64,000 nucleotides of DNA from Paracoccus nototheniae (GTDB lineage Bacteria > Pseudomonadota > Alphaproteobacteria > Rhodobacterales > Rhodobacteraceae). The translations under genes and the position numbers were made by a program. The DNA lies in the NCBI RefSeq assembly GCF_004335005.1, contig NZ_RQRT01000005.1, positions 1 through 64,000 on the forward strand, given 5' to 3'. Numbering within the stretch: the first letter of the stretch is position 1; every line of letters begins with the position of its first letter. Positions 1-64,000 of the stretch are shown here, piece by piece. The notes below the pieces were generated by a model. The model ran no database searches and was not told the origin of the DNA. It saw nothing but the letters and a program-made list of their open reading frames with translations.

Positions 1-82
1 CCTCGGGCCGGGGGGTTGCGGGGGGCGTCTTGTCGGCGGTCTGGCCCGTCGGCTTGGCTGTGTCTGGTCCTTGGGCGGACAT
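1..82 (-). CDS. N-terminus of a divergent gene, probably polysaccharide export (partial)
   Basis: Read on the minus strand, an ATG at 82 opens a frame that stays open to the window edge (27 codons, Pro/Thr/Ala-rich, beginning MSAQGPDTAK). It diverges from the ABC-2 permease at 212, leaving about 130 bp for promoters. A proline-rich cytoplasmic N-terminus divergent from a KpsM-like permease would suit a KpsE/CtrB-type export protein, but nothing diagnostic lies inside the window, so the family is a guess from context. Confidence 0.4.
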   Translation of the reverse strand, partial: MSAQGPDTAKPTGQTADKTPPATPRPE

Positions 83-211
83 GTGTTACCCCCCGCCTGT
101 CATGTTGAACTTGTCGCGGCAGTCATACATAAGCGCGCTGTACAGTTCCAGCACCGATCCGTTGCCAGGATCGTGAGCGTCCCGACGTCCCGGCACAATC
201 GGATCCCCGAC

Positions 212-1096
212 ATGTCCCAGCCCCCAGTCTCTGCCCCAGTCTCTGGCCCCGTCTCTGGCCGGGCCGCACCCCCGCTGCCGCAGGCCCGGACCGCCCCGGG
301 CCCGAGGGTGCTGAAAGAAGTCCGCAAGCATCGCCGCTTTGCCAGCCTGAGGGCCATCGGCGCGCTGATCCTGCGCGAGGTGCAGACCAGTCACGGGCGG
401 GCCTCGGGCGGCTATTTCTGGTCGATCGCCGAGCCTGCGGGCGGGATCGTGCTGCTGACGCTGATCTTCTCCGTCACCTTTGCCCTGCCGCCCATCGGGT
501 CCAGTTTCGCGATGTTCTATGCGACCGGCATGGTGCCGTTCATGGGCTATCTGGACATGTCGGGCAAGGTCGCGGGTGCGGTACGCTATTCGATGGCGCT
601 GCTGGCCTATCCGGCGGTGACCTTCGTGGATGCGCTGCTGGCACGGATCATCTTCAACAGCATGACCCAGATCATGGTGGCGACGCTGATCTTCACCGCC
701 ATCGCGACCTTCAACGAAACCCGCACCGATCCGCAGATCGATCAGATCGCCATTGCCATGGCGATGATGCTGCTGATGGGGTCGGCCGTGGGGATGATGA
801 ACTGTTTCTTGTTCGAGGCTTTCAGCTGGTGGCAGCCGCTGTGGTCGATGCTGATGCGGCCGTTCTTTCTGCTGTCCTGCATCTTCTTCATCTTCGACGA
901 CGTGCCGCAGCCCTATCAGGACTGGCTGTGGTGGAACCCGCTGATCCATGTCATCGGGCAGATGCGGCGGGCTTTTTATCCAAGTTATGCAGGTGACTAC
1001 GTCAGCTATCTCTATGTTTTCGGGCTGGGCTTCGGGCTGTTTGCCTTGGGGCTGGCTCTGCTGGTCCGGTATCACCGCGACCTGCAGAACAGCTAG
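212..1096 (+). CDS. ABC-2 type polysaccharide export permease (KpsM-like)
   Basis: This 294-residue inner-membrane protein has an N-terminal cytoplasmic segment of about 50 residues, Pro-rich with a repeated PVSG unit, followed by about six hydrophobic segments. The C-terminal half, with its Trp/Pro-rich loop around WWNPLIHVIGQMR, is typical of ABC-2 permeases that export capsular or lipopolysaccharide chains. I place the start at 212; the frame is open further upstream, but that stretch reads like untranslated sequence. The ATPase partner is not in the window and would be expected beyond the left edge. Substrate is inferred from family only. Confidence 0.75.
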   Translation: MSQPPVSAPVSGPVSGRAAPPLPQARTAPGPRVLKEVRKHRRFASLRAIGALILREVQTSHGRASGGYFWSIAEPAGGIVLLTLIFSVTFALPPIGSSFAMFYATGMVPFMGYLDMSGKVAGAVRYSMALLAYPAVTFVDALLARIIFNSMTQIMVATLIFTAIATFNETRTDPQIDQIAIAMAMMLLMGSAVGMMNCFLFEAFSWWQPLWSMLMRPFFLLSCIFFIFDDVPQPYQDWLWWNPLIHVIGQMRRAFYPSYAGDYVSYLYVFGLGFGLFALGLALLVRYHRDLQNS

Positions 1097-1114
1097 CCCC
1101 CCCTTGCGCGGCGA

Positions 1115-2119
1115 TCAGCCGCGCGGGTCGATCAGGCGGGCCAGCACGGCCTCTCGGGTGATGCGCCCGCCGCCTTCGACGGGCAGGGCGGCGCGCCCGG
1201 CCAGCAGGTCCATGACCGCGCGCACCGGCATGTCGCGGGCCACGGGCGGTCCCTCGGCCTCGCCGGGTTCGGCCACATCCTCGGCGGTCAGCACCCCAAG
1301 CGGGTTCATATGGGCCACGAAATCGGCCACATAATCATTGACCGGATTGGCGATGATCTGGCGCGCGGTGCCGATCTGGACGATCCGCCCGCCCTCCATC
1401 AAGGCGATGCGGTTGCCCAGCTTGAAAGCCTCGTCCAGATCATGGCTGACGAAGATGATCGTGCGGCCGGTCTTTGATTGCAGTTCCAACAGCTCGTCCT
1501 GCAGGCGGGCGCGGATCAGCGGGTCCAGCGCGCTGAAGGGTTCGTCCATCAGCAGGATCGGCGCCTCGGTCGCGAAGGCGCGGGCCAGGCCCACGCGCTG
1601 CTGCATGCCGCCCGACAGCTCTCCGACCTTGCGGTCGGCCCATTCCGACAGGCCGACCGTGTCCAGATGCTGATCGACCTTGGCGCGGCGGTCGGGGGCG
1701 GACATGCCCGCCAGTTCCAGCCCCAGCCCGACATTTTCGCGCACGCTGCGCCAAGGCAGCAGGCCGAATGCCTGAAAGACCATCGCCACATCGCGCAGCC
1801 GGATATCGCGCAGCGCCTTGGCGCCCGCGCCGGTCACGCTGACCATCTGGCCGCCCCGCCGGATGCGTACCTCGCCCCGGCAGACATGGTTCAGCGCATT
1901 GACCCCGCGCAGCAGGGTCGATTTGCCCGATCCCGACAGGCCCATCAGGACCAGAATTTCACCCTCTGCGACGGACAGGCTGCAATCATGGACGCCCAGA
2001 ACCTGACCGGTCTCGGTCTTGATCGGGCCGCGATCCAGCCCTTCGTCCATCAGGGGCAGGGCGCGTTCGGGATGATCGCCAAAGACGATGCAGACCCGGT
2101 CGAATTCGACGGCGTTCAT
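1115..2119 (-). CDS. choV: Choline ABC transporter ATP-binding protein ChoV
   Basis: A 334-residue ATPase of the glycine betaine/proline (OpuAA/ProV) class that powers choline uptake. Walker A (GLSGSGKST) lies near residues 60-68, followed by a Q-loop segment, the LSGGMQQRV signature and a Walker B ending in LLMDEPFSALDP. After the nucleotide-binding domain comes a short C-terminal regulatory region of about 60 residues, too short for two full CBS domains. The ATG at 2119 overlaps the choW stop by 4 bp, so the two are translationally coupled. It is the last gene of choXWV. Confidence 0.9.
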   Translation of the reverse strand: MNAVEFDRVCIVFGDHPERALPLMDEGLDRGPIKTETGQVLGVHDCSLSVAEGEILVLMGLSGSGKSTLLRGVNALNHVCRGEVRIRRGGQMVSVTGAGAKALRDIRLRDVAMVFQAFGLLPWRSVRENVGLGLELAGMSAPDRRAKVDQHLDTVGLSEWADRKVGELSGGMQQRVGLARAFATEAPILLMDEPFSALDPLIRARLQDELLELQSKTGRTIIFVSHDLDEAFKLGNRIALMEGGRIVQIGTARQIIANPVNDYVADFVAHMNPLGVLTAEDVAEPGEAEGPPVARDMPVRAVMDLLAGRAALPVEGGGRITREAVLARLIDPRG

Positions 2120-2964
2120 TGGCGGCCCTCCATGCGCAGCATCCGGTCCAGCAGGATCGCCACGACGACGATGACGATGCCCGATTCGAACCCAAGAGCG
2201 GTGTTCACGCTGTTCAGCGCCCGCACCACCGGCACGCCCAGACCCGATGCACCGACCAGCGCCGCGATCACCACCATCGACAGCGACAGCATGATCGTCT
2301 GGTTCAGGCCCGCCATGATCTGGGGCAGGGCGCTTGGCAGTTCGACCTTCCACAACAGCTGTCGGGGGGTGGCGCCAAAGGCGGTCGCGGCCTCGGTCAG
2401 GGTCGGCGGGGTGGATGCGATGCCCAGCTGCGTCAGCCGGATCGGCGCGGGCAGCACGAAGATCACCGTGGCCAGAAGGCCCGGCACCATGCCGATGCCG
2501 AAAAACACGATCGCCGGGATCAGATAGACAAAGGTCGGCAGCGTCTGCATCAGGTCCAGCACCGGGCGCATCCAGCCGTAAAGGCGCGGGCGATGCGCGG
2601 CAGCGATGCCGATGGGAACGCCCAACCCCATGCAGACCAGACAGGCCGACAGGACCAGCGTCAGCGACTGCATCATCTCGGTCCAGTAGCCCTGATTGAG
2701 GATGAACAGCAGCCCCGCAGCCATCAGCAGGCAGGGGCCCGCCCGCCGCTGCAGCGCCCATGTCAGCGCCATCGCCAGCGCGATGAACAGGAACGGATGG
2801 GGCGCCTGCAGCCCGGTCAGAATGGCATCGATCAGCGCCTCCATCCCGGTCGAGATCGCGTCGAACAGCCCCGAGGCATTGGCGTTCAGCCAGTCGAAGA
2901 CGGTCTTGGCCGTCCGGCCCACGGGGATTTTGTTGTCGGTGACCCATGCGGTCAGCTGTTCCAT
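2116..2964 (-). CDS. choW: Choline ABC transporter permease ChoW
   Basis: A 282-residue integral membrane protein of the ProW/OpuAB type. An N-terminal segment of about 50 residues precedes the first membrane span. The binding-protein-dependent transport core follows, with about six spans and a cytoplasmic EAA-like loop (EAATAFGATPRQLLWKVELP) that docks onto the ATPase. It sits between choX (64 bp upstream, separated by a strong hairpin) and choV (4 bp overlap). Gene order and family support choline as substrate; glycine betaine is the main alternative. Confidence 0.9.
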   Translation of the reverse strand: MEQLTAWVTDNKIPVGRTAKTVFDWLNANASGLFDAISTGMEALIDAILTGLQAPHPFLFIALAMALTWALQRRAGPCLLMAAGLLFILNQGYWTEMMQSLTLVLSACLVCMGLGVPIGIAAAHRPRLYGWMRPVLDLMQTLPTFVYLIPAIVFFGIGMVPGLLATVIFVLPAPIRLTQLGIASTPPTLTEAATAFGATPRQLLWKVELPSALPQIMAGLNQTIMLSLSMVVIAALVGASGLGVPVVRALNSVNTALGFESGIVIVVVAILLDRMLRMEGRQ

Positions 2965-2990
2965 GCGCGCTCCTGCCTTCGCGGTGGGGC

Positions 2991-3021
2991 GGGGTCCGGC
3001 GCGGGCGGTGCGCCGGACCCC
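2991..3021 (-). other. Intercistronic hairpin between choX and choW
   Basis: A perfect 12-bp inverted repeat, GGGGTCCGGCGC (2991-3002) against GCGCCGGACCCC (3010-3021), with a 7-nt loop, fills the gap between choX and choW. No T-run follows. I infer an mRNA-stabilising or partially attenuating structure of the kind that lets the binding protein be made in excess over the membrane parts. Confidence 0.6.
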
Positions 3022-3028
3022 GAAGGGA

Positions 3029-3988
3029 TCATTCCGCCAAAGCGGTCGTCAGCGCCGAATGCGGATCGTTGCCGTCCACGGTCGTCACGCCGTCCAGCCA
3101 CGGCGTCGCGGCATCGGGGTTTGCGGCCAGCCAGGCGCGCGCGGCCTGCATCGGGTCTTCGCCGTCGTTCAGGATCGCGCCCATCACCTCATTCTCCATC
3201 ATCAGAGAGAATTCGAGGTTTTCCAGCAGCTTGCCGATATTAGGACATTCTGCGACAAAGCCCGCGCGGGTGTTGGTGCGCACCTCGGCCCCGCCCAGAT
3301 CGGGGCCGAAGACATCGTCGCCACCGGTCAGATAGGTCATGTCGAACTGTGCGTTCATCGGATGCGGCTCCCATCCCAGAAACACCACCGGGGTGTCGCG
3401 GTCCGAGGCGCGCTGCACCTGCGCCAGCATCCCCTGTTCGCTGGATTCGACGACCTCGAATGTGCCCAGATCGAACTGGTCCATCGCCACCATCTCCAGC
3501 AGCAGGCGGTTGCCGTCATTGCCGGGCTCGATCCCATAGATCTTGCCGTCCAGCGCGTCCTTGTGTTCGGCGATGGCGGCGAAATCGGTGATGCCCAGAT
3601 CGGCCCCGGCCTGATTGGTGGCCAGCGTGTATTTGGCGCCGGTCAGGTTGGTGCGCACGGTGTCCACGGTTCCCGCGTCGCGATAGGGGGCGATATCGGC
3701 CTCCATCGTGGGCATCCAGTTGCCCAGGAAGATATCCACATCATCGGTGGACAGCGCCGTATAGGTCACCGGCACCGACAGGATCCGCGTCTCGGTCTCA
3801 TACCCCAGTGCCTGCAGCACGGTCGAGGCCAGCGCCGTCGTCGCGGTGATGTCCGACCAGCCGACATCGGAAAACACCACCTCTCGGCACTGGTCGGGCT
3901 CAGCGGCGGCTGCGGGCAGCGCCATGGCGGTGCCGATCGCAAGCGTGGCGGCAATCTGCGAAAGGGCCTTGGGCCGGTAAAGGGTCAT
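3029..3988 (-). CDS. choX: Periplasmic choline-binding protein ChoX
   Basis: A 319-residue exported binding protein with a signal peptide ending near residue 29 (ALPAAAA). The four aromatic residues of the choline box known from Sinorhizobium meliloti ChoX (W43, W90, Y119, W205) fall here at W44, W91, Y120 and W206, a shift of exactly one. C34 and a Cys in VAECPNIG could form the domain-locking disulfide seen in that protein. It is the first gene of choXWV and is divergent from betI, with the BetI-type operator just upstream. Conservation of the box makes choline a firmer call than betaine. Confidence 0.93.
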   Translation of the reverse strand: MTLYRPKALSQIAATLAIGTAMALPAAAAEPDQCREVVFSDVGWSDITATTALASTVLQALGYETETRILSVPVTYTALSTDDVDIFLGNWMPTMEADIAPYRDAGTVDTVRTNLTGAKYTLATNQAGADLGITDFAAIAEHKDALDGKIYGIEPGNDGNRLLLEMVAMDQFDLGTFEVVESSEQGMLAQVQRASDRDTPVVFLGWEPHPMNAQFDMTYLTGGDDVFGPDLGGAEVRTNTRAGFVAECPNIGKLLENLEFSLMMENEVMGAILNDGEDPMQAARAWLAANPDAATPWLDGVTTVDGNDPHSALTTALAE

Positions 3989-4004
3989 TGGGGCATCCCT
4001 GTTC

Positions 4005-4020
4005 TTGATTGGTCAGTCAA
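4005..4020. promoter_or_regulatory. BetI operator between choX and betI
   Basis: TTGATTGGTCAGTCAA is an imperfect palindrome of the form TTGAnTGnnCAnTCAA. It lies in the 88-bp gap between the divergent choX and betI starts and closely resembles the TTGATTGG...TCAAT site of the E. coli bet control region. I infer that BetI binds here and represses both the uptake and the oxidation units, with release by choline. Confidence 0.75.
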
Positions 4021-4076
4021 TTAACGTTAGACAGAAGCGGCAAAGCAACAGAAATATTGTCGTCACAGGTGCGAAC

Positions 4077-4643
4077 ATGCCGAAACTCGGGGCCGAGCCT
4101 ATCCGAAAAGCAGCGTTAATCAACGCCGCGATCGTCGAGGTCGGGCGCGCGGGGTCGCTGGACGTCACCGTGGCGCAGATCGCGCGGCGGGCCGGCATGT
4201 CGCCGGCGCTGGCGCATCACTATTTCGGATCCAAGGATCAGATGTTTCTGGCCGCGATGCGGTTCATCCTGCGCAGCTATGGCCAGTCGGTCCATGACCG
4301 CCTGCCGGGGACGGGGCCGCGGGGGCGACTGGATGCCATCGTGCAGGCCAGTTTCGCACCGCAGAACTTTCACCGCGAAACCGTCAGCGCCTGGCTGAAT
4401 TTCTATGCGCTGGCTTTGAATTCGGCCGAGGCGGGGCGCCTGCTGCGCGTCTATCACCGCCGTCTGCAATCGAACCTGATCGTCGCCTTGCGCGGCCTGA
4501 CTGCTCATCCCGAACGCACCGCCGAAACGCTTGGCGCGCTGATCGACGGCGTCTATCTGCGCGCGGTCCTGACGCCCGGACCGACCGATGCCGATGCGGC
4601 GCTGCACACTGTCACGACCTATCTTGAGGAGGCCCTTGCATGA
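4077..4643 (+). CDS. betI: Choline-responsive TetR-type repressor BetI
   Basis: A 188-residue TetR-family repressor. The N-terminal helix-turn-helix covers about residues 5-55 and ends in the typical [17 protein letters not shown] segment; the C-terminal half is the choline-responsive domain. The start at 4077 fits the family length (about 195 residues); an in-frame start at 4005 would run through the operator. The stop overlaps the betB start (ATGA). It should repress its own operon and the divergent choXWV. Confidence 0.92.
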
Positions 4644-6097
4644 GGCTGCCCACCGATCTGAACGCCCAGCCCACCGCCAGCCTGTTCATCAACGGCCAAC
4701 CCGTCGAGGGGCAGGGTGCCGCGCTGCACGTCCGCTACGCCTATACCGGCGAGGTGATCGCCACCCTGCACGAGGCCACGACCGATCAGGTCGCCGAGGC
4801 CTGCGCCGCAGCCAAAGCCGCAGGCCCGGCATGGGCAGCCGTTGCCCCGGTCGAACGCGGTCGCATTCTGGGCCGTGCCGCCGCGATCATCCTGGATCGC
4901 AACGATGACCTGGCCCGGCTGGAAACGCTGGACACCGGCAAGCCGATTTCCGAAACGCTGGTCGCCGACTGGCCCTCGGGGGCGGCGGCGCTGGAATATT
5001 TTGCGGGGCTGGCCGCGACGCTGACCGGGCAGATGATCCCGCTTGGGGCGGATTGGGCCTATACCCGCCGCGAACCTCTGGGCGTCTGCGCGGGGATCGG
5101 GGCCTGGAACTATCCCAGCCAGATCGCCTGCTGGAAGGCCGCGCCCGCGCTGGTCATGGGCAATACGATGGTCTTCAAGCCGTCCGAGGAAACCCCGCTT
5201 GGCGCCCTGAAGCTGGCAGAGATCTTCATTCAGGCCGGAATGCCGCCGGGCGTCTTCAACGTCGTGCAGGGCCGGGGCGAGGTCGGCGCCGCGCTGGTCA
5301 CCAATCCCGATGTGGCCAAGGTCTCGCTGACCGGATCGGTGCCCACCGGGCGGCGCGTCTATGCAGCCGCCGCGCAAGAGATGCGCCATGTCACGATGGA
5401 GCTGGGTGGCAAATCGCCCCTGATCGTCTTTGACGACGCCAATCTGGAAGATGCCGTCAGCGCCGCCATTCTGGCGAACTTCTACAGCGCCGGGCAGATC
5501 TGTTCCAACGGCACGCGGGTGTTTTTGCAAGAGGGGATCAAGGACGATTTCCTGGCCCGACTGGCCGAACGCGTGCAAGCCGTCCGCATGGGCGATCCGC
5601 TGGACCCGGCGACGACCCACGGCCCGATCATCAATCCCGCGCAGGCCGCCAAGATCCGCGACGCCATCGCGGCGGGGCAGGCGGCAGGCGCGCGGCTGGT
5701 TTGCGGGGGCCCGGGCGAGGGCGCCTTCATCCCCCCCACCGTGCTGGCCGACGCCACCGACGACATGAGCATCGCCACCGACGAGATCTTTGGCCCGGTC
5801 ATGACCGCGCTGAGCTTTGTCGACGAAAACGAGGCCGTGCTGCGCGCCAATGCCACGGGCTTTGGTCTGGCGGCGGGGGTCTTCACGCAGGATCTGACCC
5901 GCGCGCATCGCGTCATCGGGCGGCTTGAGGCCGGAACCTGCTGGATCAACACCTATAACCTGACCCCGGTCGAGATGCCCTTTGGCGGCGTCAAGCTGTC
6001 GGGGCTGGGGCGCGAGAACTCGGCCGCCGCGATCGAGCATTATTCGCAGCTGAAATCCGTCTATGTCGGCATGGGAGGCGTCGATGCGCCCTACTGA
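4640..6097 (+). CDS. betB: Betaine aldehyde dehydrogenase BetB
   Basis: A 485-residue cytosolic NAD(P)-dependent aldehyde dehydrogenase that oxidises betaine aldehyde to glycine betaine, the second step of choline oxidation. The general base is E254 in MELGGKSP and the nucleophile is C288 in GQICSNGTR. The GSVPTGRR nucleotide-binding segment lies near residue 232. It is full length for BetB (about 490). It overlaps betI by 4 bp and runs 14 bp into betA, so the three genes form a tight operon. Confidence 0.95.
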
Positions 6098-7718
6098 GAA
6101 AGCGTCGGATTACGTCATCATCGGCGCGGGCAGCGCCGGTTGCGCGCTGGCCTATCGACTGACCGAGGCGGGCAAGACCGTCACCATCATCGAATTCGGC
6201 GGCAGCGATGTCGGCCCCTTCATCCAGATGCCCGGCGCGCTGTCCTATCCGATGAACATGGCGCGATATGACTGGGGATTCGCCAGCCAGCCCGAACCGC
6301 ATCTGGGGGGGCGCAGTCTGGCCACCCCGCGCGGCAAGGTGATCGGCGGATCGTCGTCGATCAACGGCATGGTGTTCGTGCGCGGCAACCCGCAGGATTT
6401 CCAGCATTGGCATGACAGCGGCGCCACGGGCTGGGATTACGCCGGCGTTCTGCCCTATTTCAAGCGGATGGAGACGTGGCACGGCGATCCGGACGGGGCG
6501 CAGACCTCGGCCCTGCGGGGCAGCGACGGCCCGCTGCACATCACCAGGGGCAAGCGCAAAAATCCCCTGTTCAACACCTTCATCAAGGCCGGCCAGCAGG
6601 CGGGCTGGCCGCGCACCGACGATTACAACGGCGCGCAGCAAGAGGGTTTCGGCCCGATGGAGGCGACCATCTGGAAAGGCCGCCGCTGGTCCGCCGCCAA
6701 TGCCTATCTGCGGCCCGCGAAAAAGACCGGGCTGCTGACGGTCCTGCGCGGCTTTGCGCGCCGTGTGGTGTTCCGGGGCAAGCGCGCTTACGGCGTCGAG
6801 ATCGAGACGAAGGGGCGCATCGTGACGATCGAGGCGCGGCACGAGGTCATCATCTCGGCCAGCTCGATCAACAGCCCCAAGCTGCTGATGCTGTCGGGGA
6901 TCGGGCCAGCCGACCATCTGCGCGACCATGGCATCACGCCATTGGCCGACCGGCCCGGCGTCGGTGCGAACCTTCAGGACCATCTGGAGGTGTACATGCA
7001 ATACACCTCGCTGAAGCCGATCACGCTTTACACCTATTACAACCTGCTGGGCAAAGGTCGGGTGGGGGTCGAATGGCTGCTGCAAAAGACCGGGCTTGGC
7101 GCGTCGAACCAGTTCGAAAGCTGCGGCTTTATCCGGTCGTCCGATGCGGTGGATTATCCCGACATCCAGTATCATTTCCTGCCGCTGGCGGTCCGCTATG
7201 ACGGCAAGACGGCGGCCAAGGGGCATGGGTTTCAGGCTCATGTCGGACCGATGCGGTCGCAATCGCGCGGCACGATCCGGCTGGCATCGGGCGATCCGTC
7301 GGCTGCGCCCGAGATCCGCTTCAACTATATGTCGCAGCCCAGTGACTGGGCCGAGTTCCGCGCCTGCGTGCGCCACACGCGGCGCATCTTCGACGCCCCC
7401 GCCTTTGCCGAATTCCGTGGCGCCGAGATCCAGCCGGGCGACGCCGTTCAGACCGACGCGCAGATCGACGATTTCATTCGTGAACATGCGGAATCGGCCT
7501 ATCATCCCTGCGGCTCGGCCCGGATGGGGGCGGCGGACGATCCGATGGCGGTGGTCGATCCCGAATTGCGGGTGATCGGGGTCGAGGGGCTGCGGGTCGC
7601 CGACAGTTCCATCTTTCCGCGCATCACCAATGGCAATCTGAACGGCCCATCGATCATGACCGGCGAAAAGGCCGCCGATCACATCCTGGGCCGCCAGATG
7701 CTGCGCGAAGAGGTTTGA
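6084..7718 (+). CDS. betA: Choline dehydrogenase BetA
   Basis: A 544-residue flavoprotein of the GMC oxidoreductase family that oxidises choline to betaine aldehyde. The FAD dinucleotide motif [13 protein letters not shown] is at residues 14-26, the GMC signature around [14 protein letters not shown] follows, and the C-terminal catalytic His (HPCGSARMG) and Asn (NGNLNGPS) are present. The start at 6084 has a GGGAGG Shine-Dalgarno 7 bp upstream; a start at 6063 would lack one. The gene overlaps the end of betB and is followed directly by a strong terminator. Confidence 0.95.
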
Positions 7719-7722
7719 CCGC

Positions 7723-7750
7723 AAAAGGCCCGCATCGCTGCGGGCCTTTT
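7723..7750. terminator. Rho-independent terminator shared by betA and metH
   Basis: AAAAGGCCCGC (7723-7733) pairs with GCGGGCCTTTT (7740-7750) around a 6-nt loop, with A and T runs on both sides. It sits in the 34-bp gap between the convergent betA and metH stop codons and should work in both directions. Confidence 0.9.
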
Positions 7751-7752
7751 CG

Positions 7753-10462
<2,710 letters not shown>

Positions 10463-10470
<8 letters not shown>

Positions 10471-11500
10471 AGGCGGGCACCTTTCTGGGGGCGAAACCGG
10501 CCACGGCATCGGCAATGGCGCGGATATGATCGGGCGTGGTGCCGCAGCAGCCGCCGACGACATTGACCAGCCCGGCGCGCGCGAATTCGGCCACCTGAGG
10601 GGCGGTATCCTCGGGGCCCTCGTCATATTGACCAAAGGCATTGGGCAGACCGGCATTGGGATAGGCACAGATCAGCGTATCGGCCACGCCCGACAGTTCC
10701 ACCAGATGCGGACGCATCGCCGATGCGCCAAGCGCGCAGTTCAACCCGATGGTCCAGGGGTTCGCATGGCGCACCGAATGCCAGAAGGCCGTGGGCGTCT
10801 GCCCCGACAGCGTCCGCCCCGAGGCATCCGTGATCGTCCCCGAGATCATCACCGGCAGGCGCGCGCCATGCGCCTCCATCGCCTCGATACAGGCAAAGAT
10901 TGCGGCCTTGGCATTCAGCGTGTCAAAGATCGTCTCGATCAGCAGGATATCGGCGCCCCCGGCAATCAGCCCGGTGGCCTGCTGCAGATAGGCTGTACGC
11001 AGATCGTCGAAACTGACCGCCCGATAGCCCGGATCGTTCACATCCGGGCTCATCGAGGCGGTGCGGTTCGTGGGGCCAATCGCCCCCGCGACAAACCGCG
11101 CCCGCCCGTCCTTGGCCGTCGCCCGGTCCAACGCCCGCCGGACCACGCGCGCGCCTTCGACATTCAGATCATGGACGGCGTTCTGCAGCCCGTAATCGGC
11201 CTGCGCGATGGTGGTGGCGGAAAAGGTGTTCGTCTCGACAATATCGGCGCCGGACAAGGCATAGCGGAAATGAATCTCCTCGACCGCCTCGGGCTGGGTC
11301 AGGATCAGCAGATCGTTGTTGCCCTGCTGGGGATGGTCGGTGTGGTGGCGGCAGACATGGCCAGATCCCTGCCCGGTATAATCCTCTTCGACCAGACCCA
11401 GGGCCTGAATCTGCGTCCCCATCGCGCCGTCCAGAATCAGGATGCGCTCGGCGGCGGCCGCATTCAGCGCCGCAAAGGCAGGCGAGAGGGGCAGGGACAT
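10463..11500 (-). CDS. Methionine synthase, homocysteine-binding (Zn) part
   Basis: A 345-residue homocysteine S-methyltransferase domain, equal to the first module of MetH. Zinc ligands are visible as the Cys of GLNCALGA near residue 245 and the CysCys pair 318-319 in [10 protein letters not shown]. Together with the 905-residue partner it gives 1250 residues, close to the 1227 of the one-piece E. coli enzyme. Alone it could be labelled betaine-homocysteine methyltransferase. The 8-bp overlap with the B12 part argues for a split MetH, although proximity to the betaine pathway makes the alternative worth testing. Confidence 0.88.
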
Positions 11501-11605
11501 GAGACAGGACCTTTCAAAGGGAACACCTCATATAGCCCCTGCGCGCCCCATCGGCAAATTCATCCTTCTCGACAAGTTTATGAATCTGGCGCAACTCGAG
11601 GCGCG

Positions 11606-11656
11606 TTTTCATCTTGGCAAAAATATCCCGGGGCGCGCGGGGGGCTGGCCCCCCGC
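11606..11656 (-). repeat. Dispersed GC-hairpin/ATATTTTT repeat, copy A
   Basis: On the minus strand the element starts with the stem GCGGGGGG/CCCCCCGC (11656-11637, loop CCAG), then CGCGCCCCGGGATATTTTT and a GCCAAGATGAAAA tail. It begins 15 bp after the stop of the minus-strand binding-protein gene, in the same orientation, so it could be that gene's terminator. The tail subtype is shared with copy B. Confidence 0.8.
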
Positions 11657-11671
11657 TTCAACAGATAGCCC

Positions 11672-12724
11672 TCAGAACCCCGCCTTGATCTTCTCGAACT
11701 CTTCCAGCTGCCGCTGGCGTTGTTCAGGGTCGTTGGGCGTCTGCGCCAGAACCGGCACATCGATATCGGCCAGCCCCTCGGCCACGGCGGGCTCATCCGC
11801 GATGGTGGCCATCGCCTCGGTCGAGGTATGGCCATAGCCAATCGTGTCCAGCAGCGCCTTGCCGGCCGACGGCTCGAGCCAGGCATTGATGAAATCATAG
11901 GCCTTGTCTTCGCTGCCCGGGCCGTCCTTGACGTTCACATAGCCGCAGAAGAAAGTCGACGACCCCTCGACCGCCTCGCGCTGGAAACCGACGGGATAGT
12001 TGTCGGCCTGCAGATAGACGACGCCGTCGTTCCACGACCAGGCGATATCCACTGCACCCGAGGCCATCAGCTGCGCCTGTTCCGACGGATCGGCCCAATA
12101 GGCCGCGACATTCATATGCGCCTCGCGCAGCCATGCGGCGGCGGCGGCGAACTGCTCGTCCGTCACGCCGTCCCAATCGGTCACGCCGGTCGCCAGATAG
12201 GCCAGCGCCCAGACATCGTCCGAACTGTCGGGCAGCGAGGTGCGGCCCTGATATTTGGGATCGGTAAAGACGCCCAGACTGGCCACATCCTCGGCCGGCA
12301 CCGTCTCGCTGTTATAGGCGATGGCGGTCGCGCCCCAATCGGTCGGGATGAACCAGACGCCCGCGTCGTCGCGAAACACTTCGCTGTCCAGAAAGCGTTC
12401 GTCGATCTTGTCGAAATTCGGGATGCGGTCGGTGTCCCAGGGCTCGATCAACCCTGCATCGCGGTATTTGCCGACCATCTGGCTGCAGGGATGGATGACA
12501 TCGGCCCGGAACCCCGATGCGACTTTCTGGAAGGCCTCGTCGTCATCGCCGTAAAAGGCATAGGTCGGGCTGTCGCCATGCGTGTCCACATAGGACTGAA
12601 AGATCGACGGCTCCTCGAACCCCGCCCAATCGAACACGGTCAGCTCGGGATCGGCGGCCAGGGCGGGCAGGACCGCGACGGGCAGGGCGGCGGCGGCGAG
12701 GATGGTGGTGCTCAGCAAGCGCAT
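11672..12724 (-). CDS. Orphan periplasmic solute-binding protein, PotD/PotF-like
   Basis: A 350-residue exported protein with a signal peptide of about 23 residues (ALPVAVLPALA) and the class of fold used for spermidine and putrescine: a mature start at ADPELTVFDWAGFEEP, and aromatic- and acid-rich pocket segments (FIPTDWGATAIAYNSE, SWNDGVVYL). No permease or ATPase gene lies beside it, so its transporter must be elsewhere. The start at 12724 gives the signal peptide; the frame is open upstream without one. Polyamine is the best guess for ligand; other small cations or amino acids are possible. Confidence 0.75.
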   Translation of the reverse strand: MRLLSTTILAAAALPVAVLPALAADPELTVFDWAGFEEPSIFQSYVDTHGDSPTYAFYGDDDEAFQKVASGFRADVIHPCSQMVGKYRDAGLIEPWDTDRIPNFDKIDERFLDSEVFRDDAGVWFIPTDWGATAIAYNSETVPAEDVASLGVFTDPKYQGRTSLPDSSDDVWALAYLATGVTDWDGVTDEQFAAAAAWLREAHMNVAAYWADPSEQAQLMASGAVDIAWSWNDGVVYLQADNYPVGFQREAVEGSSTFFCGYVNVKDGPGSEDKAYDFINAWLEPSAGKALLDTIGYGHTSTEAMATIADEPAVAEGLADIDVPVLAQTPNDPEQRQRQLEEFEKIKAGF

Positions 12725-12817
12725 GAAATCGGGCCTCTCTGTGGTCGGATTTTTCCTGACGCTAGCGGCGCCATCCGCCCCGCGCAAGCGTTTCACGCCA
12801 TCGCCCCGCCCGCCTGC

Positions 12818-13561
12818 TCAGCGCATCCGCAATGCGCCGTCCAGACGGATCGTTTCGCCGTTCAGATAGTCGTTTTCGACGATGAAGGCCGCCAGCCGGG
12901 CATATTCCGACGGATCGCCAAGCCGCTTGGGAAAGGTCACCTCGGCGGACAGGCTGTCCTGAACCTCGGATGGCAGCCCCGCCAGCATGGGCGTGGCAAA
13001 GATCCCCGGCGCGATGGCGCAGACGCGGATGCCCATGCCCGCCAGATCGCGGGCCAGAGGCAGGGTCATCCCCGCGATCCCCGCCTTCGAGGCCGCATAG
13101 GCCGCCTGACCCTTCTGCCCGTCAAAGGCCGCGATCGAGGCCGTGTTCACGATCACCCCGTTCTGATCGCGCCCGTTCGCGGCCATCCGTTCGCAGGCCA
13201 GCCGCAGGACATTGAAGCTGCCGATCAGGTTCACCTCGATCGTGCGGCGGAAACTGTCCAGCGGATGCGGCCCGTCGCGGCCCAGCACCCGCGCGCCGGT
13301 GACGATGCCCGCGCAGTTCACGCAGACATTGATGCCGCCCATGATGGCCACCGCATGATCCAGCGCCGCCGTCACGCTGGCCTCGTCCGTCACATCGGTC
13401 TGCGCAAAGCCCGCGCCGATGGCCGCTGCCGCATCTGCACCGCCCGCATCGCGGTCCAGAACCACCACCTGTGCCCCCCTGCTGCGGAAATGCGCCGCCG
13501 TCGCCGCCCCCAACCCCGAGGCGCCTCCGGTCACGATGACCCGACTTGTCTGCAGCTCCAT
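12818..13561 (-). CDS. Short-chain dehydrogenase, 3-hydroxyacyl-CoA dehydrogenase type 2-like
   Basis: A 247-residue classical SDR. The NAD-binding TGGASGLG motif is near residue 12, NCAG replaces the usual NNAG, and the catalytic Ser ([10 protein letters not shown]) and YAASK are present. The ending ([32 protein letters not shown]) matches the bacterial relatives of HSD17B10, which oxidise 3-hydroxyacyl-CoA in fatty-acid or isoleucine breakdown. The start at 13561 has a GGGAGGGGA Shine-Dalgarno. It is a likely single-gene unit. Substrate is inferred from family resemblance only. Confidence 0.8.
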
Positions 13562-13674
13562 GATCCCCTCCCGTTGATCGTCATGGGTCGGTTCTGCCAC
13601 GGGCCGCTGCCGCCGCCAAGATCGCGCTTGCCAGGGCCCCCCCCAAGATCGGCCCCTCGATCAGCCCCCCGGGA

Positions 13675-14559
13675 TCAGTCGCGCAACAGATCCGGCCCGC
13701 CCGCGATCAGCGGATCGCGCGTTCCGATGGCGGCCATGTCCTTGCCCGCATAATCGATCGCGCCCAGAATGGTCTGGATCGCCGCGATCCGCGCCCGTCG
13801 CTTGTCATCCGACCGGATGACCGTCCAGGGCACGATGGGCGAATGCGACCGTTCCATCGTGTCGCGGATGGCGGCGGTGTAATCGTCCCACCGCGCCAGC
13901 CCGTCCACGTCGATGGGGCTCAGCTTCCATTGCTTCAGCGGATCCTGTTCGCGGTCCAGAAAGCGGCGCAACTGTTCGGCGCGACCCACATTCAGCCACA
14001 GCTTGACCAGGATCACCCCGTCATCGACCAGCAGCTGTTCGAATCCCGGAAGCTGCCGGAAGAACGCCGCCCGCTGCAGGTCCGACGAAAAGCCGAAGAC
14101 CCGTTCCACCACGCCGCGATTGTACCAGCTGCGGTCGAACAGCGCGATTTCCCCGGCGCCGGGCAGCCAGTCCACATAGCGTTGGAAATACCATTGCCCC
14201 ATCTCGCGCTCATTGGGCTTGGGCAGGGCCACGATGCTGGCCGACCGGGGGTTCAGATTCTCGCGCACGCGCTCGATCGTGCCGCCCTTGCCGGCGGCGT
14301 CGCGCCCCTCGAACAGCACGACCAAGCGCTTGCCGGTGGCGATGACGTCATGCATCATCCGCACCAGCTGGACCTGCAGCGCGTCCATCTGCGCTGTGTA
14401 ATCGTCCTTGGCCATTTCCGCGTCATAGGGGAAATCGGCGTCCAGAATGTCCTTGGACCCGGCCTTGTCCAGCGCCTTGCGGATGGCGCCGGGCGCCCCC
14501 GATTTCAGATAGTCGCCGATCTTTCCGACCAACGGCAGATCCGGCAATGCGCTGCTCAT
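13675..14559 (-). CDS. ppk2: Polyphosphate kinase 2 (class I)
   Basis: A 294-residue cytosolic kinase that uses polyphosphate to phosphorylate nucleoside diphosphates. Walker A is [11 protein letters not shown] (residues 84-94), the lid-arginine region follows, and Walker B is FDRSWYNRG (from 141). A single domain of this length is typical of PPK2 class I. It starts 3 bp after the stop of the homoserine acetyltransferase gene and is probably co-transcribed with it and with the upstream ATPase gene. Confidence 0.9.
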
Positions 14560-14562
14560 GGC

Positions 14563-15489
14563 TTACCCCTCTCCGATACGCGACATGTCATACCATGTCG
14601 TCTGATAGATGTCGTTGATCCAGTTGCCGACCAGCAGATGGGCATGGCTGCGCCACCGGTTCGAGGGCATCTGCCCCGGATCGTCGCCGGGATAATAGTT
14701 CACGGGCACGCGGACGGGCTTGCCCGCCGCCACATCGCGGTCATATTCCTCTTTCAGCGTCGTGCTGTCATATTCGAAATGGTTGAACACATAGATCGCC
14801 CGATGGCCCGGATCGGCCAGCAGGCAGGGGCCGACCTCGGGGCTGGCCAAAAGCGTGGTCAGCGCCGGGCGGGCGTCGATATCTGTGGCGCGCACCTCGG
14901 TCCAGCGACTGACCGGCACCAGCACCTCGTCCGAGAAGCCCCGCAGATAGGGCGAGGCCGGGGCCAGATTGCGATGCCGGAAACAGCCAAAGGCCTTGGC
15001 GGGCAGCGGGTGCTTGGGCAGGCCGTGGAAATGCCAGGCCATCGCCATGCCGCCCCAGCAGACGCCGAAGGTCGAATGCACATGGGTCTGCGTCCAGGCA
15101 AAGACGCGCTGCAATTCATCCCAATAGGTCACCTCTTCGAAGGACAGATGCTCGATCGGCGCGCCGGTGATGATCAGCCCATCGAATTTCTCGCCCGAGG
15201 CCTCGACCTCGCGAAACGGGCGATAGAAACTCTCCAGATGGTCGGCGGCGGTGTTGCGGCTTTCGTGATCCGACATGCGGATCAGCTGAAAATCGATCTG
15301 CAACGGGGTGGCGCCGATCAGCCGGGCGAACTGGTTCTCGGTCTGGATCTTCTTGGGCATCAGGTTCAGCAGCGCGATCCGCAAGGGGCGGATGTCCTGC
15401 GTCGCGGCCCGGCCCGGCGACATGACCATGACGCCTTCATCCGACAGGATGCGATAGGCGGGCAGGCTTTCGTTCAGCGTGATGGGCAT
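14563..15489 (-). CDS. metAA: Homoserine O-acetyltransferase (MetA family, MetAA)
   Basis: A 308-residue enzyme of the MetA family that acylates homoserine for methionine synthesis. The nucleophile is C144 in FGVCWGG and the catalytic Glu lies in HFEYD. The residue that sets acyl-CoA choice (111 in E. coli, Gly in succinyl enzymes, Glu in acetyl enzymes) is E113 here in TGAPIEHL, so acetyl-CoA is predicted. The family name MetA often leads to succinyltransferase labels, which I think would be wrong here. It is in a tight operon with a P-loop ATPase upstream and ppk2 downstream (3-bp gaps on both sides). Confidence 0.9.
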
Positions 15490-15492
15490 GGC

Positions 15493-16356
15493 TCAGACAT
15501 CCTTGCGCGCGATGGCGCGGGCGATCAGATCGGTGAAATCGGCAGGGCTTCGCACCTCGGCCACCTCTTCGGCCAGCACGGTGACGCCACGCCGGGCCAT
15601 GGCCTCATAGCGGGGCTGGCGGTGCGCCAGCGCCCGGGCATAGGTCCAGCGGATGAAATCATCGGGATTGACCTGCGTGCCCTCCAGTCCCTTCTCGACG
15701 CGATAGGCGATCCAGGCGGCCTCCAGGAACTGCGGCTGGTAATACATCGGCTTCGGCGCTCGGTCAAAGCGGCGGACCAGTTCGGCGGTATGGGCGTCGC
15801 TGCCCTTGATCCAGACCAGCAGCAGATCGCGCTCCAGCGCTGCCAGAACCGGATCCTCGGGGTCATGCGGATCGACCACCTCGCAGATCGATCCGCCACT
15901 GTCGCAGACGAAATGGGGCAGGGCATAGATGGCGCGCGACCGCTCCATGAAATGGCGCGTGTCCAGCAGCGACGCGATCTCGGCCCGCCGGTGCTGATCC
16001 TGACGCAGGCAGTAGTCGTCAAAGGGCAGCCCGCCGCGGCTCTCGCTGCCCGGCTTGCCCAGATAGGTCGATAGGGGCGCCAGATTGTCAAAGGTGATGT
16101 TGCTGGCGATATAGACGCTGTCCGACATCAGCAATTCGCGCAGAAACGGCACCTTCATCGCCTCGCGCTTGAAGTTGTCGGCGATGTACTCGCCCATATA
16201 GCGGGTGCCGATCCGGTAATCGACGCTGTAATGAAACCAGTCCCCGGTGCCGCGCAGCAAGGATGCCAGATAAGTCTTGCCCAGACCCGACATGCCGAAC
16301 AGCACGACCCGGTGAGAGGCCGCCGCCCGCCATTCCTCTGCGCTGCGATAGATCAT
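15493..16356 (-). CDS. P-loop ATPase of unknown function, first gene of the metAA-ppk2 operon
   Basis: A 287-residue protein with a clear Walker A, GMSGLGKT, at residues 21-28. I cannot name a family. The centre is Asp/Arg-rich and the C-terminal half is helical. A second ATG, at 16356, is preferred over 16362 because the GGGAAGGA Shine-Dalgarno lies 6 nt before it and would touch the first ATG. Its stop is 3 bp from the homoserine acetyltransferase start. The sequence is soluble, with no signal peptide. Context (methionine synthesis plus polyphosphate-driven NTP supply) does not settle a role; a small-molecule or nucleotide kinase is possible. Confidence 0.75.
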   Translation of the reverse strand: MIYRSAEEWRAAASHRVVLFGMSGLGKTYLASLLRGTGDWFHYSVDYRIGTRYMGEYIADNFKREAMKVPFLRELLMSDSVYIASNITFDNLAPLSTYLGKPGSESRGGLPFDDYCLRQDQHRRAEIASLLDTRHFMERSRAIYALPHFVCDSGGSICEVVDPHDPEDPVLAALERDLLLVWIKGSDAHTAELVRRFDRAPKPMYYQPQFLEAAWIAYRVEKGLEGTQVNPDDFIRWTYARALAHRQPRYEAMARRGVTVLAEEVAEVRSPADFTDLIARAIARKDV

Positions 16357-16465
16357 CGACATTCCTTCCCTGACCCGCGCCCCTAGGTAATCGCCCCGCC
16401 CGCCCTTGGAAAGACCTGCCGCACCCGCGCGCCTCCGACCGCGCCGCCCGATCCCTGCCTTACCC

Positions 16466-16516
16466 TTTCATCTTGGCGGAAATATCCCGGGGGGTCAGGG
16501 GGGCTGGCCCCCCTGC
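16466..16516 (-). repeat. Dispersed GC-hairpin/ATATTTTT repeat, copy B
   Basis: On the minus strand the stem CAGGGGGG/CCCCCCTG (16515-16496) is followed by CCCCCCGGGATATTTCC and a GCCAAGATGAAA tail, the same subtype as copy A. It lies 82 bp after the stop of the minus-strand porin gene, just beyond a conventional terminator, in the same orientation as the gene. Confidence 0.8.
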
Positions 16517-16539
16517 AACCGCCCATCCCGAACGCGAAA

Positions 16540-16564
16540 CGGCCCCGTCACAAGGACGGGGCCG
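16540..16564 (-). terminator. Terminator of the FadL-like gene
   Basis: GGCCCCGTC (16541-16549) and GACGGGGCC (16555-16563) form a 9-bp stem, extended by one C-G pair, with a 5-nt loop, 34 bp after the porin stop. Only a short T stretch follows on the minus strand. Confidence 0.7.
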
Positions 16565-16597
16565 CTTGCTCAGATCATCGTCATCCGCCGCGGGCGA

Positions 16598-17725
16598 TCA
16601 GAAGCTGTACCCGATCCGCACACCCACGCCCCAGGCATGGCTGTCATCAACCGTGGCGACCTCGGTCTTGGCCCCGGTCGCGCCGATCCCAAGATCCGAC
16701 CCGCCCAGCTTGGTATAGTTGATGCCTGTCGTGATCTTGAACTTGTCCATCGTATAGATGGCGGCCAGCGTGATCGCCTTGCGGCCATTGGTCGGCGCCA
16801 GCGGCGAGACGGTGTCGCCTTCGCTCGGCTCATAGAGGAACGAGACGGAACCAGCCCAGTTGTCGTTGAAATTCCGACCCACGCCCAGGGTATAGGTGGT
16901 CGTGTCCTCGACCTCGACCAAAGGAATGTCTCCGATGGGCGAGACGATCGGGAACAGGAAGTTGTCCACCACGAACTCGGACCATTTCACCCAACGGACC
17001 GAACCGAACAGCAAGGTGTCTGCGGCGATCCCGGTCTGCCCTTCCAGCGTCCAGCTGCGCGGCGTCTTCACCGTGTAATCGCCGGTGAAGGCGATCGGCA
17101 GCGGGCCGCCGCTTTCGGTCATCTGAAAATCATGCTCGATGGGCGAATTATACGTCAACGAGATGCGGCCCGCGATGTCGGGAATCTCATAGGCCGCGCC
17201 GATCACATAGCCCGCCCCCCATTCGTCATCGATATCCAGATTGTAGCCTCTGGTCGCCTGATAACCGGCCCCCTCCAAAGTCAGGCCGCCATCGGCACGC
17301 GAGGCGCGAATACCGCCATGAACCGAGAAATTGTTCATGAACTTATAGCGCGCCAGCGCCGTATAGGTGACGGAATTGACCACGACTTTCGTTCCGCCAA
17401 GAACCGGCGATCCTTCCGGCGGCAGCGGATAGCGGATATCGGCGCCGAACGGCTGCTCGACGATGATCGCGCCCGAAAGGCTTGGCGTGAACTGGTGCTT
17501 ATAGCCCAACCCGGCAAAGCCATAGCCCTGTGCCACGTCGCCCAGATCAAATCCGGCGACATCGGTGCCCTCGACCGTCGGGTCGACCGCGCCAAAGCTC
17601 AGCTCGGCGTAATTGCCCTCTTCGAACAGGATGCCCAAAGACTGCGGCGCCCGCTCGATCCCCCCGGCCAGCAGCGGGGTCGTCCCCGCCAGCAACGCAG
17701 CCATGCCCGTGATTGCGAATTTCAT
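16598..17725 (-). CDS. Outer-membrane FadL/OmpP1-family channel
   Basis: A 375-residue exported protein with a signal peptide ending near residue 20 (TTPLLA), a hatch-like N-terminal segment and alternating beta-strand sequence through to a terminal Phe (RIGYSF), the usual signature for outer-membrane barrel assembly. The family imports long-chain fatty acids and other hydrophobic molecules. It is a single-gene unit, divergent from guaB, with its own terminator downstream. Substrate is not readable from sequence. Confidence 0.8.
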   Translation of the reverse strand: MKFAITGMAALLAGTTPLLAGGIERAPQSLGILFEEGNYAELSFGAVDPTVEGTDVAGFDLGDVAQGYGFAGLGYKHQFTPSLSGAIIVEQPFGADIRYPLPPEGSPVLGGTKVVVNSVTYTALARYKFMNNFSVHGGIRASRADGGLTLEGAGYQATRGYNLDIDDEWGAGYVIGAAYEIPDIAGRISLTYNSPIEHDFQMTESGGPLPIAFTGDYTVKTPRSWTLEGQTGIAADTLLFGSVRWVKWSEFVVDNFLFPIVSPIGDIPLVEVEDTTTYTLGVGRNFNDNWAGSVSFLYEPSEGDTVSPLAPTNGRKAITLAAIYTMDKFKITTGINYTKLGGSDLGIGATGAKTEVATVDDSHAWGVGVRIGYSF

Positions 17726-19404
<1,679 letters not shown>

Positions 19405-19417
19405 TGCGGGGCAGCGG

Positions 19418-20464
19418 TCATGCCGGGGCTGACTCCTCTGGCATGACCTCGACCACCACCGACAGGCCGGGCACCAGCGCCTCGGACCCGGGCTGACCCG
19501 GATCAATGGCGATGCGGACGGGCAGGCGCTGTGCGATCTTGGTGAAATTGCCGGTCGCATTCGTGCCTGACAGCAGCCCGAATTCGGAGGCCGTCGCCGG
19601 AGAGAACGCCTCGATCCGTCCTGTAAAGACCCGCCCCGGCACCGCATCCACGGTGAATTGCGCCTTATCGCCGCTCTGCATCCCGGCCAGCGCGGTTTCG
19701 CGGAAATTGGCGATCACCCAGAGATCGGCGCCGACTTCGCTGACCAGCGCGGTTCCCGGCGTCACATATTGCCCCGGCTGGACCGATACGGCGCCAAGCC
19801 GCCCGTCCTGCCGGGCGCGGATGACGGTGTTGTCCAGATCGATCCGGGCCAGTTCGACCGTGGCCTCGGCCCCCGCGATCTCGGCCTCGAAGGCGGACAG
19901 GGACACGCGGGCGGATGCTGCGGCCTCGGTCTGGACATCGCGCTGCGCCTCGGACTGGGCCACGGCGGCGCGGGCCTGTTCCAGTGCCAGCTGCGACTGA
20001 TCGGCCGCCGAGGCCGAGGCCACGCCCCGGTCCTGCAGCGCCCCGGTGCGGTTCCAGCCCGCCTGCGCGGTTTCCAAAGCCGACCGGGCCGATTGGACGG
20101 CAGCCGCGCTGGCCCGCAGCGCCGCATCGGCCGAGGTCACGCTTTGACGCCCGACATCCAGCGCGGCGCGGGCGGCGGCCAGCCCGGCCTCGGCCTGCGC
20201 CAGCTTCTGGCGCGCGATGCGGTTGTCGATCCGCGCGATCACATCGCCCTTGCGGACGGTCTGGAAATCGCGCGCCTCGACCGCGCTGACATAGCCCGCG
20301 ACCTGCGGCGCCAGCGTGGTGATATGGCCGCGCAGATAGGCGTTCTCGGTCCGGGGATCGGACGCGGAAAAAGGCGGCAGATGCCATGCGAACAGCAGCA
20401 GCAGGACGCCTGCGGCGCCTATGATCAGGGCGATGGCGGTGGGAAGCAGTCGGGTCTTGGTCAT
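19418..20464 (-). CDS. Multidrug efflux membrane-fusion protein, EmrA/HlyD family
   Basis: A 348-residue periplasmic adaptor anchored by one N-terminal membrane span (about residues 8-28). Two biotinyl-lipoyl-like halves flank a long Ala/Gln-rich coiled-coil hairpin at about residues 90-200, and a beta-barrel follows. It pairs with the DHA2-type MFS pump encoded just upstream (4-bp overlap), as in EmrAB. No outer-membrane channel gene is adjacent, so a TolC-like partner must lie elsewhere. Confidence 0.85.
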   Translation of the reverse strand: MTKTRLLPTAIALIIGAAGVLLLLFAWHLPPFSASDPRTENAYLRGHITTLAPQVAGYVSAVEARDFQTVRKGDVIARIDNRIARQKLAQAEAGLAAARAALDVGRQSVTSADAALRASAAAVQSARSALETAQAGWNRTGALQDRGVASASAADQSQLALEQARAAVAQSEAQRDVQTEAAASARVSLSAFEAEIAGAEATVELARIDLDNTVIRARQDGRLGAVSVQPGQYVTPGTALVSEVGADLWVIANFRETALAGMQSGDKAQFTVDAVPGRVFTGRIEAFSPATASEFGLLSGTNATGNFTKIAQRLPVRIAIDPGQPGSEALVPGLSVVVEVMPEESAPA

Positions 20465-22224
20465 GATTGCGTACTCGGGTTGGGCAAGGGGGCCAGCCGG
20501 TCGCGCAGGACATGCAGCAGCAGCGCCCCGGCGGCCATGGCGGCCAGAAGGAAAGTCAGGCGATAGGCATCGTCATAGGCCATCACCATCGCCTGACGGC
20601 TGGCCTCGGACACAAGGCCGGTGACGGCCTGCGCCTGTCGCATCGCGGCATCGGGCATTTGCTGGGCCAAAGCCCCCGCGCGGGCGGCAATGGCCGCGAC
20701 GGTGGCGGGATCGGTCGGTTGCATCTGGGCGGTCAGATCCTGCAGATGGACGGCCTGCCGGTGGGTGACCAGCGTGCTGAACAAGCCCGCCCCGATCACG
20801 CCCCCCAGACTTTGGGTCGAGATGAACACGATCACGAAGGACAGCAGGTATTGCGGCCCCCGCGCCAGCGCGGCCATCAGCCCGGTCATCATCGCGGGCA
20901 CCATGAACAGCATGCCGGCAAAGGCGATCATCGCCTGACTGACCAGCATTTGCATGGGCCGCGTATCGGGACTGGCATGGCTGTCCATCCAGGCGCCCGC
21001 CATGATCAGGGCCAGCGCGGTCAGGTGAAACGCCGCGATCCGGTCGGGGCGCATCCACCCCACGCAGGCCAGCCCGCCCAGCAGGCTGGCCGCGACGATC
21101 ACCGCGAACAGCCCGGTCATCTGTTCGGGCGCCACGCCAAGCGCCTGAAACATGCGCGGCGCGCCCGCGCTTTGTTCCGACAGGATCAGCCGGAACAGCA
21201 GCAGCGTCGCCGTCAGATGCAGCATGGCCGGGCTGACCAGCCAGCGGATGTCCAGAATGGGCATGCGGCGGTTCAGCTCGATCGCGACGGCCAAGGCCAG
21301 CGCGGCAACGGCCACGACCAGCAGCGCACCGATCCATGGGGCGTCGGTCCAGTCATGCAGCGGCCCCATGACGAAAGCCGCGATCAGCCCGCCAAAGCCC
21401 AGCCCGATCAGCCCAAAGCTGAGCAGGTCCAGCGGCTGGATGACCTTCTGATGCGGCACGGGCCGCAGGGGCAGCAGCCAGACCAGCGCCATCGACACCA
21501 TCGCCAGCGCCAGAGAGGTCAGATGCAGCCAGCCCAAGCCCCCGTCACCGATCAGCGCGGGCGAGACGACCCGTGCCAGAGACGGCCCCGACATCATCAG
21601 GGCCAGCGCAAAGGGCAGGCCAAGCCGCATCTTCCAGGCGGGGGACAAAGGCTCCAGCGTGTAAAGAAACGCCAGCGTGGACAGCGTGGCCGCCGCCGAT
21701 CCCGCCAGAAGCTGAACGATGATGGCCGAGCGCAGATCGGTGATCGACAGCGCCGCGATGGCGACCAGCACCTGCGCGGTGATGCCCCACAGCGCGAACC
21801 GGCGCAGCCCGAACTGGGTGCGCAGCTTGATCAGCATCAGCGGCAGGGCGGTGCGCGGGATCGTATAGGCCACGACCAGCCATGCGGCCTGTGTCGTGGT
21901 CACCCCCAGCTCTGCCGCATAGGCGGGCAGGTTGGCCGAGACGAAGCCCTGTCCCAGCCCCTGCGTCACCGCCAGCGCGGTCGCCGCTGCCAGATAGGCC
22001 AGCGCGCGGGGCAAGGGCAGGGCAGAGTTTTGCGCTGCCGGCGTGGCGGGCTGTTGGTCCGTTCTCTGTGCCGAGGTCGCCTGCGCGGAGCTGGCTTGGG
22101 TGGAGATGGCTTTGGGAGGCGTGGCTTGGGCAGGCGCGGATCGATGGGCCTCGGGGCGCGCAGGCCCTGCGCCTGCCAGAGCGGATGAACCGACCGCGGC
22201 GTCTGCGGGGGTGGGGCCGCTCAT
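20461..22224 (-). CDS. MFS multidrug efflux pump, EmrB/DHA2 family
   Basis: A 587-residue inner-membrane pump with about 14 hydrophobic segments, typical of the DHA2 family that works with EmrA-type adaptors. The first 70 residues or so are an unusual cytoplasmic extension rich in Ala, Gln, Ser, Thr and Pro with repeated QA(S/T) units. It overlaps the marR gene upstream and the adaptor gene downstream by 4 bp each, so the three form a coupled operon. The drug range cannot be read from sequence. Confidence 0.87.
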   Translation of the reverse strand: MSGPTPADAAVGSSALAGAGPARPEAHRSAPAQATPPKAISTQASSAQATSAQRTDQQPATPAAQNSALPLPRALAYLAAATALAVTQGLGQGFVSANLPAYAAELGVTTTQAAWLVVAYTIPRTALPLMLIKLRTQFGLRRFALWGITAQVLVAIAALSITDLRSAIIVQLLAGSAAATLSTLAFLYTLEPLSPAWKMRLGLPFALALMMSGPSLARVVSPALIGDGGLGWLHLTSLALAMVSMALVWLLPLRPVPHQKVIQPLDLLSFGLIGLGFGGLIAAFVMGPLHDWTDAPWIGALLVVAVAALALAVAIELNRRMPILDIRWLVSPAMLHLTATLLLFRLILSEQSAGAPRMFQALGVAPEQMTGLFAVIVAASLLGGLACVGWMRPDRIAAFHLTALALIMAGAWMDSHASPDTRPMQMLVSQAMIAFAGMLFMVPAMMTGLMAALARGPQYLLSFVIVFISTQSLGGVIGAGLFSTLVTHRQAVHLQDLTAQMQPTDPATVAAIAARAGALAQQMPDAAMRQAQAVTGLVSEASRQAMVMAYDDAYRLTFLLAAMAAGALLLHVLRDRLAPLPNPSTQS

Positions 22225-22676
22225 GACCCGCCCATCCGGTCGATATTGGCGGCGATGCGGTCCAGCACGGCGCGGGCGGCCTGCAGATCCTGCGGGGCGA
22301 TGCCCTCCAGCGCGTCGGATCGCAGCTTGCGGCCAAAGCGGGTGATCTGGCTGTCGCGCCCCCGCTCGGTCAGAAACAGGGCGTTCTTGCGCGCATCGCC
22401 CTGAAGGGGACGGCGTTGCAGAAAACCGTCGGTCTCCAGCGCGTCCAGCTGACGTTTGAGGGTGGGCGTCTCGATCCCCAACAGGGCGGCCAGCTGGGTC
22501 TGGCTGATCCCCTCGTTCCGGCTGAGAACGGTGATGACCTGCGCGCGCGCCATGGTCAGCCCCATCCCCCGCGCCACATCGTCATAGTGACGCCGCAGCA
22601 CACGCATCGTGTTCAGCAGCGCATCGATGATGGCCGTATCCGGGGCAAAGGGCGGGGTGTTCAGGTCGTCGGGCAT
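22221..22676 (-). CDS. MarR-family repressor of the efflux operon
   Basis: A 151-residue winged-helix regulator. The recognition region (ISQTQLAALLGIETPTLKRQLDALETDGFLQR) and the wing (GDARKNALFLTERG) are standard for MarR proteins. It is the first gene of an operon with the EmrB- and EmrA-like pump genes. Two palindromic sites begin 5 bp upstream of its start, so it probably represses its own operon and is released by the pump's substrates. Confidence 0.88.
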   Translation of the reverse strand: MPDDLNTPPFAPDTAIIDALLNTMRVLRRHYDDVARGMGLTMARAQVITVLSRNEGISQTQLAALLGIETPTLKRQLDALETDGFLQRRPLQGDARKNALFLTERGRDSQITRFGRKLRSDALEGIAPQDLQAARAVLDRIAANIDRMGGS

Positions 22677-22680
22677 GATC

Positions 22681-22718
22681 GTTAGCTGGCTAATTGTTTT
22701 ATCGGTTAGCCAGCTAAC
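22681..22718. promoter_or_regulatory. Paired MarR operators
   Basis: Two 12-bp near-palindromes, TTAGC-TG-GCTAA (22682-22693) and TTAGC-CA-GCTAA (22706-22717), lie with centres 24 bp apart. The extended sites GTTAGCTGGCTAA and TTAGCCAGCTAAC are also exact reverse complements of each other. The pair sits immediately 5' of the marR start, the expected place for an autorepressor site. Confidence 0.8.
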
Positions 22719-22762
22719 GATCGGCACCCGCGCTTTCAAGAGGCGGCAAGGCGGAAATCGGC

Positions 22763-22799
22763 GGAACCGGTCCGGGAACAGGCGGTTACCCTTGCGGTT
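22763..22799 (+). promoter_or_regulatory. Two overlapping GGAAC-N17-GTT promoter-like motifs
   Basis: GGAAC at 22763-22767 is followed 17 nt later by GTT (22785-22787). GGAAC at 22775-22779 is followed 17 nt later by GTT (22797-22799). This matches the spacing of EcfG-type general stress promoters of Alphaproteobacteria. The motifs point toward the CtaG-like gene, about 100 nt upstream of its start. Many Rhodobacterales lack EcfG, so the match may be chance. Confidence 0.3.
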
Positions 22800-22901
22800 C
22801 AGGCGTGTTACGACCCGTCGCCCGCCCCGGACCCCACGATCCGATGACCCCATGTTTGCACGACGACCGACCCACGACCCCGGACCCACAGGGACACCAG
22901 A

Positions 22902-23630
22902 ATGAACCAGCCTGCCATGACCTATTGCGGCCCCGCGCCCGTCCCCGATCAGATCTGGGCGGCGTGGAACCTTGATCCGCTGTTGCTGACGGCACTGGCT
23001 TTGGCGGGAGGGCTGTTGTTGTGGCGGACGGACCGGCAGGGCCGGGCTCCGGCGCTGATCGTGCTGGCGGTGCTGGTGGTGGCCTTTGTCTCGCCGCTCT
23101 GCGCGCTGACTGTCGCGTTGTTTTCTGCCCGCGCGGTCCACCATCTGGCCCTGATCACGATTGCCGCGCCCGCGCTGGCGCTTGCCATGCCGCTGGCGGC
23201 GCGGCTGCCCGCCAGCCTGTCGCTGGTGGCGCTGTCGGCGGCGATGGTGGCGTGGCACCTGCCGGCGGTCTATGCGATGATCTGGTGGTCGGATGCGCTG
23301 TATTGGAGCCTGCAGGCGGCGATGCTGCTGCCGGCCTGGGCCTTCTGGTCCGCCGTTCTGGCCCCCGGCATGAGTGCCGAGGATGCCTTTGCCCGCGCCT
23401 TGCTGATCGGCGGGCTGGCAGGCGTCATGGGGCTGATCGGGGCGGGCCTGACCTTTGCGCCGGGCATCCTCTATATCCAGCACGTCACCGGAGCCGCACC
23501 CTGGGGCCTGCCCGCGCTGGCCGACCAGCAACTGGCCGGGCTGATCATGTGGGTACCGGGCTTCGTGCCCCTGGCGCTGCTGGCCGGGCTGATGCTGCGC
23601 CGGGGCTGGATGGCGGGGTTCCGGGCATGA
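22902..23630 (+). CDS. Cytochrome oxidase assembly protein, caa3-type CtaG family
   Basis: A 242-residue membrane protein with about seven hydrophobic segments. It fits the caa3-type CtaG family, which helps insert copper into heme-copper oxidases and is unrelated to the Cox11 proteins also called CtaG. His pairs in a loop (AVHHLAL) and WHLPAVY are the family's recognisable marks. It overlaps the CopD-like gene by 4 bp and opens a region that ends with the oxidase structural genes. A start at 22917 is possible. Role is inferred from family and neighbours. Confidence 0.78.
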   Translation: MNQPAMTYCGPAPVPDQIWAAWNLDPLLLTALALAGGLLLWRTDRQGRAPALIVLAVLVVAFVSPLCALTVALFSARAVHHLALITIAAPALALAMPLAARLPASLSLVALSAAMVAWHLPAVYAMIWWSDALYWSLQAAMLLPAWAFWSAVLAPGMSAEDAFARALLIGGLAGVMGLIGAGLTFAPGILYIQHVTGAAPWGLPALADQQLAGLIMWVPGFVPLALLAGLMLRRGWMAGFRA

Positions 23631-24136
23631 TGATCGCGCTGATCGCCGGGCTGAAATACCTGCATCTGGCCGCGATGCTGTGCTGGTGCGCGGCGCTGAT
23701 CGCGCTGCCCTTGCTGCTGAGCCTTTATGGCAGCACATGGCGCCACAATGACGGCGGGGAAGAACGTCAGGCCCGCTATGCCGAGTTTCGCCTGATCACC
23801 CATTACGGCTATGTCGCCTTTGCCACGCCCGCCGCCGTCATCGCCATTGCGGCGGGGACGGGGCTGATCTTTGCGGCGCAGGTGTTCGATCTGTGGTTCG
23901 CGGCCAAGCTGGCGCTGGTGGCGGGGATGACGCTGGTTCATGCATGGATCGGGCATGTGATCCTGATCTCGGCCGAAAACCGCAGCACGGGGCGGATGCC
24001 CTCGCCGCTGATCGCGCTGGCGCTGGCGGTGCCGCTGATGATGGGCGTGCTGTGGCTGGTGCTGGCCAAGCCCGATCTGGCCTGGCTGACCGACTGGATG
24101 CCCGGCTTCATGCTGGCCCCCCGGGGGCAGGCATGA
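23627..24136 (+). CDS. CopD-like membrane protein
   Basis: A 169-residue protein with four hydrophobic segments. It starts with a CopD-type span (GLKYLHLAAMLCWCAALIALP) and has His residues at membrane edges (YLHL, VHAWIGHV). The start overlaps the stop of the CtaG-like gene (ATGA), so both are made together. The pairing suggests copper handling or assembly for the oxidase encoded downstream. I could not assign a precise family. Confidence 0.65.
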   Translation: MMIALIAGLKYLHLAAMLCWCAALIALPLLLSLYGSTWRHNDGGEERQARYAEFRLITHYGYVAFATPAAVIAIAAGTGLIFAAQVFDLWFAAKLALVAGMTLVHAWIGHVILISAENRSTGRMPSPLIALALAVPLMMGVLWLVLAKPDLAWLTDWMPGFMLAPRGQA

Positions 24137-24159
24137 GGGCCGGTGCGACAGCTGACCGG

Positions 24160-24687
24160 TCAGGCCTTGGGGCCGGTTTCCTGCTTGGTGCCGATATTAT
24201 AGTCGAAGACCAGCTTGCCGCCGTGCCAGCCGGTGATGCCCGTCATGCCCGAGGCCAGCGCCGAGATCATGATGCCCCAAGGCAGCACCGCGCCCACCGG
24301 ATCGTTCAGGCGGAACCCCCAGTTCAGGCCCAGAACCGACAGCAGCATCACGGCCAGAATGAAATGCGTCCAGCTGGCGCTGCGGATGCGGATGCCGGGC
24401 ACCATCAACAGCTCGATCGTGCCGGTGACCCCGGCCAGCACGCCCATCCCGAAGGCCACGCCCGCCGCCCACATCGCGACGCGGGGCCAGAATTCATCGC
24501 CCGTCAGCCAGTACATGCCATCCGCCCCGAAGACCGAGAAGGCCAGAGCGATGGGAAAGGCCACCATCATCGCATGCAGGGGATGCCCCGACAGGGCGAT
24601 CTTGCTTTCGATATCGCTGAAGGCGACATGCTCCTCGATCGGGTCGGCCAGCCGACGACGCTGCTTCCACGAATATTTCTGACGCAT
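24160..24687 (-). CDS. DUF2231 membrane protein
   Basis: A 175-residue protein with four membrane spans after a basic cytoplasmic N-terminus (MRQKYSWKQRRRLADPIEEH). The GHPLHAMMVAFPIALA segment and a second His near the end (GWHGGKLV) are marks of DUF2231 proteins, which often sit near respiratory and heme-containing membrane proteins. It is oriented against all other genes of the oxidase island, facing the CopD-like gene tail to tail and the subunit II gene head to head with almost no gap. Function unknown. Confidence 0.75.
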   Translation of the reverse strand: MRQKYSWKQRRRLADPIEEHVAFSDIESKIALSGHPLHAMMVAFPIALAFSVFGADGMYWLTGDEFWPRVAMWAAGVAFGMGVLAGVTGTIELLMVPGIRIRSASWTHFILAVMLLSVLGLNWGFRLNDPVGAVLPWGIMISALASGMTGITGWHGGKLVFDYNIGTKQETGPKA

Positions 24688-24699
24688 CGGAGTTCCCTT

Positions 24700-25563
24700 C
24701 TGTTCCGCATTCCCTGTCACAAGTCCGCCGCTTTGCTGGCGGTTCCGCTGCTGGCGGCCTGCGATGGCCCGCTGAGCACGCTGGCCCCCGCAGGCCCCGC
24801 CGCCCAACAGATCGCCCGCCTGTGGTGGGTGATGCTGGGGGGCAGCGCGCTGATCACCCTGCTGGTCGGCGTGATGATCTGGATGGCCCTGCGCCGCAAG
24901 GGAAATGGGGATGCAGCAAGCCCGGGCCGCGAACGCCGCTGGATCATGGGCTGGGGCCTTGGCTTTTCGCTGACGGTGCTGACGGCGCTGCTGGTCTTTG
25001 CGCTGTGGACCGGCGAACGGATGCTGGCCCGCGACGACGGCACCCCGCTGGTTCAGGCCGAGGCGCAGCAATGGGGCTGGCGCTTCGTGCAGCCCGGACC
25101 GGACGGTGCGCCGGTCGAGACGGAAGGGGTGCTGTATGTGCCCGCCGGTCAGCCCTTTGACGTGGCGATCACCGCGCAGGACGTCATCCACAGTTTCTGG
25201 GTGCCGCAGCTGGGCGGCAAGATGGATGCCATACCCGGCCATCGCAACCTGCACCGCCTGACCGCCGACCGCCCCGGCATCTATGAGGGACTGTGCGCCG
25301 AATTCTGCGGTCTGGGCCACAGCGCCATGCGGTTCACCGTGGTCGCCTATGACCCCGCCCTGCCGCTGCCCGCCTTCGAGGATGCCATCGCCGAAGATCT
25401 GGCCCCCGCCCGGACCTTGGATGCCGATCCCGCAGGCGCCGCCCCCGCAGACACAGACCCCGCAGGCACGGACCTTGACGCCGCCGATCCGGCAGGCGCC
25501 ACGCCTGATCCCGCCACCCCGACCACCGATCCGACGACCACCCCCGAGGAACCCCGCCCATGA
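24700..25563 (+). CDS. ctaC: Cytochrome c oxidase subunit II, Cu-A type
   Basis: Carries electrons from cytochrome c to subunit I through a binuclear copper centre. All Cu-A ligands are present: H164, C199, E201, C203, H207 and M210 (counting from 24700). An LLAAC lipobox suggests a lipoprotein; two membrane spans follow, then the Cu-A domain and a tail of about 45 residues rich in Asp, Pro and Ala with three DPAG units. There is no CxxCH heme site. The start is uncertain: no ATG or GTG exists in frame near the lipobox. CTG at 24700 is chosen because GGAG lies 7 nt before it. The stop overlaps the next start. Confidence 0.8.
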   Translation: MFRIPCHKSAALLAVPLLAACDGPLSTLAPAGPAAQQIARLWWVMLGGSALITLLVGVMIWMALRRKGNGDAASPGRERRWIMGWGLGFSLTVLTALLVFALWTGERMLARDDGTPLVQAEAQQWGWRFVQPGPDGAPVETEGVLYVPAGQPFDVAITAQDVIHSFWVPQLGGKMDAIPGHRNLHRLTADRPGIYEGLCAEFCGLGHSAMRFTVVAYDPALPLPAFEDAIAEDLAPARTLDADPAGAAPADTDPAGTDLDAADPAGATPDPATPTTDPTTTPEEPRP

Positions 25564-28115
25564 CCGATATCTTCGCGGGGCAGGACCGCAGCCTTGCCGA
25601 CGGCACCGCCATCGAGGCCGCCGACATCGCCGCCAATCCGCCGCAGCGCGCCCTGATCCTGCACCGCGAACTGGACCGCGTCTGGTCGGACCTGCCGGGC
25701 TGGCGGGGGTTCTTCACCTCGGTCAATCATGGCACGATCGGGCTGCGCTTCATGGCGACCTCGTTCGTGTTCTTCGCCATCGGCGGCGTGCTGGCGATGA
25801 TGATCCGCGCCCAGCTGGCAACCCGGGACGGGGCGTTTCTGGACACCGATCTGTATAACCAGATCTTCACGATGCATGGCAGCATCATGATGTTCCTGTT
25901 CGCCATCCCCATGCTGGAGGGGTTGGCGCTGTGGCTGTTGCCCAAGATCCTGGGCGCCCGCGACATGGCCTTTCCGCGCCTGTCGGCCCTGGGCTATTTC
26001 TGCTATCTGTTCGGGGGCACGGTGATCGTGCTGTCGCTGCTGTTCGGCGTGGCGCCGGACGGCGGCTGGTTCATGTATACGCCGCTGTCCGATGCGACCT
26101 ATACCCCAGGCATCAATGCCGATGTCTGGCTGCTGGGCGTGACCTTCGTGGAAATCAGCGCCATGGCCGCAGCGGTCGAGATCACCGTCACCATCCTGCG
26201 CTGCCGCGCCGCCCATATGCCGCTGACCCGAATGCCGCTGATGGGTTGGTATCTTCTGGGCACGTCGGTGATGATGCTGCTGGGCTTTCCGCCGCTGATC
26301 CTTGGGTCCATCCTGCTGGAGGTGCAGCGCGCCTTCGACTGGCCGTTCTTCGACGTGATGCGGGGCGGCGACCCGCTGCTGTGGCAGCACCTGTTCTGGC
26401 TGTTCGGCCACCCCGAGGTCTATATCATCTTCCTGCCCGCTGCAGGGGCCCTGTCCACGATCATCCCGATCCTGTCGCGGACCACGATCCTGGGCTATGG
26501 CGCCATCGTGGCGGCGATCATCGGGCTGGTGTTTCTGTCCTTTGGCCTGTGGGTGCATCACATGTTCACCGTGGGCATCCCGCATATGGCGCTGGCGTTT
26601 TTCAGTGCCGCATCGGCGCTGGTCGCCGTGCCGACGGCGGTGCAGGTCTTTGCCTGGATCGGCACGATGTGGGACGGGCAGGTGCGGCTGCGGCTGCCCA
26701 TGCTGTATGTCATGGGGTTCTTTGCGACCTTCGTGATGGGCGGGTTGACGGGCGTCATGCTGGCCATGGTGCCCTTCAACTGGCAGGCCCATGACACGGC
26801 CTTTGTCACAGCCCATCTGCATTACGTGCTGGTCGGCGGTTTCGTCTTTCCCATGCTGGCTGCGGTGACCTATTGGATGCCGCTGATCTGCGGACGCTGG
26901 CGCGTGCGGGGACTGGGCGAGGCGGCGTTCTGGCTGATCCTGATCGGTTTTCACGGCACCTTCTTCCTGATGCACCTGACCGGGCTGCTGGGCATGCCGC
27001 GCCGGATCGACACCTATCCCGGCAATCCGGAATGGGAATGGCTGAACCTGATCTCGTCCTTTTTCGGGATGGTGCAATCGGCGGGCTTTGCGCTGTTCGC
27101 CTTTGACATCATCATGCAATGGCTGTTCGGGCGGCGCAGCTGGCGCAATCCGTGGAAGGCGCCGACGCTGGACTGGGCGATGCCCTTGCCCGCGCCGTCC
27201 TATAACTTTGCATCCCTGCCCGGTCCGCGTCAGCCCGACGCCCATGCCATCCTGCCGCTGGCCCGGGGCGAGGGGCTGCTGCCCGGCGCTCCGCGCGGCT
27301 GGCGCGAGACGCTGGTGGTCGAGGCCGGCAGCGGCCGTCCCCAGCACATCGCCGTTCTGGCGACGAACACCGCCTTGCCGGTGGCGACCTCGGCGGCGAT
27401 CGGCAGCTTCTTTGCGATGATGCTGGCGGGGCTGTACTGGCTGGCACCTCTGGGGATCGTGGCGACGCTGGTGATGGCATGGCGGTGGGGCGCCGCGATG
27501 GGCACCACCCGCGATCATCCGCTGGTCGAGGTCGCGCCGGGCCTGTCCCTGCCGGTGCATTGGCAGGCGCGCAACACGCTGGCCCATAGCGGTGCGGTGG
27601 CGCTGCTGGTGGGCGATGCGACGCTGTATGCCTCGTTGCTGTTCGGGGTCGGGTTTCTGGCGGTCGTGGCGCCGGGATGGCCCGCGCCCGTCAGCGGGGT
27701 TGGGTCCGCGATGCTGCCGCTGGCGCTGACCGCGCTGGCGGCGATCGTTGTATCCACCCTTGCCGCGCATCTTGCCGAGGCGCGGCGCGACCGCCCGGTG
27801 CTGCCGGTCGTGACCCTGACCGGGCTGCTGGCCGCGCTGCTGGCTTTGGCGCTGATGGTGCCGCTGGCGATGGGTCTGGATGATCCGACGCGCCATGCCC
27901 GCGACGCGCTGCGCGGTGCCGTCCTGGGCTTTGCCGCCGTGCATGGGGTGATCGCGGTGATGCTGGCGCTGCGTGCCCATGTCGATGCGCGGCAGGGGCG
28001 GATCGGCGGCGACCGGCGCGGCGCTATTCCGGTCTGGCAGCTGTTCCAGCGGTTCTGGCTGGGCACCTCGGCCCTGTCGGTGGCGCTGATCGTGGCGCAG
28101 GAGGTCTTCGCATGA
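25560..28115 (+). CDS. ctaDE: Cytochrome c oxidase, fused subunits I and III, atypical proton channels
   Basis: An 851-residue fusion. Residues 1 to about 560 are subunit I: low-spin heme His in FTMHGS, H284-Y288 cross-link motif HPEVY with E286, copper ligands H333 and H334, and heme ligands in AHLHY. About 570-851 adds subunit III-like spans. D135 at the D-channel mouth is kept, but the residues aligned with the P. denitrificans asparagines N113, N131 and N132 are L124, S142 and A143. Q362 (VPTAVQVFAW) stands where the K-channel lysine is expected. It overlaps subunit II by 4 bp. Cytochrome c is the likely donor because subunit II has Cu-A. Confidence 0.9.
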   Translation: MTDIFAGQDRSLADGTAIEAADIAANPPQRALILHRELDRVWSDLPGWRGFFTSVNHGTIGLRFMATSFVFFAIGGVLAMMIRAQLATRDGAFLDTDLYNQIFTMHGSIMMFLFAIPMLEGLALWLLPKILGARDMAFPRLSALGYFCYLFGGTVIVLSLLFGVAPDGGWFMYTPLSDATYTPGINADVWLLGVTFVEISAMAAAVEITVTILRCRAAHMPLTRMPLMGWYLLGTSVMMLLGFPPLILGSILLEVQRAFDWPFFDVMRGGDPLLWQHLFWLFGHPEVYIIFLPAAGALSTIIPILSRTTILGYGAIVAAIIGLVFLSFGLWVHHMFTVGIPHMALAFFSAASALVAVPTAVQVFAWIGTMWDGQVRLRLPMLYVMGFFATFVMGGLTGVMLAMVPFNWQAHDTAFVTAHLHYVLVGGFVFPMLAAVTYWMPLICGRWRVRGLGEAAFWLILIGFHGTFFLMHLTGLLGMPRRIDTYPGNPEWEWLNLISSFFGMVQSAGFALFAFDIIMQWLFGRRSWRNPWKAPTLDWAMPLPAPSYNFASLPGPRQPDAHAILPLARGEGLLPGAPRGWRETLVVEAGSGRPQHIAVLATNTALPVATSAAIGSFFAMMLAGLYWLAPLGIVATLVMAWRWGAAMGTTRDHPLVEVAPGLSLPVHWQARNTLAHSGAVALLVGDATLYASLLFGVGFLAVVAPGWPAPVSGVGSAMLPLALTALAAIVVSTLAAHLAEARRDRPVLPVVTLTGLLAALLALALMVPLAMGLDDPTRHARDALRGAVLGFAAVHGVIAVMLALRAHVDARQGRIGGDRRGAIPVWQLFQRFWLGTSALSVALIVAQEVFA

Positions 28116-28420
28116 TCTGGATGGCGCGGGTGCTGGCCGGTCCGGTCCTGTGGGCGGTGCTGTTCTCGGCGGTTTATGCGCTGCATGGGGCGGGCTGCCA
28201 TCTGGGCTGGACGGATCGCGCGGTGGGCTTTACCGACCTGCACCATCTGGCGATGTGGGGCGTGTGGATCGCCGGTCTGGCGCTGCATGCGGTGCTGATC
28301 GCGACCATGCCCACGGGCGGGGGCAGGGCGCGGTGGATCATCGTGGCGGGCACATGGATCGGGCTGGTCTCCAGCCTTTTCACGCTGGCTCCGGTGCTGG
28401 TGCTCTCGACCTGTTTCTGA
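28112..28420 (+). CDS. Small membrane protein at the end of the oxidase operon
   Basis: A 102-residue protein with three hydrophobic segments and conserved-looking His residues in loops (YALHGAGCHLGW, DLHHLAMWG). Its ATG overlaps the ctaDE stop by 4 bp, so it is translated with the oxidase. It could be a small accessory subunit, comparable in position to CtaF or subunit IV, or an assembly helper. I recognise no family. Confidence 0.65.
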   Translation: MIWMARVLAGPVLWAVLFSAVYALHGAGCHLGWTDRAVGFTDLHHLAMWGVWIAGLALHAVLIATMPTGGGRARWIIVAGTWIGLVSSLFTLAPVLVLSTCF

Positions 28421-28504
28421 CGCCGCGATCGTTCGGGTGATTGAGGCCGGGCCGGTGGGCATGCTAGGCCGCAGGCCATGGCTCTGACCCCGAAAGGCCC
28501 GCCG

Positions 28505-28543
28505 ATGCCCCGACCTGTCCGTCCGCTTGGCCGTCCCGCGTGA
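28505..28543 (+). CDS. Possible 12-codon leader ORF coupled to the methyltransferase gene
   Basis: An ATG at 28505, preceded by GAAAGG at a proper distance, opens MPRPVRPLGRPA and stops at a TGA that overlaps the GTG start of the next gene (GTGA). The downstream GTG has no Shine-Dalgarno of its own, so re-initiation from this short ORF would explain how it is translated. Evidence is positional only. Confidence 0.35.
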   Translation: MPRPVRPLGRPA

Positions 28544-29688
28544 CGCCCGCCGCCCGCATCTCGGCCGCGATCACGGTGCTGGATCAGATCCTGTCGGGCA
28601 GCCCGGCGGAACAGGCGCTGCTGCGCTGGTCGCGGGCCAGTCGCTTTGCCGGATCGGGCGACCGTGCGGCGCTGCGCGATCTGGTCTTCGGCGCGCTGCG
28701 TCGGCGCGACAGTCTGGCGGCGCTTGGCGGCGCGCTCAGCGGGCGCGGGCTGATGATCGGCCATGCCCGTCAGGCGGGCCTGTCGCTGGACGCGATCTTC
28801 ACCGGCATCGGCCACGACCCCGCCCCGCTAAGCCCCTCCAAGGCCGCCCATACCCCGCCCGTGACCCTGCCCGACGATCTGCCCGACTGGCTGCGCGCCG
28901 ATTGGACGGCGGCCTTGGGCGATCGGTCCGGGGCCGTGGCCCTTGCGATGACCGAGCGCGCGCCGGTCTGGCTGCGGGTGAACCTTGCCCGCACCGACCC
29001 CGCCCGCGCCGCCGCGGCGTTGCAGGCCGACGGGATCGCCACCGAACCCGCCCCCGGTTTCCCAACCGCCCTGCGCGTCACCGGCAATGACCGGGCCGTG
29101 GCACGATCCCAGGCCTATCGCGACGGTCTGGTCGAGCTGCAGGATCTGTCCCCCCAACAGGCCTGCGCGCGGCTGCCGCTGGCACCGGGAATGCGGGTGC
29201 TGGATTATTGCGCGGGCGGTGGCGGCAAGGCGCTGGCCCTTGGCAGCCGTCAGCAGGGCCTGACGATCACCGCCCATGACGCCCAGCCCGCCCGCATGGC
29301 CGATCTGCCTGCCCGCGCCGCCCGCGCCGGGCTGCGGATCGATGTCGCGACCCGCCCGCGCGGCCCCTTCGATCTGGTCGTGGCCGATGTGCCCTGTTCG
29401 GGGTCGGGAACCTGGCGCCGCGCCCCCGATGCCAAATGGCGGCTGGACGCGGCGCAGCTGGACCGTCTGCGCGCAACACAAGCCCAGATCCTGGATCAGG
29501 TGGCGCCGCTGGTCGGGCCGGGGGGGCATCTGGCCTATATGACCTGTTCGGTCCTGACCGTGGAAAACGACGCGCAGATCGACGGGTTTTTGGCCCGGAA
29601 CCTGGGGTTTCAAAGCGTTGATCGGCAGCTGTGGACGCCTCTCGACGAGGGTGACGGGTTCTTTCTGGGGCTGCTGAGGCGGGTTTAA
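28540..29688 (+). CDS. RsmB/NOL1-type RNA cytosine-C5 methyltransferase
   Basis: A 382-residue AdoMet-dependent RNA methyltransferase. The N-terminal part is an NusB-like RNA-binding region, and the C-terminal Rossmann domain has the AdoMet site LDYCAGGGGKALAL. Both RNA m5C cysteines are present, DVPCSGSGTWRR and YMTCSVLTVEND. The class includes RsmB (16S C967). It starts with GTG at 28540; the upstream leader ORF may provide translation. Downstream, cckA begins 61 bp later on the same strand. The exact target base is unproven. Confidence 0.85.
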   Translation: MTPAARISAAITVLDQILSGSPAEQALLRWSRASRFAGSGDRAALRDLVFGALRRRDSLAALGGALSGRGLMIGHARQAGLSLDAIFTGIGHDPAPLSPSKAAHTPPVTLPDDLPDWLRADWTAALGDRSGAVALAMTERAPVWLRVNLARTDPARAAAALQADGIATEPAPGFPTALRVTGNDRAVARSQAYRDGLVELQDLSPQQACARLPLAPGMRVLDYCAGGGGKALALGSRQQGLTITAHDAQPARMADLPARAARAGLRIDVATRPRGPFDLVVADVPCSGSGTWRRAPDAKWRLDAAQLDRLRATQAQILDQVAPLVGPGGHLAYMTCSVLTVENDAQIDGFLARNLGFQSVDRQLWTPLDEGDGFFLGLLRRV

Positions 29689-29749
29689 CCCAATCTTAAG
29701 CCATATGGCGCTATCGCTGACGCAATCGGACGCAACAAGGACGATTCGC

Positions 29750-31873
29750 ATGGCACATTGGGACGAACAAACCGGATTTCCGCGCGGTGCATTGGCCGCA
29801 TTGCCGTTTTTGATGGCGCCCATGGCGCTTGGCGCGATGGTGCTGATCCTGCGGCCCGGCGCGGGCATGGGCGTGGCGGCGGTGATCGCCGCGACCATCG
29901 CGGTGGCGTGGTATCTGCTGGGCGGAGCGATCGCGCTTGGCCACCTGTCGCGCGGTCTGGCCGCCCGCCGCGCCCTGAATGCCATCAAGGGAGAGGTGGC
30001 GGCGACCCCCGAACCGGTCTGGCTGTGCGACGCCGAGGGGCAGGTTCTCTATCAGAATACCGCCGCCCGGCAAGCCCATGGCGATCTGACCGGCAGCCCT
30101 GTCCTGTCGCTGATGACCCGTCTGCGGGCCGATCCCGAAGGCCAGCTGGCCCAGCTGCAGGCCCGCGCGATGCGCTTGGGCCATGCGGATCTGGATCTGG
30201 ACGACATGCGGACGCTGTCCCTTGACTGCCGCCCCGATGCGCCGCTGCAGGTCTGGACGATCAACCCGTCGGCTGCCATGGCAGCCGCCATGGACCCCGG
30301 TCCGATGCTGCATGACGATGATCTGTCCGAAGATTTCGACGCGATCCCCGTGGCCCTGCTGGGCCTTGCGCCCGATGGCCGCATCTGCCGGGCCAATGCC
30401 TCGGCGCGTCATTTGCTGGACGGGCTGCTGTCCCCGGGCACGGACAGCCGCAATCTGGCCGAACTGCTCGAAGGGCCGGGGCGCCCGATGGTCGACTGGC
30501 TGGCCGATCTGTGCGCCGGACGCGCCACGAACGGAACCGAGATGCTGCGGCTGCGCCATCCCGAGGGTCGTCAGGGCGACCAGCGCGACCGGCACCTGCA
30601 GCTGTCGCTGGCCCGTGATCCGTCGGCCCCGGGCCATCTGATCGCCGTGCTGACCGATGCCAGCGCCCTCAAGACGCTGGAGGCGCAATTCGTCCAAAGC
30701 CAGAAGATGCAGGCCATCGGTCAGCTGGCCGGGGGGATCGCGCATGATTTCAACAATCTGCTGACCGCGATCATGGGGCATTGCGATCTGTTGATGCTCA
30801 AGCGCGACAAGGGCGATCCGGATTATGCCGATCTGGACCAGATCGGCCAGAACGCCAACCGGGCCGCCGCGCTGGTCGGCCAGCTGCTGGCCTTTTCGCG
30901 CAAGCAGACCCTGCAACTGGAAATTCTGGACCTGCGCGACACGCTCGCCGATCTGACCCATCTTCTGAACCGTCTGGTCGGCGAGCGGGTGGGCCTGACC
31001 ATCATCCATGATCCCGCATTGCGCGCCATCAGGGCCGACAAGCGGCAACTGGAACAGGTGATCATGAATCTGGTCGTCAACGCCCGCGACGCCATGCCCG
31101 ATGGCGGAGAGATCACCGTGCGGACCGAAAATCTGCGCCTGTCCGCCACGATGACCCGCGATCGGGTGACCTTGCCCAAGGGCGATTATCTGCGCATTTC
31201 GGTCGCCGATCAGGGCACGGGCATCCTGCCCGACCACCTGGCCAAGATCTTTGAGCCGTTCTTCACCACCAAGCGCCCCGGCGAGGGCACGGGGCTTGGC
31301 CTGTCCACCGCCTATGGCATCGTCAAGCAGACAGGCGGGTTCATTTTTTGCGACAGCGAGCCGGGCAAGGGAACGACCTTCTCGCTGTATTTTCCCGCCC
31401 ATGCGCGGTCGCTGGCCGTGGCCACGGTGACGCCACTGCCACGCCCGGTCCTGCGCGCCGCATCGCATGTGCAGGTCGGCCCCCGCGCCACCGTGCTGCT
31501 GGTCGAGGACGAGGCCCCGGTCCGTGCCTTTGCGACGCGGGCGCTGAAACTGAAAGGCTACGAGGTGCTGGAGGCCAGCTCCGGCGAGGCGGCGCTGGAG
31601 TTGTTGCGGGCCGAGGAAACCCTGGTCGATATTTTCGTCACCGATGTCGTGATGCCCGGCATGGACGGTCCCAGCTGGGTCCGCGAGGGGCTGAGGCTGC
31701 TGCCCGAGGCGCGGGTGATCTTCATGTCAGGCTATACCGAGGATATCTTCGTCGATGGCAAGGTTCCCATCCCCGGGGCGGCGTTTCTGGCCAAACCGTT
31801 CACCCTGACCGAGCTGACGACCCTTGTCGGCAGCCAGTTGGCCCGCCCCGAGGGCGATGGTTCGCTTCACTGA
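29750..31873 (+). CDS. cckA: Cell-cycle hybrid histidine kinase CckA
   Basis: A 707-residue membrane sensor: two N-terminal spans (about residues 12-55), PAS-like segments, a histidine kinase with phospho-acceptor H332 in [11 protein letters not shown], an ATP-binding domain with N, G1 (DQGTGI) and G2 (GTGLGLS) boxes, and a C-terminal receiver with D632 in [10 protein letters not shown]. The AHDFNN kinase plus receiver layout is that of CckA, which feeds phosphate through ChpT to CtrA. The start at 29750 has AAGGA 8 nt upstream; a start at 29705 has none. In Rhodobacterales this pathway typically governs motility, gene transfer agents and stress rather than viability. Confidence 0.92.
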
Positions 31874-31899
31874 CATCATCGATTTTGCACCAACGGCGG

Positions 31900-31921
31900 T
31901 GCCGGCCAAAGCAGGCCGGCA
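31900..31921. terminator. Shared hairpin between cckA and the sulfotransferase gene
   Basis: TGCCGGCC (31900-31907) pairs with GGCCGGCA (31914-31921) around a 6-nt loop, in the 53-bp gap between two convergent stop codons. No T-run on either strand, so termination would be weak or structure-dependent. Confidence 0.5.
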
Positions 31922-31926
31922 TCCCG

Positions 31927-32511
31927 TCAAAGCTGATCGTAGATCGCAAGATCCCCCGCCATGGCCCGGCGCAGGGCGGTCTCGGCATCGGGGGGCAGGT
32001 TCACATCGACACTGGGGGGGACGTTGATCCGGGGCAGCTCGATCGCGCAATCCAGACGGCCTTCGAGAAAATCGACAAAGGCCTCGATCCGGTCATAGCG
32101 AAAGATCCTGTCCACGCGGTCGGGTCCATCGGTCAGAAATCCGGACTGACTGCCGATGCCCAAACGGTCAGGGCCGTCAGGGTGCGCATATTCGGCTGAG
32201 AAATCGGCAAAACCGATTCCTTCCATCGGATGGACCGGATCGTCGTGATCATCGCGCAGCTTGAAACGATACCAGCTGCGCAGCCAGTCCACCGGCTCGC
32301 GCATCAGGGCCACGGTGGTGAAAGGCGATCCGGTCTGCGCCTGCAGCCATGGCCCCAGATAGCGGCGATAGCTGCCGATATCGGTGTGCTTCAAGGCCGC
32401 CGGGCGCTGCAACGAGGCCGATGCCAGCGATTCAAGCGCCATCTCGACCGCCGTGGATCCTGTCTTGGGCGTCGCCAGAAAGACCATCCTCTGGTCCCAG
32501 AAAATCAGCAT
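31927..32511 (-). CDS. Sulfotransferase-family P-loop protein
   Basis: A 194-residue protein with the PAPS-binding loop FLATPKTGSTAVEM near residue 12 and a 3'-phosphate-binding segment MREPVDWLRSWYRF near residue 70, the two hallmarks of sulfotransferases. The start at 32511 puts the P-loop close to the N-terminus, as usual; upstream the frame continues without protein character. It is a single gene between cckA and recA. Acceptor unknown; carbohydrate modification is common in the family, but loss of activity is also possible in a protein this short. Confidence 0.75.
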   Translation of the reverse strand: MLIFWDQRMVFLATPKTGSTAVEMALESLASASLQRPAALKHTDIGSYRRYLGPWLQAQTGSPFTTVALMREPVDWLRSWYRFKLRDDHDDPVHPMEGIGFADFSAEYAHPDGPDRLGIGSQSGFLTDGPDRVDRIFRYDRIEAFVDFLEGRLDCAIELPRINVPPSVDVNLPPDAETALRRAMAGDLAIYDQL

Positions 32512-32678
32512 ATGTCCGATCCCGATCCTGTTGTCGCGGGTGCAGGGTCGGTGGATAGCGGCCCCGCCGAAGCCTGTAAACGCTTTGTTAATGGCTTTGA
32601 GGGCAGAGTGGGGTCGGGCGAATCGAAAACTGTGCAGATGATCCTTGAAATCTGCAGGGCAATGGCGCATCTAATTGT

Positions 32679-32693
32679 GAACAAGGCATGAAC
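32679..32693. promoter_or_regulatory. LexA (SOS) box of recA
   Basis: GAAC-AAGGCAT-GAAC is a perfect GAAC-N7-GAAC, the complement of GTTC-N7-GTTC, which is the LexA site of Alphaproteobacteria. It ends 60 bp before the recA start. It predicts DNA-damage induction of recA. Confidence 0.88.
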
Positions 32694-32753
32694 ATCCGGA
32701 AGGTCGAACCGATTGCCCCGCCCGGAGGGCTGTGAAATAACAAGGTGGAATAC

Positions 32754-33827
32754 ATGGCACAGGCGAGCATCTTCGACATGACGGACAAACGCGCGGCGGA
32801 CAAGCAGAAGGCACTGGACAGTGCTTTGGCCCAGATCGAACGGCAGTTCGGCAAGGGCTCGATCATGAAGCTGGGTAAGGACAATCCGGTGGCCGAAATC
32901 GAGTCGACCTCGACCGGGTCACTGGGGCTGGACATTGCCCTGGGGATTGGCGGCCTGCCCAAGGGTCGGATCATCGAGATTTTCGGGCCGGAAAGCTCGG
33001 GCAAGACGACGCTGACGCTGCATGTCGTGGCCGAAGAGCAGAAAAAGGGTGGCGTCTGCGCCTTTGTCGATGCCGAACATGCGCTGGACCCGCTTTATGC
33101 GCGCAAGCTGGGCGTCAATCTGGATGAACTGCTGATCAGCCAGCCCGATACCGGCGAACAGGCGCTGGAGATCGTGGACACGCTGGTCCGCTCGGGTGCG
33201 GTCAGTCTGGTGGTCATCGATTCGGTTGCGGCACTGACGCCGAAATCCGAGATCGAGGGCGATATGGGCGACATGCAGATGGGCAGCCAGGCCCGCCTGA
33301 TGAGCCAGGCGATGCGCAAGCTGACCGCCAGCATCGGGCGGTCGAACTGCATGGTCATCTTCATCAACCAGATCCGCATGAAGATCGGCGTCATGTTCGG
33401 CAACCCCGAGACGACGACGGGCGGCAATGCGCTGAAATTCTATGCCTCGGTGCGGCTGGATATCCGGCGCATCGGCGCGGTCAAGGATCGTGACGAGGTC
33501 GTGGGCAACGCGACCCGCGTCAAGGTGGTCAAGAACAAGGTGGCGCCGCCCTTCCGCCAGGTCGAATTCGACATCATGTATGGCGAAGGGATCAGCAAGG
33601 TCGGCGAATTGATCGATCTGGGCGTCAAGGCGGGCGTCGTCGAGAAATCCGGAGCCTGGTATTCCTGCGGTGATGAACGGATCGGACAGGGCCGTGAAAA
33701 TGCCAAGCAGTTCCTGCGCGACCGGCCCGAGATGGCCATGGCAATCGAGGACAAGATCAGGGCCAGCCACGGATTGGAATTCGGTCTTGTCAGCGGATCC
33801 GACGATGAGGCCGTGACCGAGGAGTGA
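32754..33827 (+). CDS. recA: Recombinase RecA
   Basis: A 357-residue recombinase: ATP-dependent strand exchange and LexA co-protease. Walker A is GPESSGKTT at residues 78-86, and loops L1 ([20 protein letters not shown]) and L2 ([17 protein letters not shown]) are intact. An acidic C-terminal tail ends in EAVTEE. The ATG at 32754 follows AAGGTGGA; a GTG 9 bp upstream lies inside that Shine-Dalgarno and is rejected. A LexA box lies upstream and a textbook terminator downstream, so it is a single-gene unit. Confidence 0.98.
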
Positions 33828-33855
33828 TCGGCGACGCGGGCGGGTTCTGAAGAAC

Positions 33856-33882
33856 GCGGGGCATTGTGCCCCGCATTTTTTT
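33856..33882 (+). terminator. recA terminator
   Basis: GCGGGGCA (33856-33863) and TGCCCCGC (33867-33874) form an 8-bp stem with a 3-nt loop, followed by A and seven T. It lies 28 bp after the recA stop. Confidence 0.93.
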
Positions 33883-33940
33883 GGGGGCTCTGCCCCGTCC
33901 GGCAAGCCGGACTCCCCAGGATATTTTCGTGAAGAAGAAG
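33883..33940 (+). repeat. Dispersed GC-hairpin/ATATTTTT repeat, copy C (two-hairpin form)
   Basis: Starts directly after the recA terminator T-run: GGGGGC-TCT-GCCCC hairpin, a second hairpin TCCGGC-AA-GCCGGA, then CTCCCCAGGATATTTTCGTGAAGAAGAAG. Same strand as recA. It carries an extra inner hairpin also seen, with different sequence, in copy F. Confidence 0.8.
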
Positions 33941-34040
33941 CTGCGGCCCGGGCGATTGCTGGACAGGGCTGCGGGGCGCGGTTAGACCATGGGCCAGCCC
34001 GGCCTGGCCGGATAGACATATCTTGTGATGAAGGCCCGCC

Positions 34041-36692
34041 ATGCCCAGTCTGAATGACGTCCGATCGACTTTCCTTGGGTATTTCGAAAAGAACGGCCAC
34101 CGGGTCGTCGACAGCAGTCCGCTTGTGCCGCGCAACGATCCGACGTTGATGTTCGCCAATTCCGGCATGGTCCAGTTCAAGAACCTGTTCACCGGGGTCG
34201 AGACGCGCGATTACCAGCGGGCCACGACCGCGCAGAAATGCGTGCGGGCCGGCGGCAAGCACAATGATCTGGACAATGTGGGCTATACCGCCCGGCATCA
34301 CACCTTTTTTGAAATGCTGGGGAATTTCAGCTTCGGCGATTACTTCAAGGAAGGCGCCATTCCCTTGGCGTGGGAGCTGCTGACCAAAGAGTTCGGGATT
34401 CCCAAGGACCGGCTGCTGGTCACCGTCTATCACACCGATGACGAGGCCGCGAATATCTGGAAGAAGGTCGCGGGTCTGACCGATGACCGGATCATCCGCA
34501 TTCCGACCGCGGACAATTTCTGGCAGATGGGTCCGACCGGACCCTGCGGCCCCTGCACCGAGATCTTTTTCGATCATGGCGACAAGATCTGGGGCGGGCC
34601 TCCGGGTTCGGCCGATGAGGATGGCGACCGCTTCATCGAGATCTGGAATTTGGTGTTCATGCAGAACCAGCAGTTTGAAGACGGGTCGATGCGGGCGCTG
34701 GACATGCAGTCCATCGACACCGGCATGGGGTTGGAGCGGATCGGCGCGCTGCTGCAGGGCAAGCACGACAATTACGACACCGACCTGATGCGCAGCCTGA
34801 TCGAGGCCAGCGCCCATGCGACCAGTGTCGATCCCGACGGGCCGGGTAAGGTGCATCATCGGGTGATCGCCGACCATCTGCGATCCACCAGCTTTCTGAT
34901 CGCCGACGGGGTGATGCCCAGCAATGAGGGGCGCGGCTATGTTCTGCGCCGGATCATGCGCCGCGCGATGCGCCATGTGCATATGCTGGGCGCCGCCGAT
35001 CCGGTCATGCACAAGCTGGTGCCCGCTCTGGTGCGCCAGATGGGCGCCGCCTATCCCGAGCTGTCCCGCGCGCAGGCGATGATCGAAGAGACGTTGCGCT
35101 CCGAGGAGACGCGGTTCCGCCAGACGCTGGACCGGGGGCTGCGGCTGCTGGACGACGAACTGGCGCGCCTGCCCGAGGGGGCGGATCTGCCCGGCGAGGC
35201 GGCCTTCAAGCTGTATGACACCTTTGGTTTTCCGCTGGACCTGACGCAGGATGCGCTGCGCGAAAAGGGGCGCGCGGTCGAGGTCGCGGGCTTTGACACC
35301 GCCATGGCCGAACAAAAGCGGATGGCGCGGGCGGCGTGGTCGGGCTCGGGCGAGGCGGCGGATGCGACGATCTGGTACGAGCTGGCCGAACAGCACGGGG
35401 TCACCGAATTTCTGGGCTATGACACCGAAGAGGCCGAGGGGCAGGTGCTGGCGCTGGTCATCGACGGCGCTGACGCACCCGAGGCGGGCGAGGGTTCGAC
35501 GCTGGCCATCGTGGTCAACCAGTCGCCCTTTTACGCCGAAAGCGGCGGGCAGGTGGGCGATACCGGGCTGATCCGCACCGAAACCGGCGCAGCACGGGTG
35601 ACCGACACGAAAAAGGTCGCCGGGGTGTTCATCCATCAGGCCGAGGTCACGATGGGCCTGATCCAGCGCGGGCAAGGCGCGACCTTGACGGTCGATCACG
35701 ACCGCCGGGGTGCGATCCGGGCCAATCATTCGGCCACGCATCTTCTGCACGAGGCGCTGCGGCGCGCGCTTGGCGATCATGTCGCACAGCGCGGCAGCCT
35801 GAACGCGCCCGACAGGCTGCGGTTCGATTTCAGCCACAATCACGCCGTCTCGGCGGACCAGCTGGCGCAGGTCGAGGCCGAGGTGAACGGCTTTATTCGT
35901 CAGAACACGCCGGTCGAGACTCGGATCATGACGCCCGACGATGCCCGCGCGCTTGGCGCTCAGGCGCTGTTTGGCGAGAAATACGGCGACGAGGTGCGCG
36001 TCGTGTCGATGGGTGGCCTGCCGGGCAGCGGCAAGGGCGCGGATGGCGCGACCTATTCGCTGGAGCTGTGCGGCGGCACGCATGTGGCGCGGACCGGCGA
36101 TATGGGGGCCTTTGCGCTTTTGGGCGACAGCGCCTCCAGCGCCGGGGTGCGGCGGATCGAGGCGCTGACCGGTCAGGCAGCGCTGGATCATCTGCGCGAC
36201 GCCGACCGGCGCCTGACCGAGATCGCGGGCATCCTGAAATCGCAGGCCGCCGACGTGGTCAATCGCGTCCGTGCGCTGGCCGACGAACGCAAGGCGCTGG
36301 CCAATGAGGTCGCGCAGCTGAAACGTCAGATGGCGATGGGCGGCGGCGATGCCGCTGAGGAGATCGCGGGCATCAAATTCCTCAGCCGCACCGTCGAGGG
36401 CGTCGGGGGCAAGGAACTGGGCGCGCTGGTCGACGAGATGAAGGCCCAACTGGGCAGCGGCGTCGTGCTGGTGCTGGCGCAGGCGGATGGCAAGGCCACC
36501 GTCGCGGCGGGGGTGACCCCGGATCTGACCGCCCGGCTCAGCGCCGTGGCGCTGGTGCAGGCCGCGACCGCAGCATTGGGCGGCAAGGGCGGCGGGGGCC
36601 GTCCCGACCGCGCCCAGGGTGGCGCGCCCAACCTGGATGCCGCCGACACCGCCATTGCCGATGCCCGCAAACTGATCGAGGAAAGCGCATGA
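34041..36692 (+). CDS. alaS: Alanyl-tRNA synthetase AlaS
   Basis: An 883-residue class II synthetase of normal length. The catalytic domain covers about the first 440 residues (motif region [14 protein letters not shown]). The editing domain has the zinc motif [11 protein letters not shown] and CGGTHV. The C-terminal oligomerisation and tRNA-elbow domain is intact, with an Ala/Gly-rich end. The ATG at 34041 gives the usual [20 protein letters not shown] start. It overlaps the next gene by 4 bp. Confidence 0.97.
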
Positions 36693-36988
36693 CCGCCCTT
36701 TGGATTGCCCATGTGACCGTCACCGACCCCGAAGCCTATGGGCGCTATGCCCAAGGCGCCGGGCCCGCCATCGCCGCGCATGGCGGGGTGTTTCTGGCCC
36801 GCGCCGGGCGCTATCATGTGCTGGAAGGCGCGGATCGCGCCCGCCATGTGGTCGCGCGATTCCCCTCGCTTGATGCGGCGGTTGCCTGTTATCACAGCAG
36901 CGAGTACCAGGCGGCGCTCGCCCATGCCAAGGGCGCCAGCGAACGCGACCTCGTGATCGTGGAAGAGGCAGCCCCTGCCACGGAATAG
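36689..36988 (+). CDS. DUF1330 protein
   Basis: A 99-residue dimeric ferredoxin-like fold protein of the DUF1330 family (motifs [16 protein letters not shown] and [19 protein letters not shown]). Its ATG overlaps the alaS stop, so it is translationally coupled to the synthetase. No enzymatic role is established for the family. Confidence 0.85.
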
Positions 36989-37047
36989 ATGAAGCCTTCA
37001 TCCTTTCGTGCTAGGGCTGTCATGAAGCAGTCGTGAAGGGGCAGGGC

Positions 37048-37842
37048 ATGTGCCGTTGGGCCGCCTATCTGGGCCAGCCGATCTATCTGGAAGACATCGT
37101 CAGTCGTCCGGCGCATTCGCTGATCCGGCAAAGTCAGGGCGCGATGCGTTGTCATACGCCGGTGAATGCCGACGGTTTTGGCATCGCCTGGTACGGCGAG
37201 CGGCCTGAACCGGGCCTTTATCGCGATGTGATGCCCGCCTGGTCGGACCCCAATCTGCGGTCGCTGGTGGGGCAGGTGCGTTCGGGGCTGTTCATGGCGC
37301 ATGTGCGCGCCTCGACCGGGACGGCGACCAGCCGGAACAATTGTCATCCTTTTGCCGCCGGGCGCTGGTCGTTCATGCATAACGGTCAGTTCGGCGGCTA
37401 TGACGGCTTTCGCCGCCATGCCGATGTGCTGATCCCCGACGAATATTACCCGCACCGCAAAGGCGCCACCGACAGCGAGGCGCTGTTCCTGATCGCACTG
37501 GGCGAGGGGTTGGACAGCGATCCGCAGGGCGCGATGGAACGCGCCTTGGGCAAGCTGGGGGCGCTGGCGCGGCAACGGGGCTGCGCACCGCATGTCCGGG
37601 CGGCCTGTGCGCTTTCGGACGGGCAGCGGCTTTATGCGCTGCGGTACAGCAGCGACGATCAGGCGCCCTCGCTGTATCACCGCTGGTCGGTGTCGCGGCA
37701 AGGCTGGGCCGTGGTCTCTGAGCCGTTGGAGACCGATCAGGCCGATTGGAAAGAGGTTCCGCCCGGCAGCTTCTGCATCTTTGACAAGGATCGGGTGCAG
37801 ATCCTGCCCTTTACACCCCAACAGTTGAGCGTGGCGGCCTGA
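37048..37842 (+). CDS. Class II glutamine amidotransferase, EgtC/YafJ-like
   Basis: A 264-residue Ntn-type glutamine amidotransferase. Starting at 37048 puts the nucleophile Cys at position 2 (MCRWAAYLG), as the family needs; the earlier GTG at 37033 would bury it. Substrate-binding segments RASTGTATSRNNCHPF and FMHNGQFGGY are present. An AAGGGG site precedes the start. No ergothioneine genes are nearby, so the acceptor is unknown; a gamma-glutamyl hydrolase role is the main alternative. Its stop abuts the convergent DUF4177 gene with no gap. Confidence 0.85.
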   Translation: MCRWAAYLGQPIYLEDIVSRPAHSLIRQSQGAMRCHTPVNADGFGIAWYGERPEPGLYRDVMPAWSDPNLRSLVGQVRSGLFMAHVRASTGTATSRNNCHPFAAGRWSFMHNGQFGGYDGFRRHADVLIPDEYYPHRKGATDSEALFLIALGEGLDSDPQGAMERALGKLGALARQRGCAPHVRAACALSDGQRLYALRYSSDDQAPSLYHRWSVSRQGWAVVSEPLETDQADWKEVPPGSFCIFDKDRVQILPFTPQQLSVAA

Positions 37843-38160
37843 TCAGGGCCGATCGGCCGCGGTCGGCGCGGAGAGGGGTTGGTCCGATGCGGCCTCGGGC
37901 TGCGGCAGGCGCTTGACCTCGGGATCGATGACCAGGGGGCGCCGAAAGACCAGCATGTTGTGATACAGCGTCGTGCGCCCGGTCAGGCCGCTGCGTTCCT
38001 CGCTTGGCAGCACATCGGCGCGCAGATATTCCCAGCCCTCGGTGGCCATACGGTTCAGTTCCGCCGTCAGGGTCAGCGCAAAGCGATCCGTCGGGGTCTT
38101 GGCATCGCGGGATTTCTCGCCCCGGTTCGGCGCGGGGATCACGGTATATTCAAAGCGCAT
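37843..38160 (-). CDS. DUF4177-like small protein
   Basis: A 105-residue soluble protein whose first 75 residues (MRFEYTVIPAPNRG...GWEYLRADVLPSEE...YHNMLVFRRP) resemble DUF4177, a small beta-rich fold of unknown role. The C-terminus is a Pro/Ala-rich tail. The stop directly abuts the convergent amidotransferase stop. It lies upstream of gatB on the same strand, 72 bp apart counting to gatB's other end, and is not obviously in operon with it. Confidence 0.65.
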   Translation of the reverse strand: MRFEYTVIPAPNRGEKSRDAKTPTDRFALTLTAELNRMATEGWEYLRADVLPSEERSGLTGRTTLYHNMLVFRRPLVIDPEVKRLPQPEAASDQPLSAPTAADRP

Positions 38161-38232
38161 CGGGCTATCCTGAACGGGGGGCATGACGGGGGATGGGGCA
38201 GGGCGGACCGAAAGGCCCGCCGCAGATCAGGA

Positions 38233-39744
38233 TTACGGCGCCAACTTGCGGGCGACCAGTTCGTTCACTGCCGCCGGATTGGCCTTGCCGCCGGTGGCTT
38301 TCAGCACCTGGCCCACGAACCAGCCCGCCAGTTTGGGATTGGCGCGGGCCTTTTCGACCTGTGCGGGGTTTTCGGCGATGATCTTGTCGACGACCGCCTC
38401 GATGGCGCCCAGATCGGTGACCTGCTTCATGCCGCGCGCCTCGACGATGGCCGCCGGATCGCCGCCCTCGGCCCAGAGGATCTCGAACAGATCCTTGGCG
38501 ATCTTGCCCGAAATCGCGCCCGAGGCGATCAGGTCGATCACGCCCCCCAGTTGCACCGCCGACACGGGCGAGGTCGCGATCGTCAGCCCCTCCTTGTTCA
38601 GGCGGCCGAACAGCTCGTTTATGACCCAGTTCGCGGCGGTCTTGCCCTCGCGGCCACCGGCGACGGCCTCGAAGTAATCGGCATTCTCGACCTCGGCGGT
38701 CAGCACGCCCGCGTCATATTCCGACAGGCCCATATCGCGCACGAAACGGGCCTTTTTGGTGTCGGGCAGCTCGGGCATCGAGGCCGCGATATCGTCCACC
38801 CATGCCTGCTCGATCTCCAGCGGCAGCAGGTCGGGATCGGGGAAGTAGCGATAATCATGCGCCTCTTCCTTGCTGCGCATGGACCGGGTTTCGCCCTTGT
38901 CGGGATCGTACAGACGCGTTTCCTGCACGATCTGGCCGCCATCCTCCAGAATGGCGATCTGGCGCCGGGCCTCGACATCGATCGCGGCCTGAATGAAGCG
39001 CATCGAGTTCATGTTCTTGATCTCGCAGCGCGTGCCCAGATGGCCGAAATCGCCCGTTTCGATAAAGCGTTCGTAATCGCCGGGCTTGCAGACCGACACG
39101 TTCACATCGGCGCGCAGATTGCCGTTCTGCATGTTGCCGTCGCAGGTGCCCAGATAGCGCAGGATCTGGCGCAGCTTGACGACATAGGCGGCGGCCTCTT
39201 CGGGGCCGCGGATGTCGGGGCGGCTGACGATCTCCATCAGCGCGACGCCGGTGCGGTTGAGGTCCACGAATGACATGGTCGGGTCCATGTCATGGATCGA
39301 CTTGCCCGCGTCCTGTTCCAGATGGATGCGTTCGATCCGCACGCGGCGGCCCACGCCGGGGGCCATGTCCACGATCACCTCGCCCTCGCCCACGATGGGG
39401 TGATAAAGCTGGCTGATCTGATAGCCCTGCGGCAGGTCGGGATAGAAGTAATTCTTGCGGTCAAAGGCGCTGCGCAGGTTGATCGCCGCCTTCAGCCCCA
39501 GCCCGGTGCGCACCGCCTGCGCGACGCAGAACTCGTTGATCACCGGCAGCATTCCCGGCATCGCGGCATCGACGAAGGCCACATTGCTGTTCGGCTCTGA
39601 TCCGAACCGGGTCGAGGCGCCGGAGAACAGCTTGGCATTCGAGGCGACCTGCGCGTGAACCTCCAGCCCGATCACCAGTTCCCAGTCACCGGTGGCGCCT
39701 TGGATCACCTTGGGGGTGGGCGGGGTCAGGGTCAGGTCAAGCAT
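38233..39744 (-). CDS. gatB: Asp-tRNA(Asn)/Glu-tRNA(Gln) amidotransferase subunit B
   Basis: A 503-residue subunit of GatCAB, which makes Gln-tRNA(Gln) (and sometimes Asn-tRNA) by amidating mischarged tRNA. The kinase-like cradle begins with [34 protein letters not shown] and [15 protein letters not shown] follow; the C-terminal YqeY-like tail domain ([22 protein letters not shown]) is complete. The start at 39744 is typical; the frame is open further but lacks protein character. gatA and gatC are not in the window. Confidence 0.96.
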
Positions 39745-40034
39745 GGCGGGCCTCGTTTGGCGGCAAAACGGTCTGGCGGCGGTTTTAGGGCAACGCCCGG
39801 GCATTGTCACGGGTCGGCGCGCAGACATCCCATGCTGGCGCCGGAATCGGCAGCCGAGGGGGTGAAGGCGGTTGGTGGCAGCCCGGGCAAGGGGACTGGG
39901 CGCCCCGTCGGCGGATTTCCGACCATTTGCGCGATACGCCACGGCAGGTTCCCGCCGAGCGGAATCCCGCGCCTTGTGGCATTCCGCGCAACCGCTAAAG
40001 CCGGTTGTTGACGAAACCGCCTGATGAGGTCCCG

Positions 40035-40658
40035 ATGCGCGCAGCGCTGTCCCTAACCGTGTTGGCCCTGCTGGCCGCCTGTTCCACCACGCCCGCCGGC
40101 CCCTCCAAGGCCGAAGTCGAGGCGCAGGAGATGGCGCTGGCGCAGGTGCCCCCGATGCGGTGGGGAGAGCGCAGCGGATCCGAGGAATGGACCCGCGCCA
40201 CGCTGGACGCGCTGGACCGCGAGGGCGTGACGATCATGTCCCGCGTGCCCCATGACATCAACGAATACTGCCCCAATTATCGCGCCCTGACCCAGACCGG
40301 GCGCAAGGCCTTTTGGGCGGGGCTGCTGTCATCCGTCGCGCGGCATGAAAGCACCTTCAACCCGCAGGCGGCGGGCGGTGGCGGGCGCTGGATCGGGCTG
40401 ATGCAGATCGCCCCCGCGACATGGCGTCATTACGGCTGCACCGGCAATATTCGTGACGGCGCCGACAATATGGCCTGTTCGGTCAAGATCATGTCCCATC
40501 AGGTCGGGCGCGACAATGCCGTCGCCCGTGCCGAAGGTGGATGGCGCGGCGTGGCCCGCGATTGGGCACCGATGCGCAGCGCCAAGAAGCGCGCCGATAT
40601 CGCGGCCTGGACGTCGAGCCAGAGCTATTGTGCGGCGACGGAGACGGCTGAGGGCTGA
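40035..40658 (+). CDS. Lipoprotein lytic transglycosylase (SLT domain)
   Basis: A 207-residue lipoprotein with a lipobox LLAACS at about residue 14. The C-terminal half is an SLT fold: catalytic Glu in [13 protein letters not shown] and the [10 protein letters not shown] segment. It cleaves peptidoglycan with formation of 1,6-anhydro ends. It is a single-gene unit preceded by a 290-bp gap divergent from gatB, in which I saw no clear motif. Repeat copy D follows 21 bp after the stop. Confidence 0.85.
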
Positions 40659-40679
40659 AGACGCCGGGGGCTGAGAAAG

Positions 40680-40726
40680 CCGGGGGCCAGCCCCCGGACC
40701 CCCGGGATATTTTTATGAAGAAGAAG
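40680..40726 (+). repeat. Dispersed GC-hairpin/ATATTTTT repeat, copy D
   Basis: CCGGGGG (40680-40686) pairs with CCCCCGG (40691-40697); then ACCCCCGGGATATTTTTATGAAGAAGAAG. It lies 22 bp after the lytic transglycosylase stop, same strand, and 31 bp before the convergent peptidase stop. It is the simplest and cleanest copy. Confidence 0.85.
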
Positions 40727-40757
40727 GGGCGGGCCGTTTGAGCGCCGCCCCGTTTCG

Positions 40758-42143
40758 TTACCGCAGGGCGGTCAGGATGCGGGCCCAGGAGCGGGCGCCC
40801 TTGGCAAAGCTTTCGACATCGTATTTCTCGTTCGGGGAATGGATGCGGTCGTCGTCGCGGGCAAAGCCGATCAGCATCGAATCCATGCCGAGGATGTCCT
40901 TGAAATCGCCAGCGATGGGGATCGAGCCGCCGGCGCCGATATAGGCAGCCTCTTGTCCCCATTCCTCGGTCAGGGCGGCTTTGGCCTGCGCGAAGGCGGG
41001 GTCCGAGATGTCCATCACGCTGGCGGGGCTGGCGCCGTGGTCATGGAAGCTGGCCGTGCAATCGGCGGGCAGAAAGCGGCGGACATGGTCCTGAAAGGCG
41101 GCGCGGATCTGCGCGGGATCCTGCGTGCCGGTCAGGCGGAAGCTGACCTTGGCGCGGGCCTCGGCCGGCAGCACGGTCTTGAACCCGTCGCCCGCATAGC
41201 CACCGGCGATGCCGTTGATTTCGGCGGTGGGGCGGTTCCACATCATCTCCAGCGCCGTGCGGCCAGCCTCTCCGATGGGGGTGGTCAGGCCGACGCGGCC
41301 CAGAAAATCGGCGGCGTCAAAGTTCAGCGCCTGCCAGTCGGCGGCCAGCTGCGGGTCCAGATCGGGAACGCCATCGTAAAAGCCGGGCAGGGTGACGCGG
41401 CCCTTGTCATCCTTGAGGGCGGCCAGGGCCTGCGCCAGCACCATGATCGGATTGGCGGCCATTCCCCCGAAGCTGCCCGAATGCAGGTCGCGGTCGGCGG
41501 CATGGATCACCACCTCTTGCCCGACCAGCCCGCGCAGCTGGGTGGTGATCGCCGGGCGCCCGTCGGCATGGCGCCCGGTATCGCAAATCACCGCCAGCGA
41601 GGCGCGCAGGTCATCCGCATGGGCGCGCAGGAAGGGCCGCAGCGAGGGCGAGCCGGATTCCTCTTCGCCTTCGAACAGCAGGATCAGATCCGAGGGCAGG
41701 GTGCCGTGGACCGCCTTCCAGGCGCGGAACGCCTCGACAAAGGTCATCAGCTGGCCCTTGTCATCCGAGGCGCCGCGGGCGCGGATGACCCGGCCCGTGG
41801 GCGTTTCCTCGATCGCGGGGGCAAAGGGCGGGCGGTCCCACAGATCCAGCGGATCGACGGGCTGCACATCGTAATGGCCATAGAACAGCAGCGGCCGCGC
41901 CCCGCCCGGCTGGCTGCGCGCGGTGACCATCGGATGGCCGGGCGTGTCGTGGATCTGGACGGTAAAGCCCAGAGCCTCCAGCTCGGTCGCCAGCCAGTTA
42001 GCGGCGGTGCGCACATCGCCCGCATGGGCCGGATCGGTCGAGATCGAGGGGATCGCCAGAAAGACCGACAGCCGGTCCAGCGCCGGTTCCAGCCCCTGAT
42101 CCAGATGCGTCAGGATGTCCTGAAGCCTTGCGTCATCGCCCAT
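40758..42143 (-). CDS. M20-family dipeptidase
   Basis: A 461-residue zinc dipeptidase. Metal-site segments are YGHYDVQPVD, GASDDKGQL and FEGEEESGS; the lid domain dimerises near SFGGMAANP; a final His lies in IHSPNEKYD. The start at 42143 gives the normal N-terminus and has AAAGG 9 nt upstream; ATG at 42179 (473 residues) is an alternative with a similar site. Substrate is not predicted beyond short peptides. It is divergent from hemA, so the FNR box between them could also affect it. Confidence 0.87.
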   Translation of the reverse strand: MGDDARLQDILTHLDQGLEPALDRLSVFLAIPSISTDPAHAGDVRTAANWLATELEALGFTVQIHDTPGHPMVTARSQPGGARPLLFYGHYDVQPVDPLDLWDRPPFAPAIEETPTGRVIRARGASDDKGQLMTFVEAFRAWKAVHGTLPSDLILLFEGEEESGSPSLRPFLRAHADDLRASLAVICDTGRHADGRPAITTQLRGLVGQEVVIHAADRDLHSGSFGGMAANPIMVLAQALAALKDDKGRVTLPGFYDGVPDLDPQLAADWQALNFDAADFLGRVGLTTPIGEAGRTALEMMWNRPTAEINGIAGGYAGDGFKTVLPAEARAKVSFRLTGTQDPAQIRAAFQDHVRRFLPADCTASFHDHGASPASVMDISDPAFAQAKAALTEEWGQEAAYIGAGGSIPIAGDFKDILGMDSMLIGFARDDDRIHSPNEKYDVESFAKGARSWARILTALR

Positions 42144-42230
42144 GATTTCTACCTTTTGTGTCAGGAATTTCGGGTCCATCTCTGCGCCTTTCGTCGAATT
42201 GCGACGTTTTCGACCTGTTTTCTTCGCGCT

Positions 42231-42244
42231 TTGATCTCTATCAA
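42231..42244. promoter_or_regulatory. FNR/Anr box upstream of hemA
   Basis: TTGAT-CTCT-ATCAA is a perfect FNR consensus, 62 bp before the hemA start and 87 bp before the divergent peptidase start. Oxygen-responsive FNR-type control of hemA is known in Rhodobacter, so control by an FnrL/FnrP homologue is likely here. Confidence 0.88.
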
Positions 42245-42306
42245 GGCAAACAGCGCGCGGTCGAAGAATGATCGCACCCAGCCAGCTCCGCAAGGGATCG
42301 CCCGCA

Positions 42307-43536
42307 ATGAAATATGACGTCGCCTTGGATCATGCCATTTCCCGCCTTCACGATGAGGGGCGCTATCGCACCTTCATCGATATCGAGCGGTCGAAGGGCA
42401 AGTTTCCGCAGGCCGTCTGGAACCGTCCCGACGGCGAACGGCAAGAAATCACCGTCTGGTGCGGCAACGATTATTTGGGCATGGGCCAGCATCCTGTGGT
42501 CCTGGCCGCGATGCACGAGGCGTTGGACGCCACCGGCGCGGGATCGGGGGGCACGCGCAACATCAGCGGCACCACCGTCTATCACAAGCGGCTGGAATCC
42601 GAGCTGGCCGATCTGCACGACAAACAGGCGGCACTGGTGTTTTCCAGCGCCTATATCGCCAATGACGCGACCCTGTCGACGCTGCCCAAGCTGTTTCCCG
42701 GCCTGATCATCTATTCGGACGAGCTGAATCATGCCTCGATGATCGAGGGGATCAAGCGCAATGGCGGCGCCAAGCGCATCTTCCGTCACAATGATCTGGC
42801 CCATCTGCGCACGCTGCTGGAGGCCGACGATCCCGATGCGCCCAAGCTGATCGCCTTTGAATCGATCTATTCGATGGATGGCGATTTCGGGCCGATCGCG
42901 GCGTTCTGCGATCTGGCGCAGGAATTCGGCGCGCTGACCTATCTGGACGAGGTTCACGCGGTCGGCATGTATGGTCCGCGCGGGGGCGGTGTGGCCGAAC
43001 GTGACGGTTTGTCGGGCCGCATCGACATCATCAACGGCACGCTTGGCAAGGCGTTCGGCGTGTTCGGCGGCTATATCGCGGCCAGCGAACGGATGTGCGA
43101 CGCAATTCGGTCCTATGCGCCGGGCTTCATCTTCACCACCTCGCTGCCGCCTGCGGTGGCGGCAGGGGCGGCGGCGTCGATCGCGCTGCTGAAGACGGCG
43201 GACGGCCAGAAACTGCGCGATGAACAGCAGCTGCATGCCCGTATCCTGAAGATGCGGCTGAAATCGCTTGGCATGCCGATCATCGATCATGGCAGCCATA
43301 TCGTGCCGGTCCATGTCGGCCACCCGGTGCATTGCAAGGCGCTGTCGGACATGCTGCTGCGCGACTATGGCATCTATGTCCAGCCGATCAACTTTCCGAC
43401 GGTTCCGCGCGGAACTGAACGGTTGCGTTTTACGCCCTCTCCGGTGCATGATCCGCGTCAGATTGATCATCTGGTGCGGGCGATGGATGCGTTGTGGTCG
43501 CACTGTGCGCTGAATCGCGCGGAATTGAGCGCATAG
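42307..43536 (+). CDS. hemA: 5-aminolevulinate synthase HemA
   Basis: A 409-residue PLP enzyme that condenses glycine and succinyl-CoA to 5-aminolevulinate, the start of heme and other tetrapyrroles by the alphaproteobacterial C4 route. The PLP lysine is K248 in GTLGKAFG, the same number as in Rhodobacter capsulatus HemA. The glycine-rich [11 protein letters not shown] and the cofactor Asp in [11 protein letters not shown] are present. The start at 42307 fits; the frame is open 13 codons upstream without a Shine-Dalgarno. A perfect FNR box lies upstream. Confidence 0.96.
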
Positions 43537-43644
43537 CCCAATCGGGCCGTGAACTGCTCTCGCCTGCGTGATAACCTCTCGTTAAAGAAGTATTGATAGT
43601 CTGCGATTCGCGGGCATCATATAACGGGCGGTGAGGCACACGGA

Positions 43645-44934
43645 ATGAGCAGGCTGCGGGCACATGACCCGGCAGAGGAGGCCGCGCAGGTGGAGGATAC
43701 GCTTCAGTTCCTCGATGATGACACCCGTTTGGGTGATCTGATGCGCGGTGAACGGGCCACGTTGGGCAAGTCCCTTCTGGACGTTCAACGCGAATTGCGC
43801 ATTCGTGCCTCTTATGTCGCGGCAATCGAGAATTGCGACATCTCCGCATTCGATACGCCCAGTTTCATTGCGGGCTATGTGCGGTCCTATGCGCGTTATC
43901 TGGGCATGGATCCCGATTGGGTTTTTCGCCGCTTTTGTCAGGAATCGGGGTTTCAGCCGACCCATGGCATGGCGCCCTCGGCGGCGGGGCCCAAGCCCGG
44001 GCGTCGTCCCTCGGACCCGGCCGAGGCGCTGGCCAATCCGCGCGCGCTGTTCATTCCGCAGGAACGCAGTTTCTGGTCCGAAATCGAGCCGCGCGCCATC
44101 GGCGCCATCGCCGTGCTGATCGCCTTGATCGGGGGGCTGGGCTATGGCAGCTGGGCGCTGCTGCAAGAGGTGCAGCGCGTGACGCTGACCCCGGGCGACG
44201 ATGTGCCCGCCGTGGTGGCCGAACTGGACCCCACACAGGGCGCAGGCCTGTCCGGCCCCGCCATCGAGGGTGCGCAGGACAGCGACATGGCCCGCAACCT
44301 GCCGCAACCCGAGGCGCTGGACCGGCTTTACCGGCCCCAGATCCTCGAGGCGCCGGTCCTGACCGCGCGCGACGGCCCCATCGCCGCCATTGATCCCGGC
44401 CTTCTGGACAGCGCCGCGACGATCGAGGATGTGATCGCCGCAGCCGGTGGCGTCACGCAGGTTCCGCAACCGCAGAATGGCGTGACGCAACAGGCGCAGG
44501 GTCCGGCAGCCACCGACGCGGGGGCGGAACAGCCCGTCGCGCAGGCCGATGCGGGCGTGCGCACGCTGGCCCCCGATGCCCCGGCACTGGAGCTGTTGTC
44601 GGTGCGTCCGGCCTGGGTCCGGGTCACCTCGGCGGATGGAACGGTGCTGTTGGAAAAGATCATGGATGCGGGCGAACGCTTTGCCCTGCCGCCGCTGGAA
44701 CAGGCGCCGCTGCTGCGCACCGGCAATTCCGGTGCGGTCTATTTCGCGGTCAATGGCCAGACCTATGGCCCCGCTGCGCCCGGCGCGCAGGTGATCAGCG
44801 GGGTGGAACTGGCCACCGACAGCCTGACGCAGCGATTTGCCCTGGCCGATCCGAACTCGGACCCGGAACTGGCTCAGATGATCGCGATGGCGCAGACGGG
44901 TACAAGCCCCGCCGGGGAAGACGAGACGGAGTGA
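43645..44934 (+). CDS. RodZ-like membrane protein with HTH domain
   Basis: A 429-residue bitopic protein. A cytoplasmic helix-turn-helix of the RodZ type (LGDLMRGERATLGKSLLDVQRELRIRASYVAAIE) spans about residues 28-95, one membrane span lies near 150-172, then a long Ala/Gln/Pro-rich periplasmic linker and a C-terminal DUF4115-like beta domain (RPAWVRVTSADGTVLLEK...). RodZ links MreB to cell-wall synthesis. A stem-loop follows the stop. Confidence 0.85.
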   Translation: MSRLRAHDPAEEAAQVEDTLQFLDDDTRLGDLMRGERATLGKSLLDVQRELRIRASYVAAIENCDISAFDTPSFIAGYVRSYARYLGMDPDWVFRRFCQESGFQPTHGMAPSAAGPKPGRRPSDPAEALANPRALFIPQERSFWSEIEPRAIGAIAVLIALIGGLGYGSWALLQEVQRVTLTPGDDVPAVVAELDPTQGAGLSGPAIEGAQDSDMARNLPQPEALDRLYRPQILEAPVLTARDGPIAAIDPGLLDSAATIEDVIAAAGGVTQVPQPQNGVTQQAQGPAATDAGAEQPVAQADAGVRTLAPDAPALELLSVRPAWVRVTSADGTVLLEKIMDAGERFALPPLEQAPLLRTGNSGAVYFAVNGQTYGPAAPGAQVISGVELATDSLTQRFALADPNSDPELAQMIAMAQTGTSPAGEDETE

Positions 44935-44941
44935 CGCCGAC

Positions 44942-44963
44942 GGCGCCGGGTTGTCCCGGCGCC
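44942..44963. terminator. Shared terminator of rodZ-like and M19 dipeptidase genes
   Basis: GGCGCCGGG (44942-44950) and CCCGGCGCC (44955-44963) form a 9-bp stem with a TTGT loop in the 40-bp gap between convergent stops. T-runs are lacking. Confidence 0.65.
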
Positions 44964-44974
44964 CGGCCTGACAG

Positions 44975-46024
44975 TCAGCCTTTCCAGCTGCGCTCCAGCA
45001 CGTTCACCCAGTTGTCGCAGGCGATTTTGCGGATCAGATCGGGGCCATAGCCCGCCGTCTGCATCGCCGCGATCAGGTTCGGCAGACCGGCGGCATCCGC
45101 CAGATCCCGCGGCATCAGCGCTCCGTCGAAATCGGACCCAAGCGCCACGCCGTCTTCGCCCAGAATGCCCAACAGGTGATCCAGATGCCGGATCATCACC
45201 CCCAGATCATCCAAAGGCAGCCGCCGCCCATCCGGGCGCAGAAAGCTGGAGGCAAAGTTCAGCCCCACCAGCCCGCCGCTGTCGGCAATCTGGCGCAGCT
45301 GCCGGTCGGTCAGGTTGCGGCTGCTGGGACATATCGCATGGACCGCGCTGTGGCTGGCGACCAGCGGCGCGTCCGACAGGCGGGCGACATCGTTGAACCC
45401 GGCCTCGTTCAGATGCGACAGGTCCAGCATGATCCCAAGCGCATTGCATTCCGCCACCAGCGCATGCCCCGCCTCGGTCAGCCCCGCGCCGGTATCGGGG
45501 CCTGCGGGATAGGCGAAGGGCACCCCATGCCCATAGCGGGTCGGCCGCGACCAGACCGGCCCAAGCGATCGCAGCCCGGCCCCGTACCACAGGTGCAGCG
45601 CGTCCATGTCGGGGATCGCCTCGGCCCCCTCCATATGCAGGATCGCGGCAATTTTGCCCTCGGCCAGACAGGTGCGCAGTTGCTCGGCATCGCGCACAAC
45701 CTGCAGCGTGCCGGTCCGCTGCAGCGCCAACAGGGCCGAGGCTTGCGCGAAGGCATGCGGCAGGGCGGCGTCCGAGGTGATCTGGGCGGGCAGCGGCAGG
45801 GCAAAGGGCGGGTTTTCCATCATGTGAACCGCCGCGTCGTCATTCAGCCCCGAGGGCGAGGGGATCCATATCGCGAAGAACCCGCCCACCATGCCCCCCG
45901 CCTGCAGGCGCGGCAGATCCAGATGGCCGGTCCCGTCGCCTTGCCGCCACAGCTGCGCGGCGTCACGCCCCGCCGCCACCAGACGCTGCAGGAAATCGTT
46001 ATGGCCATCGAAAACCGGTATCAT
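44975..46024 (-). CDS. Membrane dipeptidase family M19 (renal dipeptidase-like)
   Basis: A 349-residue zinc dipeptidase. Ligands are visible in order: H8 and D10 (DGHND), the bridging Glu in LHMEGAEAI, His in MLDLSHLNEAGF, His in VASHSAVHAIC and Asp in GSDFDG. The start at 46024 has AAAGGATC in front. No signal peptide is seen, so it is probably cytoplasmic, unlike animal renal dipeptidase. It is a single gene, divergent from the small monooxygenase at 46185. Confidence 0.9.
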   Translation of the reverse strand: MIPVFDGHNDFLQRLVAAGRDAAQLWRQGDGTGHLDLPRLQAGGMVGGFFAIWIPSPSGLNDDAAVHMMENPPFALPLPAQITSDAALPHAFAQASALLALQRTGTLQVVRDAEQLRTCLAEGKIAAILHMEGAEAIPDMDALHLWYGAGLRSLGPVWSRPTRYGHGVPFAYPAGPDTGAGLTEAGHALVAECNALGIMLDLSHLNEAGFNDVARLSDAPLVASHSAVHAICPSSRNLTDRQLRQIADSGGLVGLNFASSFLRPDGRRLPLDDLGVMIRHLDHLLGILGEDGVALGSDFDGALMPRDLADAAGLPNLIAAMQTAGYGPDLIRKIACDNWVNVLERSWKG

Positions 46025-46184
46025 GGGCGATCCTTTCACGGGGCCCTTTCATCGGGCCTTTCATCGGGTTGCGCGCACATTGCGCGTTCTGCAATCGCGC
46101 CGCAATGGGATCTGATGCGTTGCGCCACAGCCCCACCGCCCTAAACTGACCCCGCACAGCCACGCTTTTGGGAGGAGCCCCGCC

Positions 46185-46505
46185 ATGCCCCGGATCACTG
46201 CCGATTTCGACGGCCAGACCGTCATTACCACCTTCGAGGTCACGCCCGGCAGCGCGCATGACGTGCTGGATCTGCTGTCCGATGCCTGGGCGCAGGTAAT
46301 CAGCGCGCGCCCCGGTTGTCTGGGCGGCGCCATCCATCTGAACGATGCGCAGACCCGCATCGCCACCTATTCGCAATGGCGCGACCGCCGCGACTATCAG
46401 GCGATGCTGCGCGACCCCGAAATGCGTCGCCGCAACCGTCAGATCCACGAGATGTGCCGCAGCTTTGAGCCGGTGATGTACGAGGTTCAGTCGGTCTATC
46501 CCTGA
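46185..46505 (+). CDS. Antibiotic biosynthesis monooxygenase (ABM) domain protein
   Basis: A 106-residue ferredoxin-like fold protein: TTFEVTPGSAHDVLDLL at the N-terminus, then IATYSQWRDRRDYQAMLRDPEM, typical of ABM proteins (quinol or heme-related monooxygenases). It has a GGGAGGAG Shine-Dalgarno. No pathway context. Substrate unknown. Confidence 0.75.
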   Translation: MPRITADFDGQTVITTFEVTPGSAHDVLDLLSDAWAQVISARPGCLGGAIHLNDAQTRIATYSQWRDRRDYQAMLRDPEMRRRNRQIHEMCRSFEPVMYEVQSVYP

Positions 46506-46594
46506 CCGTCCGACCCGGCCATGCTGCGCTTGCAGAAACCCCGTGCATTCGCTCCGGCGGCTGACTAGGCTTGGCAAAACGGACGGAGGACCGG

Positions 46595-47227
46595 ATGGCA
46601 GGGCGGATCATCACCGTGGCGCAGCAAAAGGGCGGCTCGGGCAAGACGACGCTGGCGGTGAACCTTGCGGTCTGCCTGCAGGCGCGGGGCTTTTCGGTGG
46701 CGCTGGTCGATACCGATCCGCAGGGCAGCATGGGCCGCTGGTTCATGGAACGCATGGCCCTGCGCGGAGAGGATGAGGCGCTGGATTTCTCGACCTCGTC
46801 GGCCTGGGGGGCCAGCTACGAATCGGACAAGCTGAAAAAGCGGTTCGATTACGTCATCATCGACACGCCGCCCAAGATCGACAGCGACCTGCGTCCGGCC
46901 TTGCGGGTGGCCGATCTGGTGCTGGTGCCGGTGGCTGCCAGCCATGTCGATCTGTGGGCGACCGAGGGCGTGCTGGATCTGGCGCGTCGCGAAAAGGCCG
47001 ATCTGCTGGTCGTTCTGAACCGCACCCGCCCCCACACGCGGCTGTCGGCCGAGGTCGCCGACAAAGCCGCCGAACTGGGCGCCATGGTCGCCGCCACGCA
47101 AATATCGAACCGCGTCGTCTATGCCGAGACTCTGGGGCTGGGCCTTGGCGCGATCGAGCGTCCCAAGGGCCCGGCCACTGCCGAGATGGCCGCGCTGACC
47201 GATGAGGTTCTGGCGCGGCTTGGCTGA
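46595..47227 (+). CDS. Orphan ParA-family ATPase
   Basis: A 210-residue deviant-Walker ATPase: QQKGGSGKTT near residue 10 with the signature lysine, DTDPQGS and a switch DTPPKIDSD. The short length and absence of a ParB gene point to an orphan ParA/MinD-like positioning factor or a chromosomal MipZ-like or cargo-positioning protein, not a plasmid partition system. The ATG at 46595 follows GGAGGA. Cargo cannot be guessed from the neighbours. Confidence 0.85.
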   Translation: MAGRIITVAQQKGGSGKTTLAVNLAVCLQARGFSVALVDTDPQGSMGRWFMERMALRGEDEALDFSTSSAWGASYESDKLKKRFDYVIIDTPPKIDSDLRPALRVADLVLVPVAASHVDLWATEGVLDLARREKADLLVVLNRTRPHTRLSAEVADKAAELGAMVAATQISNRVVYAETLGLGLGAIERPKGPATAEMAALTDEVLARLG

Positions 47228-47230
47228 GGC

Positions 47231-47533
47231 TTAGCGGCAGAGCCGTTCGGATTGCGCCGCGAAATTGCGGTACCGGCGCCAGAAGGCGTTATCGGCATCG
47301 GTTTTCGAGGTGCGAACCTCTTGCGCGCGATGCGGGTCGCGGAAGAACTGTGCGGCGCGGCGCTGGTCGGACCGCGACAGGGTCTGATTGGCGACCTGCT
47401 GAATGCAGCCACACAACGGCGCATTGCCGCGCGCGCGGTCCGACCGCACGCAGGCACTGTCGACTGGCCCGGCCATCGCCAGCGGCGTGGTCATGACGAT
47501 CGCCGCGGCTGCGATCACGAAACGGTTGAGCAT
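47231..47533 (-). CDS. Small exported Cys-containing protein, unknown function
   Basis: A 100-residue protein with a signal peptide of about 21 residues (IAAAAIVMTTPLAMA) and a mature part with four cysteines (ACVRS, LCGC, RLC) and an Arg/Asp-rich helix. It is convergent with the parA-like gene (3-bp gap). I have the impression it is widely conserved in Rhodobacterales but attach no function. Confidence 0.65.
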   Translation of the reverse strand: MLNRFVIAAAAIVMTTPLAMAGPVDSACVRSDRARGNAPLCGCIQQVANQTLSRSDQRRAAQFFRDPHRAQEVRTSKTDADNAFWRRYRNFAAQSERLCR

Positions 47534-47674
47534 GGCTGTCTCCTCGATTGCCTGAACGGCGGTGCGGGCAGTCTGTCGCTGCCCTTGGCCGGTCGTCGCA
47601 GATATATCAGGAATGCGACGACCGCTCAATCACGCTTGCGGCACGCAAGACGATTCAGTTCAGATTTGCGCAGG

Positions 47675-47881
47675 TCACGGGGGACCGGGCGCCTTGGGCA
47701 GGGGTCGGGCCGCAAAACCCACGGCGGCCAGTGCGGCCTGTGCCTGTGCGATGTCCAGGCCCGTCACCGCGACCTGTCGGTTGGCAAGATCCACTTGCGC
47801 CCGACCTCCGGCCCCGGCAATGGCAGTCTGGATGGCGCTTTGGCAATGCGCGCAGCTCATGTCGGGAACGCTCAGGATCAT
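47675..47881 (-). CDS. HMA-domain copper chaperone (CopZ-like)
   Basis: A 68-residue protein, one heavy-metal-associated domain: metal site DMSCAHC near the N-terminus, alternating beta-alpha pattern, and a Pro-rich end. The start at 47881 follows an AGGAGG site. No copper ATPase is adjacent. It probably hands Cu(I) to an exporter or to oxidase assembly elsewhere. Confidence 0.85.
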   Translation of the reverse strand: MILSVPDMSCAHCQSAIQTAIAGAGGRAQVDLANRQVAVTGLDIAQAQAALAAVGFAARPLPKAPGPP

Positions 47882-48013
47882 CGGGCCTCCTTGGCACTGC
47901 TGGTCGTCATCATGAGGCGGACCGCGCCTGCGATCAAGGGGATCACGGGCGGCGGGATGTCTGACAGAACCCGATCGGGCAGGCCGCCCCATCATCGCCG
48001 AAGGAGCCGTGCC

Positions 48014-48937
48014 ATGACCCTTTCAGGATTGTCCGACAATGGCCGTGCCGCGCTGTTCATGACCGGCTCGATGGCGCTGTTCGCGATCGAGGATGCGTTT
48101 TTGAAGATCCTGACCCGGACCATGCCGGTCTGGCAGATGCTGGTGATCGTCGGCGTCGTATCGGCACTGGTGTTCTGGGCGCGGCTGCGGCTGCGCGGTC
48201 AGCATCTGTGGACGCGGTCGCTGGCCCATCCGATGGTCGCGCTGCGCAATCTGGGCGAGGTCACCGGCGCGCTCAGCTTTCTGACCGCGCTGGCGACCGG
48301 GGATCTGTCCACGACCTCTGCCATTCTGCAGGTGCTGCCGCTGACGCTGGTGTTGGGGGCCGCGCTGTTTCTGGGCGAACAGGTCGGCTGGCGGCGATGG
48401 GCCTCGGTCGCGGTGGGGTTTGCGGGGGTGCTGCTGATCCTGCGGCCCGGCACGGCGGCGTTTCAGCCCGCGATGCTGTGGGCGGTGCTGGGCGTGGCGG
48501 GGCTTACCCTGCGCGATCTGGCGACGCGGCGCATTCCGGCGGGCGTGCCCTCGGATCAGCTGTCGGCCTCGGCCTATGCGGCGATCGCGGTGGCGGGTCT
48601 GGGTCTGGGGATCGCGACGGGGCAGGGCGCGGTCCTGCCCGACGGGGCGCAGCTGATGCTGCTGGCTGGAACGATCCTGTTCGGGGTGCTGGGCTATGCC
48701 GCGCTGGTCGCGGCCTCGCGCTTGGGCGAGGCGTCGGTGGTCGCGCCCTTCCGCTATGCGCGGCTTGGCTTTGCGCTGCTGGTCGCGGCGGTGGTCTTTG
48801 GCGAACGGCCCGACCTGCCGATGCTGGCGGGGTCGGGGCTGATCGCGCTGGCCGGCGTCTATGCCATGTGGCGAGAGGCCGGTCGCCATCGACCCCGCCC
48901 CCCGGTGGACGGGCTGATCCGGCCCGGGCCCCGCTAA
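48014..48937 (+). CDS. DMT/EamA-family permease
   Basis: A 307-residue inner-membrane protein with ten hydrophobic segments in two EamA repeats. The first is around SMALFAIEDAFLKILTRTMP to LLILRPG, the second follows, and the end is a basic Arg/Pro-rich tail. Members export amino acids, metabolites or nucleotide precursors. The start at 48014 has GAAGGAG. It is divergent from the copper chaperone gene and has no informative partners. Confidence 0.85.
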   Translation: MTLSGLSDNGRAALFMTGSMALFAIEDAFLKILTRTMPVWQMLVIVGVVSALVFWARLRLRGQHLWTRSLAHPMVALRNLGEVTGALSFLTALATGDLSTTSAILQVLPLTLVLGAALFLGEQVGWRRWASVAVGFAGVLLILRPGTAAFQPAMLWAVLGVAGLTLRDLATRRIPAGVPSDQLSASAYAAIAVAGLGLGIATGQGAVLPDGAQLMLLAGTILFGVLGYAALVAASRLGEASVVAPFRYARLGFALLVAAVVFGERPDLPMLAGSGLIALAGVYAMWREAGRHRPRPPVDGLIRPGPR

Positions 48938-49069
48938 GGCCAGCACCCCGCGCAAGGCCTGCGTCCCGCGGCGATGGAACCTTGGGCGGTCCGCGATCAT
49001 TAAGCGGCAACAGGCACGCGTCCCACCGGGCGCGCGTTTTGCATTCACCCGACCGCAAGGAGGCATTCC

Positions 49070-49765
49070 ATGCCCAAGGCCCTGATCATTCTTACCTCGC
49101 ATGCCAAGCTGGGCGAGACCGGCAAACCCACCGGCTTTTACTGGGAAGAACTGGCCGCCCCCTATTGGATCCTGTCCGATGCGGGCTGGCAGATAGAACT
49201 GGCCAGCATCGAAGGCGGCAAGCCCCCCGCCGACCCCTCGTCCGAGGCCGATGACGCGATGACCGACGAGGTCCGCCGCTTTTGGGCCGACGAGCCTGCG
49301 ATGAACCGTCTGGCCCATACCTCGAAAGTGGCGGATGTGGATGTGTCGGGCTGCGACATTGTCTTCCTGCCCGGTGGCCATGGCACCATGTGGGATCTGC
49401 CGCAATCGGCCCCGCTTGGCGATCTGTTGTCCAAGGCCTGGGAAAAAGGCGCCGTCATCGGCGCGGTCTGCCATGGCCCGGCGGGTCTTCTGGCCGCGCG
49501 CCTGCCCTCGGGCAAGCCGCTGGTCGAAGGCCACCGCGTCGCGGGCTTTACCAACAGCGAGGAAGAGGCCGTGGGCCTGACCAGCACCGTGCCCTTCCTG
49601 CTGGAGGATCAGCTGAAGGCGCAGGGCGGGCGCCACGAAAAGGGCCCCGACTGGCAGCCCTTTGCCATCGCCGACGGCCAGCTGGTCACCGGCCAGAACC
49701 CGGCCTCGTCCGCGGAAGTCGCGCGGCTGATGCTGCAGGCGGCAGGCGCGCCCGCCACCAGCTGA
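49070..49765 (+). CDS. DJ-1/PfpI superfamily protein, Hsp31/glyoxalase III-like
   Basis: A 231-residue protein. The nucleophile elbow is AVCHGPAGLL with a following acidic partner, the FLPGGHGTMWDLP strand precedes it, and a Glu-containing FYWEELAAPYWIL lies near the N-terminus. The family includes glutathione-independent glyoxalases (methylglyoxal to lactate) and the Hsp31 chaperone. It is a single-gene unit with a very strong hairpin after the stop. Glyoxalase III activity is the best guess. Confidence 0.8.
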   Translation: MPKALIILTSHAKLGETGKPTGFYWEELAAPYWILSDAGWQIELASIEGGKPPADPSSEADDAMTDEVRRFWADEPAMNRLAHTSKVADVDVSGCDIVFLPGGHGTMWDLPQSAPLGDLLSKAWEKGAVIGAVCHGPAGLLAARLPSGKPLVEGHRVAGFTNSEEEAVGLTSTVPFLLEDQLKAQGGRHEKGPDWQPFAIADGQLVTGQNPASSAEVARLMLQAAGAPATS

Positions 49766-49786
49766 ACCGCCATCCTGCGGTGAAAC

Positions 49787-49826
49787 GCGCAGGCGCCGCG
49801 AAACCCTCTTTTCGCGGCGCCTGCGC
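49787..49826. terminator. Long perfect terminator stem before lepA
   Basis: A perfect 17-bp stem (49787-49803 with 49810-49826, 5' half GCGCAGGCGCCGCGAAA) with a 6-nt loop. It ends the DJ-1-family gene and lies 17 bp before lepA, so it also separates lepA from upstream transcription. Confidence 0.85.
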
Positions 49827-49843
49827 CCCTGTATAGCCCGGCC

Positions 49844-51643
49844 ATGACCGAGCTTTCCCTCATCCGCAATTTCTCGATCGTGGCGCATATCGACCACGGA
49901 AAATCCACCTTGGCCGACCGGCTGATCCAGTCCACGGGCACTGTCGCGGATCGCGACATGAAGGCCCAGATGCTGGACAGCATGGATATCGAGCGCGAGA
50001 GGGGGATCACCATCAAGGCCAACACCGTCCGGATCGCCTATCCGGCGAAGGATGGTCAGACCTATATCCTGAACCTGATCGACACGCCCGGCCATGTCGA
50101 TTTCGCCTATGAGGTCAGCCGCAGCATGCGCGCCGTCGAAGGCTCGTTGCTGGTCGTGGATGCGACGCAAGGCGTCGAGGCGCAGACGCTGGCCAATGTC
50201 TATCAGGCCATCGATGCGGGCCACGAGATCGTGCCGGTCCTGAACAAGATCGACCTGCCCGCCGCCGAACCCGACCGCGTCAAGGCCCAGATCGAGGATG
50301 TGATCGGCATCGATGCCGCCGACGCCATCCCGATCAGCGCCAAGACGGGCCTGGGCATTCCCGACGTGCTGGAGGCCATCGTCACCCGTCTTCCCGCCCC
50401 CAAGGGCGACCGCGACGCACCGCTCAAGGCGATGCTGGTCGACAGCTGGTATGACGCCTATCTGGGCGTCGTCGTGATGATCCGCGTCATGGACGGGGTG
50501 ATCCGCAAGGGCGATCAGATCAAGATGATGCAGACCGGGGCCACTCATCGCATCGACAATCTGGCCGTGCTGACCCCCGCCATGCGCGACATCGCCGAAA
50601 TGGGCCCGGGCGAGATCGGGGTCTTTACCGGCTCGATCAAGCAGGTCCGCGACACCCGCGTGGGTGATACGATCACCCATGAACGCAAGCCCTGTACCAC
50701 GGCGCTGCCCGGTTTCAAGCCTGCGCAGCCGGTGGTGTTTTGCGGCCTCTTCCCGGTCGATGCCAATGATTTCGACCCATTGCGCGACGCGATCGAGAAG
50801 CTGGCCCTGAACGATGCCAGCTTCAGCTACGAGATGGAGACCTCGGCCGCGCTTGGCTTCGGCTTCCGCTGCGGCTTTCTGGGGCTGCTGCATCTCGAGG
50901 TGATCCGCGACCGGCTGGAACGCGAATATGATCTGGACCTGATCACCACCGCGCCCTCGGTCGTCTTCCGTCTGCACATGCGCGATGGCGAAGTGCGCGA
51001 ATTGCACAACCCCGCCGATATGCCAGACCTGACGCTGGTCGATCATATCGAAGAGCCGCGGATCAAGGCCACGATCATGGTCCCGGACGAGTATCTGGGC
51101 GATGTGCTGAAGCTGTGTCAGGACCGCCGCGGCATTCAGATGGACCTGACCTATGCGGGTGCGCGCGCGATGGTCGTCTATGACCTGCCGCTGGCCGAGG
51201 TGGTGTTCGATTTCTATGACCGTCTGAAATCGGTCACCAAGGGCTATGCCAGTTTCGATTATCAGATCAGCGAATACCGCGAGGATTTTCTGGTTAAGAT
51301 GTCGATTCTTGTGAATGACGAGCCGGTCGATGCGCTGTCGATCATGGTCCATCGCGACCGGGCCGAGAACCGGGGCCGGGTGATGGTCGAAAAGCTGAAA
51401 GACCTGATCCCCCGGCACATGTTCAAGATCCCGATTCAGGCCGCCATCGGCAGCCGGGTGATCGCGCGGGAAACCCTGTCGGCTATGCGCAAGGACGTGA
51501 CCGCCAAATGCTATGGCGGCGATGCGACCCGCAAGAAAAAGCTGCTGGAAAAGCAAAAGGCCGGCAAGAAAAAGATGCGCCAGTTCGGCAAGGTGGAAAT
51601 TCCACAGACGGCCTTTATTCAGGCGCTGAAGATGGACAGCTGA
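49844..51643 (+). CDS. lepA: Elongation factor 4 (LepA)
   Basis: A 599-residue ribosome-associated GTPase. G1 is AHIDHGKST, and the G2/G3 (DTPGHVDF) and G4 (NKID) motifs are intact. The LepA-specific C-terminal domain, rich in Lys near the end ([17 protein letters not shown]), is complete. LepA acts on stalled or mispositioned ribosomes. The start at 49844 lies 17 bp after the strong upstream stem, so its promoter must overlap that stem or lie within it. Confidence 0.97.
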
Positions 51644-51771
51644 CGGGACGGATGGGGGGCGCCGTCTGTCGCCTCGCATCATCCTGCCGCAAACATCGCG
51701 CGGCGTCCGGGCAATGGCGGCAAGGCTTGGGTCGGGGCGCATCTCGGGTGACATGACGCCATCATGGCGCA

Positions 51772-51790
51772 GACGGATTAAGAATCCGTC
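51772..51790. terminator. Hairpin after lepA
   Basis: GACGGATT (51772-51779) and AATCCGTC (51783-51790) form an 8-bp stem with a 3-nt loop; TCTTTT follows 6 nt later. It lies between lepA and a convergent small gene and could serve both. Confidence 0.5.
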
Positions 51791-51805
51791 ACCCGTCTTT
51801 TCGGT

Positions 51806-52192
51806 TCAGTCCCGCCACAAGGGCACGATCACCTGACAATGTGCCGAAACAGCCTGCCCGATGGACATGCTGCCATCCCGCGGGCCCTTGCCGAACTGGG
51901 ACAGTCCCGCACCCTCGGCCTTCTGCGCAGGGTCCAGGGTGAACAGAAGGCCCTGACCGCTGCCGCGCGGCTTCGGACTGGCGCGCCACAGCCGGGTGCC
52001 GACCGGCTGGTTTAGCGCCCGTTGCGCATAATCGCCTGCCGCGCACCAGTAATCCGTATCCTCGCGGGCAGTGCGGAACATCACCGCCATGCCCGACGGC
52101 CCCGCCTGCGCGACCTCCATGCCGTTTCGCGCCGTGAAGGCCGCCGCCGGCAGCGGCACCATCAGCAAGATCATCACCAGGAACCGCATCAT
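51806..52192 (-). CDS. Small exported protein, unknown function
   Basis: A 128-residue protein with a signal peptide of about 18 residues (LVMILLMVPLPAAA) and a mature domain with two Cys (YWCAAGD, AHCQV), which could pair. A second in-frame ATG at 52189 is equally possible as the start. No recognised family. It faces lepA tail to tail. Confidence 0.6.
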   Translation of the reverse strand: MMRFLVMILLMVPLPAAAFTARNGMEVAQAGPSGMAVMFRTAREDTDYWCAAGDYAQRALNQPVGTRLWRASPKPRGSGQGLLFTLDPAQKAEGAGLSQFGKGPRDGSMSIGQAVSAHCQVIVPLWRD

Positions 52193-52280
52193 CTTCCCCT
52201 CATCCCGCGCCGCGCCCGAATGATCTCACCGCCACGCCCGGGATGCAATCACGGTGGCCCTATCAGCCCGTCGGCCAAGA

Positions 52281-52316
52281 AAAAGCCCCCCGGCAGCGCG
52301 CTGCAGAGGGGCTTTT
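52281..52316 (-). terminator. Entericidin gene terminator
   Basis: AAAAGCCCC (52281-52289) pairs with GGGGCTTTT (52308-52316); an inner GC-rich stem extends it. On the minus strand T-rich sequence (GCTTTTTCTT) follows, 20 bp after the entericidin stop. Confidence 0.85.
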
Positions 52317-52336
52317 CCAGACCGGTCAGATCGGGA

Positions 52337-52483
52337 TCACATCCCGGACTGAACCTCGGCGCTTTCCTGCTGAACCACGGCACCGGCCGTGGAAATATCG
52401 CGTCCGGCACCCTGCACCGTCTCGCAGGCGGCCAGAGTCATCATTGCCAGAACGGCGCTCAGGCCCAAAAGCTTCTTCTGCAC
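52337..52483 (-). CDS. Entericidin-like small lipoprotein
   Basis: A 48-residue lipoprotein: n-region QKKLLG, hydrophobic core, lipobox TLAAC, then the entericidin pattern ETVQGAGRDISTAG. GTG at 52483 is the start because AAGGAG lies 8 nt upstream; a GTG two codons earlier would be only 2 nt from it. Entericidins are small envelope-stress lipoproteins. It has a clear terminator. Confidence 0.85.
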   Translation of the reverse strand: MQKKLLGLSAVLAMMTLAACETVQGAGRDISTAGAVVQQESAEVQSGM

Positions 52484-52639
52484 GGTCACGTCTCCTTGTT
52501 GGATAACCATCTGACGACGCAACGCAATCCAATGCCATCGGTTCCCGCAAAAATCGCCTCCGCACCGGGGCGCCGAAAAGTCGCGCATTGCGAACAGATC
52601 GCTCCGTTTTGCAGACGGGCCTCGCCTCTGCATTGGTCC

Positions 52640-52680
52640 TCAAATATCCGCGGGGGTACGGGGGCGGCAGCCCCCGTGGG
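52640..52680 (-). repeat. Dispersed GC-hairpin/ATATTTTT repeat, copy E
   Basis: On the minus strand ACGGGGGC/GCCCCCGT (52677-52658) with a 4-nt loop, then ACCCCCGCGGATATTTGAGG. It starts 3-4 bp after the stop of the GNAT gene, same orientation. The tail differs from the other copies, so this is the most diverged member. Confidence 0.7.
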
Positions 52681-52683
52681 CCA

Positions 52684-53148
52684 TCAGATCCAGTACCAGA
52701 GATGCTGAGGCCCCAAACGCCCGCCATGATAACATACCCCGTCATCGCGAAACCCGCCCGCCAGATAGATCGCCCGCGCGCCCGGGTTGATCGCATTGAC
52801 CGTCAGCGCGCACCCCGCCCAGCCCGGATAATATGCCGAAAGATAGCCGCGCAGCAAGGACATCGCCGCGCGACCGGTGCCGCGCCCCTGTTCGGCCCGG
52901 TCGATCATCATGCCCCGCAGGCCCAGATGGTCCGGCGGTGCCAGATCCATCCGGGCGGCGTAGTCGCGGTCGATCTTGAAAAATCCCACTGGCCGGTCAT
53001 CGCGCGTGACGACATGGAAATCGCAGGACGGCTCGTCGGCGGCAAAATGGCTGGCGATGCTGCCACAGAACGGCTCCTGATCGGGCGCGACGGCCAGATG
53101 GCTGACGCGCCCGAAAGCGTCCCGGCCCAGAGGGGCCAGAGCGATCAC
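52684..53148 (-). CDS. GNAT-family N-acetyltransferase coupled to pepF
   Basis: A 154-residue acetyltransferase: acetyl-CoA loop QGRGTGRAAMSLL preceded by LGLRGMMIDR, then AINPGARAIYLAGGF. The GTG start at 53148 overlaps the pepF stop (GTGA), so the two are translationally coupled. Substrate unknown. Its stop is followed at once by repeat copy E. Confidence 0.8.
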   Translation of the reverse strand: MIALAPLGRDAFGRVSHLAVAPDQEPFCGSIASHFAADEPSCDFHVVTRDDRPVGFFKIDRDYAARMDLAPPDHLGLRGMMIDRAEQGRGTGRAAMSLLRGYLSAYYPGWAGCALTVNAINPGARAIYLAGGFRDDGVCYHGGRLGPQHLWYWI

Positions 53149-54971
53149 GCCTCCAGCGCCTCCAGTTGGTCGATGAAGCCTTCGATCATCGACAGGCCCT
53201 TGTCCCAGAAGGCCGGGTCCGAGGCGTCGAGGCCGAAGGGTGCCAGCAACTCGCTGTGATGCTTGGAACCGCCCGCCGACAGCAGGTCGAAATACTTGTC
53301 CTCGAACCCCGGCAGCCCGTCCTCGTAGGCCGCGTAAAGCGCGTTCACCAGCCCGTCGCCAAAGGCATAGGCATAGACGTAAAAGGGCGAATGCACGAAA
53401 TGGGGCACATAGGTCCAGAAGGTCTCGTATCCCGGCAGGTAATCGAAGACCGGCCCCAGACTTTCATGCTGGACGGACATCCACAGGGCGTTGATGTCGT
53501 CGGGGGTCAGCTCTCCGGCGGCGCGGGCGGCGTGCAGTCGGCATTCGAAGTCATAGAACGCGATCTGGCGGACGACGGTGTTGATCATATCCTCGACCTT
53601 GCCGGCCAACAGCGCCTTTTTCTGCGCCGGATCGGTGGTCCTGGCCAGCAGCGCGCGAAAGGTCAGCATCTCGCCAAAGACCGAGGCGGTCTCGGCCAGC
53701 GTCAGCGGGGTGGAGGCCAGCAGCTCGCCCTGTCCGGCGGCCAGACGCTGATGGACGCCGTGGCCCAGCTCATGTGCCAGCGTCATCACGTCGCGCGGTT
53801 TGCCCAGATAATTCAGCAGGATATAGGGATGCGCGGTGGTGACCGTCGGATGGGCGAAAGCGCCGGGCGCCTTGCCGGGCTTGACGCCCGCATCGATCCA
53901 GCCCTTGTCGAAGAACGGCTCGGCCAGTTGGGCCAGACGGGGCGAGAAGCCGGCATAGGCCTCGGTCACGGTGGCGCGGGCCTCGGGCCAGCCGATGGTG
54001 CGCGGGGTCTCGGTCGGCAGGGGGGCGTTGCGGTCCCAGACCTGCAGCCGGTCCAGACCCAGCCATTTCGCCTTCAGCGCATAATAGCGGTGCGACAGGC
54101 GGGGATAGGCGGCGGTCACGGCATTGCGCAGCGCCTCGACCACCTCGGGTTCGACATGGTTGGACAGATGGCGGCCATGCTGGGGGGTCGGCATCTTGCG
54201 CCATTTGTCCTCGATGGCCTTTTCCTTGGCCAGCGTGTTGTGGATGCGCGCGAACAGGCCGACCTGCGCCGAAAAGACCTTGGCCAGCGCGCGGGCGCCC
54301 GCCTCGCGGCGGCTGCGGTCGTGATCGCTGAGCAGGTTCAGCGTCGCCTCCAGCCCCATGGTCTCGCCCTCGACCTCGAAGGTCATGGCGGCGGTCGTTT
54401 CGTCGAAGAGGCGGTTCCAGGCGGCGGCGCCGACGACGGAATTGTCGTGCAGGAACTGTTCCAGCTCGTCCGACAGCTGGTGCGGGCGCATCGCGCGCAT
54501 CCGGTCGAACACGGGCTTGTAACGGGCGGGCCCGTCGGGTGCGGTGAAGACGGTCGCATATCCCTCATCAGGGATGCGGTTGAATTCGAGGCTGAAAAAG
54601 ACCAGCGGCGTGGTCATGTCGGTGATCTTTGCCTGCAGATCGCCCATCTGCTTGGCGCGGACCGGATCGGTAGTGTTCTGGTAATAGCGCAGGCCCGCAT
54701 AGGACATGATGCGCCCGGCCAGAATGTCGATCTGCTGATAGGTTTCGATCGCCTCCAGCATCTGCGAGGGCGTCAGGGCGGCCAGCCGGCCCTGATAATC
54801 CGAGGCGAAACCCTGCACCAGCACCTCAAGCCGGTCCAGATCGGCGGCAAGCTCGGGGCTGTCGGGTGCGGGATAAAGATCGCTTAGATCCCATTCGGGA
54901 AGGGTTCCGAAATTACCCTGCGCGTGAGCTGCCGCGGGGTCGGTCGCGTCGAATGCCATATGGCCTGCCAT
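53145..54971 (-). CDS. pepF: Oligoendopeptidase F (M3 metallopeptidase)
   Basis: A 608-residue cytosolic zinc endopeptidase. The zinc motif is HELGH in LAHELGHGVHQR, with a third ligand Glu about 25 residues on (AETASVFGEM). The helical M3 cap precedes it. The ATG at 54971 is used; one at 54959 is an equal alternative. It is the first gene of a two-gene unit with the GNAT gene. It degrades peptides of about 7-17 residues in the family. Confidence 0.93.
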   Translation of the reverse strand: MAGHMAFDATDPAAAHAQGNFGTLPEWDLSDLYPAPDSPELAADLDRLEVLVQGFASDYQGRLAALTPSQMLEAIETYQQIDILAGRIMSYAGLRYYQNTTDPVRAKQMGDLQAKITDMTTPLVFFSLEFNRIPDEGYATVFTAPDGPARYKPVFDRMRAMRPHQLSDELEQFLHDNSVVGAAAWNRLFDETTAAMTFEVEGETMGLEATLNLLSDHDRSRREAGARALAKVFSAQVGLFARIHNTLAKEKAIEDKWRKMPTPQHGRHLSNHVEPEVVEALRNAVTAAYPRLSHRYYALKAKWLGLDRLQVWDRNAPLPTETPRTIGWPEARATVTEAYAGFSPRLAQLAEPFFDKGWIDAGVKPGKAPGAFAHPTVTTAHPYILLNYLGKPRDVMTLAHELGHGVHQRLAAGQGELLASTPLTLAETASVFGEMLTFRALLARTTDPAQKKALLAGKVEDMINTVVRQIAFYDFECRLHAARAAGELTPDDINALWMSVQHESLGPVFDYLPGYETFWTYVPHFVHSPFYVYAYAFGDGLVNALYAAYEDGLPGFEDKYFDLLSAGGSKHHSELLAPFGLDASDPAFWDKGLSMIEGFIDQLEALEA

Positions 54972-55056
54972 GATCGGTCCTTTTCAGTGGTCTGGCCCCA
55001 GATGTGGAGCCTGACGGGGTAGGGTGCAAGGTTCGGGCCTGGTGGAGAGGGCGGAA

Positions 55057-55116
55057 GGGGGGCGCTGCCCCCATCGCGTTCCGCGATTCCCCCGGGATAT
55101 TTTTATGAAGAAGAAA
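55057..55116 (+). repeat. Dispersed GC-hairpin/ATATTTTT repeat, copy F (two-hairpin form, inverted)
   Basis: GGGGG-type hairpin with CCCCC (55057-55072), a second hairpin ATCGCG-TTC-CGCGAT (55073-55087), then TCCCCCGGGATATTTTTATGAAGAAGAAAGG. Unlike the other five, it is inverted relative to the gene it touches: its tail encodes the last codons (LSSS) and TAA stop of the minus-strand fusion gene at 55103. Confidence 0.85.
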
Positions 55117-55921
55117 GGCTTAGGAGGCGCGAGAAGGCGGGGGCGTGGGTGATGGTCGTGTGGCGGGGCAGCTGGCCGTGGATTTGCAGGGCGGGGCCTT
55201 GATGGGGCGAGGTGAGGCTGGCCGGGGTAAAGCCGCTGCGGCTGTAATAGGCGGGATCGCCGAGGACCACCACGGGGCGGTCGCCTGCGGCTTGCAGTGC
55301 GCAGGCGATCAGCGCGCGGCCAAGGCCCCGGCCCTGCAGCGCGGGATGGACGGCCAGCGGCGCCAGCGCATAGGCGGGGCGATCGGCCTGCAAGGGTGAC
55401 AGGGCGATATGACCCACCGGCAGGCCATCGGCATGCGCGATCAGCGAGACCGCCAGATCGCCCGCGCGGCGCAGATTGTGGACGAGGTCGGCCTCGGCCC
55501 GCGTGCCGAAGGTCAGGGTCAGCAGCCGGTCGAGGGCGTCGTGATCGGATGCGGTCTCGGGGCGGATGGCGGGATGCAGGTCATGGCGGTGGAAATCGCG
55601 GGTCAGGCCGGTGCTGGCCTGTCCCCATGTGCTGTCGGCGGTGCGGGTCTGATGGGCGGCGAAGGCATCGGCGTCCGTGAAGATCTCGGACAGGGTCCAG
55701 ATCAGCGGGTCTTCGGATTGCGCGATGTCGAAGCGCAGGCAGCCCGGCTCGGCGCGGCTGAGGGCCTGATGATCGGGCAACAGATCCAGCGCCGTCATCA
55801 TCTGGCCCATGTCATGGCAGATCAGGCGGCCCTGCAGCGCGATCATCGGCCGCGAGAGGGGGGCGGGCTGGCCGCCGGTGATGGCCGGGGCAGGGTGGTG
55901 GTGACCGCAGGCGCAGCTCAT
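55103..55921 (-). CDS. ABM-GNAT fusion protein with Cys/His N-terminus
   Basis: A 272-residue protein with three parts: a short metal-binding-like N-terminus MSCACGHHHPAP, an antibiotic-biosynthesis-monooxygenase-like domain (about residues 25-110, including DLLPDHQALSRAEPGCLRFD), and a GNAT acetyltransferase domain (about 125-260, with LAVHPALQGRGLGRALI). The start at 55921 is chosen at this motif; the open frame upstream lacks protein character. The last residues and stop come from repeat copy F. It lies 65 bp after the photolyase stop on the same strand, so the two may be one transcript. Function unknown. Confidence 0.75.
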   Translation of the reverse strand: MSCACGHHHPAPAITGGQPAPLSRPMIALQGRLICHDMGQMMTALDLLPDHQALSRAEPGCLRFDIAQSEDPLIWTLSEIFTDADAFAAHQTRTADSTWGQASTGLTRDFHRHDLHPAIRPETASDHDALDRLLTLTFGTRAEADLVHNLRRAGDLAVSLIAHADGLPVGHIALSPLQADRPAYALAPLAVHPALQGRGLGRALIACALQAAGDRPVVVLGDPAYYSRSGFTPASLTSPHQGPALQIHGQLPRHTTITHAPAFSRLLSLSSS

Positions 55922-55986
55922 GGACGGATCCCCCAATGTTCGGGGCAGCATCGGGGGCGGCGAGCGCGGCGTCAAGGCGCGCGTCC

Positions 55987-57510
55987 TCAGACCGGATCGC
56001 CTGCGTCAAGCCGGGCCAGAAATGCCGCCGCCTGTTCGCGGATCAGGGACTGCCGGTCGGGGTCCATCCGGTCCCATGTCCCATAGATGCGTCCGATCCG
56101 CGGGTTCGTGGCAAAGCGATCGCGGTGGCGGGCCAGAAAATCCCAATAGAGCAGGTTGAACGGGCAGGCCTTGTCGCCGGTCTTGTCGGCCACCTTATAG
56201 GCGCAGCCCTTGCAGTAATCGGACATCTTGTTGATGTAATTGCCGGAACTGACATAAGGCTTGCTGCCCACCACACCGCCATCGGCGAACTGGCTCATCC
56301 CGATGACATTGGGCGCCTCGACCCATTCATAGGCGTCGATATAGACCTCGAGATACCATTCATGGACCTGATGGGGGTCGATTCCGGCCAGCAGGGCGAA
56401 ATTGCCGGTCACCATCAGGCGCTGGATATGATGGGCATAGGCGTGGTCGCGGGTCTGGGCCACCGCGTGGGACAGGCAGTTCATCGCGGTGGGCGCCCCC
56501 CAGTACAGCGGCGGCAAATTCCGGTGATGGTTCAGCGCGTTGCGCGAGGTATATTCGGGGCCTTCGAGGAAGTAGATGCCGCGCATGAATTCGCGCCAGC
56601 CGATGATCTGGCGGATGAACCCTTCGGCTGAGTTGAGCCGAACCTGGCCCGCCGCATAAGCCTTGGCGGCGGCATCGCAGACCTCGCGCGGGGACAGCAG
56701 GCCGGCATTGAGATAGGGCGACAGGACCGAATGATGCAGGAACGGATCGTCCTGCAGCATCGCATCCTGCGTCGGGCCGAAATCGTCCAGCGAATGGGCG
56801 ATGAAATGGTCCAGCACCTGCAGCGCGCCCGCGCGGTCGGTGGCATAGGCAAAGGGGCGCAAGCGTCCGAAATTGTCGGGGAAGCGGGCCGCGACCAGAT
56901 CCAGAACCTCGGTCGTCACCGGGTCGGGATCGAAGCGTGGCGGGGCCTGGCGCAACAGATCGGCGCGGGCGGGCTTGCGGTTGTCGTGGTCAAAGTTCCA
57001 TTGGCCGCCCGCAGGCTGATCGCCCTCCATCAGCAACCCTGTCTTGCGGCGCATGTCGCGATAGAACCATTCCATCCGCAATTCCTTGCGATCCTTGGCC
57101 CAGTCCTGAAATTCCGCGTGGCTGGCCAGAAAGCGGTCGTCGGGCAGCTGGGTGACGGGCAGCGGCAGATCGGCCAAGGCGCGGATCAGGCGCCATTCGC
57201 CGGGCTCGGTCGCGATGACCCGCGTGGCGCCATGCTGGGCGGCGCGGCGCAGCAGCTCGGACGGGATGGACTGGCCGTTATCGGGATCGTCCAGCGTCGT
57301 ATAGGCGACCGTCAGCCCCTCGGCCCGCAACTGGCCCGCGAACTTGCGCATGGCGGCGAACAGAAAGGCGATCTTCTGGGGATGGTGGCGGACATAGCTG
57401 GCCTCGGCCATGACCTCGGCCATGACGATCACGTCGCCGGGCTGGACCGCGCGCAGGGCGGCCACGTCGCGCGACAGCTGGTCGCCCAGGATCAGGATCA
57501 GCCGCGCCAT
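55987..57510 (-). CDS. phrB: Iron-sulfur (6-4) photolyase / FeS-BCP, PhrB type
   Basis: A 507-residue flavoprotein of the prokaryotic FeS-BCP branch: a Rossmann-like N-terminus ([13 protein letters not shown]) for the lumazine antenna, helical FAD domain, and four cluster cysteines C345, C433, C436 and C449. Their spacing (88, 3, 13) is identical to that of Agrobacterium PhrB (350, 438, 441, 454), and so is the length. It repairs (6-4) photoproducts with light. The start at 57510 follows GGAGGG. Usually such genes are labelled cryptochrome/photolyase. It is divergent from proS. Confidence 0.93.
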
Positions 57511-57678
57511 CACGTCCCTCCGAAAACCACAGGACGCGCAGCATGGCGTCTGCGTTCCCGGCCTGCGATGCGGCGCGGTGCCGCGCAGGGGGCCGTCGGG
57601 CGGGGCCTTGGACCTTGCATCGGGGGGCTGGATGGACCAGAAGTCCAAGGGAAAACTCCGTCATCGAAAGCCCGCCCC

Positions 57679-59040
57679 ATGCGTCTGTCGCGTTATTTCC
57701 TGCCCGTGCTGAAGGAAGACCCCAAAGAGGCGCAGATCGTCAGCCACCGGCTGATGCTGCGCGCGGGCATGATCAAGCAGCAGGCGGCGGGGATCTATTC
57801 CTGGCTGCCGATGGGCTTCAAGGTTCTCAAGCGCATCGAGCAGATCGTGCACGAGGAACAGCAGCGCGCGGGCCATATCCCGATGCTGATGCCGACGCTG
57901 CAACCCGCCGATCTGTGGCGCGAGAGCGGCCGCTATGACGATTATGGCGAAGAGATGCTGCGCGTCACCGACCGCCACAAGCGCGACCTGCTGTACGGCC
58001 CCACGAACGAGGAGATGATCACCGACATCTTCCGCAGCCATGTGAACAGCTACAAGGATCTGCCGCTGACGCTGTATCACATTCAGTGGAAATTCCGCGA
58101 CGAGATCCGCCCGCGCTTTGGCGTGATGCGGGGGCGCGAGTTCCTGATGAAGGACGGCTATAACTTCGACCTGACGAAAGAGGCCGCACTGCATGCCTAT
58201 AACCGGCATCTGGTCAGCTATCTGCGCAGCTATGAACGCATGGGTCTGCAGGCCATTCCGATGCGCGCCGATGGCGGCCCGATCGGTGGCGATTACACGC
58301 ATGAATTTCTGGTGCTGGCCGAGACCGGCGAATCCGAGGTCTTTTATGACAGCCAGATCACCGACCTGACCTTTGGCGACCGCCAGATCGATTACGACAA
58401 TGTCGAGGAATGTCAGGCCGTGCTGGAGGAATTCACCAGCCGCTATGCCCGCACCGACGAGACGCATGACGAGGCCGTCTATGCCGACGTCCCCGAGGAT
58501 CGCCGTCGCACCGCGCGCGGGATCGAGGTCGGGCAGATCTTCTATTTCGGCACCAAGTATTCCGAACCGATGGGCGCCACGGTGCGCGGTGCGGACGGGG
58601 CACAGGTGCCTGTGCATATGGGCAGCCACGGGATCGGCGTCAGCCGCCTGCTGGGCGCGATCATCGAGGCCAATCACGACGACAAGGGCATCATCTGGCC
58701 CGAGGGCGTGACGCCCTTTCATGTCGGCATCGTCAATCTGAAGCAGGGCGACAATTCGACCGACAGCGCCTGTCAGGCGATCTATGCCGAATTGCAGAAT
58801 CGCGGGCTGGACCCGCTTTATGACGATCGCGACGAACGGGCCGGGGCGAAATTCGCATCGATGGATCTGATCGGCCTGCCCTGGCGGATCACGGTCGGCC
58901 CGCGCGGCCTGACCAACAACAAGGTCGAGTTGACCTGCCGCCGCACCGGCCAGACCGAGGAATTGTCGCCCGCCGATGCGATCCACCGGGTCATGCAGAT
59001 CTATCAGCCGGTTCTGGGGCTGCCTGTTCAGGACAAGTGA
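57679..59040 (+). CDS. proS: Prolyl-tRNA synthetase, short alphaproteobacterial type
   Basis: A 453-residue class II synthetase. Motif 1 near [12 protein letters not shown], motif 2 [21 protein letters not shown] and motif 3 [13 protein letters not shown] are present, followed by the anticodon domain. The insertion (INS) editing domain of E. coli ProS is missing between motifs 2 and 3, as usual for Alphaproteobacteria, so misacylated Ala-tRNA(Pro) must be cleared by a free-standing ProXp/YbaK protein. A following DUF2937 gene starts 31 bp later. Confidence 0.95.
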
Positions 59041-59071
59041 AAGGGCCCGGACATTTGAAAGGGCGGGGGAC

Positions 59072-59560
59072 ATGACCGGGCTGTTGCGGCTGGCTTTGGC
59101 GGGGCTTCTGGCCGCCCTGTTGTCGCAATTTCCGGCTTTTTCGGACCAATATGTCCAACGGCTTGGCGGTCAGGTCGATGCGCTGACGCTGGTCGTTCAG
59201 GAATTCGACGCCAGCGCCACCCGCGCCGGGCTGTCGCGGACCGAGGCGCTGGCCGATCTGTCGGGCAGCGCCTTTCGCGACGGTCACCGCGCCGACATGA
59301 CCCGCGCCTTCACCCGGCTGGACCGGGCGCGCGCCGATCTGGCCATGCTGCGCATCGCGGGGCCGCTGGAACGGATGCTGCTGCCCCACCGGCTGCGCGA
59401 TCTGGACACGTTACGCGCCACCTGGGACGATTTCCGCCCGGCGCTGCCGCTGACCACGTCCGGGCTGATGGCGGGGGGATTGGGTTTCGTGCTGGGCTGG
59501 TTGCTGGCCGCGCTGACGGGACGGGCGTTCCGGCGTCAGGACCGGCTTGGCTGGCGCTAG
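59072..59560 (+). CDS. DUF2937 membrane protein
   Basis: A 162-residue protein with an N-terminal span (LLRLALAGLLAALLSQFPAF), a charged helical periplasmic middle of about 100 residues (coiled-coil-like, DxARAGLSRTEALADLSG) and a C-terminal span. This layout fits DUF2937. It lies 31 bp after proS and may be co-transcribed with it. Function unknown. Confidence 0.78.
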   Translation: MTGLLRLALAGLLAALLSQFPAFSDQYVQRLGGQVDALTLVVQEFDASATRAGLSRTEALADLSGSAFRDGHRADMTRAFTRLDRARADLAMLRIAGPLERMLLPHRLRDLDTLRATWDDFRPALPLTTSGLMAGGLGFVLGWLLAALTGRAFRRQDRLGWR

Positions 59561-59568
59561 GGGCCTTG

Positions 59569-59600
59569 TGCGCTTTGCTTACAAACAATGCAAAAGCGCA
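59569..59600. repeat. Imperfect inverted repeat upstream of livK
   Basis: TGCGCTTTGC (59569-59578) and GCAAAAGCGCA (59590-59600) pair with one bulged base around an AT-rich loop. It lies 77 bp before livK, either as the DUF2937 terminator or as a regulator site for the liv operon. Confidence 0.45.
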
Positions 59601-59677
59601 GCAGATGACCCTTCCTTTTTGAACGTCCCGCTTCTAACCTGACGCGCAGGACAACGTTCCAACTGGGAGACTTCTAC

Positions 59678-60862
59678 ATGAAAAACCTTCTTCTTGCGAC
59701 CGCCGCCGCCGCATTGATGGCCGGTGCCGCTGGCGCTGAAGAGATCAAGCTGGGCATCTCGCTTGGCTTTACCGGACCGCTGGAATCGATGGCCCCTGCC
59801 ATGCAGCAGGGCGCCGAGATGGCGATGAAGGAAGTCAGCGATTCGGGCCTGCTGCTGGATGGATCGACCGTCGTGTCGGTCACCGGCGACAGCACCTGCA
59901 TCGATGCCGCCGCCGCGACCGCGACAGTCGAACGCCTGATCGCCTCGGAAGGCATCAAGGGCATGATCGGCGGCATGTGTTCGGGCGAAACCATCGCCTC
60001 GCTGGAAAACGTCGCCAAGGCCAATGGCATGGTGATGATCTCGCCCTCGGCCACCTCTCCGGCGCTGACGGATATCGAGGATGACGGGCTGTTCTTCCGC
60101 ACCGCCCCCTCGGATGCCCGTCAGGGCGAGGTGATGGCGCAGGTGATCGCCGACCGCGACATCTCGTCGGTCGCCGTGACCTATACCAACAACGATTACG
60201 GCAAGGGTCTGGCCGATGCCTTTGCGGCGTCCTTTACCGCCAATGGCGGCACGGTCACCGTCAACAGCGCCCATGACGACGGCAAGGCTGATTACTCGGC
60301 CGAGGTCGGGGCACTGGCGGCCGCGGGCGGCGATGCGCTGGTCGTGGTCGGCTATGTGGATCAGGGCGGTTCGGGCATCGTGCGCGGCGCGCTGGACAGC
60401 GGCGCGTTCGAAACCTTCGTCTTCCCCGACGGCATGGTCGGCAGCGCGCTGGAGGAAAACTTCGGCACCGAGATCGACGGCAGCTTTGGCCAGAACCCCG
60501 CCGCCGAGGGCGAGGGCCGCGAGACCTATCTGACCATGGCCGAGGCTGCGGGCTTTGACGGTTCCGGCGCCTTTTCCGGCGAGGCTTATGACGCGGCGGC
60601 GCTGATGCTGCTGGCGATGGCCAAGGCGGGATCGTCCGATCCGGCGGTCTATAAGGACAGCGTGATGGACGTGGCCAACGGCCCCGGCGAGGAAATCCTG
60701 CCCGGCGAACTGGCCAAGGCGCTGGAGATTATCAATGGCGGCGGCGATGTCGATTATGTCGGCGCCACTGCGGTCGATCTGGTCGGACCCGGCGAATCCG
60801 CCGGCACCTTCCGCGAGGTGCAGTTCACCGATGGCAAGCTTGAGGTCGTCGGCTATCGCTGA
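59678..60862 (+). CDS. livK: Branched-chain amino acid-binding protein LivK-like
   Basis: A 394-residue periplasmic protein with a signal peptide ending near residue 20 (MAGAAGA|EEIKLG), the type I periplasmic-binding fold and the SPSATSPALTD segment that binds the ligand alpha-amino/carboxyl groups. It starts a livKGFHM cluster and is followed by a strong terminator-like stem before livG. Ligand could be Leu/Ile/Val or another amino acid or amide. Confidence 0.9.
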   Translation: MKNLLLATAAAALMAGAAGAEEIKLGISLGFTGPLESMAPAMQQGAEMAMKEVSDSGLLLDGSTVVSVTGDSTCIDAAAATATVERLIASEGIKGMIGGMCSGETIASLENVAKANGMVMISPSATSPALTDIEDDGLFFRTAPSDARQGEVMAQVIADRDISSVAVTYTNNDYGKGLADAFAASFTANGGTVTVNSAHDDGKADYSAEVGALAAAGGDALVVVGYVDQGGSGIVRGALDSGAFETFVFPDGMVGSALEENFGTEIDGSFGQNPAAEGEGRETYLTMAEAAGFDGSGAFSGEAYDAAALMLLAMAKAGSSDPAVYKDSVMDVANGPGEEILPGELAKALEIINGGGDVDYVGATAVDLVGPGESAGTFREVQFTDGKLEVVGYR

Positions 60863-60881
60863 CCCTTTCGTCACGTGACGC

Positions 60882-60909
60882 GGCCCGGCAGGAATGCCGG
60901 GCCATTTTT
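60882..60909 (+). terminator. livK-livG attenuating terminator
   Basis: GGCCCGGCA (60882-60890) and TGCCGGGCC (60895-60903) with a GGAA loop, then ATTTTT. It lies between the binding-protein gene and the membrane genes; partial read-through would explain excess LivK. Confidence 0.9.
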
Positions 60910-60973
60910 CAAATAATAAGAACCGCTTGCCGCATAGACTTCACCTATTGTGTGAAGACAGGGACAGGGACGC

Positions 60974-61756
60974 ATGATCAGGGTCGAGGATCTTCACAGA
61001 CATTTCGGCGGCTTTCGCGCCGTCGATGGCGCCAGCCTGACGATCGAGACAGGATCGATCACCGGGCTGATCGGCCCCAATGGCGCGGGGAAATCGACGC
61101 TGTTCAACGTCATCGCGGGCGTGCTGCCCCCCACCTCGGGCCGCGTCTTCATGGATGGCGAGGATATCACCGGCCTGCCGCCGCACACGCTGTTTCACAA
61201 GGGTCTGCTGCGCACCTTCCAGATGGCGCATGAGTTTTCCAGCATGACCGTGCGCGAGAATCTGATGATGGTGCCCGGCCTGCAATCGGGCGAGACGATC
61301 TGGAAGACCTGGTTCCAGCGTGGCCGCATCGCCCGGGAAGAGGCCGACCTGCGGCGCAAGGCCGACGAGGTGCTGGATTTCCTGACCATCCGCCACCTGA
61401 CCCATGAAAAGGCCGGCAACCTGTCGGGCGGTCAGAAAAAGCTGCTGGAGCTGGGCCGCACGATGATGGTCGATGCCAAGATCGTCTTTCTGGACGAGGT
61501 CGGCGCGGGCGTGAACCGCACCCTGCTGATGACCATCGCTGACGCGATCCTGCGCCTGAACCGCGAACGGGGCTATACCTTCTGCGTCATCGAACATGAC
61601 ATGGATTTCATCGGCAAGCTGTGCGACCCGGTGATCGTCATGGCCGAGGGGCGCGTGCTGGCCAAGGGCAGCGCGTCGGACATCATGCAGAACGAAGCGG
61701 TGATCGAGGCCTATCTGGGCACCGGCCTGAAGAACAAGGACATGGTGGGCGCATGA
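60974..61756 (+). CDS. livG: Branched-chain amino acid ABC ATPase LivG
   Basis: A 260-residue ATPase. Walker A GPNGAGKST near residue 36, signature LSGGQKKLLELGR and Walker B IVFLDEVGAGVN (the Pro after Glu is Val, a common LivG variation in this order, as I recall). It pairs with LivF to drive LivHM. The stop overlaps the livF start (ATGA). Confidence 0.92.
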   Translation: MIRVEDLHRHFGGFRAVDGASLTIETGSITGLIGPNGAGKSTLFNVIAGVLPPTSGRVFMDGEDITGLPPHTLFHKGLLRTFQMAHEFSSMTVRENLMMVPGLQSGETIWKTWFQRGRIAREEADLRRKADEVLDFLTIRHLTHEKAGNLSGGQKKLLELGRTMMVDAKIVFLDEVGAGVNRTLLMTIADAILRLNRERGYTFCVIEHDMDFIGKLCDPVIVMAEGRVLAKGSASDIMQNEAVIEAYLGTGLKNKDMVGA

Positions 61757-62580
61757 GCGACACGACCTTCGGCAATCGGGGCAATCGCGACGCCTCGGTC
61801 GTGAACCCCAAGGGGCGCGGCACCATCGACGGCACCCGTCGTTCTGGCCCGGTGGGACCGGGGCGGACCGGCGATCCGTTTCTGATCGGCGAGAACATGA
61901 CCGGTGGATACGGCAAGGGCGCCGACATCCTGCATGATTGCACCATCGCCGTGGAACAGGGCCAGATCGCGGTGATCGTGGGGCCGAACGGCGCGGGCAA
62001 ATCGACGGCGATGAAGGCGATCTTCGGGATGCTGAACCTGCGGCAGGGATCAGTCCGGCTGAGCGGGCAGGACATCACCGCGCTGAACCCGCAGGACCGC
62101 GTCAAGGCGGGGATGGGCTTTGTGCCGCAGGTGAACAACATTTTCCCGTCCATGACGGTCGAGGAGAACCTTGAAATGGGCGCCTATATCCGGCGCGACG
62201 ACATCAGGGCGACGATGGCGCAGGTCTATGATCTGTTCCCCGCCGTCGCAGCCAAGCGCAAACAGGCGGCGGGCGAATTGTCGGGCGGGCAGCGCCAGCA
62301 GGTGGCCGTGGGCCGGGCGCTGATGACCCAGCCCAAGGTGCTGATGCTGGACGAACCCACCGCAGGTGTCAGCCCGATCGTGATGGACGAATTGTTCGAC
62401 CGCATCATCGCCATCGCGCGCGGCGGGCTGCCGGTCCTGATGGTGGAACAGAATGCGCGTCAGGCGATGATGATCGCCGACAAGGCCTATGTTCTGGTGC
62501 AGGGCGCCAATGCCCATACCGGCACCGGAGACGAGCTGATGAAAAACGACGAGGTGCGCCGCACCTTCCTGGGGGGCTGA
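61753..62580 (+). CDS. livF: Branched-chain amino acid ABC ATPase LivF with N-terminal extension
   Basis: A 275-residue ATPase: Walker A GPNGAGKST near residue 78, signature ELSGGQRQQVAVGR, Walker B LMLDEPTAGVSP. About 40 extra Gly/Arg-rich residues (NRGNRDASVVNPKGRG...) precede the first beta strand (FLIGENMTGGYG); usual LivF is about 235 residues. An internal ATG at 61897 would start inside the strand, so the long form, coupled to livG by ATGA, is preferred. Confidence 0.9.
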   Translation: MSDTTFGNRGNRDASVVNPKGRGTIDGTRRSGPVGPGRTGDPFLIGENMTGGYGKGADILHDCTIAVEQGQIAVIVGPNGAGKSTAMKAIFGMLNLRQGSVRLSGQDITALNPQDRVKAGMGFVPQVNNIFPSMTVEENLEMGAYIRRDDIRATMAQVYDLFPAVAAKRKQAAGELSGGQRQQVAVGRALMTQPKVLMLDEPTAGVSPIVMDELFDRIIAIARGGLPVLMVEQNARQAMMIADKAYVLVQGANAHTGTGDELMKNDEVRRTFLGG

Positions 62581-62584
62581 GACC

Positions 62585-63592
62585 TTGGATATCCTGAACG
62601 CCCTCGTGGTCTTTCTGAATTTCGTGTTCATCCCCGCCGCCGCCTATGGCGCGCAGCTGGCGCTTGGGGCGCTTGGGGTGACGCTGATCTATGGCATCCT
62701 GCGGTTCTCGAACTTTGCCCATGGCGATACGATGGCCTTTGGCGCCGGCGTGGTGATCCTGCTGACCTGGGGGTTGCAGGGCATGGGGATCAGCGCCGGG
62801 CCGCTGCCGACCGCGCTGATCGCGCTGCCCTTCGGCATCGCGCTGACGGCCCTGCTGGTGCTGGGCACCGACCGCGCCGTCTATCGGTTCTATCGCAAGC
62901 AAAAGGCGGCGCCGATCATTCTGGTCATGGCATCGGTGGGCGTCATGTTCGTGATGAACGGGCTGACCCGAATCCTGATCGGGGTGGATGAATACCGCTT
63001 TGACGACGGCGCGCGGTTCATCATCAATGTCCGCGATTTCCGCGAGATGACCGGCCTGCCCGAGGGGCTGGCCCTGCGCTCCACGCAGGCGCTGACGGTG
63101 GTGGTGGCGTTGGTCGTGATGGTGGCGCTGTTCTGGTTTCTCAACCGCACCAAATCCGGCAAGGCCATGCGCGCCTATTCCGATAACGAGGATCTGGCCC
63201 TGCTGTCGGGCATCGACCCTGAACGGGTTGTCCGGCTGACATGGATCATCGCGGCGGGCCTCGCCACCATCGCGGGCACGCTCTACGGATTGGACAAGTC
63301 CTTCAAGGCCTTCAACTATTTCCAGATCCTGCTGCCGATCTTTGCCGCAGCCATCGTCGGGGGCCTGGGCAATCCGCTTGGCGCCATCGCGGGCGGCTTT
63401 CTGGTCGCCTTTTCCGAGGTGGCGGTGACCTATCCCTGGGTCCGGGTCGTCGGCTATCTGGTGCCGGGGTTCGAGCCTTCGGGCCTGATGCAGCTGCTGG
63501 GGACGGAATACAAATTCGCCGTCAGCTTTGTGATTCTGATCGTCGTTCTGCTGTTCAGGCCCACGGGTCTGTTCCGCGGCAAATCGGTGTAA
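62585..63592 (+). CDS. livH: Branched-chain amino acid permease LivH (TTG start)
   Basis: A 335-residue inner-membrane permease, about eight spans, with the LivH motif GVTLIYGILRFSNFAHGD and a C-terminal GGLGNPLGAIAGG loop that contacts the ATPases. The start is TTG at 62585 (MDILNALVVF), 4 bp after livF; no ATG gives a better N-terminus. It works with LivM, which follows 10 bp later. Confidence 0.92.
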   Translation: MDILNALVVFLNFVFIPAAAYGAQLALGALGVTLIYGILRFSNFAHGDTMAFGAGVVILLTWGLQGMGISAGPLPTALIALPFGIALTALLVLGTDRAVYRFYRKQKAAPIILVMASVGVMFVMNGLTRILIGVDEYRFDDGARFIINVRDFREMTGLPEGLALRSTQALTVVVALVVMVALFWFLNRTKSGKAMRAYSDNEDLALLSGIDPERVVRLTWIIAAGLATIAGTLYGLDKSFKAFNYFQILLPIFAAAIVGGLGNPLGAIAGGFLVAFSEVAVTYPWVRVVGYLVPGFEPSGLMQLLGTEYKFAVSFVILIVVLLFRPTGLFRGKSV

Positions 63593-63602
63593 GGGGAAGA
63601 TC

Positions 63603-64000
63603 ATGGCCACCAACCGTCAAGCCACCTCCTCCTCCAGCCGCTGGCGCGCGCCGGTGCTGTTCGCCGTGCTGGCGATTCTGTTCGTACTGGAGGGGACGGT
63701 GCGAAATTCGATGTTCTCGGGCAGCTGGAACACCTCGCTGGCGATCCTGAACATGGGGCTGATCTCGGCCATCACGGCTTTGGGCGTGAACATGCAATGG
63801 GGCTATGCGGGGCTGTTCAATGTCGGCGTCGTGGGCTTTCTGGCGATGGGCGCGCTGGCCCCGGTGCTGGTGTCGCTGCCCCCGGTCGAGGGCGCATGGG
63901 CGGCAGGCGGCACCCGCCTGATGATGGCGCTGGCCGTGGGTCTGGGCACGCTGGCGCTGGCCAAGCTGGCATGGACGCGCACCCGCAGCGGCCTTCTGGT
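63603..64000 (+). CDS. livM: Branched-chain amino acid permease LivM (3' truncated by window)
   Basis: The first 132 residues of a LivM-type permease: basic N-terminus, hydrophobic segments, and the family motif LGVNMQWGYAGLFNVGVVGF. It has a GGGGAAGA site upstream. The reading frame is open at the window edge, so the end is not visible. Confidence 0.88.
   Translation, partial: MATNRQATSSSSRWRAPVLFAVLAILFVLEGTVRNSMFSGSWNTSLAILNMGLISAITALGVNMQWGYAGLFNVGVVGFLAMGALAPVLVSLPPVEGAWAAGGTRLMMALAVGLGTLALAKLAWTRTRSGLL

What the first reader, a model, noticed from the sequence alone, without database searches (positions are those of the whole stretch)
25560..28115. Fused aa3-type oxidase subunit I+III without a K-channel lysine
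Seen: Q362 in VPTAVQVFAW where the lysine of VPTG(I/V)K is otherwise nearly universal in A-type oxidases (K354 P. denitrificans, K362 R. sphaeroides, K319 bovine). The residues aligned with D-channel asparagines N113, N131 and N132 (P. denitrificans) are Leu, Ser and Ala. Yet H284, E286, Y288, H333, H334, D135 and the heme ligands are intact, so this is not a dead gene. Inference: proton delivery uses another route, so pumping efficiency, O2 affinity or substrate (O2 versus NO) may differ from canonical aa3. The gene cluster (CtaG-like, CopD-like, DUF2231, small three-span protein) seems specific to it.
Basis: partly seen in the sequence, partly recalled or inferred. Interest (0 to 1): 0.72.

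Follow-up and report, generated by a model that had tools for sequence, protein, structure and literature searches.

The report
Oxidase clade without K-channel lysine
A fused cytochrome oxidase gene in this Paracoccus-like genome belongs to a broad group of bacterial oxidases that lack the key residues of one of the two standard proton entry routes and carry three new conserved glutamates near the other, so they may move protons in an unusual way.

Summary
The window encodes an 851-aa fused subunit I+III of an A-type oxidase with Gln362 where the K-channel Lys is expected. It is not a one-off: Gln stands there in 136 of 136 distinct clade sequences read, while 64 of 64 K-type controls keep Lys. 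On a tree built without the trait columns the Gln sequences are one clade (100/96). A second Lys-less group (HPW for HPE; Ala/Gly/Ser/Thr for Lys) lies next to them.

(2) Three Glu were gained in TM2 and TM4: E120, E198, E207 (132, 136, 133 of 136); E207 replaces a D-channel Asn. (3) The Asn gate is altered; Ser or Thr at its key Asn (108 of 136) is described in print as decoupling in canonical enzymes.

Best reading, inferred from sequence: an O2-reducing cytochrome c oxidase taking its protons through a rebuilt D-pathway, probably with reduced pumping. The fusion and cluster match a published type (COX operon type a). I found the missing K-channel of this clade in no open-access text searched; subscription papers and supplements were not seen.

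The parts
25560..28115 (+). Fused subunit I+III (851 aa), stop codon included
   Evidence: Open frame; COX1 residues 60-505; AlphaFold2 model pLDDT 82.4, pTM 0.88; best fold match Thermus caa3 I+III 2yev_A, TM 0.81 by query length over 808 columns
26643..26645 (+). Codon of Q362, at the K-channel Lys place
25917..25919 (+). Codon of E120 (P. denitrificans position 109), new Glu in TM2
   Evidence: Glu 132, Gln 4 of 136; Gly in most K-type rows
26151..26153 (+). Codon of E198 (position 190), new Glu in TM4
   Evidence: Glu 136 of 136; Gly 22 of 23 in K-type rows
26178..26180 (+). Codon of E207 (position 199), Glu in place of a D-channel Asn
   Evidence: Glu 133 of 136; Asn 23 of 23 K-type rows and 40 of 40 further controls
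25962..25964 (+). Codon of D135, D-pathway entrance Asp
   Evidence: Asp 121, Glu 5, Asn 9, Ser 1 of 136
26415..26417 (+). Codon of E286, D-pathway end
   Evidence: Glu 135, Asp 1 of 136
27327..28112 (+). Approximate subunit III-like part (from about residue 590)
   Evidence: Hydrophobic segments; full-length fold match to a I+III chain; no COX3 Pfam hit at E 0.001
24700..25563 (+). Subunit II with CuA motif and lipobox-like N-terminus; start codon not determined
   Evidence: COX2 Pfam 2.5e-18; sequence; K-channel entrance Glu absent
28112..28420 (+). Small protein (102 aa), three hydrophobic stretches
   Evidence: No Pfam or NCBIfam hit; found in 52 of 53 full-flank loci
22902..23630 (+). Caa3_CtaG copper assembly factor
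   Evidence: PF09678 8.2e-18; 53 of 53 loci
23627..24136 (+). CopD-like / UPF0093 membrane protein
   Evidence: PF03653 3.4e-9; 53 of 53 loci
24160..24690 (-). DUF2231 membrane protein, divergent
   Evidence: PF09990 3.7e-37; 48 of 53 loci

Best explanation
A cytochrome c-type, O2-reducing A-family oxidase (CuA in subunit II, low-spin heme and heme/CuB site in subunit I) in which the K-channel has been dismantled at both ends: Lys362 to Gln in subunit I, and the entrance Glu lost from subunit II. All protons then enter by a rebuilt D-pathway: D135 at the mouth, the Asn gate altered, Glu207 and Glu120 on the channel side, Glu286 at the top. Shown here: the residues, their conservation and a single origin on the tree. 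Inferred: that the glutamates take over the protons that the K-channel otherwise supplies in the reductive phase, and that pumping is weak or absent because Ser/Thr at the key gate Asn decouples canonical enzymes. It would be a less tightly coupled outlet for cytochrome c electrons beside the canonical aa3 oxidase of the same genome.
For: Q362 in 136 of 136 distinct clade sequences, Lys in 64 of 64 controls. Subunit II entrance Glu 15 of 15 against 0 of 102. New Glu at 109, 190, 199 (132, 136, 133 of 136). The three sequences without E199 all have Gln at 109, as if the two positions were linked. By helix phase, position Rs117 lies on the mean channel-facing direction of TM2 and Rs207 is itself a listed D-channel residue (residue list from PMC10341450, passages). 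Gate Asn is Ser or Thr in 108 of 136; PMC10194837 (passages) calls N98T and N98S decoupled mutants, says N98D abolishes pumping without affecting O2 reduction, and that K319M abolishes the reductive phase (that N98 equals this residue is recalled). E101 of subunit II is stated to be essential for K-channel transport (PMC9687966, passages).
Against: No activity, pumping or structure has been measured and I had no coordinates, so no distance was tested. Ten of 136 sequences, mostly rhizobial-type unfused ones, lack an acid at the D-channel mouth (Asn 9, Ser 1), which in canonical enzymes would block the D-pathway. Thirteen of 136 keep the gate Asn. E198 points 126 degrees away from the mean channel face by helix phase, so its role is unexplained. 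T359, S299 and Y288 of the upper K-channel stay polar in most members, and 22 of 102 subunit II rows have His at the Glu place. The pattern arose once on the tree, so it is one event, not many.
Confidence: 0.45

Rival explanations
1. A K-like path still works without Lys: Gln362, Thr359, Ser299, Tyr288 and waters conduct protons, as Lys-free K-channel analogues do in B- and C-type oxidases (comparison recalled). The subunit II side uses His or another entrance.
For: Gln invariant rather than variable (136 of 136), Tyr280(288) 136 of 136, Ser291(299) 125 of 136, Thr351(359) Thr/Ser 132 of 136. His at the subunit II Glu place in 22 of 102.
Against: No acid at the entrance in 102 of 102 rows, hydrophobic in most; no new acid or base in TM6-TM8; the gain of Glu lies on the D side.
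Confidence: 0.25
2. D-only uptake, but pumping fully kept: the new Glu replace the Asn gate as a valve, so H+/e- stays near 1.
For: Three Glu kept almost without exception suggest compensation rather than decay; 13 of 136 still have the gate Asn; E286 and the arginine pair R481/R482 are invariant in 50 members.
Against: Acidic or Ser/Thr changes in the gate region decouple canonical enzymes (PMC10194837, passages).
Confidence: 0.22
3. Not an O2 reductase in practice: it acts on NO or another substrate, or is inactive.
For: Lys lost and D-channel changed. The R. etli coxN mutant, possibly a relative (orthology not tested; [quoted passage not shown]
Against: Catalytic residues, CuA motif and a copper assembly gene are conserved; lack of growth phenotype is expected in strains with several oxidases.
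Confidence: 0.05

Closest known systems
COX operon type a / A1 subtype a with fused COX1-3 (PMC4013037, PMC6431628; passages)
   Same: Fused I+III, Caa3_CtaG nearby, alphaproteobacterial, distant from mitochondrial COX1
   Different: The passages seen say nothing of a missing K-channel or of the new Glu; direct comparison with its named example (R. palustris BisA53) was not made
Alternative aa3 oxidase CoxMNOP (PMC5492768, PMC4274787; passages)
   Same: Unfused Gln-type relatives with separate subunit III fall in the same clade; whether the published CoxN proteins are among them was not tested
   Different: Window gene is fused; unfused rows keep the gate Asn more often and some lack the D-channel Asp
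Canonical A1 oxidase (P. denitrificans, C. sphaeroides aa3)
   Same: Fold, catalytic residues, D135 and E286 equivalents, CuA
   Different: Canonical enzymes keep Lys362, the subunit II Glu, N121, N139, N207
Thermus caa3 I+III (2yev_A)
   Same: Best fold match over nearly the whole chain
   Different: 29% identity; its K-channel residues were not read here
HPW group (L098, L099, L167, L170-L173)
   Same: Sister clade, also without Lys; no subunit II Glu in the two rows checked
   Different: Trp for Glu286; canonical N113, N131, N199, G190

Membership tests
A-type heme-copper oxidase (A1) | COX1 fold and sequence kinship | tested here: met
A-type heme-copper oxidase (A1) | CuB His, cross-link Tyr and HPE Glu | tested here: met
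A-type heme-copper oxidase (A1) | K-channel Lys and subunit II Glu | tested here: not met
   Gln in 136 of 136; Glu in 0 of 102 subunit II rows
A-type heme-copper oxidase (A1) | D-channel Asp and Asn (N113, N131, N199) | tested here: not met
   Asp kept in the window; Leu, Ser, Glu at the three Asn
A-type heme-copper oxidase (A1) | Pumps about one proton per electron | not testable with these tools
   Needs purified enzyme
COX operon type a (COX1-3) | Subunit III fused to subunit I | tested here: met
   Length and full-length fold match; no COX3 Pfam hit
COX operon type a (COX1-3) | Caa3_CtaG in the cluster | tested here: met
COX operon type a (COX1-3) | Kinship with the named R. palustris BisA53 protein | not tested
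   Sequence not fetched
CoxMNOP | Separate subunit III genes | tested here: not met
   Window gene is fused
Nitric oxide reductase | No cross-link Tyr, no CuA subunit II | tested here: not met
   Tyr288 and the CuA motif are present

The most novel reading that the evidence does not exclude
A large natural lineage of A-type cytochrome c oxidases that runs without any K-channel, feeds all protons through a D-pathway rebuilt with conserved glutamates, and is naturally uncoupled from proton pumping.
Probability: 0.33. Interest if true: 0.85.

Novelty: new variant of a known kind. Interest (0 to 1): 0.64.

Why it matters
Papers seen here hold that reductive-phase protons must use the K-channel (PMC10341450; PMC10194837). 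A natural clade without its key residues, carrying the very gate substitutions that decouple laboratory mutants and three new conserved glutamates, would let the division of labour between the two channels be tested in enzymes that evolution has already adjusted. It also bears on why genomes with several oxidases keep one that may yield less energy.

Tried and rejected
Rejected: dead gene (catalytic residues and cluster conserved); NO reductase (Tyr, CuA kept); a shifted Lys or Glu in TM6-TM8 (none gained); a lone mutation (136 of 136).

Led nowhere: a single-sequence fold, started by mistake instead of the alignment fold, had pLDDT 42 and was not used. Model coordinates are not in the script box, so no distances. 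A first reading of the 40 extra controls took wrong frames in 11; only its repeat is used. Phrases for a missing K-channel found 0 papers. Supplements could not be read, so the K-channel variants in Supplementary Figure 7 of PMC8239418 were not seen.

Limits of the samples: one search kept the best 80 of 259 relatives. One search scored two candidates per genome. Of 901 plasmid records, 60 were listed and 19 of those fetched, plus one. Outside Pseudomonadota only five COX1 rows were read (L148, L149, L153, L154, L156), so other phyla are hardly sampled.

Rows dropped: subunit II count, 7 rows: L005_1 and L009_1 (second copies; by eye no such Glu), L019_0 and L069_0 (short or out of frame), L003_0 and window_0 (duplicates), and L157_0 (its subunit I is K-type, its subunit II is divergent and by eye shows no such Glu, so it is a possible exception to 15 of 15). 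Trees: 78 rows after an 85% identity cut, 54 rows after a 75% cut, without L154, L157, L174. L154 (archaeal, Ile at the Lys place) and L174 (fragment) are in neither the 136 nor the 64. A1 holds 50 of the 81 possible rows; L077 and L078 were left out after met a stop in L078. L178-L182 were read by motif only (Gln in 4 of 4 HPE rows, Ala in the HPW row) and are not in the 136.

Full report
What is there. The ORF at 25560-28115 (+) is open and encodes 851 aa; Pfam gives COX1 over residues 60-505 and no COX3 hit. AlphaFold2 with 50 clade members gives pLDDT 82.4 and pTM 0.88. The best fold match is the fused I+III of Thermus caa3 (2yev_A, TM 0.81 by query length, 808 columns). The genome (4.6 Mb, 235 contigs) holds four PF00115 genes: one with VPTGIK (aa3-like), one with VPTGAK (grouped with a Bacillus quinol oxidase), the window gene (VPTAVQ) and a fourth whose type was not tested and which I take to be cbb3.

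The Lys is gone in a clade. A genome scan found 259 relatives and kept the best 80; all 80 have Gln at that column. They come from Paracoccus and other Rhodobacteraceae, Ancylobacter, Hyphomonas, Sphingomonas, Fulvimarina and others. In a sample of 398 genomes of the phylum, 40 had a match at E <= 1e-115, with 43 matches listed: 37 with Gln, 5 of the HPW kind, and 1 fragment without that column. No Lys-bearing sequence passed that threshold, though only two candidates per genome were scored. A sample of 190 genomes of the class gave further members. After duplicates, 136 distinct Gln sequences were read. Controls: 24 Lys rows (aa3, bo3, actinobacterial, cyanobacterial, Bacillus and other types) and 40 further matches from the class list: 64 of 64 have Lys.

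What goes with it (136 distinct sequences; P. denitrificans position, window number in brackets). 109 (120): Glu 132, Gln 4. 113 (124): never Asn. 123 (134): Arg 136. 124 (135): Asp 121, Glu 5, Asn 9, Ser 1. 131 (142): Ser 70, Thr 38, Gly 13, Ala 2, Asn 13. 190 (198): Glu 136. 199 (207): Glu 133, and Val, Cys, Ala once each. 278 (286): Glu 135, Asp 1. 280 (288): Tyr 136. In the 40 extra controls positions 113, 124, 131, 190 and 199 are Asn, Asp, Asn, Gly, Asn in 40 of 40. The three sequences without E199 (L147, L161, L169) all have Gln at 109; L163 has Gln at 109 with E199 kept. In subunit II the K-channel entrance Glu is present in 15 of 15 K-type rows and 0 of 102 Gln-type rows, where His (22) or mostly hydrophobic residues stand (seven rows dropped, see Tried and rejected).

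History. With trait columns removed, the 34 Gln rows of the careful tree are one side of a branch (100/96), and Gln plus HPW rows are separated from 17 Lys rows by a branch with 100/98. A larger quick tree agrees (97 and 99) and puts the quinol oxidases next to the Lys-less group with weaker support (89). Unfused Gln rows, whose match ends near residue 660 of the window protein, are sister to the fused ones. The 7 distinct HPW sequences (Ala 4, Gly 1, Ser 1, Thr 1 at the Lys place) keep the D-channel Asn and lack the new Glu. So Lys was lost at or before the split and the Glu were gained on the Gln branch: one event each, as far as this sample shows.

What it means. A review (PMC10194837, passages; bovine numbers) states that K319M abolishes the reductive phase, that N98D abolishes pumping but not O2 reduction, and that N98T and N98S are decoupled mutants. 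N98 (N131, N139 in the two bacterial numberings; equivalence recalled) is Ser or Thr in 108 of 136 clade sequences, Ser in the window. PMC10341450 (passages) lists N121, N139 and N207 among residues that define the D-channel, names N121/N139 the asparagine gate, and says reductive-phase chemical protons have to use the K-channel. PMC9687966 (passages) says E101 of subunit II is essential for K-channel transport. By helix phase, the Glu at Rs117 is on the channel side of TM2, Rs207 is a listed channel residue, and Rs198 is 126 degrees off. The simplest account is an enzyme fed by a rebuilt D-pathway, with weak coupling. The residues and their history are shown; the route and the coupling are inference. 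Against it: ten of 136 members lack an acid at the D mouth, thirteen keep the gate Asn, the upper K-channel stays polar, and nothing was measured.

Neighbourhood. Of 53 relatives with full flanks, all have the Caa3_CtaG, CopD-like and CoxB genes, 52 the small three-span protein, 48 DUF2231, and 8 the rRNA methyltransferase-like gene that follows in the window (that name is my reading of the sequence). So the cluster is a unit in changing surroundings. It also occurs on plasmids. More distant members have c-type cytochromes, a PQQ dehydrogenase, or a separate subunit III beside them.

Known or new. The fusion and the CtaG link match COX operon type a (PMC4013037, PMC6431628; passages). CoxMNOP is a described alternative oxidase; the R. 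[quoted passage not shown] passages). Searches touching the K-channel and passages of PMC8239418, PMC9145763 and PMC10715153 showed K-channel loss discussed for archaeal oxidases but not for this clade. Only open-access main texts were reachable, so an earlier notice cannot be excluded.

Noticed in passing
L098, L099, L167, L170-L173, L182: A sister group with HPW in place of HPE and Ala/Gly/Ser/Thr in place of the Lys: it lacks both the D-channel Glu286 and the K-channel Lys but keeps the D-channel Asn. In Mesorhizobium INR15 it lies beside pqqCDE, a PQQ methanol/ethanol dehydrogenase and a c-type cytochrome.
   Followed up: partly
L141, L142, L144, L147, L163-L166, L168, L169: Unfused Gln-type oxidases, among them one of Rhizobium phaseoli and one of Paraburkholderia caribensis, that also lack the D-channel entrance Asp (Asn or Ser).
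   Followed up: no
L005, L009: A second CoxB-like gene of a different Gln-type kind lies in the same stretch in Paracoccus beibuensis and P. rhizosphaerae.
   Followed up: no
L149: Two DUF2231 genes directly precede a K-type oxidase operon on a Trichormus variabilis plasmid.
   Followed up: no
L118: One clade member has Asp for the D-channel end Glu (HPD).
   Followed up: no
25350-25560: The C-terminal tail of subunit II is a repetitive Pro/Ala/Asp/Thr stretch without a heme c motif.
   Followed up: no
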